A stretch of DNA of 38,665 nt from a virus. The position numbers and the translations under genes were made by a program. This document shows positions 1 through 38,665 of the stretch, piece after piece (the stretch's first letter is position 1; every line of letters begins with the position of its first letter). The notes beneath the pieces are model-generated. The model made no database searches, was not told where the DNA came from, and was given only the letters and a program-made list of their open reading frames with translations. The stretch spans positions 1-38,665 of IMG/VR virus record IMGVR_UViG_3300010155_000023; one strand, given 5' to 3'.

Positions 1-3000
1 CTGGTCACAAAACTGCCGAGACGCATTCCAACATCGGTTCCGGCCGTACTGGTCGGTCCAACAACACGCACCCCGTTCCCATTTGGTATTACACTCAAAA
101 TCAGGTCTACTACAACACGAACCTCGGTAGTGCCAAGTACCATTTTGAGCATGACATTCCTCTGGGCCTATAGCATCGTCATAGCCGTCTTCATTTGGTA
201 TCTCCATATCTGTGCAACTACCTTGAATACAACATGCTCCAGTAGTAAAACACTGCGTGTCAACACCAAGTCCGCCGTTATTTTCACATGTAGCATGTTC
301 ACAGAATGTATTATGACCATCAAAGTTGGCATTATAACCATTAAGGTCTCGACATGCAGCCAAGTCCACCGCATGTTGGCACTGAGTCCCCGCTGTATCG
401 TCGTAGGACGGACAGCATCTTCCTCCGCAAGTTATATACTTACATTCAGTGCCAGGTCCAAGATAGTTACCAGTAGAACCGCCGTCACACTCTGATAGAA
501 GCAGGTCCTCACAATTACCATTAACGCAACAAGCACCCGTACAGGAAGAGGGTGTTAACCCATCACATTCTTCTGTACCCGCGTTATCTGCACAACACAT
601 ACCAAGCGAGCCGAGAATGTCGGAACTCCCCCCCGCCCTGCCACATACAGTAGCAGCGGTGGGGAATGTAGTGGCGTATTCCTCAATGCCTGCACCACAA
701 TCCCGTTGACCATCCCTAACAGTAAACTCATAGCATTCACCATCAGTACAACAATGAATTCCCCGGTGACATGGGTTGTCTGAACAATCCGCCCCATCTA
801 GCCATTTATAGTAACGAGTACTACCATTAAAATGACAGTCTTCTTCAGCAATTTCTGAACATACATTCTCTAACCACGGTGCCACCCAGTTACCATCGCA
901 GTCAGACCCAACGTGATGTTTATAACAACAAACACCACCAGCATATGCTTGACCACAACTTAATTTGCTTTTAATCTCGTCGGGCACATCTTGTACCGTT
1001 TTATATCTTGGAGATAAAGGAACACCAAATTTTCCAGTTGTATCAAAATCTCCAAAAACACAATCATACCAACTATCTCTCATTTCCAACCCACCATGAC
1101 CACTCGTTCGTGAGCAACAAACGACTTGATCCAAATCACAGAAAGAGTTATATGTTGGGTCACTGGAGGGGCAACATTCTCCTCCTGGAGCATCGGGACA
1201 ACTAGAGTTTTCATACTGCTGGAATGATGGTTCAAAATGACCCATCATCATGTCACACATACCTTCAGTTGAAGATAAACAATATGTTTCTGTTCCATCT
1301 AATCCTTCATGCTGTGGGTCATTATCTACATAATCTAGAGCCTCTTCTGCACTATTAATCGAACTATTATTTTCTAAATCCTCTTTAACACTCCACCATT
1401 TAGAAACGCAACATCTACCATATTCAGCACAAGACGGGCAATGATATCCAACATATCCAGGATCATTATTGTGATATTTGAAAACAGAATCATCTATTGT
1501 ACAGTTGATGCAATGAGAATCACCAGAAGAATCACCGCAATAAGAACAAGATAAATCTTCACACTCTGCACCAAAGGGATATTGACTTTTGCCGGGCCAC
1601 GCTTTCCATTGAAGATAGGATGTATTGAAACTATTTTCTTGTGAATCTGTGGGATCTAATCTGGGATCTAATAGTAGACTGTTATTTTTAACAATACTAT
1701 CGCAGGTATCTTGGAAGTGAAAAGTTCCAGTACAATCAGTAATAGAAACGTTATCTGCGCATGTTCCATAATATTCATTACAACAAGCACCAGTGAATGA
1801 TATTTCATTACAATCAGTATTTCCACATAGTGAATTTTCTACAAATATTCCTTCTAATTGTGTACAATTAGTTCCAGTAGTTTCTTCACATGTGTACGTC
1901 GAATTATCAAAGTTAGGAATACAACATGCACCATATGCTTCACATCCACACAACATATCATCACAGGATGTTTCATGTCCCATAAAGAGACCACCAGAAT
2001 TAAGACAATTTGTCGGTGTTGCAATAGTACAAATATATTGATTTAACGAATTATCAAACACACAACACGCGCCCAACAAAGGCATATGTTCACAACAATC
2101 AATCTCACCACAAACGCCACCCTCTACCCAAGTCCCATCTAAAATTTCACACTGAAGTTCACTTATACATCCAAATGGAGTTCCGTCGTCCAGTGTTGGT
2201 ATTATGCAAATATATTCATCTTGAAGATCATCTGTTGCAACATTAACACAACAAGATCCGGTTTGTTGACACGGATCACAGCAGAAATCTTCACCAACAA
2301 CATCGCAATCAGCACAATTTGTCACATCTTCGGCTGTTCTTGCCGCCTCGGAGACGCCGGTGCAACAACCAGGACATTCAGACCCAGCACAACCGCCGCA
2401 GGATGGACATGCGTAAACATACTCATCATCTACATATACACTTCCAGTACAAACATCATCACAGCCCGAACCGGCCGTGCAAGTGGCGTTGCAGGGGGGA
2501 TAAATTAACTCTTGATCTATAACCCACGAAGGACATTGAACAGATGGATCATAGTCTTGCGTGTTATATGGCCCCGTACAAACATAATTACCGGGTGGGT
2601 TGCCGTCAAGGAACCAGCCTTTGGCCGCTGCATAACAACAAGCGCTGCAATCATCATTGGGATCTAAACACTTCCCGAGCGTACAATCAGAGCAGCAGTC
2701 ATAACCACTACACACGGCGTACAACGTGCAACACCAGAAATCATGATCTTCCGGTGCCGCCGGACATTGTTCATCACTTAATCCACTACAACTAGTATTT
2801 GGGTAGAATGTACCAGTACAATTATATCCCAGTGTATTCGAATCACAAGTGAAAAAATCACTCCCGTTGTCTGGTGTACAACATGCTCCGGAACTACAAG
2901 TATTATTTTGTGAGCAAGGAACAGGAGACCAAATATATGGGTATCCTGGGCTTTCATCGTTGGTGATATTGTCTATACAACTTGTCACCTCCGTCGAGCA

Positions 3001-4506
3001 AGCCGAACCCAGAATATTACCACATTGTGAACACTCGGTTCCTACTCCTAAGAAATTCCATGGAGAGATACATTTGTCTCCAGTTGTTTGATAACAGTCC
3101 CCACTATTGGCAGGACAACATGCACCCGTATCTTCAGGTTTATCTAAACACCAACCACAATCAGCACCAACATCATAAGAATACCACGTTCCACCAGAAG
3201 AATCACAATATCCTATTAATGTGTTTGTCTCACACCTATTACCAGAAAGGCAGCACACTCCATAAGAACTATTTGGTGGACATGGAATATAATCCCAGAA
3301 AATTCCTCCAAAATAATCACATTCTGTGTTTGACATATCTTGGTGACAATCTGGACCAATGCAACAAATTCCTATTATTAATTCAGAACAGGAAGAAGAG
3401 CATGGTGTCAATAAAGAAAAATTACCACCATAATTGATTGTGCAATCTTCACTAGTCATATACTCCAAACACTCTTGTGATCCAGATTCATTTATGTAGC
3501 AGCATGAACCAATTGAGTTTTCTATAATTGGACAATCGTCTTTATTGTAGTTTTTTGAAACTAAAGATGCTTTCCAATTAGAAGATGATAATGTTGGATC
3601 ATAAGTAAAATGAACAATATTTAAACCACATCCAAGAGAAGTGTCATTTTCAAATTTTATATCAGATGGTACGTCCCACAGATCATTGCCGTCAATGAAC
3701 GCAGTAAAAGAAAACCACCCTAGACTATTAAATTCTCCAGTAATACCCTGAATGCCTATTGGTGTTGCTATTTTAATAACAGAACCATCACGAATATCTA
3801 AAAGTATACCTTCTCCCTGAACACAAGGACCACCTAAACATGGACCACCTGTAATACCAACAAGTTCAGTTTCTTGGATTGGTCCAACAGAAAGTTTATT
3901 CAAAGAATATGGATTGAATACATTATTATATTCTAAATCAAGAGCACCAGTAATACCAGATTCGGGTATTATACTTATAGATGATGATATCACTTGATCC
4001 TGTAAAGCATCACTATTTGAAGAAGATGTTATAATTACCTTTTCGTCAGTTATTGCACCAAGAGTTACCCCAGAGAACGAATTTGACGAACTTTTAATAA
4101 TAATACTATTGTCCGTCGAAGTTACTGTTATATTTGCTCCGCCGGTTATTGATTTAAAAAAGAATGTAGTCCCAGAAGCACCTTGTAAATACTCATCAAA
4201 AATATTTCCACCAGTAAACCCAACAGGCACAGGCATCGTAATACCATATGCATCATATAGATTGTTTTCTAAATCTAATAAATTGTCAAGAGTAAATCCA
4301 ATATCATTTGATAATTTAATATGGAAAGAATCACTTGCAGTATATCCCTCTACTATATAATATCCTGTTGGTCCAGTTGGGCCGGTAAGACCAGAAGTAG
4401 ATCCATCAAAAGACCCGACTGGTCCCATTGGACCTGACGGACCAGTTGGACCTATCATTCCTTCTGTGTTATTTGGATATACTCGACTACTTCCAATATA
4501 AACCAT
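1..4506 (-). CDS. Giant collagen-like, Cys-rich repeat tail-fibre/adhesin protein (3' end outside window)
   Basis: An open frame starts at ATG 4506-4504 and reaches the left edge without a stop (at least 1502 codons). The N-terminus (MVYIGSSRVY) matches the short GSS-type start of the next two proteins. It is followed by G-P-T/S/M collagen-like triplets (residues about 20-50), and a beta-rich segment of about 280 residues with the paralogous motif FKSITGGANITV. From about residue 330 to the edge it is an almost uninterrupted array of Cys-rich units of the form G(A/S/V)CC-x-C-x-C-x(3)-GG-x-(F/W)-x-C-x-C, with more than twenty CC pairs. Collagen-like stalks with C-terminal recognition domains are common in phage fibres, so I infer a virion fibre or baseplate-decorating adhesin. 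The function of the Cys array is unknown; disulphide knots or metal binding are both possible. It is the last gene seen in the late operon, 20 bases after its neighbour. The missing C-terminus may carry the same Lcl_C-like domain as the two paralogues. Confidence 0.85.
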   Translation of the reverse strand, partial: MVYIGSSRVYPNNTEGMIGPTGPSGPMGPVGSFDGSTSGLTGPTGPTGYYIVEGYTASDSFHIKLSNDIGFTLDNLLDLENNLYDAYGITMPVPVGFTGGNIFDEYLQGASGTTFFFKSITGGANITVTSTDNSIIIKSSSNSFSGVTLGAITDEKVIITSSSNSDALQDQVISSSISIIPESGITGALDLEYNNVFNPYSLNKLSVGPIQETELVGITGGPCLGGPCVQGEGILLDIRDGSVIKIATPIGIQGITGEFNSLGWFSFTAFIDGNDLWDVPSDIKFENDTSLGCGLNIVHFTYDPTLSSSNWKASLVSKNYNKDDCPIIENSIGSCCYINESGSQECLEYMTSEDCTINYGGNFSLLTPCSSSCSELIIGICCIGPDCHQDMSNTECDYFGGIFWDYIPCPPNSSYGVCCLSGNRCETNTLIGYCDSSGGTWYSYDVGADCGWCLDKPEDTGACCPANSGDCYQTTGDKCISPWNFLGVGTECSQCGNILGSACSTEVTSCIDNITNDESPGYPYIWSPVPCSQNNTCSSGACCTPDNGSDFFTCDSNTLGYNCTGTFYPNTSCSGLSDEQCPAAPEDHDFWCCTLYAVCSGYDCCSDCTLGKCLDPNDDCSACCYAAAKGWFLDGNPPGNYVCTGPYNTQDYDPSVQCPSWVIDQELIYPPCNATCTAGSGCDDVCTGSVYVDDEYVYACPSCGGCAGSECPGCCTGVSEAARTAEDVTNCADCDVVGEDFCCDPCQQTGSCCVNVATDDLQDEYICIIPTLDDGTPFGCISELQCEILDGTWVEGGVCGEIDCCEHMPLLGACCVFDNSLNQYICTIATPTNCLNSGGLFMGHETSCDDMLCGCEAYGACCIPNFDNSTYTCEETTGTNCTQLEGIFVENSLCGNTDCNEISFTGACCNEYYGTCADNVSITDCTGTFHFQDTCDSIVKNNSLLLDPRLDPTDSQENSFNTSYLQWKAWPGKSQYPFGAECEDLSCSYCGDSSGDSHCINCTIDDSVFKYHNNDPGYVGYHCPSCAEYGRCCVSKWWSVKEDLENNSSINSAEEALDYVDNDPQHEGLDGTETYCLSSTEGMCDMMMGHFEPSFQQYENSSCPDAPGGECCPSSDPTYNSFCDLDQVVCCSRTSGHGGLEMRDSWYDCVFGDFDTTGKFGVPLSPRYKTVQDVPDEIKSKLSCGQAYAGGVCCYKHHVGSDCDGNWVAPWLENVCSEIAEEDCHFNGSTRYYKWLDGADCSDNPCHRGIHCCTDGECYEFTVRDGQRDCGAGIEEYATTFPTAATVCGRAGGSSDILGSLGMCCADNAGTEECDGLTPSSCTGACCVNGNCEDLLLSECDGGSTGNYLGPGTECKYITCGGRCCPSYDDTAGTQCQHAVDLAACRDLNGYNANFDGHNTFCEHATCENNGGLGVDTQCFTTGACCIQGSCTDMEIPNEDGYDDAIGPEECHAQNGTWHYRGSCCSRPDFECNTKWERGACCWTDQYGRNRCWNASRQFCDQ

Positions 4507-4526
4507 GAATAATTTCCCATACTATT

Positions 4527-7500
4527 TTAACTATTTAGACAACCTTTCATCCCATCATTAGGATGATTGTTGTTTTTCCAAGCCGGTTCTTTCGTGTATG
4601 ATTTTCGTGAGATTCCAACATCACCTGGATTATAATCATTCATCCAGGAGTCACTCTCAGAAGTATAAACTAAAACTCTTCTTATTAATCTAAGAGATGC
4701 TATTTCTTCATCTCTGAATGGTGTTACCACCATTCCTTCACATGTACTGTTTTCATCATAACCACAGAGATGGTGGTTGATAATAGGATTAATTCCATTA
4801 AATACTTGGCATGACATTCTGTGGGCATTTCCCGACTTTCTTATTATTTCGTCTTTATCAATGTTTGGATCATTGTCCGGCAAACCACTCAAAACTGTTT
4901 CCATGGTGTTAAAATAATTTTCATCCGGACCACCATTTCCATCATATCCAATAAAGTTATCCCAATTCCAATTGAAATTCTTTTTTGTTGGTCTAACATA
5001 TGTTCCATCAGATGGGTTGATATACCACCTGTCGGCACTGGTAGAGGACCAATATAATTCTTCTCTCACTGGTTTGTGATTATTTGCTGATAGATTATTA
5101 TTTAAATTGGTATTTTTAGTTGCCCAGTAAACATATCCTAATTCAGACATACTTGGGATATACCAATCTTCAAATCCACTAGAATATTCAAATTTATCAG
5201 AATCATTCATAATGCCACCATTGGTGTTTATATTTGATACTTGCCACAAACAACTATTGTTTGTGTTAATTTTCTTCCACATGTTCTCAAATTCAGTTTT
5301 AAACATTTCCGAAGAATTGTTTATATCAATTCGTGAAACAGATGAATCCCAATTGTTGTTTATGTTATGTTCCCACTTTTCATAATCTAAATTATCACCA
5401 AAGAACCATAAGTTATTTTCATAGGATGTATTGTCAAACATTCTTGTGTTTAATAAACCGTCATATTCTGTGGTTTCGATAATTCTTGTTTTACTTTTAC
5501 CATCAGAATTAACAGATCCATTTTGCATCATACCCCACCGCAATTGGTAGTTGGTTTCGCCGGAAAGATTATTTGGGTTTATAATATCTACGGGACTCAT
5601 CACGAGTGCCCATCTTCTATGAAGTTTATCTTGACCGTATATTTGATTTGCAAAATGCACATAATCTGAATTATCAAGATGTATTGGGTTGTTTCGGGAT
5701 CCTTCAGTCCACCCATATAAAGAAACCAAGGAAGGATATATTATTTCATCAAATTTATTAATATGCCATTTATTATGAGCGTTACAATATTTACTATATG
5801 GAATTTCTTTATAAAAATCTTGATAATAACTTTCACCAGGACTAATCAAATTTCCAGCAGGACATCCATATAGATTGGGGAAATATACATTATGTAAAAA
5901 TTGGTTATCTCCCTTGTCTGTTTTGCACGAAGAATCTGTGGGTGGATTAATGGAACATATATCAAACATATCCGAAAAGAGACCAGAAACATAATTGGAA
6001 TTTGTTAATGTGTACGAATAGACCATGTTTGGTGTTAAATGGTCCTCAAATGGGTTCCATCCTCTTTTTATATTTGTGTTTGGTTCTTTGTCTGTATATT
6101 TGGTTTTATATGAAAGATATGAATTATCCAATTCGGGTCCAGGAAGATCTGAATTAATATCAGAACTATCCCAATCCATTCCTGGAAGATAATTTATGGT
6201 GTTTCTTGTGTGTTTTTCTATTTGTTTTTTAATTTGTCCTTTTGCCAAAGGATAATTTGAGGTTTGTAGAACGTCACTATAATCACAGGGATTATCCAGT
6301 CCCATATAACCAATGAAATATCCACCAAGTTCTTCATAATATTGTCCAGGAACATACGATACACTATTATCATTCGGATCTGAATTCAAACAAGGATTAC
6401 ATGTTGGCACAGAAGAAGAAAATGGATTATCACTATATTTCCTCATTTCAAAACCTTCGTATTGCGAACAGGGGGAACCTAAGCACGTTGGGATTTCAGA
6501 ATTAAATATTCCCCCCATAGAAATACATTCAACTTCAGTCACACGAACGCAACTATATTCATCACCACTACTGTTTGGAATACAACATGCTCTTTTGTTT
6601 GTTTCTCCTGGGAAAGAACAACACTCAACACAGCCCACCGGTAATAAATTTATATCACAACATTGTGTACCAAACCCATAGAATACACCATCAGTTTGTG
6701 AGCATTCGAGAGGATTCATCTGCATACATCTAAAAATACCTTCAGGTGTGGAAGGACAGCCGTTTTCTGTACACGGTGGCACATCTGTATGACAACACGC
6801 CCCTCTATTTGTTCCTCCCATACAACAGAGAACATCATTACACACCATATCATACCACATACCACCTAACGCGGAACATGTATCTTCGTCGAATCCAAAG
6901 CACGAACCTTCTATACAACACGCTCCAGATTCAAACGAACACGGATCAGGACAACTAAAAGAACCACATGGTAAATCAATGAATGATCCATTCACCGAAA
7001 AACATTTATTCTCTGTTGTTGAAAAGCATTGGCCATATAAACAGCAACTTCCAACAGAAGAGCAATTTGGACCTTCTGGTCTATTTTCACATGAAACTTC
7101 ATTAAACGAACCACCCATAGAATTACAATATGCTTCTGTAGTATAATCCACACAAATACTATTAAGTTCATCTGTCTCATTATCACACAAGCAACATGAC
7201 CCAATAGTTGCGGAGAAGGACGAACCAAACGGATCTACAATTGGTTCTGTCTTTTTAAAATAATAAACCGACTCAGAACCAGCAGATATGCCCAAATTTA
7301 TTCCAAATGTATTTCCAGTAGTATGAGAATAATGGGCAAACGGTATTGCTCTAAATCTTTCAGAAACGGTTAAGTCATTTTTTATTTCATGTGTATTGGT
7401 AGGAGGCACATTATGATTACTGATTATATTTCCAGTATTAGTACTCTCTACAAAATCTCCACCAAGATGGTATACATTTCCAAAAGTACTACCAGATTCA

Positions 7501-8006
7501 AGATAATCAAATCTTGTATATTTGTCTGTTCCATGTCCCGACAAACCAGAATAAATATAGACAAAATTACTACCAGTTGTCCCAATAGTTCCATACTCAG
7601 TGGTGACCCCACTAATATAAAGTGTGTTGTCAATTTCTTCTACAGTTATTCCACTTCCACCATATATTGATTTAAAATAAGCAGTCCTACCAGATATTGA
7701 TTGTAGAATATTTCCATATGTATTTCCCACTATTGCAGGAACTATATTCAATGAGCCAGGATCTACGGACTCCTCCTCGAAGAAATTCTCAAATGGTATA
7801 TCGATAGTTGTCCCATCACTAATATTAAACACAACATTGGGATATAATATAGTTGGTGATATTACATCAGAGATACCTACACCTCTAGAACCAGCGTTTC
7901 CGGTCGTTCCAGTAGATCCAGTGGGACCAGTTGGTCCAGTAGGGCCAGTGGGACCAGTTGGTCCTCTGGATCCAACTACGGGAATTCTGCTACTTCCAAT
8001 TATCAT
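4527..8006 (-). CDS. Collagen-like / Cys-rich / Lcl_C-domain (DUF1566-like) tail adhesin, 1159 aa
   Basis: Starts at ATG 8006 and overlaps the stop of the preceding gene by one base (TAATG), so translation is coupled. Visible modules are: N-terminal GSSR motif, collagen-like GPT triplets (about residues 13-45), a beta-rich region with YFKSIYGGSGITV, six Cys-rich units (about 265-520), a linker, and a C-terminal domain (about 760-1130) with WYIPSMSEL, YWSSTSADRWY and SLRLIRRVLVY. These resemble the W-(R/Y)-(L/V/I)-P-(S/T)-x-x-E-L ... WSST ... R-x-V-R pattern of the DUF1566/Lcl_C family, which in Legionella also sits after a collagen-like stalk and binds host surface glycans. I infer a receptor-binding or surface-adhesion fibre protein. 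The region before the domain is very rich in Asn. The paralogue upstream has the same architecture. Confidence 0.85.
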   Translation of the reverse strand: MIIGSSRIPVVGSRGPTGPTGPTGPTGPTGSTGTTGNAGSRGVGISDVISPTILYPNVVFNISDGTTIDIPFENFFEEESVDPGSLNIVPAIVGNTYGNILQSISGRTAYFKSIYGGSGITVEEIDNTLYISGVTTEYGTIGTTGSNFVYIYSGLSGHGTDKYTRFDYLESGSTFGNVYHLGGDFVESTNTGNIISNHNVPPTNTHEIKNDLTVSERFRAIPFAHYSHTTGNTFGINLGISAGSESVYYFKKTEPIVDPFGSSFSATIGSCCLCDNETDELNSICVDYTTEAYCNSMGGSFNEVSCENRPEGPNCSSVGSCCLYGQCFSTTENKCFSVNGSFIDLPCGSFSCPDPCSFESGACCIEGSCFGFDEDTCSALGGMWYDMVCNDVLCCMGGTNRGACCHTDVPPCTENGCPSTPEGIFRCMQMNPLECSQTDGVFYGFGTQCCDINLLPVGCVECCSFPGETNKRACCIPNSSGDEYSCVRVTEVECISMGGIFNSEIPTCLGSPCSQYEGFEMRKYSDNPFSSSVPTCNPCLNSDPNDNSVSYVPGQYYEELGGYFIGYMGLDNPCDYSDVLQTSNYPLAKGQIKKQIEKHTRNTINYLPGMDWDSSDINSDLPGPELDNSYLSYKTKYTDKEPNTNIKRGWNPFEDHLTPNMVYSYTLTNSNYVSGLFSDMFDICSINPPTDSSCKTDKGDNQFLHNVYFPNLYGCPAGNLISPGESYYQDFYKEIPYSKYCNAHNKWHINKFDEIIYPSLVSLYGWTEGSRNNPIHLDNSDYVHFANQIYGQDKLHRRWALVMSPVDIINPNNLSGETNYQLRWGMMQNGSVNSDGKSKTRIIETTEYDGLLNTRMFDNTSYENNLWFFGDNLDYEKWEHNINNNWDSSVSRIDINNSSEMFKTEFENMWKKINTNNSCLWQVSNINTNGGIMNDSDKFEYSSGFEDWYIPSMSELGYVYWATKNTNLNNNLSANNHKPVREELYWSSTSADRWYINPSDGTYVRPTKKNFNWNWDNFIGYDGNGGPDENYFNTMETVLSGLPDNDPNIDKDEIIRKSGNAHRMSCQVFNGINPIINHHLCGYDENSTCEGMVVTPFRDEEIASLRLIRRVLVYTSESDSWMNDYNPGDVGISRKSYTKEPAWKNNNHPNDGMKGCLNS

Positions 8007-11000
8007 TACTGGTTGATCCCTCTATCTTTATCTCTATATACCGGAGGAAGACGCCACAGTTTATCTCCATTGCTTTCTTTGTCGGTGTGGTATCTTTTAT
8101 CACAACGTATTAGACGTACTGGTCTTACTTGGGCTAATTCTTTTGTTCGATTTCTTTTAATAGACTTAAAATTATTTATAATTCCATTCGAATCAAAATT
8201 AACACACCACGCCATAGAACCTGCACTTAATCCAACATTAGAGTAGATACCATCCATTAAATCATGTGTGTCGTTACCAATTATTCCATAATATGATGTA
8301 TCAAATGCCCCAGTTGAGGACCACATAATTCCATCTAATGGAGATCCGCCCTCTTCTAGAAGTTTAATATTTAAATTAAATCCATATGGATTATAATCAT
8401 CTAATACGCAATTAGCAGCCATGAATGCTAATTCATCATGGCTAGGAACATACCATCCACTTATATTATTTGGGTTTGCTGTGTTTCCTTGAGATTCTGA
8501 AGTTATACCATCGTCTAGTAACCTAATTGCTCGCATGGCTGAGATATAATCACTCGTCAATCCTGGTCCATAATCAGAAGATGTGTATGCATTGGGGGAT
8601 GATGAAGTATAACCATGATATAAAATATTATCTGCGGATATCATTCTTATGGTATTATATAATCCCCAATTCCGATGCCAAAGACCATTTATAGATTGTA
8701 TAGGTCTTGTCATCAACTTATCATATGGATTATTTGATATTAATGTTGCTCTCTTTTGGCTAGTAAAAGAATTTGGAATTATATTATCTAGCGATGGAGC
8801 ACCAACAATTGAATTATACCAAAAGCCCTCTTTGTAGGTTAAATAATTTTTAGCATACCCATCATCGATTTCGTCATATATTCCGTAATTATTATATAGC
8901 GGTCCCCACGAGCAACCATTATTGCCCCAATAGAATTCATTTGTTGCACCCGGTGAATCTGAATAATTCACGATTTGTCTATCACCGGTTATTGCTATTG
9001 GTTCCATTGATACTATTAGTAGATATGAATCTTCTGATAGTAAGTTACCAACTTGACTTAGTGGTTGATCTGTGTTGAAACCATATCCATGATAGTCTAA
9101 TTTACTTCTGTAAATCCCAGAAGATAATCCAGAGGTAGATCCAGCAAGTAATAGATTTTGATAATCAGTATGGTTTCCACCAAATCCTGTATCACCCAAA
9201 CACAAAGAACTAGAGGGATCATACACACCTACCACAACACCACCGCCAAATAAATCACCTGTCTCTAATGGCACACCATCGACAAAATAATTACAATATT
9301 CTTTGTTTTTTGGTTCCTTTACACCACCAGTCGCCGGACAAGATATTCCCACACATTCAGTATTTGCTCCGGTAAAGAGACCACCAGTATTCATACAATC
9401 AGAAAAGGAATAATCATCGTAGCAGACACTCTCTATACAACAACCACCAGTACCACTAGAACAGGGAGTCGTAACATCTTTATACGATTTATTTTTATAA
9501 TAACCTTGACTACACGAATTTCCAATATTACTAAAGAAGTAATCTATTTTTTCACATTCATTTCGATCTAGATTTATACACTTTCCAGTTCCATTGCAAC
9601 ATATTCCAAATTTATCTTCTGCATAAAAACATTTTTGAGAATTTTCACATTCAACATCATCACCAAGATAAGTTGATGTTATATTTTCTAATAAATTGAA
9701 ATTTATACATTCATTGCAACTAATATCATCATAGCAATTATAATCTTCCCTTATACCATTTTTTCTTATGCAGCATCCACCTCTACCATGACATATGTTT
9801 CCAGTAGATCCGCTTATTCCACTATTACCAGTATATCCACATGTTGTTCCGGGCCCATAGAAATAACCATTACATGATCCTTCCGTAGAATGTATACATG
9901 TTCCTGTTCCTTCACAACAGGCTCCAGTTATCCCACCTGAATGATAGGAAGTCGCTTGTGCATTTTTACAAGAAAACAAAGAATCTTCATCGAAATCATT
10001 ATTTCTATAAAGAGGAACACCATACCAAGTGTCACCCTCCGAGAAGAAAGTGGTTATGTCTACTTTTCCACTAAAACATGGTTCGTCATTTAATGCCCAT
10101 TTTACATTTTCAGAAAAGTTAGTTTCTATAGATCCAGTTACGCCATTTGTAACTAACATGAATGTATTACAATATTGCTGCAATTCTTGTGGAGGACTGG
10201 GTATATCAAAATAACAATATGCAGAAGATGATGAATCAACCAATCCATAACTAGAGGAATTTATCAATCCATGTATATCAAAGAAAACGTTGTAATTAGT
10301 ATCAACACCAGAGGAAAAGAGTTCAACAGAAAGAGCAGTGAGTCCTTCTACGGTTCCATCTAATAAAGAAACATAATAACCTTCATCGGGTGTTATATCA
10401 CTAGTACTTCTTTCTTTATAAGAAAAATATTCTGCCAGATTTTTATTCACAGCAGTAAGGGGTGTTCTACTTTGATTATCGATTGGGTTATATTTACTTC
10501 GAGAAATACCTGTAAATTTTCCACCACTAATACCAACAATATTTCCTGTTTGGCCTCCACCCGTAACATTAACATAACCAAAATCACCAAATATCCCATC
10601 GGTAACAATTTGTATATCATCGTCGTTGTTTCTTATAGAAATGCCTTGCCCGGCTCCCAGTACTCGCAGAACCATTTTATGGTCTTCTGAAACAACAGTT
10701 TCCTTGAATGCCGTGGCTCCAAGGATGTCAGCATTATAAGTATTCCCACCAAAAAGAAAAACATTAGTATTTACAACATAAACACCCGTCATTGGGTTTT
10801 GAGTCGAGTAGTCGTATGTTATTCCATCTTCAGTTTGGAATTCAGTAACAAATAATTTTGTAGAATTGTCAAGAGTGATGCCCACAATCGAGTCACCTGT
10901 AACTCCTGTAGAACCAACACTAGAACCTATTAAACCTGCTGGTCCGGTAGGTCCAGTTGGTCCGGTTTCTCCAGTTGTTCCTTGTCCAAGTTTATAGTAA

Positions 11001-11023
11001 CTGCTACCATGAAACGTTGGCAT
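8006..11023 (-). CDS. Collagen-like / Cys-rich / Lcl_C-domain (DUF1566-like) tail adhesin, 1005 aa
   Basis: Second paralogue of the fibre family. The N-terminus (HGSSYYKLGQG) leads into GPTGPTGPAG triplets (about 15-35) and then a beta-rich segment with GAGQGISIRNNDD matching the equivalent segment of its neighbours. Four Cys-rich units occupy about residues 362-560. The C-terminal domain (about 700-985) carries WYVPSHDEL, MWSSTGAF, AWCVNFDSNG and VRPVRLIRC, the clearest Lcl_C/DUF1566 signature in the window. ATG 11023 lies 5 bases after the stop of the upstream gene; no good Shine-Dalgarno is visible, which suggests re-initiation. Probable role: trimeric collagen stalk presenting a lectin-like tip on the virion. 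Receptor and host are unknown. Confidence 0.87.
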   Translation of the reverse strand: MPTFHGSSYYKLGQGTTGETGPTGPTGPAGLIGSSVGSTGVTGDSIVGITLDNSTKLFVTEFQTEDGITYDYSTQNPMTGVYVVNTNVFLFGGNTYNADILGATAFKETVVSEDHKMVLRVLGAGQGISIRNNDDDIQIVTDGIFGDFGYVNVTGGGQTGNIVGISGGKFTGISRSKYNPIDNQSRTPLTAVNKNLAEYFSYKERSTSDITPDEGYYVSLLDGTVEGLTALSVELFSSGVDTNYNVFFDIHGLINSSSYGLVDSSSSAYCYFDIPSPPQELQQYCNTFMLVTNGVTGSIETNFSENVKWALNDEPCFSGKVDITTFFSEGDTWYGVPLYRNNDFDEDSLFSCKNAQATSYHSGGITGACCEGTGTCIHSTEGSCNGYFYGPGTTCGYTGNSGISGSTGNICHGRGGCCIRKNGIREDYNCYDDISCNECINFNLLENITSTYLGDDVECENSQKCFYAEDKFGICCNGTGKCINLDRNECEKIDYFFSNIGNSCSQGYYKNKSYKDVTTPCSSGTGGCCIESVCYDDYSFSDCMNTGGLFTGANTECVGISCPATGGVKEPKNKEYCNYFVDGVPLETGDLFGGGVVVGVYDPSSSLCLGDTGFGGNHTDYQNLLLAGSTSGLSSGIYRSKLDYHGYGFNTDQPLSQVGNLLSEDSYLLIVSMEPIAITGDRQIVNYSDSPGATNEFYWGNNGCSWGPLYNNYGIYDEIDDGYAKNYLTYKEGFWYNSIVGAPSLDNIIPNSFTSQKRATLISNNPYDKLMTRPIQSINGLWHRNWGLYNTIRMISADNILYHGYTSSSPNAYTSSDYGPGLTSDYISAMRAIRLLDDGITSESQGNTANPNNISGWYVPSHDELAFMAANCVLDDYNPYGFNLNIKLLEEGGSPLDGIMWSSTGAFDTSYYGIIGNDTHDLMDGIYSNVGLSAGSMAWCVNFDSNGIINNFKSIKRNRTKELAQVRPVRLIRCDKRYHTDKESNGDKLWRLPPVYRDKDRGINQ

Positions 11024-11028
11024 TGGAT

Positions 11029-12264
11029 CTAACCAATCACTCTGGTTTTAATGATGGCAACATCATCAATCAATTTACTTATTTCCAATGCAACATCGGT
11101 TATTGTTGAGGTAGTTGCCGTCGTATCTGTTGTGGTCGCTGTTAATATAGTACTCACTTCAAGTTCTTCGACTTCCACTTTCTTAGGCACATAAATGGCT
11201 TGTGTTGATTTCACCTTGACCATAGGAACCAACTTAACACTAGTAGAAGATCCAAAAACATCAATTATTGTATCATTTTTTGTTTTATATTTTGGTGTAA
11301 AGAATTTTGTTATTCCGTTAGACTTTGCTTTATATGTTGCTTTATCAATTGTTATGAAAGTGTCAGTAGAATCAAAAGATGCTTGTGATGATTGCTTTTT
11401 TATTTCATATTTATTTGTAGATGTGTTGATATCATTTATTGTGGCTGTAATTTTACTAGAACTTGTTCCTTGTGATATTGTTTTATTTTTATGGGACAAA
11501 TTAGAATTATAACCAGAAGATAATTCTATCTCTTCGATATATCCATATTCGGGAATACCATCAGAATTTTTGTAAATTCCATATAAATCAGAATAATCAA
11601 GTACACTAAGTTCATTCGTTTTTGTACCATCTACCCAATTTTCACTACTGGTTATCATATCGGTTGCTATAGTGGCAGGAATATAAATAACACTTCCTAC
11701 CGGTGGAGATGCAAGATCTTCTCCGGCAATCGCGCCTCCAATTTCATAACCAATATAATTTAATACAATTGAGTTGTTTCCGTTAACTTCATAAGATTTT
11801 GAGAGAACCGGCTTTGCAATCCAAGTTTGTGTGGATGGTGCTAGGTTTTGTATTTCCCCGGCAGTGGTGCCACTTAAGAAATATACATCATTTCCGCCGG
11901 ATGCTCCAGTGATATCTTCTGTGAGATTATTGTACATATATTCTGGATATAACATCATACCAGACATAACCACAGTTGCAATACCGCTAGTAGAATTTAC
12001 AGATTCAACTATACCAAAAACTTCAGATGTCGCAGCCGAATTTGCCTGTGCTTTAGCAAATTTCCCAGTACTAATACTACCAGGTCTCACATCATAAAAT
12101 ATAACATGCCCACCAGTAACTCCAGTACTATTTTCAACGGTAAATCCCCCAGAAAATCCACTTTCAGGAACACTTATAACCAACCTAGAATTAGAAGAAC
12201 TTGTTGGGTCAACAACAAAGAAGTTTGGATTGATGAAAGAACTATTTGAACAACTATTACTCAT
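11029..12264 (-). CDS. Tail-fibre protein with collar-like segment, 411 aa
   Basis: Starts at ATG 12264 with AAGGAA nine bases upstream. Residues about 75-180 contain VYFLSGTTAGEIQ...KPV, a beta-rich module that also occurs in the next upstream protein (VYYLSGDTDGFM...KPM). Residues about 188-240 (PPVGSVIYIPATIAT ... LDYSDLYGIY) follow the layout of the phage tail-collar domain (PVG-x-I-x-Y ... Y-x-x-L), in degenerate form. The C-terminus has a Thr-rich tract and then a heptad-like helix (VALEISKLIDDVAIIKTRV) that could trimerise. Its position between a carbohydrate-binding fibre protein and the collagen-like fibres supports a short-fibre or fibre-connector role. The Pfam-level assignment needs a profile search. 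Confidence 0.75.
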   Translation of the reverse strand: MSNSCSNSSFINPNFFVVDPTSSSNSRLVISVPESGFSGGFTVENSTGVTGGHVIFYDVRPGSISTGKFAKAQANSAATSEVFGIVESVNSTSGIATVVMSGMMLYPEYMYNNLTEDITGASGGNDVYFLSGTTAGEIQNLAPSTQTWIAKPVLSKSYEVNGNNSIVLNYIGYEIGGAIAGEDLASPPVGSVIYIPATIATDMITSSENWVDGTKTNELSVLDYSDLYGIYKNSDGIPEYGYIEEIELSSGYNSNLSHKNKTISQGTSSSKITATINDINTSTNKYEIKKQSSQASFDSTDTFITIDKATYKAKSNGITKFFTPKYKTKNDTIIDVFGSSTSVKLVPMVKVKSTQAIYVPKKVEVEELEVSTILTATTTDTTATTSTITDVALEISKLIDDVAIIKTRVIG

Positions 12265-12274
12265 TTATATTTCC

Positions 12275-14527
12275 TTATAGATTACCGTTTAGGTCAGCAT
12301 CCGCAATATAATGAATTGAAACATTATCAAGAACAACGGCCCCATTTGACACAACAATTCTAGCACCTTTCTTGTTTGATGCATTTTCAAAACTATTAAG
12401 ACCAATTGGACTTACTCTGGTTTGAGAATTGTATCCCACAGATCCAGATGTTAACCTTACATCTTTACATGCTGTTCTGTTGAAACCATCACCAGTTTGA
12501 CCAGATTTGGGAGAGAATATCGTAAAGGTAGGATCATCTCTCATTTCAACTGGGAATTTGTGGTAGTAATCTCTACTTTGTGATATTGGAAAATCAATGA
12601 CATTATAATCAGGAATACAATCTGATATCATAGTTTCTGACATAGTTTCTTGGTCTATAGAATAACTTCTCTGATAATATCGACTACACTTTTCAAGTTC
12701 TTCGTGTATAGTTATTGGCTCAAAGGGAGTTGCAGAATATCCATATTCTAATTTTACTTGTGAAAAATCAAGTACATTTTCATTATGTGAAACATCAAAC
12801 CCAATAGCAAAGAAATTAGAACCGGATGTTGTTGTTGTCAATTCAGGAACTCTGAAAGAAAATGCATGTTTTTCCCACAGATTACCAATAGGAATACCAC
12901 CAGTTGCAGTCACCATAGTATCAAGACTATCAGTAGATCCATCGTGGTTTTGTGTTAGAATAATACCCATAGTAGAACCAGTCACACCGGATCTTGTATA
13001 AAACGACAAAACTAAATCTTGATTTCTAAATGATTCTACATTTTCTACTCTATTTTGAATATAGAGTTTATCAGATGCAGTTGAACCTTGTATTATATGT
13101 TGCGTTCTAGCATAATAGGAAGGATTTCCTTCGACCTCGGTTTGACCTGCTGTGAATCCCATTCGTTGTATAGATGCAGTCATCCCAGCACTGCTAGTGA
13201 CGCCATCTATTCTGGTCCATTTATCTGCAAAATAAACACTACCAGTTCCTGTGTAAGCGGTAGATACACCAACACCCCTTTGCCAAACATCAAATCCACC
13301 ATTTATTAGAAGATTGTGACCACCCGAACCAACTGCTCCAGTTGATCCTGAAGTTTGTGTTCTGACTGATGCACTATATTGTGTAGATTGTACATCCGGA
13401 CTACTTACTTGGTTTAATATTGTTCCAACTTTGGTGCCACCACTGTCCCAAACAACAGCAATTGGTTTAGAATTTAAACCATCACTTGCAGTAGTTAGTT
13501 CTCCATCACTACCTAAAAACAACAATCCAACATCGTTGGTTATTATTTCTGGGACAAATCCAGCAATGGCAATTTCAATTATTTGATCAGTTATCTGATT
13601 AACGACAACACCTACTGCGTGGTGTGCCGTAACATCATTAGAAGAACACCAAAACCAGTCATTATATGCACTTCTGTTGAGTAGTGTGTCATCATTAAAA
13701 TTAACTTCGGGTCCATACCCAACAACTTTTCCATTATCTAAATCATGAGAACTTGTTCCTAAATCAATCACCGCACTTAAATAATTGTTTGCACTTGCAG
13801 AACTTCCACTAGATCCTGCCAGAACAACACCCCTATAGTGTAGAACAAATCCAGCATCCGCACTAAGACCAATCATCATTGGCTTAGAAACATGATTTTT
13901 AATGGTGGGTTGGTCTACTGTCATAAACCCATCTGTATCTCCACTTAAGTAATAAACACAACCAGCAGTAATACCTCCCGTAACAACATTAGTTAATGAT
14001 GAACCTTGAATTTTACCCAATGGGGTTAAATCAATATAGTCTGTAGTTATTCCACTAACCAGTCCAACCGCATCTGCGGTTTGTTCGACATCACATTTTG
14101 CTTTATACACATAAACATTACTATAACCAGCAGAAGACCCAAAACCAATTGCGTTACCAAAAGTAAAACCTTCTGCTCCCTCTGTTGTCCACCCACCTGG
14201 ACCAGGGAAATAACCAGCAGCAGTAGATCCATATATTCTATATTTAAAATTAGAAGAAATACTTCCCCCCAGATCATAGTTTAAAGTTCCATCTATCGAA
14301 ACATCCCCACCAAATGTAATATCATGTGGTATTGTATCATGTACAGCCACAGTTGACACACCAGCAGAACTAGTAGACAAATTGATACCAGAACCAGAAA
14401 GTCCGTCATAGACTTTCAAGAGATTTAATTTTTCAATTATCTCAGTATTTTCTTTAGTCAACCATTCATAGAATGTATTCGTATTGGTTAACTGTGGTAT
14501 CTGATAATCGTTTGATGATACACCCAT
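12275..14527 (-). CDS. Tail-fibre protein with carbohydrate-binding-module-like C-terminus, 750 aa
   Basis: The N-terminal third has a predicted helix (YEWLTKENTEIIEKLNLLKV), then repeated beta segments (GDVSIDGTLNYD) typical of fibre shafts. Two copies of a VYYLS/KPM/VGVVV-type module occupy about residues 140-390. From about 405 the sequence NLLINGGFDVWQRG, followed by ADKW, F-x-F-x-V and F-x-Q-V-K-L-E-x-G, is the well-known start and body of CBM_4_9-like jelly-roll domains found at the ends of many phage tail fibres. The tail after 600 (LEKCSRYYQRSY) is also common in those proteins. I infer host-surface glycan recognition. A TATAAATA late promoter lies 26 bases before the start codon, with AAGGA between them. 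Confidence 0.85.
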   Translation of the reverse strand: MGVSSNDYQIPQLTNTNTFYEWLTKENTEIIEKLNLLKVYDGLSGSGINLSTSSAGVSTVAVHDTIPHDITFGGDVSIDGTLNYDLGGSISSNFKYRIYGSTAAGYFPGPGGWTTEGAEGFTFGNAIGFGSSAGYSNVYVYKAKCDVEQTADAVGLVSGITTDYIDLTPLGKIQGSSLTNVVTGGITAGCVYYLSGDTDGFMTVDQPTIKNHVSKPMMIGLSADAGFVLHYRGVVLAGSSGSSASANNYLSAVIDLGTSSHDLDNGKVVGYGPEVNFNDDTLLNRSAYNDWFWCSSNDVTAHHAVGVVVNQITDQIIEIAIAGFVPEIITNDVGLLFLGSDGELTTASDGLNSKPIAVVWDSGGTKVGTILNQVSSPDVQSTQYSASVRTQTSGSTGAVGSGGHNLLINGGFDVWQRGVGVSTAYTGTGSVYFADKWTRIDGVTSSAGMTASIQRMGFTAGQTEVEGNPSYYARTQHIIQGSTASDKLYIQNRVENVESFRNQDLVLSFYTRSGVTGSTMGIILTQNHDGSTDSLDTMVTATGGIPIGNLWEKHAFSFRVPELTTTTSGSNFFAIGFDVSHNENVLDFSQVKLEYGYSATPFEPITIHEELEKCSRYYQRSYSIDQETMSETMISDCIPDYNVIDFPISQSRDYYHKFPVEMRDDPTFTIFSPKSGQTGDGFNRTACKDVRLTSGSVGYNSQTRVSPIGLNSFENASNKKGARIVVSNGAVVLDNVSIHYIADADLNGNL

Positions 14528-14552
14528 TTGTGTTCCTTTGTATTCTTATAGT

Positions 14553-14560
14553 TATTTATA
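14553..14560 (-). promoter_or_regulatory. T4-type late promoter TATAAATA before the fibre gene
   Basis: A perfect minus-strand octamer in ATATAAATAACTATAAG, just past the 3' side of the 265-residue gene stop region and 26 bases before the 750-residue fibre gene. It would allow fibre genes to be expressed more strongly than the baseplate genes upstream. Confidence 0.65.
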
Positions 14561-14563
14561 TAA

Positions 14564-15361
14564 TTATTGCCATGTTTTAAATAATAAATTATTCATATAC
14601 CGAATTTCACCATTATTGGGAATTATTTTAAATATTGCGCTTACATTAGGATCAATACCACTTGTATTTGGTATTATGCTTGCTATTTGGATTCTATCAG
14701 AAGATATTGACGAATAACTTCCAGCACCAGTTTGATCTCCCAAAGAAGGATCATCGCTACTAGTAACAATATTGGAAGAAAATGAAAATCCTACATTATA
14801 TTCAGTACCGCTTGTTGGCATTCCTGTAAGTGTTTTTGTTTCGTTTAGATGTGTCCATATTTTTAATGCCTGAAGAGTTCCACTTCGACTTTCCATCAAA
14901 TACCATCCAGGATAGAAATTAAATGTTATTGTGGAGCCAATTGAAATGTCAATCATATTACTTCCAGAAGAAGAATCTCTATGAGGATCATTGAATGGGT
15001 ATAATGGAGTTGTGCCGGGCCAACCGGGACCATGAACAGAAAGTCCATCCGGGTGTTCTTGGCCAATACCAATTGCATTTGTTGGAATTATAGATCCATT
15101 TGGATAATTTTCATCCCATATTTTTCCCGGTCCACCAGACCAATTAAAATTCATAGTATCAGACAAACTTCTCATCCTATAGAAGTGCTCTTGAATCTCA
15201 TTTAATTCTGCTGCCTGTAGGGGTTGTGCTGGGACATATCCAAGCATAACATAATTTTGTGAATTCCCATCAGAGGGAGAAATTTCGTGCTGATCAACTC
15301 TGCTTAAATACGGCTCTTTCTGTAATATAAACGAGTCTGGACCAAATGGTGTAAATGACAT
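14564..15361 (-). CDS. Baseplate/fibre-attachment structural protein, 265 aa
   Basis: Starts at ATG 15361 with AGGAG nine bases upstream. The N-terminus has FILQKEPYLSRVD followed by YVMLGYVPAQPLQAAELNE. The last part resembles the R/Q-A-L-Q-A-x-E-L-N-E-x-Q motif found in several T4-like and DUF4815-type baseplate or fibre-connector proteins. The rest is beta-rich with no catalytic motif. It lies between the gp8-like wedge protein and the first fibre gene, where T4 phages encode gp9/gp10/gp11-type connectors, so a connector between baseplate and fibres is the best inference. No residue-level proof of that role is visible. Confidence 0.75.
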   Translation of the reverse strand: MSFTPFGPDSFILQKEPYLSRVDQHEISPSDGNSQNYVMLGYVPAQPLQAAELNEIQEHFYRMRSLSDTMNFNWSGGPGKIWDENYPNGSIIPTNAIGIGQEHPDGLSVHGPGWPGTTPLYPFNDPHRDSSSGSNMIDISIGSTITFNFYPGWYLMESRSGTLQALKIWTHLNETKTLTGMPTSGTEYNVGFSFSSNIVTSSDDPSLGDQTGAGSYSSISSDRIQIASIIPNTSGIDPNVSAIFKIIPNNGEIRYMNNLLFKTWQ

Positions 15362-15372
15362 ATGTTAAACTC

Positions 15373-17214
15373 CTAACAATATGATTTTATGATTCTAAAT
15401 GTTAATGTTTGTGAAGGTTCACCCTCATCTGGTAATGTGATTGTGTTGTTTGTTTTTGTATAAACAATCTTTCCAGTGCCAGGAATAACAGGACTAAGTT
15501 CTCTATCATTTATTGAAAATATCACGCCTGGCTCATTATTGTTCACTAATGAGGTTTGCGATATTCTGTCTGTTATTGATGTTTGTGGATTTATAAGAAC
15601 TTCTAGTTTCTTATCTGATGAATCCGATATTTCTTTGAATGAAACTGCTGTAGTACTACCAACCCCAGAAGATGAATTATCTTCAAATCTCACATTATCA
15701 TCTGAAACGAAACTAGAAATAGTAGCACTTAAATGAAAGACATCATATTTATCAGTTGCTCTGTAAAATATAGATGCTGCTTTTTCTCTAACGTCTGATC
15801 CTAAGATTTTTCTATTACTTTGTGTTGCCGTATCTCCATAGATTTCTACATTTTTAGAGAGACCATAGAATTTAAATATTTTTTGACTTGTTCCTACAGA
15901 ATTTTCAATTTCTATACTATTTATTTGCACATTATACATGATATTACATGCTCCCAATAATTCAGAAGGATTTACCCCAATACCATCAACTGCATCGATG
16001 TTTATTTCTATTCTACTTTCCAGTCCTTCAGCACTTGTTATTTGAATATCTCTATAATTAGAACCAGCGGAAACTAATTCAATTCCTTTTATTATAATTT
16101 TTCTATATGAATCCACATATGTGGTAAATCGAATAACTGCATTCTGTCCAGTAGAACTAGTAAATGTTATTTCTGGATTGTTTGTTGTTACTGTCAAGTC
16201 ATCAATACTAAGATTCGTCGCATCAAAAAAGACTGAAATTATTCTTCCATCTTTTTCAGAAGATTCATCTTCTAAGGTCGCTTGGAATTTTTCATTATTT
16301 ATAGATGGTAAAGAAGAAGTGGATTTTATTTTTTCTGTGTTTGTTTGGTGTGTTATGCTACACGAACAAGCAGAACCATGTGATGCCCCAAAATTAAAAC
16401 AGTCATTTGAACCAGAAAGACCTTCTGAAAACTCAAAGTCCATACCCAATCGTTCTGAAATTTCTAAACATTCATAACATTTAGTAATTATAGATTTATA
16501 CAGACTACCGGGAGAATATGATGTTCCGCCCGCCCCACTGGCCCCACTAATCGAATCGTGCCAATATGATTCATGATACAAACAACAACTTCCAATTGTA
16601 TTGTACAAAGTTCCACACATTTGTCTAGAATTTGTTTCAAGAGTACCACTTTTTGGGATATTAGAAAAATTTTCTATTGAAGGAACTGGGAGCCAATTTG
16701 ATGTTAAAAATAAATTTAAATTCCAATCAATTTTATATAAAGGAAGCCACGAATAACCATCGGCATATTTTTCTATTCCGCTCTCATGTGTTGGTCTAAT
16801 TGATGATGCAGATTTGCCCCTTAAATCATATCTGTTATCCGTGTTGTCAGAAATGCACAAATATACAATGCTGTTAATTTTATTATATGCATAAAAAGAT
16901 TCGCCGCCCATTTCTTGATTAGAAGAACGATATGGGTGGTATGCTGTTCCCTGAGTCCAATCAATTCGAGGAACAACTAAAGAAATGTCTTTTTTGTTTA
17001 AGGTTTTATAGAAGTTTACTCCTGACAAAGTAGAAGCATTTTCAAATGGGTTGTTTCCACCCCTACTCGCATTTGTCCCAACACCAGATGGTAAAGAAAC
17101 GCCACCCATGAAAAAGGAATAAAAATTAGGTCCAGCACTAGTATATGTACCGAATGTGTCATATATTAGTTTAGCATTTTGCACACCAATTTGTTTTGAA
17201 AATGTGTTAGACAT
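15373..17214 (-). CDS. 8: Baseplate wedge protein, gp8-like, enlarged with a Cys-rich insert, 613 aa
   Basis: Residues about 10-190 follow the T4 gp8 layout: K-L-I-Y-D-T-F ... GPNFYSFFMGG, a central VVPRIDW, an interval ending in VYLCISD, then YADGYSWLPLYKI. The T4 equivalents, as I remember them, are VIPRRDW, VYRCLD and DGYVWEYLFEI. T4 gp8 is about 334 residues; this one is nearly twice that, with a Cys-rich insert (about 205-290, including GSCCLYHESYW and SACSC) and a long beta-rich C-terminal half. Order in the operon (gp25, gp6, gp7 position, this gene) matches T4. It would form part of the wedge periphery where fibres attach. SD AAGGAA is seen 7 bases before ATG 17214. Confidence 0.78.
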   Translation of the reverse strand: MSNTFSKQIGVQNAKLIYDTFGTYTSAGPNFYSFFMGGVSLPSGVGTNASRGGNNPFENASTLSGVNFYKTLNKKDISLVVPRIDWTQGTAYHPYRSSNQEMGGESFYAYNKINSIVYLCISDNTDNRYDLRGKSASSIRPTHESGIEKYADGYSWLPLYKIDWNLNLFLTSNWLPVPSIENFSNIPKSGTLETNSRQMCGTLYNTIGSCCLYHESYWHDSISGASGAGGTSYSPGSLYKSIITKCYECLEISERLGMDFEFSEGLSGSNDCFNFGASHGSACSCSITHQTNTEKIKSTSSLPSINNEKFQATLEDESSEKDGRIISVFFDATNLSIDDLTVTTNNPEITFTSSTGQNAVIRFTTYVDSYRKIIIKGIELVSAGSNYRDIQITSAEGLESRIEINIDAVDGIGVNPSELLGACNIMYNVQINSIEIENSVGTSQKIFKFYGLSKNVEIYGDTATQSNRKILGSDVREKAASIFYRATDKYDVFHLSATISSFVSDDNVRFEDNSSSGVGSTTAVSFKEISDSSDKKLEVLINPQTSITDRISQTSLVNNNEPGVIFSINDRELSPVIPGTGKIVYTKTNNTITLPDEGEPSQTLTFRIIKSYC

Positions 17215-17226
17215 ATTTTTCCTTTA

Positions 17227-18549
17227 TCAACTATAACAGCCGTATGCAGTACAACCAGTTCTTCCTATATTTGGACTTGCGGTATCAGAACACAGATATA
17301 AGAAGTCTTCTATATTTATACTACCAAAATTATTACCACAGGCTCCTTCAATTGACCAATCTGGGAAAGAATAACTAACATGTGATGTACCACCAATACC
17401 GCCACCCGATACACCAATATATGTGCTTCCTGTGTTTGCATTATAGTATGGTAGTGTGCAGCCTGTACACCCGTTTATCGACACATCTGTGTTCATTGTG
17501 TATGGTAAGTACGTTCCCAGAATTGAAATTTCACATGTACATGGGTTCATGGGAAAACATGTGGTGTTGGCACCAATCCACGTTCCATCACAAGAATCTT
17601 CCGTAGTTAGACTACAAGTACTATCTACACAACACGCACCAGTAGGATCATCAGAAGAACACGGATTTCCCTCACATGTACTATTATCACCCAGCCAAAG
17701 ACCATCACAAGTATTTTCTGTTGTTATATAACATTCGTCTACTAGAGTCTCATTGCCGCCGCCTGAGCAGCACCCACCAGTGGGAACTTTGGGTTTGCCA
17801 TCATCACAATGCTGATTTTGAAAAATTAGATGAAGACCCACCGGATGAAGGACATCAATTACAGCCTGTTTATAGATTGGATCTCCGCTTGGTCCGTTTG
17901 GAAAGATTAACTCAAACAAATCGCTGTCGTAGTTGAGACACACCTTAATAATATATGTAAAAACACTAAATTCTTCGTAATTTGGTAGAGCATTCATATT
18001 TAATGCGCTACCATCATCATTCAGATTAAACATGTCGTGACCAGGGTATTCAATTGTTATTTCACCCTCGTCTCCCAAAAATAAACTTCTTAGGAAATAA
18101 ATAAATGCTTCTTCTGTACTCTTTTTATGATACAGAGAAGTTTTTATTTCCTTTATGAAGTTTCTTAGATTGCTTTCTATAATTCCAAGGGGATCATCTT
18201 CGGGAACACCAATTAAATTTTCTGGAAATGATGCAAAATATGTTTTGGAGAAAGTTCTCAAAAGATCAATAGGCATTGTATCAATGTTCAATAATTCAAG
18301 AAAGCCATTAATACTAAGATTATATCCTAGATTACTATAGATCCAGTCATAATATGCTTGATAAAAATTAATAAAATTGGATGTTTCAGTTCCATATTCT
18401 TGATGTATCCATAGAGGAACTTGCTCTCGAAAATCATTAAATTCGTTTCGGGGCAATTTAAGACCACCAAACAGAGAATTGATCTCTGTTTCTCTTAAGA
18501 TGTTTTTATATGCCTCGTTTCTGACGGCTTTATTGTAGTAAGGAAACAT
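17227..18549 (-). CDS. Baseplate wedge-region protein (gp7 position) with C-terminal Cys-rich repeats, 440 aa
   Basis: ATG 18549 is preferred to the TTG one codon earlier because AGGGG lies 7 bases before it. Residues about 35-70 (VPLWIHQEYGTETSNFINFYQAYYDWIY) resemble the F-x-x-F-x-x-A-Y-Y-x-W segment seen in structural proteins of marine T4-like phages. Residues 80-245 are mostly helical, with FSKTYFASFPENL. From about 258 there are two full Cys-rich units (GGCCSGGGNE, GACCVDSTC), then a short Gly-rich tail. It directly follows gp6, with the start 5 bases past the gp6 stop, in the place of T4 gene 7. T4 gp7 is far longer, so homology to gp7 is only positional. The fusion of a wedge-type domain to the fibre-type Cys repeat is unusual. 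Confidence 0.75.
   Translation of the reverse strand: MFPYYNKAVRNEAYKNILRETEINSLFGGLKLPRNEFNDFREQVPLWIHQEYGTETSNFINFYQAYYDWIYSNLGYNLSINGFLELLNIDTMPIDLLRTFSKTYFASFPENLIGVPEDDPLGIIESNLRNFIKEIKTSLYHKKSTEEAFIYFLRSLFLGDEGEITIEYPGHDMFNLNDDGSALNMNALPNYEEFSVFTYIIKVCLNYDSDLFELIFPNGPSGDPIYKQAVIDVLHPVGLHLIFQNQHCDDGKPKVPTGGCCSGGGNETLVDECYITTENTCDGLWLGDNSTCEGNPCSSDDPTGACCVDSTCSLTTEDSCDGTWIGANTTCFPMNPCTCEISILGTYLPYTMNTDVSINGCTGCTLPYYNANTGSTYIGVSGGGIGGTSHVSYSFPDWSIEGACGNNFGSINIEDFLYLCSDTASPNIGRTGCTAYGCYS
17313..17320 (-). promoter_or_regulatory. Possible internal late promoter (TATAAATA)
   Basis: A perfect minus-strand TATAAATA lies inside the 3' end of the preceding gene, about 100 bases before the gp8-like start codon. 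It is weak evidence alone because AT-rich coding sequence also produces this octamer by chance (another copy at 16296-16303 has no gene start nearby). Confidence 0.25.
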
Positions 18550-18553
18550 CAAT

Positions 18554-20302
18554 TTACCCCTGTGGAGATAATCTTATATGAGAAGCGACTTCTAAAAACA
18601 TATTTTCTTTTGCTATAAAGTCAGTTTGGTCTTCGGGTAAAAATGCTATCATATTAAAAGAACTTGTCGCAACACCAGCGTTTATAATTACTGTTCCTGT
18701 TTCATAATCTATTGTTCCTGCTTCATCTAATATAATTACCTTTACCCCATTAACATATCTAAATGCTTCAATTTTTTCTGTGTCTGGGTTGTCTTCAAAG
18801 AAGAAATCATGCGGGGTTGCCATAGAATCTGTAACTTCTGTTGAAAAAATTCCATCTCCTTTTGTTTCACCCTTTTTGATATTATTTAAAAATCTAATTG
18901 TTCGTTTTTCTGTCGATTCCAACTGATCACTTCTGAGATTTAATATAAGGGAGGTTATAGTTAGAGCATCCTCTTTCTTCTTAAGTTCATCTACAAGATC
19001 ATCTTTTCTAAAAATAGTACCAAATCTTTTTTCGCCATAATTTTTGTTAATTGTAGATCCTATTAAAACTTCCAATTGTTCTTCGTTTCTTGTAGTTGAG
19101 TTTACAAGATAAACACCATCGATAGTACACAACAACACAAAATCTTCAGATGGAATACACTTAGAAACAATTGTTACTACCAATTTTTCATCTAGAATAT
19201 CTTTTGCGGCTGTACATGTTGAATCTGCATCAAAGGACATAAATACCTTTCCATATTTTGGGGGGTCCATTTCATCCCCACCCCATAATGAAAAGGGCGT
19301 GTCATAATCTTCTCCATATCCACTTTGATTTAAAGTTGCTATACAGTCATTTTTAGTCACCGCTCTGTCCTGAGCAGCAAACCACCTTGGTGCATAAAAT
19401 CTTACGCTATCTAAATTTGGTCCATCACTTCCACCAGAAGAGGCTTCTAATAATGTTATTTCATTACCTTCATATAGATCATCAGTAGTTTCGGAAAAAC
19501 CAAAAACCCCATCTCCTGCTTTTCCGCTACTTCGTATGAATGATAAACGAACAGAATCACCAGCACCTATTGGTCTGCCCACATTTCTATTTGTTACTTC
19601 TTCTTCCAGACCACCGAATATTATTCTAAATCCATTTATATCTCTTTCCAACCAGTATAATTTTTGATCTTCATCAACATCGGTTGTTATATTTGAACTT
19701 AAAAAGTATTCGTCCCAATAAGTACCACTATTCACTTCTACAAGCAAAGAAGATATTTCGATATCTGGATAGTCTCGTAGTACGATACTCTGTGAATCAA
19801 TGTCAACTTCAAATGTTTTTTTATCTACTAAACTCTTTGCCTCATACAATTTAACATCAGGCCACTTTCCTTGATCAGTTAAAGTATATTCTTTTATAGT
19901 TCTAAAATTATATAAAACACCCTCACTGTTTTTTCCTTGAAATACAGTTTCAAGTCTTTTTATCGTATTCCACGAACCACCTTCGGTTATAGAAACTGTG
20001 GCCACAGCACTATTATAACCAGGAATAGCATAACCAAGTGGTTTTGTTAATGAAATTAATGATTCTTGTCGTTGAGCACTATCCAAAAACATCTCATTGG
20101 CAATCATATTAGTATAGTATCCATAATATAGAGTGTTATATGCCAATAAGTCTATTAGAGTAGAAAGAGCCGAACCATCATAATCATAATCATTAAGATT
20201 TGAAGCGGCTCCGGTTTTTTCTGTTTTAAGAAATTTGATAATACTATTTCTGATATCATCAAATCCCAGATTTCCTATTTGTATTTGTTTTCCTATGGAC
20301 AT
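18554..20302 (-). CDS. 6: Baseplate wedge protein gp6-like (baseplate J family), 582 aa
   Basis: The N-terminus LGFDDIRNSIIKFLK, then DYDGSALSTLIDLLAYNTLYYGYY, EMFLDSAQRQESL and KPLGYAIPGYNSA are signature segments of T4 gp6 and related baseplate J proteins. Gp6 dimers form the continuous inner ring of the T4 baseplate and link the wedges round the hub. The middle contains the beta region (IIFGG, GDSVRLSFIRSSG) and ARWFAAQDRAVTKNDC, also usual for the family. Its length is close to T4 gp6 (660 aa) though shorter. Its start overlaps the gp25 stop by one base (TAATG). No Cys-rich insert is present here, unlike its downstream neighbours. Confidence 0.95.
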   Translation of the reverse strand: MSIGKQIQIGNLGFDDIRNSIIKFLKTEKTGAASNLNDYDYDGSALSTLIDLLAYNTLYYGYYTNMIANEMFLDSAQRQESLISLTKPLGYAIPGYNSAVATVSITEGGSWNTIKRLETVFQGKNSEGVLYNFRTIKEYTLTDQGKWPDVKLYEAKSLVDKKTFEVDIDSQSIVLRDYPDIEISSLLVEVNSGTYWDEYFLSSNITTDVDEDQKLYWLERDINGFRIIFGGLEEEVTNRNVGRPIGAGDSVRLSFIRSSGKAGDGVFGFSETTDDLYEGNEITLLEASSGGSDGPNLDSVRFYAPRWFAAQDRAVTKNDCIATLNQSGYGEDYDTPFSLWGGDEMDPPKYGKVFMSFDADSTCTAAKDILDEKLVVTIVSKCIPSEDFVLLCTIDGVYLVNSTTRNEEQLEVLIGSTINKNYGEKRFGTIFRKDDLVDELKKKEDALTITSLILNLRSDQLESTEKRTIRFLNNIKKGETKGDGIFSTEVTDSMATPHDFFFEDNPDTEKIEAFRYVNGVKVIILDEAGTIDYETGTVIINAGVATSSFNMIAFLPEDQTDFIAKENMFLEVASHIRLSPQG

Positions 20303-20706
20303 TATCGAATTCTCTCTATTTGTAGTTTTAAAGAATCTTGTATTTTTTCACTTTCAAACCCGACCACATATTCATACTGAATTTCAATTCCTAGTAGATT
20401 TTCATTAATTTTAGAATCATCAAAAATAATATGATTTACATCTATTCTTGAATCAAACGCTTCTAGTTGATCTTTAATTACATGATAAAACTCTGAAGAG
20501 TATCTAGAATCATAATTCTCAAACAATTGGTCTGCAATATTAACACCAAAATTTAAACGAAATGGTCTCTCTTTTTTTCTTGTTAATATTATATTTTTCA
20601 TCGATTGTTTTATTGAATAATTATTAGTTCTAACATCAACATCACTGCTTATTGGATTCCTACCAAAAGTAAAATTAATATCAGAGTATTTTATTTTTGT
20701 TGACAT
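20302..20706 (-). CDS. 25: Baseplate wedge protein gp25-like, 134 aa
   Basis: Family hallmarks are the small size (T4 gp25 is 132 aa), the early NPISSDVDVRTNNYSIKQS segment, KKERPFRLNFGVN (the conserved E-R-x-F-x-P/L-x-x-G-x-x-L motif region), and a C-terminal beta hairpin (LLGIEIQYEYVVGF). Gp25 belongs to the GPW/gp25 lysozyme-like baseplate family; it binds gp6 and nucleates sheath assembly. It immediately precedes gp6 as in T4. A TATAAATA late promoter ends 17 bases before its start codon, so the wedge and fibre genes can be transcribed from here apart from the hub genes. Confidence 0.95.
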   Translation of the reverse strand: MSTKIKYSDINFTFGRNPISSDVDVRTNNYSIKQSMKNIILTRKKERPFRLNFGVNIADQLFENYDSRYSSEFYHVIKDQLEAFDSRIDVNHIIFDDSKINENLLGIEIQYEYVVGFESEKIQDSLKLQIERIR

Positions 20707-20722
20707 ATTTCTCTCTTTTTAT

Positions 20723-20730
20723 TATTTATA
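20723..20730 (-). promoter_or_regulatory. T4-type late promoter TATAAATA before gp25
   Basis: The minus strand reads TATAAATAAT with the perfect late octamer, in the 31-base gap between the hub C-terminal gene and gp25, 17 bases before the ATG. T4 late transcription uses this -10-like motif with gp55, gp33 and the sliding clamp; a gp33 homologue is present in this window. Confidence 0.75.
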
Positions 20731-20737
20731 AGAAAGA

Positions 20738-21574
20738 TTACTCATCATCACCAAAATAATCCGTTTCCGGATCAATATAATTGCTATCTCGTATGAGAAT
20801 CAAAGTCATCATATGGGTGGATGCTCCAATAATCATATGATTTACTGAGGAGACTAACCACTTACCATTATGCTTTCTTCCCACCAATTTTGTTTCAAAA
20901 TGTGAAATATCTTCTAAAATTTCTACTATATTTCCCGGTCTTACCAAAAAATCACCAGGAACAAGAATCTCCACTTTTTTTGAAAGAATAGTTCGCATTA
21001 ACATATTTCGATACAATGGAGTATGCTTCGGTGTGTTCCAATATGTTGCATATGTCTCATTATACTCTAAATAGTCTTTAAATTTGGTGTTAATGCAAGG
21101 ACACACACAACTAATTTCCGAATCTGGATTTTTCCAATCACAACCAAGCCAATCTTCACCCAGATGTGTCCCTATTAAAGCACACTCGCTTACACTTTCA
21201 TTCAGTTCTTCCATCTCTTCTTCGGTTGGTCGTGGCAGCATTTCGCCATTAAATTTAATCCAGTCTTCAGCAAGTTCTTTTGTTTGAAATTCTTGAACCA
21301 CAGAACCATCTTCAGATATTACTTTATATTTGTTTTGAGATGTTTCTTCTCGGTCAAAGAATACAGTTTCCTTTTTAGGAATTAATTCTTTACAGGGACA
21401 ATTGCAGTATGGATCTTCTTCTGGACATTCTGAATTGTCTACGAACCCTTCCGGATTAGTGCATATATGCTCATTTTCCTCTTCTTGGGCCAGGACAGAA
21501 TGTCCCACTCGCATATCAGGCCAAATAGTATTAGCAAAGGAAGATAGTTGAATTAAGAAATTTTTATTAATCAT
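20738..21574 (-). CDS. Baseplate hub, C-terminal gp27-like part, 278 aa
   Basis: ATG 21574 has an AGGAG seven bases upstream that overlaps the stop of the previous gene. The last 100 residues (ILVPGDFLVRPGNIVEIL ... GKWLVSSVNHMIIG ... MMTLILIRDSNYIDPETD) look like the terminal domain of gp27/GpD hub proteins: a loading-pore beta barrel with PG-x-x-V/I ... Y/W-x-V-x-x-V-x-H ... L-x-L. T4 gp27 ends with an equivalent strand-turn-strand and TIDP. The first 150 residues are acidic and Cys-rich (DPYCNCPCKE, SCVCPC) and not recognisable. As a stand-alone protein it lacks the gp27 N-terminal domains, which appear in the 673-residue gene two places upstream. I infer a two-part hub. Confidence 0.7.
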   Translation of the reverse strand: MINKNFLIQLSSFANTIWPDMRVGHSVLAQEEENEHICTNPEGFVDNSECPEEDPYCNCPCKELIPKKETVFFDREETSQNKYKVISEDGSVVQEFQTKELAEDWIKFNGEMLPRPTEEEMEELNESVSECALIGTHLGEDWLGCDWKNPDSEISCVCPCINTKFKDYLEYNETYATYWNTPKHTPLYRNMLMRTILSKKVEILVPGDFLVRPGNIVEILEDISHFETKLVGRKHNGKWLVSSVNHMIIGASTHMMTLILIRDSNYIDPETDYFGDDE

Positions 21575-21583
21575 TTGTTTCTC

Positions 21584-24500
21584 CTAACATGGGTCATCCC
21601 AACAGCGAATAAACGGACCTTTCCAATCACTTCCACAATTATCTTGCTCATTCTCAAAACAACTACCGCTGGGTTGGCAACATGCTCCCATTAGACTTGG
21701 GGGCTCTGTTGGATGGACATTGGGCACAAAAATTCCCCCAATAGAATCACATTCACTTCGTATAAGATTACGTTCACCATCACCGTCATTATCTCCAGTT
21801 TGACACCAAGTATTTGGTAAGGGACAATCCTCAATGAAGCATTCAGAATTGGGATTCCAGTATGAACTACCCCAATAATGAAATCCGTTACCCGTATTCC
21901 AAAACATAGAATTCCTATTACTTAGGCAATATGTTTCCTGTGTATCTGAATAGTATTCATACGAACAATGAGATCCTTCTGGAATAGGCCATTCAAGAAA
22001 ACCTATATGGTCTACATCCATATTAGAATTTAATGGATTGCCGTAATACCAATACCAGCCACCTTCGTACAAATATGGCGGAATTCCAATTAAATGCCTC
22101 CCCGCTCCACCCACAACGTCTGTTGGGAATGCACAGGCATCTAGCCTAATTAAATCTAATTCTGGATTAAATCCATTTGGACCATAAAAATAATCATCAG
22201 ATCCCGGATCCGAATTCAACCCCAACGCTTCAATGTAACTGTTTGACCAAAAATGAGGTATACAATAAGGATCTCCGCACTCAGGCCCACCACAATCAAT
22301 ACAAGAACTTTCAGCACCATAAAGATATGGATAATGAGGAAGTCGATTATATGTATTTGAAGTGTATAATGCTGTTTTCAACGCAAACCACTCTTCGCCC
22401 ATGACTGGCGGGTCGTAGTTGTCGGTAAGAAAAGTCGGCCATGGTTCGCCCGTTAATTCTTCCCACTTTTCATATGGAAGAATTCTAGAAGCATATCTGT
22501 CATGTGAAAATTTTGTTCCACTAGTACAATCTATTGGAAAGTATGCTACACCTCTTCTAATAGATTTCATCCAATTGTCATAAAAACTTACCCCAAAAGA
22601 TCCATTAATACTATGAGCAGAAACCAAATCAACGGGTGGAGGAGCAAGGTATTTTCCGGGATTGAAGTTTGCCAACCAAGCATAAGATGTTCCTAGTCCC
22701 GCTTCCCCATAACAAAGATAATCATTATAATCTATTTCTGGTATTTTATATGCCTGTTGATTTTCGGGCATAAACATTCTCATACCAGAAATATCAGAGT
22801 TAAACTTAACAAAAGAATTATTAATGCAGTTAAGATAATTACTAGTCGGATCTATGGGAGTATGAAACAATTCTTTTACAACGTTCATATCATCAGGAAA
22901 TACTATATTTTCAAAATACTGATTTGCATTTTCTACTTTTGTAGAATCACAATGGCATGGATTTTTTCTTTCATCCATTCTAACGGCTTCTCCTGAAAGA
23001 CCATATGTTCCAGGAGATATAAAAAATTTCTCTTGATATAGTTCAACCAAATTTAATATAGGAATGCTGTTTTTACTATTGTTATGCCAACCAGTTCTGC
23101 TACTAGAAGAATAAATTACATTATTCGGTTTCGTGCCCCATCGGCCTGGTTGATCCCACCAAATATTTCCCATTACTTCGTAGGGCTCAATTGATTCAGA
23201 TAAGGGGTCTTCCTTTTGGCAATTTCTGTCCCAATTACACATATCTAAATTATCTTTTTTCTTTTTTCCGTTGTTACTTTCACATAAATGAAAACAATTA
23301 CCATCACACGAATTGAATTTTATTTCTGTAATTTCTTCTCCCCATTGCTCTTTGAATTTCTCTTTCAATATTTTATAAAGTTCTGAATATGTCGGAACAA
23401 CATTTAATGATGGATATAACCACCAATTAGAAATTCCCTTTGCAATGTTGGATGAAATAACACCCGTCTCCTCGTAACCCCCAGTTAAGAAATAGTCTTC
23501 TTGATTAACACTGAAAATTATATTTTGAGGATATGGATTCATTTCTCCGTTTGATAGAATTTGTGGTCCGAATCTGTGTTCTATTGAATTGATTATTTCT
23601 TCTGCTATTTCCTCATTATTCTTAACAGATTCATCATAGTGAGGTGGCGAAGCAGAAGAAGCACATTTGTTATGATTTGTTGCATCAAAGTGTAAAATAG
23701 GCAGTTCGTAGCAATCCGGTGATGTAAAGGAACATCCACCAGGATATTTAATATTTGTATTATTTTGATACAATTCTTCAATATTATATCTTTCAATATA
23801 CTCTTCGCGGCCACCATCACAACTGTTTATACATGATGTCTCTAGAGGAAAGAATTTTTTAGAATCAATTATCATCAATCTCAATAGATCATAGTCGTCA
23901 CAGTCTTGATTGGGGTGCATAAAACCATTAGATCCCGTATAACCAGTCTTTAGAAAGTTTCCATTTGGAGCAGATAATAAAATTGAATATGGCATTGGGT
24001 TGATAGCATCGTGGGGCCAGTACCCAGCAGTGTTATTATTGTCTTTTGGAATTATATAATAAGTAGATTCAATTTCCTTATCAATTAAATCAATTATGTC
24101 TTGTGTTTCTCTGATGTCATTTTCACTATGTTGATGATTGTGTTGTGCTGGTCCTGGAACAACCTGATTATAATCAGAATCCCTGCCCACCATTTCCGCA
24201 GCAAACATAAAACATAGAAGGTTGTTATCTGTATTTAATGAATTATGATAATCCACCACCTTTGTTAATGATAGGGGTTCATTATTTTCATCATCTTCGT
24301 CAATACCGTCATCTATTGGTGTATAATTAGTTTCAATCCATTGAGTAATAGCACCATAGTCATCAGTTGGAGGTAAACTTTTTGTTACACCATCCCTCCA
24401 AATATCAACACCTATCTTTTTTGTAATATCATAGCCGTTGTCGTATAAGTCAAATAAATGACTTATTATTTTTTCAACGTAGGAAATAATTACATCTTTA

Positions 24501-25420
24501 TATTTTAATACATCCTCTTCTTCATTTTCGTCATATCCCTCTTCTTCTCTATCGAAATCATAAGTATTAATTATAGATATTTCTATAGTATCTAATTTTT
24601 CATCATTTAAATAACTTGGCATAAATGTTGAAATACCTGGCAAGCCAACTTTATAGTCTACAATACATTCCATTCCAATCCGAACTTTACCATCTTCATC
24701 AACAAACTCATTATCAATTTGATATTTTTCAGCAGAAACTTTTGGATGAATAGTATCTTCATTCATTAAACAAAATGGAGAATGTTCAGAATTGAAGATT
24801 TGATATTCGTTATACCGGTGGAAGATATTTCCAACAGACCTCTCATTCATCGCTCCATATGCACTAAAACGGTCCTGAGGATGGTCATGATCATAAATGA
24901 GCGGTCCAGAATTTGCGTCCCAATACTCGTTAGCACTCCAATAGTTGCAACCTGTTGCTCTGTTGGTATTTCCGTTTCTACTCCATCTTATACACTCATC
25001 TTCATCTTCGTCCTCTTCAAGACAGTATCCATTGAACAACGACTGACATCTCTCTTTGGTCATTTTGAACGGGGAATTTCTTCGGTTACTGCTTCCGGTG
25101 CCCAGGAGTTCGTTTGTGTATAAAAGAGATTCGCCCCACGGACCAACATTGGGTAAACAACAAAAATGACAATCGTCTTCTGGGTCATATATGTTGTCAT
25201 CATATGCAGGCCATTCTGAAAATCCTCCATCGAGTAAAATGTTTCCGTCATCAGAAAGTTTTCCAACATCCCATCCACAACCATATTGTAAATGCATGGA
25301 TGTAGATCTTGCCGTCCTGGTGGAGGAAGCAAGAGGTCCATTTGCATTTATAACAATAAATACAGATGGGTCTGCTGAACATGGTCCATCTTTTTTATCA
25401 CAACAACAGCCTCTAAACAT
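21584..25420 (-). CDS. Unrecognised 1278-aa acidic, Cys-containing protein inside the hub gene pair
   Basis: No family is recognised. It begins MFRGCCCDKKDGPC, then VFIVINANGPLASSTRTARS. Residues about 275-420 hold acidic, helical stretches (YDENEEEDVLKYKD, IISYVEKIISHLFDLY). The remainder is rich in Asn, Asp, Trp, Tyr, Pro and paired Cys, as expected for an extracellular or virion protein. It ends in one complete Cys-rich unit (GACCQPSGSCF ... CWDDPC, about 1245-1278) of the fibre type. It sits between genes carrying gp27-like N- and C-terminal parts, 9-12 bases from each, so it is probably built into or near the baseplate hub or central spike. No lysozyme catalytic motif (E-x8-D-x5-T) was spotted, so a gp5-like tail lysozyme role is not supported. 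Confidence 0.75.
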   Translation of the reverse strand: MFRGCCCDKKDGPCSADPSVFIVINANGPLASSTRTARSTSMHLQYGCGWDVGKLSDDGNILLDGGFSEWPAYDDNIYDPEDDCHFCCLPNVGPWGESLLYTNELLGTGSSNRRNSPFKMTKERCQSLFNGYCLEEDEDEDECIRWSRNGNTNRATGCNYWSANEYWDANSGPLIYDHDHPQDRFSAYGAMNERSVGNIFHRYNEYQIFNSEHSPFCLMNEDTIHPKVSAEKYQIDNEFVDEDGKVRIGMECIVDYKVGLPGISTFMPSYLNDEKLDTIEISIINTYDFDREEEGYDENEEEDVLKYKDVIISYVEKIISHLFDLYDNGYDITKKIGVDIWRDGVTKSLPPTDDYGAITQWIETNYTPIDDGIDEDDENNEPLSLTKVVDYHNSLNTDNNLLCFMFAAEMVGRDSDYNQVVPGPAQHNHQHSENDIRETQDIIDLIDKEIESTYYIIPKDNNNTAGYWPHDAINPMPYSILLSAPNGNFLKTGYTGSNGFMHPNQDCDDYDLLRLMIIDSKKFFPLETSCINSCDGGREEYIERYNIEELYQNNTNIKYPGGCSFTSPDCYELPILHFDATNHNKCASSASPPHYDESVKNNEEIAEEIINSIEHRFGPQILSNGEMNPYPQNIIFSVNQEDYFLTGGYEETGVISSNIAKGISNWWLYPSLNVVPTYSELYKILKEKFKEQWGEEITEIKFNSCDGNCFHLCESNNGKKKKDNLDMCNWDRNCQKEDPLSESIEPYEVMGNIWWDQPGRWGTKPNNVIYSSSSRTGWHNNSKNSIPILNLVELYQEKFFISPGTYGLSGEAVRMDERKNPCHCDSTKVENANQYFENIVFPDDMNVVKELFHTPIDPTSNYLNCINNSFVKFNSDISGMRMFMPENQQAYKIPEIDYNDYLCYGEAGLGTSYAWLANFNPGKYLAPPPVDLVSAHSINGSFGVSFYDNWMKSIRRGVAYFPIDCTSGTKFSHDRYASRILPYEKWEELTGEPWPTFLTDNYDPPVMGEEWFALKTALYTSNTYNRLPHYPYLYGAESSCIDCGGPECGDPYCIPHFWSNSYIEALGLNSDPGSDDYFYGPNGFNPELDLIRLDACAFPTDVVGGAGRHLIGIPPYLYEGGWYWYYGNPLNSNMDVDHIGFLEWPIPEGSHCSYEYYSDTQETYCLSNRNSMFWNTGNGFHYWGSSYWNPNSECFIEDCPLPNTWCQTGDNDGDGERNLIRSECDSIGGIFVPNVHPTEPPSLMGACCQPSGSCFENEQDNCGSDWKGPFIRCWDDPC

Positions 25421-25432
25421 TAGTATTTCTTT

Positions 25433-27454
25433 CTATTCTGTGGGGCAAGCACAGAGACCATCGTGGGAATTTGGAACATCAAAGAAGAATATTTCTTTTG
25501 GTATTGATGGATCTGGATTGTCTTCATCTTCGTTTTGAGGGTCAATTGAATATAAAATATTAGAGGGGAGTTTATACATCTGGACAACATGTTTACGGAA
25601 ACTAACTTCAACATCTTCGTGGTTTATCTCACATGGATTATCACCAATAAGAAAATAACCACCAATAGGCATCATTTGAAATGCTTCTGGATAATCATTG
25701 AAGTCTCCTTCTCCGTTATTTGCTGCGTTTATACCGGGGCCGGAAAATACATTATCACCTTCAACTGAATTCATTAATTCGTTTATGTTGTATGCTGGTC
25801 TAGACCACTCTGGTTGTTGTTCTTGGTACTCTCCACTCAATCCATTTGGTGGAACCACCACAACAAGAGGTGCATCGTCGTTACTTAATATTTCAACATT
25901 ATTTACATAACCTTCAATGAAATCTTTAGGCCATATTTCAACTTCTCTCCAACTATATTCATATATTCCGGTTTTCTTTCCTTGCAGGTATGGGACATCT
26001 ATAATTTTGGCATCTTCAATGACTGCTAAGAATTGGTGTTTTTCTATTTCTTTTTCGTCTTTATGACAGCATATACTTTTTTCATAAACATCCCATTTTT
26101 TATTCAGGTTTAATTTATCTCTGTATATTTCTTTATTATCTTTTAGTTGACCTTTTATGTCTTTTTTTATAGTTTTGAGAATTTTATGGTCTAAATCTGT
26201 CTGGTCGAATATACACTGCCATTGCTTTTTACCTTCTCTAGTAATATCTTTGCTATACTTATCGTGATATGAAAATTTACTATTATATTCTGGTGAGAAG
26301 TATCCATAGATGTTGTCATTTAATTTTATTTTTCTGTTGTAGGTTTCTATAAATTTACTTTTTTCACTAACTAGAGGATATGATTCAACAGTTTTCCAAT
26401 TCCCAAAAGAATCAAAATAATTAAAGTCAATGTTTTCTTTTTCAATTACATCAGAAACATCCATATAATCGTGGTATGGGTTAGAATAATTTGGTTTAAT
26501 ATATTCGTAATATGAATTAAAAACACCACCTTCGAACATTGATAATATGTCAACGTCATCAATCACATCAAATGACGATAATACTGATGTTGGGTGTCCT
26601 CCGTCGTTATCTTCCATACCATAATATGGTGAATATTTTTTAACGACATCCAATCCCAAGAGATATTCAATGGAAACAAAATTCCAAGATTGGAGATCTC
26701 TCCAGAATAAATAGTTTGGGGCGTGTGTATTCGATGCGGGTATAGAATTTTCACTTAGATTCATCATCACACTAATAATTGATTCATTATCTTCTGATTT
26801 TCCCCAAGGATATGTTTTGTTTTTGTGTCTAAACCAAACCGAATTTTCGGTAGGTTCTGCATAATATGGCGTCATGAAATATTTATCATAAATCACATTA
26901 ACTAGACCATCAGTATCAGAATCTTCAGAGGATACAATTTTTCCAATATAATCATCATCTGTTAATTCAATTTCAGTGTTGCTAAGTAAATTATATTCAC
27001 AAGAAATGAAGTCAAGTAAAATTGCATTTTCAGTATTTATTCCTGGAACCGCACTTGATATTCTCTGCGCCATAACATCACCTGTAAGTTTTGATGAATA
27101 TATACAGAATATAAAATTCACAATTTCAGTTTTATCTTCTTGATCTTCCGGAACATCTAGTGGCGTTTCAAATGAAATCTCTAACGTTTCTTCACCAGTA
27201 AAATTAAATTTGTCGTATAAAATTCCAGATTCTTCTATAATAATAAATCCACTAAGAAACGGATTGAAGATATTTTCTTCAATATTGACTAGAGATGCTA
27301 TGTTTGTATGATTTTCTATAGAAAATAGTTCAAGAGTATCTTGAACTTCATCGATTATTAATGGATCTGAAGGCTTCCATTTTTTTATTTTTCTAAGAGT
27401 TATTGAATTTACAGTAATGTCACCAGTTTTAGAATACTTTTCAGATTGTGCCAT
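25433..27454 (-). CDS. 27: Baseplate hub, N-terminal gp27-like part, 673 aa
   Basis: Residues 35-110 (LELFSIENHTNIASLVNIEENIFNP, FIIIEESGILYDKFNFTGEETLEISFETP) follow the hub pattern of marine T4-like phages: a small excursion on the scalar field, E-D/E-S followed by G-x-E-x-L-x-I-x-F. This corresponds to the first tube-like domain of gp27. Residues 215-265 (SIISVMMNLSENSIP, NYLFWRDLQSWNFVSIEYLLG) match the segment 'yl.y.t..gf.f.si..l' common in these hubs. After about 500 the similarity fades into a Gly/Pro/Asn-rich tail. It would make the trimeric ring that adapts the sixfold tail to the spike. The expected C-terminal barrel is missing here and is found at 20738-21574. Confidence 0.78.
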   Translation of the reverse strand: MAQSEKYSKTGDITVNSITLRKIKKWKPSDPLIIDEVQDTLELFSIENHTNIASLVNIEENIFNPFLSGFIIIEESGILYDKFNFTGEETLEISFETPLDVPEDQEDKTEIVNFIFCIYSSKLTGDVMAQRISSAVPGINTENAILLDFISCEYNLLSNTEIELTDDDYIGKIVSSEDSDTDGLVNVIYDKYFMTPYYAEPTENSVWFRHKNKTYPWGKSEDNESIISVMMNLSENSIPASNTHAPNYLFWRDLQSWNFVSIEYLLGLDVVKKYSPYYGMEDNDGGHPTSVLSSFDVIDDVDILSMFEGGVFNSYYEYIKPNYSNPYHDYMDVSDVIEKENIDFNYFDSFGNWKTVESYPLVSEKSKFIETYNRKIKLNDNIYGYFSPEYNSKFSYHDKYSKDITREGKKQWQCIFDQTDLDHKILKTIKKDIKGQLKDNKEIYRDKLNLNKKWDVYEKSICCHKDEKEIEKHQFLAVIEDAKIIDVPYLQGKKTGIYEYSWREVEIWPKDFIEGYVNNVEILSNDDAPLVVVVPPNGLSGEYQEQQPEWSRPAYNINELMNSVEGDNVFSGPGINAANNGEGDFNDYPEAFQMMPIGGYFLIGDNPCEINHEDVEVSFRKHVVQMYKLPSNILYSIDPQNEDEDNPDPSIPKEIFFFDVPNSHDGLCACPTE

Positions 27455-27465
27455 AATATATTATC

Positions 27466-28398
27466 CTATACTAATTCTAATAGAGTTGTTTTTCCCGAAC
27501 TATTAGAATTGCCAATTAAAATTTTTATTTCCTTGAAAATCATCTCCTTCAATGCGGGATGAATTAATTGTATATTTCTTTTCATGTCATTGTTTCTGTA
27601 TATGTCTTCAAGTTCCGTAACAACTTCATATGCAGATTCATCATTATTTATGTAATTATAAAGAACACTGTCTGTGGCATTACACAATCCATTGGTTGGC
27701 CAATCATAATTTTCAAAATTAGTAACATCTGCAAATGGACTAATCTCGTTAACGCCATTAAAGAATCGACTTGCACTTACATCATAATTGAGGGTTTTTT
27801 CTACTTTAGACAATCTATTATCTGAAAAACAATTAGTATGACCTGTCACTATATCATATTCTCCAGAAGTGTTTTTTCGTAATGCTACAAAATGATCATC
27901 TTCCTTCAAAGAACCAACAATCCTAGATGAAGACAATTTATACAAATCAGGATCCCACTTATCTACTATAGCGTAATTTAACATACTAGAAGTAATTCCA
28001 TCTGGACATCCTTCGGTTCCATTATCACATGTGCTGCCTTGTGCTAGTATGTCTCCACTTTTAAAATTTTTATCATCATAAGTGAAATAACTTTTTCCTG
28101 AATTCTTTAAAAATCTTTGAATTTCACTAGAGTTCTTAGGCCATTCAGATATAGGATCCATATAGTTGTTGGAAAACAACACCAACCAAGACCATTTTTG
28201 CGAACCATAAAATTTTAGTGCAATATCTTCTGGGTCATTCCCGTCCCTTACATTATATTCAATAAAGATTTTTTGGTTCGATAATGTCTTTTTTGAAAAT
28301 TTTATTCTTCTAAAAACATCACAAAGGTCCACAGAAAACCCACCGGTTAGACCGCTTAAATCATAATTCTTTATAGAGGGAAACATTTCAAAAAACAT
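27466..28398 (-). CDS. 53: Baseplate wedge protein gp53-like, 310 aa
   Basis: Residues about 45-90 read IEYNVRDGNDPEDIALKFYG, then WSWLVLFSNNYMDP and EWP. This is the LysM-like start of gp53: I-x-x-G-x-x-P-E-x-x-A-x-x-x-Y-G ... W-x-x-L-x-x-N-x-x-x-D-P ... W. Gp53 is the wedge protein that binds near gp25/gp6 and is needed for wedge-hub assembly. T4 gp53 is 196 residues; the extra C-terminal 150 residues are not recognised. GAGG lies about 10 bases before ATG 28398. The neighbours (tube cap before, hub after) agree with the order in marine T4-like phages. Confidence 0.88.
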   Translation of the reverse strand: MFFEMFPSIKNYDLSGLTGGFSVDLCDVFRRIKFSKKTLSNQKIFIEYNVRDGNDPEDIALKFYGSQKWSWLVLFSNNYMDPISEWPKNSSEIQRFLKNSGKSYFTYDDKNFKSGDILAQGSTCDNGTEGCPDGITSSMLNYAIVDKWDPDLYKLSSSRIVGSLKEDDHFVALRKNTSGEYDIVTGHTNCFSDNRLSKVEKTLNYDVSASRFFNGVNEISPFADVTNFENYDWPTNGLCNATDSVLYNYINNDESAYEVVTELEDIYRNNDMKRNIQLIHPALKEMIFKEIKILIGNSNSSGKTTLLELV

Positions 28399-28410
28399 AT
28401 TACTTTATCC

Positions 28411-29205
28411 TCATTTTAGTAAATCTTGTATCATGGTGGGAACGAATGCAACGGAACGAGATACTACTTTCCCACCGCCAGGCTTCGAGGCGTCAAAATA
28501 ATTAGGTTCTAATTCATAAAACACCAATGTTAGTTTTGTCGCATGTGGGTAAAAACCTTCTCCACCTTCGCCTGACATTGCTCTGGGACCATGGGGTTCT
28601 CTGTCAATTAGACATTCTGCTAACACAGCGGGCTGAAAAGATAAATCCCAATCCTCATTCACAGAACCACCCTCATTTTCAACTTGTATTATCCACAACA
28701 TGGGGTGCATCGCACCGGCTACGACCGCCATACCAGCGGTCATTTGATACACACTTTGCCTAAATGCATCACATATTTTTGTTATTTCTTTTGCTTCGTT
28801 TACATCTTTGGGGACCATATCAAAATTAAAATGAAATTTTCTAATATCTGAACCTTTAAAAATTGCATCTTGCGATTGAGGCATCACAATCCCCGAGGCT
28901 TTAACACCACCCATTATAAGTTTAGTCACCCAAACCGGAAGTTTACTATTTATAACATTCTTTAAAGCCGCGGTCGTGCTCATCAGGGGACTGTTTCCCA
29001 TAGAATACTGACTTCTATCAGATATCGCATATTCTTTTGGCATATTAATTCTTATTCGATGATTCGGAAAGCCTTCAACATTCTCAAGCACGTCCTCGGC
29101 CACACCTCTTGCGGCCATTATCCCCGTATATGGCACATTCTTAAAAGTGACCCAAAGAGGCACTTCAGTTTCTGTATATGAATTTGGATATTGTAAATTG
29201 GCCAT
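28411..29205 (-). CDS. 48: Baseplate tail-tube cap/initiator, gp48/gp54-like, 264 aa
   Basis: The first ATG of the frame (29298) would add a hydrophobic 31-residue stretch overlapping the divergent gene. ATG 29205 has a perfect GGAGGTAA upstream and begins MANLQYP, so I chose it. Signature segments: PKEYAISDRSQYS, FKGSDIRKFHFNFDMVPKDVNEAKEI, an A-M-x-P-x-L-W-x-I core, and a C-terminal TKLTLVFYELEP. These match the tube-fold cap proteins of T4-like phages, which sit on the hub and start tail-tube polymerisation. It is the first gene of the long minus-strand operon. Confidence 0.85.
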   Translation of the reverse strand: MANLQYPNSYTETEVPLWVTFKNVPYTGIMAARGVAEDVLENVEGFPNHRIRINMPKEYAISDRSQYSMGNSPLMSTTAALKNVINSKLPVWVTKLIMGGVKASGIVMPQSQDAIFKGSDIRKFHFNFDMVPKDVNEAKEITKICDAFRQSVYQMTAGMAVVAGAMHPMLWIIQVENEGGSVNEDWDLSFQPAVLAECLIDREPHGPRAMSGEGGEGFYPHATKLTLVFYELEPNYFDASKPGGGKVVSRSVAFVPTMIQDLLK

Positions 29206-29237
29206 ATTTAGGTTACCTCCAATATATATATTATTAT
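29206..29237. promoter_or_regulatory. Divergent 32-base start region with late-promoter-like TATATATA
   Basis: Only 32 bases separate the start codons of the tube cap (minus) and gp4 (plus). They hold GGAGGTAA for the minus gene and a self-complementary TATATATA at 29223-29230, one mismatch from the late octamer in both directions. On the minus strand it is 18 bases from the ATG, like the gp25 promoter. On the plus strand the ATG is only 8 bases away. Confidence 0.45.
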
Positions 29238-29669
29238 ATGGCATATAAAACAAGATATAATCCAACAAACAAATCAAAATACATAGGAAACCCATCAAAT
29301 ATCATTTGTCGTTCTCTATGGGAAAGAAGAGTTTGTAGATATTTAGACGAAAATGTAAATATTATGAGATGGGGTTCTGAGGAAATAACAATTCCATATC
29401 TTTCACCTAAAGATAATAAAATTCATAGATATTTTCCAGATTTTATTGTGGAAAAAAGAAACAAAAATTTAATAGAAACAATTGTAGTTGAAGTGAAACC
29501 GAAAAAACAAACAAAACCACCAAACCGCAAAAAAAGAATCACCAGATCTTACCTACGAGAATGTCTCACATATTCAGTAAATGAAGCAAAATGGGAATCT
29601 GCCAAGGAGTTTTGTAAAAAAAGAGGATGGCGATTTATTATTTTAACAGAAGATAGCATTCTGCCCTAA
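29238..29669 (+). CDS. 4: Head-completion protein gp4-like (gp4/gp50), 143 aa
   Basis: The frame is open from 29178, but homologues begin MAYKxRY, so ATG 29238 is chosen. Key segments: KYIGNPSNIICRSLWERR, MRWGSEEITIPY, IHRYFPDFIVE, VVEVKPKKQTKPP, YLTYSVNEAKWESA-type YSVNEAKWE, and RGWRFIILTE. The pattern E (in WER), PDF and EVKP (E-x-K) fits a PD-(D/E)xK nuclease fold. In T4, gp4 together with gp50/gp65 finishes DNA-filled heads before tail joining. No ribosome-binding site is visible. It is the first gene of the plus-strand block and divergent from the tail-tube cap gene. Confidence 0.93.
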   Translation: MAYKTRYNPTNKSKYIGNPSNIICRSLWERRVCRYLDENVNIMRWGSEEITIPYLSPKDNKIHRYFPDFIVEKRNKNLIETIVVEVKPKKQTKPPNRKKRITRSYLRECLTYSVNEAKWESAKEFCKKRGWRFIILTEDSILP

Positions 29670-29691
29670 ATAATAGGAATGGGGACCACAC

Positions 29692-30219
29692 ATGAGTTCA
29701 AACATATCAGATTTTCGGCAACGTTTTTTGAGAGATCTACAACTTGCATCAAGATATAAACTTAACATATATCCAGGCATGGATTTAGATTTGCCCCCAA
29801 GAACGGATCTATATGCCGAAAGTATTATTCTTCCAGGAAGAAATTTAGAATTCAGTGTAGATGAAATTTGGGGACCTGTTAGAAAAATTCCTCATGCCAG
29901 AACGTATGAATATGAAGCCGTATTAACAATTCCTTTACAAGGAAAATGGGGAATTCGAAAATATTTTGAAGATTGGATGAATAAATTAGTATTTCCTAAA
30001 GATGGTAAATGGTTTGCAAGAGCACCATACGAAGGAACAATAAGCGACAGTATCGTAAAACTAATACCTCAAACAATTAATGATGAAACTGCAACCATAA
30101 TAACTCTATATGAAGCATATCCTATAAACATTTTACCCATAGAAATGGGTCAAAATCTCCAGAACATATATTCTAGTGTGATGGTATTGATGGCTTTCCG
30201 AGAGTATTTAACCGATTAA
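29692..30219 (+). CDS. Tail-tube-fold protein (gp19/gp54-like), 175 aa
   Basis: Residues 8-30 (FLRDLQLASRYKLNIYPG) start a beta domain. Then ESIILPGRNLEFSV, a G-P-x-R-K-I-P block, YEYEAVLTIPLQGKWGIRKYFEDWMNKL, and a closing ATIITLYEAYPINILPIEMG. This is the pattern of T4 gp19-type tube proteins and tube initiators (LPG ... P-x-x-R-x-x-E-x-x-x-x-F ... R-x-x-F-x-x-W). Because a 264-residue cap lies just across the divergent promoter and the gene is next to gp26, I favour a baseplate tube initiator over the major tube protein, but cannot decide. A GGGG tract stands about 9 bases before the ATG. Confidence 0.8.
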   Translation: MSSNISDFRQRFLRDLQLASRYKLNIYPGMDLDLPPRTDLYAESIILPGRNLEFSVDEIWGPVRKIPHARTYEYEAVLTIPLQGKWGIRKYFEDWMNKLVFPKDGKWFARAPYEGTISDSIVKLIPQTINDETATIITLYEAYPINILPIEMGQNLQNIYSSVMVLMAFREYLTD

Positions 30220-30236
30220 TAAGGAGATTTTTGTCT

Positions 30237-30938
30237 ATGTCTTTGTCATCTATTTTAATTAAAGAAACACCAAAATATGAATTGGCCCTTCCGTCATCAA
30301 AAGAAAAGTTTAACTTCAGACCATTTCTAGTCAAGGAAGAGAAAATACTTTTAATATCCCAAGATGGTGGAAATTTACATGAAATGTATTCCGCCATAAG
30401 AGATGTGGTGGAATCGTGCGTAGAGGGAATAGAAAATGTTCAGGACATGCCTTTATTTGACGTTGAATATATTTTTATTCAATTACGAGCAAAGTCTGTA
30501 GGAGAAGTTGTTTTTCCCACATTTACATGTCCAGAAACGGGAGAGCACATTAGTACATCTATAAATTTAACATCAATTAATGTTAAATTTCCTAAAAATC
30601 ATACTGCTGATATAAAGATATCAGAAAATGTATATGTAAAAATGAAGTATCCAACTATTAGTATGATTCTAAATAACGAATCAGAAGAAGAAAATATTTA
30701 CGACACGATAGCATTTTGCATTGAATCTATTTCCAACAAAAAAGAATCCTTTAGCACAAACGATTTTTCCCCCGAAGAAATTAAAGAATTTGTAGATCAT
30801 TTAACAAATGAACAATTTACAAAATTAATGCAATTCCTAGAAACATCACCGAGAATTGAGCACGAAGAGAAATACACAACATCAGATGGTGTTGAAAGGA
30901 GGATAATGTTTAGTGGACTCGGAGATTTTTTTCTATAG
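30237..30938 (+). CDS. 26: Baseplate hub/assembly protein gp26-like (T4_baseplate family), 233 aa
   Basis: ATG 30237 is chosen over the TTG at 30231 because AAGGAG ends 10 bases before it; the TTG would leave only 4. Residues 10-45 (PKYELALPSSKEKFNFRPFLVKEEKILL) are the family signature: P-x-x-x-x-K-F-R-P-F-L-V-K-E-E-K-x-L-L. Later come LPLFDVEYIFIQLRAKSVGE-type 'DVEYIFIQLRAKSVGE' and a Cys pair in FTCPETGE. T4 gp26 is needed to make the hub; its genomic place before the tape-measure gene corresponds to that of lambda gpG-type tail chaperones. The gene ends on seven T residues (30926-30932) just before TAG, where a -1 shift would extend it (see the next entry). Confidence 0.9.
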   Translation: MSLSSILIKETPKYELALPSSKEKFNFRPFLVKEEKILLISQDGGNLHEMYSAIRDVVESCVEGIENVQDMPLFDVEYIFIQLRAKSVGEVVFPTFTCPETGEHISTSINLTSINVKFPKNHTADIKISENVYVKMKYPTISMILNNESEEENIYDTIAFCIESISNKKESFSTNDFSPEEIKEFVDHLTNEQFTKLMQFLETSPRIEHEEKYTTSDGVERRIMFSGLGDFFL

Positions 30939-31123
30939 CCCTCAGTCACATCTCTCTTTTTGATTATTTTACTTTAAATTTTCAGTTGATGCAACATCAC
31001 AAATATAACTTAACTGAATTAGAACAAATGATACCATGGGAAAGAGATATTTATGTGGCACTATTGAGGGAACATATAGATACCGAGAATAAGAAAATTC
31101 TAGAAAAGAACATTAGACAATAA
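30914..31123 (+). CDS. -1 frame extension of gp26 (frameshift product or small gp51-like hub-assembly peptide)
   Basis: The -1 frame opens after a stop at 30911-30913 and runs to TAA 31121-31123. A slip on T_TTT_TTT (30926-30932) would replace the last residue of gp26 with 63 new residues, including LSHISLFDYFTLNFQL, YNLTELEQMIPWERDIYV and a charged helix LLREHIDTENKKIL. The amphipathic 'L-T-E-x-E-x-M-x-P-W-E-R-x-I-Y' segment looks like a conserved hub-assembly C-terminus. The only in-frame ATG (30989) has no Shine-Dalgarno and would give 44 residues. The only window where both frames are open upstream of the gp26 stop is 30914-30935, exactly over the slippery run. I infer programmed frameshifting; internal initiation remains possible. 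Confidence 0.65.
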   Translation, partial: WTRRFFSIALSHISLFDYFTLNFQLMQHHKYNLTELEQMIPWERDIYVALLREHIDTENKKILEKNIRQ

Positions 31124-31134
31124 ACGAGAAAAAT

Positions 31135-32280
31135 ATGAAAGAAAAACCAAACAAAAGAAATCTACTACTAGACGCATTGGATATTCCACAAGAAAAAAAT
31201 AAATCTGATTCTCCACAGATACATAAGGACGATTCAAGAAATTATGATATTCCAAAGGCGGAAAAGGAAATTCCACCAGAAGAAAAACCAAAGAATGAAA
31301 AATCAGTAAAAGAACCAGCAATAAACATTTCTGATCTTAGCGATAAATTGTCTAAAATTTTAAAACTCTTTGTGAACAAAGTTAATAATAAAACAACAAA
31401 CAAATCTCAAATACATGAAAACACAACGTTAAATAAAAAGATACAAAACTATTATCACACCAACAGTCCGAGTATTTTCATCCACGAAAACAACAAACAG
31501 GCTCCCATTAATATAGAAACAGAAAATAAAATAAACTTCAATAGTGTTTTAAATAATAATCGAAAAGATGATGTAAATGCACACACAACAACTAATGATA
31601 TAAATTTCATTGAAACAAAAAACGATTTAAAAGATATTCGTATTACTGATGTCGATAACACAACACACACAACAGATGCAACAGATAACACAAACAAGAA
31701 TATATTCAATGAAGAAAAATACACAACAGACACCACAAACAAGAACACGTTTAACGAAGATCACAACTACAATGTAAATTCAGCCAATGTAAAAAACAAC
31801 AATAGAAGTATATTCAATAAAAGAAACAAAAAAATCAATATGGTGAAGTTTCTCAGCAAGAATAATTCATCATATGAAATTTTACCAGGATTAGAAGATG
31901 GTGGAATCGTACAGAAACCAACTAAAGTTGTTGTTGGGGAAAGCGGACCCGAAGCAATAATTCCACTTGATGAGATAAACACCAATAGCACAATAAAAAG
32001 CAACATTAAAATTGAAAAGGTGCATGAGACATTTTTAAAGAAAACAATAGAATTAGTGCATCAAAACACAGCATTAAAAATGGCCCAGCAAGGCACAATG
32101 TCTGGGTTCGAAAATGTACCAACTAGCGAAAACCAGTTGTCGCCGGGTATGAGTATGCCAATTCCAACACAACCTTCGCCGGGGGGTGGAGCATCAAGTT
32201 CATCTGCGGGAATAAATTCTCTGACTCTTAGCGTACTCATGAAAACTTCTTTGCCATCTTGGAGAAGTAAAATAGGATAA
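31135..32280 (+). CDS. Tape-measure-like tail protein, 381 aa
   Basis: The N-terminal 110 residues are Lys/Glu/Pro-rich, with an amphipathic helix (ISDLSDKLSKILKLFVNKV). Residues about 110-240 are low-complexity Asn/Thr/Lys sequence with loosely repeated NKNIFNEEKYTTDTTN / NKNTFNEDHNYN blocks. Residues about 255-285 read LEDGGIVQKPTKVVVGESG followed by PEAIIPLDEI, a motif (GG-x-x-x-x-P-T-x-x-x-x-G-E-x-G-P-E-A-x-I-P-L) typical of the C-terminal part of phage tape-measure proteins. The position directly after a gp26/frameshift gene also fits. At 381 residues it is short and mostly non-helical, so it might be a tape-associated hub protein rather than the full ruler. A strong terminator follows. 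Confidence 0.75.
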   Translation: MKEKPNKRNLLLDALDIPQEKNKSDSPQIHKDDSRNYDIPKAEKEIPPEEKPKNEKSVKEPAINISDLSDKLSKILKLFVNKVNNKTTNKSQIHENTTLNKKIQNYYHTNSPSIFIHENNKQAPINIETENKINFNSVLNNNRKDDVNAHTTTNDINFIETKNDLKDIRITDVDNTTHTTDATDNTNKNIFNEEKYTTDTTNKNTFNEDHNYNVNSANVKNNNRSIFNKRNKKINMVKFLSKNNSSYEILPGLEDGGIVQKPTKVVVGESGPEAIIPLDEINTNSTIKSNIKIEKVHETFLKKTIELVHQNTALKMAQQGTMSGFENVPTSENQLSPGMSMPIPTQPSPGGGASSSSAGINSLTLSVLMKTSLPSWRSKIG

Positions 32281-32281
32281 T

Positions 32282-32308
32282 AAAAAGGGATCACTAGGAT
32301 CCCTTTTT
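32282..32308. terminator. Bidirectional rho-independent terminator
   Basis: AAAAAGGGATC, a 5-base loop, then GATCCCTTTTT: an 11-bp perfect stem of which the outer 5 bp supply an A/T tract on each side. It lies between the convergent tape-measure-like gene (ends 32280) and gp32 (ends 32341), so it can stop transcripts from both sides. Confidence 0.92.
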
Positions 32309-32340
32309 ATTTCATAGACAATCAATATTTAATAGTTCAA

Positions 32341-33213
32341 TCAGTCGCCTGCCAACTTCTCAAAGTAAGAAAGAGCATCCATATTTTCACCATCGCTGTC
32401 TTCGGTGGTATTTTTGCTTTCGTTTGAATCAGGAGGAGATGAATCGAGTGTTTGGGTTTTATGTTCAATAGAACGAATATCATCACCCACTACCCTATCC
32501 AACTTTGTCTTTAACTCCTTATGTGACTTATATGCACCCGGTTCGACGAAGGGAAGCAATGGATATTGCTTCTTCCAAAGTGCTTCAAGGGCTTCATCAT
32601 CACCATCAAGAAGAGCAGAAGGGTCTGCAAATTCACTTTTATCATAGTTGACAAAACCAGCAACTTTACGCACCTTCATCTTGAAATTTGCACCTTGCCA
32701 AAAATCAAACGGATTGATGGGATCTTCATCTTCAAACTCAGGTTGCATGGCTTCCTGAATTTTATCAAAGATCTTTTTACCATATTTCAAAAGGAAAATC
32801 TTTCCTTCGTTTTCTGGGTTTGCTGGATCACTTACGACAAAAATGTTAGACACATAATGTAATCGTCTCTTTCGGTTTCGTGCAATATCTTTATCTGATT
32901 CTACACCGCTGTTCCATAACTCACTATTTGCTTCACAAACAGGACAACTCTGTCCAAGACTCGTTGGGCAATTTTCAATAAACCAACCACCCTTTCCTTG
33001 GAAACCGTGAGAATAATACTTTGCCCACGGGACATCTTCTCCCTCGCCTGTGGGGAGGAATCGAATAACTGCATAACCGTTACCCACTTTATCCAATTCC
33101 GGACGCCAGAATCGTTCATCTTTAAACGATTCTTTTGAATTGGTTTCTTCGAGTTTCTTGCTCAACTCATCAATGCTATTTAACGAACGCTTTTTGAAAT
33201 CTGAAAAACTCAT
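32341..33213 (-). CDS. 32: Single-stranded DNA-binding protein gp32-like, 290 aa
   Basis: ATG 33213 is chosen (MSFSDFKKRS, with AAGGA 8 bases upstream); an earlier in-frame start at 33249 has no RBS. The N-terminal basic helix (KKRSLNSIDELSKKL) corresponds to the cooperative B domain. The core has YAVIRFLP and a zinc site like that of T4 gp32: His in YYSHGFQ, then Cys in ENCPTS and CPVC (H...C...C-x2-C). The C-terminus is acidic, with a final DALSYFEKLAGD (A domain, which binds partner replication proteins). It coats ssDNA in phage replication, recombination and repair. It has its own sigma-70 promoter and a hairpin-rich leader; T4 gp32 is known to repress its own mRNA. Confidence 0.97.
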   Translation of the reverse strand: MSFSDFKKRSLNSIDELSKKLEETNSKESFKDERFWRPELDKVGNGYAVIRFLPTGEGEDVPWAKYYSHGFQGKGGWFIENCPTSLGQSCPVCEANSELWNSGVESDKDIARNRKRRLHYVSNIFVVSDPANPENEGKIFLLKYGKKIFDKIQEAMQPEFEDEDPINPFDFWQGANFKMKVRKVAGFVNYDKSEFADPSALLDGDDEALEALWKKQYPLLPFVEPGAYKSHKELKTKLDRVVGDDIRSIEHKTQTLDSSPPDSNESKNTTEDSDGENMDALSYFEKLAGD

Positions 33214-33233
33214 GTTTTTTTCCTTTTTGTTTC

Positions 33234-33271
33234 TGTGGGAACTCCCCACATCTAAGTACGGGAACTACCCG
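33234..33271 (-). promoter_or_regulatory. Tandem hairpins in the gp32 leader (candidate translational operator)
   Basis: The transcript carries CGGG-TAGTT-CCCG (33271-33259) and then TGTGGG-GAGTT-CCCACA (33250-33234), eight bases apart, ending about 20 bases before the start codon. Both stems are perfect and both five-base loops end in AGTT. T4 gp32 controls its own translation through a leader pseudoknot, so an analogous operator is a reasonable inference, although the shape differs. Confidence 0.55.
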
Positions 33272-33286
33272 CAACTATTATGAATA

Positions 33287-33314
33287 ATTATACATCTTTA
33301 AATACGAATGTCAA
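33287..33314 (-). promoter_or_regulatory. Sigma-70-type promoter of gp32
   Basis: Consensus TTGACA (33314-33309) and consensus TATAAT (33292-33287) are separated by 16 bases, directly after the gp33 stop. The expected start is near 33280, giving a leader of about 67 bases that contains the two hairpins. Confidence 0.8.
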
Positions 33315-33316
33315 CA

Positions 33317-33541
33317 TTAAAATGGTAATTTTGATGTTTTATCAATAAGGTTAACATCTTGTGCTTCTTTACTGATCTTTTCGATTATAGGCTTGCTCAG
33401 GCATTTAGCAGCCATTTTTAAATCTATTTCAAATTCTTCTGCTAATTCGATGACGGTTTCCATATATTCTAATTTATCATTCAAAACTCGTTGAACTACT
33501 AATTTAGAGAATTCTTTTTTGAAAGAATCATCGAATATCAT
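33317..33541 (-). CDS. 33: Late-promoter transcription co-activator gp33-like, 74 aa
   Basis: The central LEYMETVIELAEEFEIDLKMAA followed by KCLSKPIIEKISKEA and the terminal KTSKLPF match the small gp33 proteins of marine T4-like phages (Y-x-E-x-V-x-x-x-x-E-x-x-x-I-x-x-x-x-x-A-x-x-I). T4 gp33 bridges the RNA polymerase beta flap and the sliding clamp at TATAAATA promoters; the hydrophobic C-terminal residues are its clamp-binding tip. The length is shorter than T4 gp33 (112 aa), as in other marine relatives. It has GGAG 10 bases before the ATG and lies just upstream of gp32; T4 has gp59 between the two, and no gp59 is seen here. Confidence 0.82.
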   Translation of the reverse strand: MIFDDSFKKEFSKLVVQRVLNDKLEYMETVIELAEEFEIDLKMAAKCLSKPIIEKISKEAQDVNLIDKTSKLPF

Positions 33542-33579
33542 ATTAATATCTCCAATGACTTATACATATTATTAGATAC

Positions 33580-33607
33580 ATAATATACTATTTATTAATT
33601 AATTCAA
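33580..33607 (-). promoter_or_regulatory. Possible sigma-70 promoter for gp33
   Basis: TTGAAT (33607-33602) and TATTAT (33585-33580) are spaced by 16 bases, the same spacing as the two strong promoters in this window. It is in the 87-base divergent gap between gp33 and the 434-residue gene. The same gap has an AATAAATA (33596-33589) that could be a degenerate late motif. Confidence 0.4.
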
Positions 33608-33628
33608 GAATTAAATTGGAGAAAATGA

Positions 33629-34933
33629 ATGCCCGATACAGGTCCAAACATTATTATTGATATTAGCGGTAATACCGCAAATATGGCAACCGATTTCCAG
33701 ACTTCTGGGGTTGGCCTCACAAATGCACACATTCCTATCTCTAAGATTGCTTGGGGGGACAGCCTCACCACATATAGAGCAACCGAAACCACACCTTTGC
33801 CCATCTCAATTTACGGAGCATCTGGTGCAACCGAAATAAGTGGTCACATTGGTAGTTCTGGAACATTTTCAGTTGTTAATGCCTCCTCTGGGCTAACCGG
33901 GATTCAATATGTTGCTGTTGCAGGATCTACTAGTGGCGACACTCACATAGGAATAACGGGAAGCATTCACGGAATAAGTGGGGGACTTCCAGTTAATGTT
34001 ACTGGCGGGGTATCCATACTTGGTTCTATGCTGGTTCAAGGATATACTGGTCCTACGGCAGCGGGTGACAGCGGAGTGGATATTGGCGTCCCTGTGTCTA
34101 TAACAGGTGGTAGACGATTAGACAACCTAACGGATAGTGTGGAAGTCACAGGTTCTGTAGAAATTAGCGGTGGACGTTATCTTTCTGCTGGGGCCGATTC
34201 AGTCAAAGCCTATGGTTGGGATGGAGATAAGTATATTTACTCGAAATTGTTTACTGGTAGCGGAACCACGGTGGGTTCTTCGGGTGATGCGATTAATGTG
34301 AACGTCGTTGGTGCTGGAATTTCAGCAGATGTTACAATTTCTAGCACTGTCGGTGTCACCAATGGCAGCGAATCGCCATTAAAGATTCAAGGCTTCACCG
34401 CCGGTGCTGGGTATGATCCAGTAATTATCAGGGGCGAAAATTCTGGTGCAATTGAAGTAACGGCAACATCTGCTCTTAATACCAGCGTTTCGAATGAAGT
34501 TAGTATAAATGATACAGATATAATAAATTCACTCGAAAGTTCATCTAAGCCTTTGATTAGCAACTTGAGCAACATTAGCACAGAATCGTCTAATATATCT
34601 GGAATAAGAAATGATTTAATTTCCGGTAAGGCTAGACTTAAAATAACGGAATTTGAAAAACCAAGCGTAATATACAGTGGATTGGTTGATGCGTCTTCCT
34701 CAGCCTCAGTGATGGGAACATCAACAAAATTAAAAAGTGGTGTTCACCTAAAAGCACATCCAAATAACTCTTCTCATATATTGGTCGGTAGTAACAAATT
34801 GATATCAAATCCGAATCAAGGATATCTGTTAGAAGCAGGAGAATCTATCTTTATAGAGTGCAATAATCTAAATAAAATCTATATTAGATCAGAAGACACA
34901 ACTATTCAAAAAGTTTGTTACATAGGGTCTTAA
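33629..34933 (+). CDS. Beta-rich virion-type structural protein, 434 aa
   Basis: GGAG lies 8 bases before ATG 33629. About residues 45-290 are Gly/Ser/Thr/Val-rich and repetitive (GATEISGHIGSSGTF, GITGSIHGISGGLPVNVTGG, VSITGGRRLDNLTDSVEVTGSV), as in beta-helical or beta-sandwich fibre shafts. A short helical link (SLESSSKPLISNLSNIS) leads to a C-terminal domain (about 345-434) with SGVHLKAHPNNSSHILVG, GYLLEAGESIFIEC and KIYIRSEDTTIQKVCYIG. This last arrangement is common in small phage decoration or fibre-tip domains (A-x-x-x-N-x-x-x-I-x-V-G ... L-x-x-G-E-S-x-x-I). It lies outside the main fibre operon and may be a separate head or tail decoration. No specific family is claimed. Confidence 0.75.
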   Translation: MPDTGPNIIIDISGNTANMATDFQTSGVGLTNAHIPISKIAWGDSLTTYRATETTPLPISIYGASGATEISGHIGSSGTFSVVNASSGLTGIQYVAVAGSTSGDTHIGITGSIHGISGGLPVNVTGGVSILGSMLVQGYTGPTAAGDSGVDIGVPVSITGGRRLDNLTDSVEVTGSVEISGGRYLSAGADSVKAYGWDGDKYIYSKLFTGSGTTVGSSGDAINVNVVGAGISADVTISSTVGVTNGSESPLKIQGFTAGAGYDPVIIRGENSGAIEVTATSALNTSVSNEVSINDTDIINSLESSSKPLISNLSNISTESSNISGIRNDLISGKARLKITEFEKPSVIYSGLVDASSSASVMGTSTKLKSGVHLKAHPNNSSHILVGSNKLISNPNQGYLLEAGESIFIECNNLNKIYIRSEDTTIQKVCYIGS

Positions 34934-34939
34934 GCCTGT

Positions 34940-36766
34940 ATGCAAAACAATAGTAGAAAAAACTACAGGAAACGGAAGCCAAAAAACAAAATTCTCACAG
35001 AAGAGAAATATGAATTAGTTGGATCCAATATTTTATTAAAATCCTGTGTGCAGTTTTTAGACTCAGTAGATGATTATTCTGCTCAAACATTCAAGTTGCA
35101 AACTACTCCTAGTATATCTTTGTATGATAACGGAAATAAAATTATAATAGATTATAGTCATTCAAAAAATAAAGATGATTTAGAAAATATTAAGAAAATC
35201 TTTAACATCAATATTCAAGATGAGTTTACCATAACAGATGCATATTGGGAATGTGAAGAAGCAGATTCTATAAATGCAAATTTCTCTGGAACATTTAGTT
35301 TTAACGGACTAGAAAATGATAATATTATTATTGCTACGCCCAAAACGACAATAACAACATCAGATGGTGTTGTCCGCTACAGCCCAACTTTTTTTGATGA
35401 AATTCCACAAATAAAAATATCTTCTGGTTCTTCTACAAAGAAGATTTCAATTATTAAAAATATTTTAGGATTTCAGAGTGAAAAATCTTTCAGAAATATG
35501 GGAGTAAATCATCGAGAGAAGAACATATATGAGATTGAAATCATAGGTTCCAATTCAAATACTTCGAAGTATAAAATACATGAATATAAAATTGCGGTAG
35601 ATGGCTCCGAAGAATTAATTTTAACAGATCAAATAACGGAAGAAATAACAACCACAGATGGTTACTTTCTGATCAACATTTATGTTAAATTAAAAAACAA
35701 AAAGAAAATGAAAACACTAACATCCACAAGAATGCCAGGGGAAGGTTCGTGTTTTAGTTCATTATTACCAGATGATTGCTTTTATTCAATTGAAGAAGTT
35801 TGCAGAAATATACAAGGGGAATGGTATGCAGACGGAAATTGTAAAAAGAAGTCCAACATAATAGAGCAGGCAGAAACATCTCCATTATCCAATCAAATTA
35901 GAAATACAAATAACGCTATTGATAAATTGGTTCAAACATTATCGTTTACTGGAAATATAGCAGGCGGAAATGTTGTGCGACGGGAGCCTTTTAATATATC
36001 CGGCTTTTATCCTCTATATTCATCTAAGGAATCTTCTGACGCTTCCAGTCCTAACAATAGTGGTTCCATGCAACACATAATTCATGGAAAGGTTTATTAT
36101 ATGCCAAACGGTTTGAAATCTGGCGTTACTCAATTCCACGGAGAATATAAACCCCTGTCTTCCACAACTACCAGAAGCATGATGCAATCCACAGGATCCA
36201 CAGGATGTACAGGTCCACCCGCTACTGGGGGCACTACAGAAGAGCAAATGAAATGCTGCGAGTGTCTTTTGTATTCTGAGGCAGGTGGAGCAGATATGAC
36301 AAATCTAACGCAAGGTGATCCAAATACAACTGATCCTTGTATGTGGTGGACACTATGGGTAATGTACAACAGAAGAAAGGATCCAGTTCCTGGAGGAGCA
36401 ATACCAGGCAACGCAGAAATAACAAGTTGTGCCCAGGCAAATACACCAGCATTTTCCGGTGGTTGGAATAGTGAAAGATTTAAAAATTGTTATTGTGATG
36501 AAAGAAAGAAAAGAACATCTAAAGCCGAACAAAAACGAATGAAAAAGGCTAGTGAACTTTGCAGAAAAATAGGAATCAATAATTATAAACCCCACATTGA
36601 TCCTACTGGTGGGGCAAATTACTTCTTTAGATGTGATTCGGTGCCCGACTGGATGCAATGTAATATAGATTCTGGTGTTTGCAGCAAAGTAACGGGACCG
36701 GCGGGATGTAACCACTGTTTTTATAAGTGTAATTCGATTCCTCGACCATGCCCACCCGATGTGTGA
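34940..36766 (+). CDS. Virion-type protein with a Cys-rich C-terminal half, 608 aa
   Basis: It starts 6 bases after the stop of the preceding gene with no visible RBS, so translation is probably coupled. The N-terminus is very basic (SRKNYRKRKPKNK). About 20-250 is a beta-rich region with no recognised family. About 268-300 resembles one degenerate Cys-rich unit (GSCFSSLLPDDCFYSIEE ... EWYADGNC). From 400 there are TGSTGCTGPPATGG, a CCEC motif, Trp-rich sequence and more Cys pairs (NCYCDERKK, CNHCFYKCNS) at the end. Pairing with the 434-residue beta protein suggests a two-gene structural module. The multiple CxxC and CxC motifs could bind metal or form disulphides. Confidence 0.72.
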   Translation: MQNNSRKNYRKRKPKNKILTEEKYELVGSNILLKSCVQFLDSVDDYSAQTFKLQTTPSISLYDNGNKIIIDYSHSKNKDDLENIKKIFNINIQDEFTITDAYWECEEADSINANFSGTFSFNGLENDNIIIATPKTTITTSDGVVRYSPTFFDEIPQIKISSGSSTKKISIIKNILGFQSEKSFRNMGVNHREKNIYEIEIIGSNSNTSKYKIHEYKIAVDGSEELILTDQITEEITTTDGYFLINIYVKLKNKKKMKTLTSTRMPGEGSCFSSLLPDDCFYSIEEVCRNIQGEWYADGNCKKKSNIIEQAETSPLSNQIRNTNNAIDKLVQTLSFTGNIAGGNVVRREPFNISGFYPLYSSKESSDASSPNNSGSMQHIIHGKVYYMPNGLKSGVTQFHGEYKPLSSTTTRSMMQSTGSTGCTGPPATGGTTEEQMKCCECLLYSEAGGADMTNLTQGDPNTTDPCMWWTLWVMYNRRKDPVPGGAIPGNAEITSCAQANTPAFSGGWNSERFKNCYCDERKKRTSKAEQKRMKKASELCRKIGINNYKPHIDPTGGANYFFRCDSVPDWMQCNIDSGVCSKVTGPAGCNHCFYKCNSIPRPCPPDV

Positions 36767-36830
36767 CAACTCGCACACAAACAACGCCCGATAAAGCCAT
36801 ATCAACGAGAGTTCGGAGTACTAATTCCTA
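36767..36830. other. Convergent 64-base gap without a recognisable element
   Basis: It separates the plus-strand structural pair from the minus-strand small-gene cluster. I see no strong hairpin with a T-tract here, so termination between the two converging units is not explained by sequence. Confidence 0.5.
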
Positions 36831-37025
36831 TTAATCTTGAATGAAATAACCTTTGTGGTCTTCTTCATCAATAAGTAAATTAGTCACTTTGTTTGGTGCA
36901 ACCCATTCACTAAGCCCGTCTGAATATTGGATTTTAATTTTCTCTTCTTGAAGATTAATTTCAATAATATTAGCCATTTTTAAATTTGACGAATTTACAA
37001 TTTTATCACCAATGCAATGATCCAT
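36831..37025 (-). CDS. Small SH3/KOW-like protein, 64 aa
   Basis: GAGAGG lies 7 bases before ATG 37025, so this start is well supported. The pattern IGDKIVN ... KMANIIEINLQEEKIKIQYSDG ... WVAPNKVTNLL is the 'G-D-x-V ... x-I-x-x-I ... V-x-Y-x-D-G ... V-x-x-x-x-L' arrangement of small SH3-like/KOW-type beta barrels frequent among short phage proteins. The function is unknown. It is last in the minus-strand small-gene cluster, 65 bases after the 45-residue basic gene. Confidence 0.75.
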   Translation of the reverse strand: MDHCIGDKIVNSSNLKMANIIEINLQEEKIKIQYSDGLSEWVAPNKVTNLLIDEEDHKGYFIQD

Positions 37026-37090
37026 TTTCTATCCTCTCTACAGAAATTCTGTAATTGCTGGAATGCTGTCCATTAAATATGTATGCTCCA

Positions 37091-37228
37091 CTAACGAATT
37101 CGTCTACCATTCCCAGAACTAGAAGTCCGGGGAGGTCTATTCCCCTTCTTTTTCTTCTGTCTTCGAGGACTACCGACTTTGATCATGTTGTTGACATGAG
37201 TATCATAAGTGGCATCTTTCTTTGCCAT
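37091..37228 (-). CDS. Small, very basic protein, 45 aa
   Basis: A short gene easily overlooked. ATG 37228 stands 3 bases after the TGA of the upstream gene, with GGGAG 7 bases before it and overlapping that stop. The protein begins MAKKDATYDTHVNN and continues with a patch of Lys/Arg (SPRRQKKKKGNRPPR), ending NGRRIR. The charge suggests binding to nucleic acid, ribosome or polymerase. The tight coupling and good RBS make it likely to be real. No homologue is recognised. The start lies in a GGG-AGTTGA-CCC hairpin. Confidence 0.72.
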   Translation of the reverse strand: MAKKDATYDTHVNNMIKVGSPRRQKKKKGNRPPRTSSSGNGRRIR

Positions 37229-37231
37229 GGG

Positions 37232-37552
37232 TCAACTCCCAACAATCTTGAGATTCGGGACAGAAAGACCACTGGGTGTAATGATCTTGCTTGTTGCCTT
37301 TTCATATTCTGCTTTCAATTCCTTGGCAGGATCAACAATGAAAGCGACAAATGATTCTTTTATATGAACCTCATCATCTTTCATGTTTGAATATGGAATC
37401 CAAGACATCAGACCAATTTGTCCATCTCCTGTTGGAATGATGAGCAGAGGCTTCTTAAGAACATGGCATTCGTTCGGGCCAGAAGTTTCAGGACTGGTCC
37501 AGTCGCACAATACTTCTTCACCAGAATTAAGTCGAACAATTTTAATTTCCAT
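37232..37552 (-). CDS. Conserved phage protein, possible Sm-like fold, 106 aa
   Basis: ATG 37552 (MEIKIVRLNSGEEVLC) is chosen because AAAGGA sits 6-9 bases before it; the ATG five codons earlier would absorb that RBS. The opening 'I-K-x-x-R-L-x-S-G-E-E-x-x' followed by KKPLLIIPTGDGQIGLMSWIPYS and a helical end (PAKELKAEYEKATSKI) matches a family of about 100-residue proteins common in marine T4-like phages. The first strands look like an Sm/LSm-type barrel (inference). The function is unknown. It lies between a 61-residue gene and the 45-residue basic gene with nearly no spacing. Confidence 0.82.
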   Translation of the reverse strand: MEIKIVRLNSGEEVLCDWTSPETSGPNECHVLKKPLLIIPTGDGQIGLMSWIPYSNMKDDEVHIKESFVAFIVDPAKELKAEYEKATSKIITPSGLSVPNLKIVGS

Positions 37553-37563
37553 TGTAATTCCTT

Positions 37564-37749
37564 TCAATCACAGGTTGTTTCAGATCCGGGCAAATCACCA
37601 ATCCAATCATCAGCCGCTTGAACATCTTTGAGCATCGCATCACATGCACATTTGCTGATGGGTGTACAGAGACAATCTTCAGTAAAATACATTAATTTCG
37701 CTTTTAGTCCGCGAATTACCTGTTCTGAGGGTACTAAATTTTCTGACAT
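37564..37749 (-). CDS. Small Cys-containing protein, 61 aa
   Basis: ATG 37749 has AGGAGA eight bases upstream. The protein is helix-prone (VPSEQVIRGLKAKLMYFTE) and has a central CLCTPISKCAC cluster of four Cys, then a helix DAMLKDVQAADDW. A four-Cys cluster could hold one zinc ion. There is no recognised family. It is the first gene after the terminator at 37791-37820, so it needs its own promoter or read-through; an AATAAATA motif is 25 bases before the start. Confidence 0.7.
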   Translation of the reverse strand: MSENLVPSEQVIRGLKAKLMYFTEDCLCTPISKCACDAMLKDVQAADDWIGDLPGSETTCD

Positions 37750-37773
37750 ATTAAATCTCCTATTTGCATGTAG

Positions 37774-37781
37774 TATTTATT
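37774..37781 (-). promoter_or_regulatory. Late-promoter-like AATAAATA
   Basis: One mismatch from TATAAATA, located between the terminator hairpin and the 61-residue gene. Spacing to the start codon (25 bases) equals that of the fibre-gene late promoter at 14553-14560. Confidence 0.4.
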
Positions 37782-37790
37782 CAAGAAAAA

Positions 37791-37820
37791 GAATTCCTGC
37801 CAATTTCTTGGCAGGAATTC
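37791..37820 (-). terminator. Rho-independent terminator after the winged-helix gene
   Basis: Perfect 13-bp stem GAATTCCTGCCAA / TTGGCAGGAATTC with a four-base loop. On the minus strand it is followed by CTTTTTCTT, starting 23 bases past the stop of the 83-residue gene. Confidence 0.9.
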
Positions 37821-37842
37821 GAGGGAAAGAGAAACCGAACAC

Positions 37843-38094
37843 TCAGACAATACCAGCGTCGATAGCAAACTGATTGCTACCTTCACCAAGAAAATCCATA
37901 CCATAACGGCTAGTGCTTGTCGCGGTAGGTTCTCGATAAACTTCCCAATTTCCATAACGCTCAACTTGCTCCTTGATGTGGGAGATAGTTGCACGGAAGT
38001 TTCCGACACCAAAACGACTCCTTGCCTGAGGGGCAGTAAGAGTTCGTCCACTTGCCAAATACTCCATAACTCGTTGCTTCTTTGTCCTGTTCAT
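37843..38094 (-). CDS. Winged-helix-like DNA-binding protein, 83 aa
   Basis: The sequence KKQRVMEYLASGRTLTAPQA followed by RSRFGVGNFRATISHIKEQ and NWEVYRE has the form of a winged helix-turn-helix: helix 1, a short turn, ALTAPQA helix 2, recognition helix with R-F-G-V-x-N-x-R-A-x-I, then a wing. Such small proteins are common in marine phages, probably as DNA-binding regulators. AGGAG stands 7 bases before ATG 38094. The RBS can pair with CTCCTAAT further upstream in the leader. It is transcribed from the strong promoter at 38286-38313 and ended by the hairpin at 37791-37820, so it is an isolated early unit with the small leader ORF. Confidence 0.85.
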   Translation of the reverse strand: MNRTKKQRVMEYLASGRTLTAPQARSRFGVGNFRATISHIKEQVERYGNWEVYREPTATSTSRYGMDFLGEGSNQFAIDAGIV

Positions 38095-38100
38095 GATGAA

Positions 38101-38148
38101 CTCCTAATTAGTGGTGCTTTCATGTTAAACAAATCATTAGGAGGCACC
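38101..38148 (-). promoter_or_regulatory. Leader structure sequestering the RBS of the winged-helix gene
   Basis: In the transcript CTCCTAAT (38143-38136) is fully complementary to ATTAGGAG (38108-38101), which contains the Shine-Dalgarno. GGTGC just before it (38148-38144) is complementary to GCACC (38117-38113) inside the loop. The order a-b-a'-b' allows a pseudoknot or two competing helices. I infer translational control. Confidence 0.55.
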
Positions 38149-38169
38149 TCACTCTTGTTGATTTGATAT

Positions 38170-38256
38170 TTAATCAAAATAGGGATTTAATCGTGGTGCA
38201 GGGAGAACTTCCCGAAACTCATCACACCGACTCAAGTTTAAGTCTTGAGGAGACAT
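38170..38256 (-). CDS. Leader peptide-size ORF, 28 aa
   Basis: Directly after the strong promoter, two adjacent ATGs (38259 and 38256) open a short frame (MSPQDLNLSRCDEF ... PRLNPYFD). A weak AGGA lies 8-11 bases upstream. It ends 76 bases before the winged-helix gene. It may be a real micro-protein or a regulatory upstream ORF; no homologue is recognised. Confidence 0.4.
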   Translation of the reverse strand: MSPQDLNLSRCDEFREVLPAPRLNPYFD

Positions 38257-38285
38257 CATATAATATATCCTATAATATTTACATC

Positions 38286-38313
38286 ATTATAACAATCTTA
38301 TATCATATGTCAA
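38286..38313 (-). promoter_or_regulatory. Strong sigma-70-type early promoter
   Basis: Perfect TTGACA (38313-38308) and perfect TATAAT (38291-38286) with a 16-base spacer. It lies immediately downstream of the terminator at 38323-38386 and reads toward the 28-residue ORF and the winged-helix gene. The same architecture occurs before gp32. Confidence 0.87.
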
Positions 38314-38322
38314 TGTTTTTTA

Positions 38323-38386
38323 TTAAAAAAAAGGAAGACACTCGGGCGAATAGCAACATGCTATTCTTCAAACCCGAGTATCCTCC
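38323..38386 (-). terminator. Rho-independent terminator with two-tier hairpin
   Basis: Outer stem ACTCGGG / CCCGAGT (38379-38373 with 38346-38340), a six-base bulge, then inner stem GAATAGCA / TGCTATTC (38366-38359 with 38355-38348) with a three-base loop. The stem extends imperfectly with GGAGGA / TCTTCC and is followed on the minus strand by eight T. It ends the unit holding the 40-residue and zinc-ribbon-like genes. Confidence 0.85.
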
Positions 38387-38425
38387 TCAAAGTTTAAAAT
38401 ACCGGGAAGGATTTAACATTTACCT

Positions 38426-38548
38426 TCAACTTTCGGGGCCTACTAGTTGTATTTCCCTACTTGCACCACGATTGAATCGGTTAGACTCTGCTAAACCCTT
38501 TTGGGCATTCACGCCTTCTGCCAGAATGTATTTTCTTGATTTATTCAT
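38426..38548 (-). CDS. Small protein, 40 aa
   Basis: The ATG at 38548 overlaps the 3' end of the upstream gene (GAATGAATAA), and GGAG sits 6 bases before it, which supports translation. The sequence MNKSRKYILAEGVNAQKGLA ... GPES is basic at the start and otherwise unremarkable; no family is recognised. Confidence 0.6.
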   Translation of the reverse strand: MNKSRKYILAEGVNAQKGLAESNRFNRGASREIQLVGPES

Positions 38549-38665
38549 TCTCTTCTCCACATTTACACTTCAAAGGTCTTCCGACATTACGTTTCATAAT
38601 CAAACACAACGGACATGGGATATACTCCCACCCAAGAGGATTTCCATCCGAGGGTGTGCATGTAA
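38541..38665 (-). CDS. Zinc-ribbon-like small protein, 5' end outside window
   Basis: The frame is open at the right edge and ends at TAA 38543-38541, giving 40 visible residues: WEYIPCPLCLIMKRNVGR followed by PLKCKCGEENE. CPLC and, 12 residues later, CKC form a CxxC...CxC cluster typical of short zinc ribbons. The start codon is not in the window. It overlaps the 40-residue gene and shares its terminator. The role is unknown; such peptides often bind nucleic acid or partner proteins. Confidence 0.65.
   Translation of the reverse strand, partial: TCTPSDGNPLGWEYIPCPLCLIMKRNVGRPLKCKCGEENE

Follow-up and report, generated by a model that had tools for sequence, protein, structure and literature searches.

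Near its end, the gp26 gene of the tail locus studied here carries a run of seven T, and an open reading frame shifted by one base (-1) continues past the gp26 stop codon. The question raised by this locus is whether the -1 frame is a separate small gene or is joined to gp26 by a ribosomal frameshift, so that one gene gives two proteins. The window, by which we mean the whole stretch of DNA that was analyzed, is a virus record of 38,665 bases with 36% GC that carries a T4-like tail locus. The features of the locus are collected in Table 1. The 0-frame codons at the end of gp26 are GGA GAT TTT TTT CTA TAG, and the heptamer T_TTT_TTT therefore lies in register. The -1 frame stays open over 30914-31123, and the residues read after a slip would be encoded by 30932-31120, with a stop codon at 31121-31123. 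The predicted fusion, with the junction residues ...GLGDFFSIALSH..., would be 295 aa long (232 + 63), compared with 233 aa for gp26 alone. A first-pass annotation had proposed a programmed -1 frameshift at this place, based on the in-register T run, a 22-base stretch open in both frames that holds the run, an addition of 63 residues, and an internal -1-frame ATG lacking a ribosome-binding site. The heptamer proved to be placed correctly, base for base, recomputation gave the same dual-open stretch and the same 63 residues, and no Shine-Dalgarno (SD) pairing was found at the TTG or the ATG that could start the -1 frame. In the other large ORFs of the window, an in-register T_TTT_TT[TCA] run was found once in 10,162 codon positions, so that about 0.0005 such runs would be expected by chance in the 22-nt overlap. 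The only other run of this kind in the large ORFs lies at about base 450 of the ORF 34940-36766.

Table 1. Features at the gp26 junction and in the neighboring gene (positions are those of the window)
Feature	Position	Strand	Basis or remark
Shine-Dalgarno AAGGAG of gp26	30221..30226	+	anti-SD duplex -7.7 kcal/mol; 9 nt spacer to ATG 30237
gp26 / TAC-N, 0-frame product, 233 aa	30237..30938	+	PF12322, PHROG 150, structure model
AGGAGG (30897-30902), ATA, in-frame ATG 30906 within gp26	30897..30908	+	anti-SD duplex -10.0 kcal/mol
Dual-open stretch (0 and -1 frames), 22 nt	30914..30935	+	computed
Slippery heptamer T_TTT_TTT	30926..30932	+	sequence, register; kept in relatives
gp51-type TAC-C extension, -1 frame, 63 aa + stop	30932..31123	+	PHROG 634, PHROG 150, conserved columns
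gp26 0-frame stop TAG	30936..30938	+	one sense codon (CTA) past the heptamer
Earliest candidate -1-frame starts, TTG 30986 / ATG 30989	30986..30991	+	anti-SD duplex +3.0 / +1.6 kcal/mol
Next gene, 381 aa, Asn-rich, motif GGIVQKPTKVVVGESGPEAIIPL	31135..32280	+	candidate tape measure protein or part

The two parts of the predicted fusion were compared with protein family profiles. The gp26 protein matched the Pfam family PF12322 (T4_baseplate) with E 5.7e-58 and PHROG 150 with E 3.2e-60, the latter over profile positions 5-232. The 63-aa extension matched PHROG 634 (gp51, 'baseplate hub assembly catalyst') with E 8.6e-25 over profile positions 58-116 of 121, and it also matched positions 241-278 of the 282 positions of PHROG 150. 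Since PHROG 150 spans gp26 in its first 232 positions and then the extension, this profile already holds fused proteins. The first-pass annotation had called a segment of the extension conserved-looking; the conservation is real, but the segment belongs to a known family, that of gp51. T4 gp51, which is a single ORF, matched PHROG 150 over residues 3-248 and PHROG 634 over residues 147-246. Judged by these profile matches, T4 gp51 has the architecture of the frameshift product predicted here, and the counterpart of the short form is T4 gp26.

The same junction was then compared across related phages, as the first-pass annotation had suggested. By tblastn, relatives of gp26 turned up in 923 phage records. 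The junctions of named records and close contigs were inspected first, then those of 80 further IMG/VR loci, and the core set comprised 96 loci, 86 of which were non-redundant. In all 86, a set that excludes loci known beforehand to differ (L019, L020, L023, L025, and L026), an in-register T_TTT_TT followed by C (74 loci), T (7), or A (5) was present near the end of gp26, and the gp51 extension was in frame -1 to gp26. The commonest distance of the heptamer from the stop, exactly one codon, was found in 75 of the 86. S-PM2, P-SSM2, S-RS29, and KVP40 have gp51 in frame -1 to gp26 with T_TTT_TTC just ahead of the stop. The codons of the site were also constrained: at the first Phe codon TTT was used in 86/86 relatives, compared with 71% for the other Phe codons of these genes, and at the second TTC was used in 74/81, compared with 29%, counts to which, like those for conservation, we attach no p-value, as the relatives share descent and are not statistically independent. 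The bias at the second Phe codon can be due in part to the overlapping -1 codon CGN (Arg), a constraint which in turn implies that the -1 frame is read. Among the loci outside the core set, the heptamer of L019, T_TTT_TTA, precedes the stop by about 11 codons, and in L023 (Karamvirus) gp26 and gp51 are separate, as in T4. The distant loci L025 and L026 (Ackermannviridae) and L020 (Vibrio phage D506) have a -1 gp51-like extension without a canonical X_XXY_YYZ heptamer, and it is possible that they use another joining route or a weaker slip site.

These data bear on two explanations that do not involve the ribosome. Homopolymers are prone to sequencing and assembly errors, and the gp51 of T4 has a similar make-up in one unbroken ORF, so an error in the T run could have split what is truly one continuous gp26-gp51 ORF. 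However, the same -1 relation recurs in every core relative, in sequences drawn from isolate genomes as well as numerous assemblies, and in two other metagenome contigs (L001 and L002) that encode a gp26 protein 100% identical to that of the window and both have the seven-T junction; an error of this kind is almost inconceivable. RNA polymerase could also slip on the T run and produce mRNAs with gp26 and gp51 in one frame. Homopolymer slippage is known from other systems, and the window does have seven consecutive T, but 74 of the 86 relatives have only six T and then C, 5 have six T and then A, and runs of six are poor substrates for polymerase slippage. In addition, the exact T_TTT_TTC register, which only decoding needs, has been kept, and many relatives carry two stimulators of translational shifts, an SD-like element and a hairpin. 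We consider polymerase slippage extremely unlikely.

A third explanation concerns the start of the gp51 segment, which might be a separate short gene with an independent start, or be translated by termination and reinitiation downstream of the gp26 stop. In most of the GenBank records examined, gp51 is listed as a CDS in its own right, about 45-57 aa long; an ATG overlaps the gp26 stop or lies near it in KVP40 and several others, and in 37 of the 86 relatives the fourth extension codon is an ATG. Against this, 43/86 relatives have no ATG among the first nine extension codons, and 34/86 have no ATG, GTG, or TTG there. The -1-frame starts of the window, at 30986 and 30989, lack an SD sequence, and a protein started there would lose 18 residues, including conserved columns: the extension positions L9 (77/85 relatives), Y12 (72/85), N16 (76/85), and F17 (84/85) are all kept upstream of the first start of the window. 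The GGAGG of relatives, which stands some 10 nt ahead of the slip site, is too distant from the ATG for initiation, and a separate gene leaves the kept T run and its codons unexplained. Because no usable start precedes the conserved -1 residues in the window, and 34/86 relatives lack any start in the first nine extension codons, a gp26-gp51 fusion is favored, and a separate gp51 gene seems to us very unlikely.

The structure of gp26 was modeled with AlphaFold2 from 38 aligned sequences (pLDDT 93). The best solved match given by VIA-align was 2ob9, the HK97 tail assembly chaperone (TAC), with Z 8.2 and an rmsd of 4.3 over 87 residues. It was followed by 3fgx (RBSTP2171, Z 7.7) and 3klu (YqbN, Z 7.3), which we take to be TAC relatives, while the fourth match reached only Z 3.8. 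The three top matches of VIA-align all fall in gp26 residues 1-97. Three such matches well above the rest support a TAC fold, though a Z near 8 on its own is moderate. A Foldseek search of the gp26 model against the PDB gave no significant match, and comparison of the gp26 sequence profile with PDB chains gave nothing convincing. The model thus supports a predicted tail assembly chaperone fold for the N-terminal domain of gp26. T4 gp51 is required, yet it is absent from the particle (PMC3004832).

gp26 with its -1 extension is, on this evidence, very probably one gene of a marine T4-like phage that produces two tail assembly chaperone isoforms by -1 frameshifting. This reading is drawn from homology, frame relation, the conserved heptamer, codon constraint, and the predicted chaperone-like fold. 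A TAC-N/TAC-NC pair of the lambda gpG/gpGT type is indicated by the homology to gp51, by the heptamer and frame kept in 86/86 relatives, and by the codon constraint; the -1 residues kept upstream of the starts, the fusion of both parts in the single ORF of T4 gp51, and the chaperone fold point to the same pair. Most ribosomes would end at TAG 30936 and give the short form, gp26 (TAC-N). A minority would slip back by one base while the Phe-tRNAs are on the TTT TTT of 30926-30932; reading past the stop, they would append the 63 residues of the gp51 segment (TAC-C), which gives the long form, TAC-NC. If the division of labor is that of lambda gpG/gpGT, the tape measure protein would be coated by the short form, and tail tube subunits would be recruited by the long form. 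That the shift takes place in this phage, how efficient it is, and that the products act as chaperones are inferences.

We also analyzed the elements around the slip site. GGAGG was present at exactly -15 to -11 from the heptamer, 10 nt upstream, in 38/86 relatives. Where a Glu-Gly pair stands at this position, the Glu codon was GAG in 50 of 56 cases, against 28% elsewhere, and the relatives paired more strongly with the anti-SD at spacers of 7-13 nt than synonymous-codon controls did (t about -5 to -11). For -1 shifts, a review gives an SD spacing of 9-14 nt (PMC5009743). Downstream folds in the relatives were also stronger than in synonymous controls, with a mean z of -2.3 and p <= 0.01 in 32/85. 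An 11-bp stem lies about 5 nt past the heptamer, in the -1-frame coding sequence, in L013, L056, L061, L102, and about 24 others. Covariation was examined in a subset of 28 relatives picked for having the hairpin; there, 92% of stem cells were paired, a percentage inflated by this choice, against 28-45% in slid controls, and 13 stem cells were changed on both sides, a count less affected by the choice, against 1.9 +/- 1.3 in shuffles. The presence of such stimulators, which resemble those of dnaX, in about half of the relatives is a detail beyond the published principle and is possibly new.

The slip site of the window differs from these relatives. No SD-like element was found at 9-14 nt upstream of it, the best duplex at 8-14 nt upstream being -2.4 kcal/mol, and no stable RNA structure was found downstream (fold z about -0.5 to -0.9). 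Stimulators are helpful but not obligatory for programmed -1 frameshifting, and their absence does not disqualify the site. The strongest SD-like site near the junction is the AGGAGG at 30897-30902, which consists of tandem AGG Arg codons. It lies 23 nt upstream, a distance too great for a dnaX-type stimulator; together with ATG 30906 it is possibly an internal start or a pause site. We lean towards two forms of the gp26/gp51 frameshift in T4-like marine phages, namely a dnaX-like cassette in many cyanophage relatives, consisting of GGAGG 10 nt upstream, T_TTT_TTC, and a covarying hairpin about 5 nt downstream, and a bare run in other lineages, such as that of the window. If this is true, lineages would have acquired or shed the stimulators and yet kept the frameshift, and T4 would have exchanged the frameshift for two genes.

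The gene downstream of the junction was examined as the candidate tape measure gene. Its product gave no convincing family match in PHROG or Pfam, while its counterpart in L003 had weak matches to tape-measure PHROGs (E 9e-4 and 3e-3). The product of the window carries GGIV..PT..VGE.GPEAIIPL, which we take to be typical of tape measure C-termini. Its 381 aa are short for a T4-like tape measure protein. The name 'tape-measure-like' for this gene is reasonable but not proven. The first-pass annotation had seen in this locus the logic of lambda gpG/gpGT, now in a T4-like tail locus. Its main proposal, the programmed -1 frameshift at the end of gp26, is the best reading of the gp51 homology, the relatives, the codons, and the fold, and the pair of a short and a long chaperone is supported, with the tape-measure label of the next gene weakly supported. 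The locus is indeed T4-like, but the logic is not new there: Vladimirov, Gautam & Davidson 2022 (Virology 566:9-15), according to papers that cite it, identified the TAC genes of T4-like phages, and the phage Adele paper (PMC12846349) refers to it in connection with poly-T -1 signals of the TAC-N genes in such phages. As far as such citing papers convey it, the principle of the frameshift in T4-like phages has therefore been published. PRFect reports that some T4-like phages have a short gene and a fused long gene in place of frameshifting, and a 2016 review describes G-T frameshifting as widespread in long-tailed phages 'except T4'. A literature search for gp26, gp51, and frameshift matched only phages that reuse those gene numbers.

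The examined records of the marine group either give gp51 as a small separate gene whose start is doubtful or leave it out. In Synechococcus phage S-WAM2, a gp51 segment at 2714-2893, in frame -1, is unannotated in the record. If gp51 forms the C-terminal end of a protein made by frameshifting, as the evidence indicates, many annotations probably need correction. The cassette-aided slip site, the bare slip site, and the two genes of T4 would form a natural series for studying how evolution maintains an isoform ratio.

Compared with known systems, the cassette of many relatives is like that of E. coli dnaX in mechanism only, with an SD-like element about 10 nt upstream, an X_XXY_YYZ heptamer, and a stem-loop. 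The window has only the heptamer of these, and its shift would yield a longer product, whereas that of dnaX yields a shorter one. In phage Adele and the Vandenendeviridae/Andersonviridae, a -1 shift at poly-T (GTTTTT) lies at the end of TAC-N, as in the window, according to PMC12846349; these are other phage families. T4 gp26 and gp51 belong to the same families as the locus of the window (PF12322/PHROG 150 and PHROG 634), but in T4 they are two separate genes on opposite strands, whereas the window and its cyanophage relatives have one locus with a probable frameshift, and the FF region of T4 gp26 reads GAG TTC TTT, which is not slippery, in place of T_TTT_TTT. The Kyanoviridae (S-PM2, P-SSM2, S-RS29, and S-WAM2), whose gp26 is about 33-40% identical to that of the window, have the same junction, heptamer register, and frame relation, and share with it the extension pattern FFRI...LE.YY..NF.LMQHHKYSL.E.E.M.PWER; they mostly have T_TTT_TTC, many with GGAGG 10 nt upstream and a downstream hairpin, whereas the window has neither element. 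The window differs from lambda gpG/gpGT in its slippery sequence, its 233-aa first product, and its contractile T4-like tail, and no sequence similarity between the two was detected. It would share with lambda the short and long isoforms, a slip shortly before the first ORF ends, the HK97-type chaperone fold predicted for the N-terminal domain, and possibly, if the putative tape measure gene of the window is one, a position upstream of that gene.
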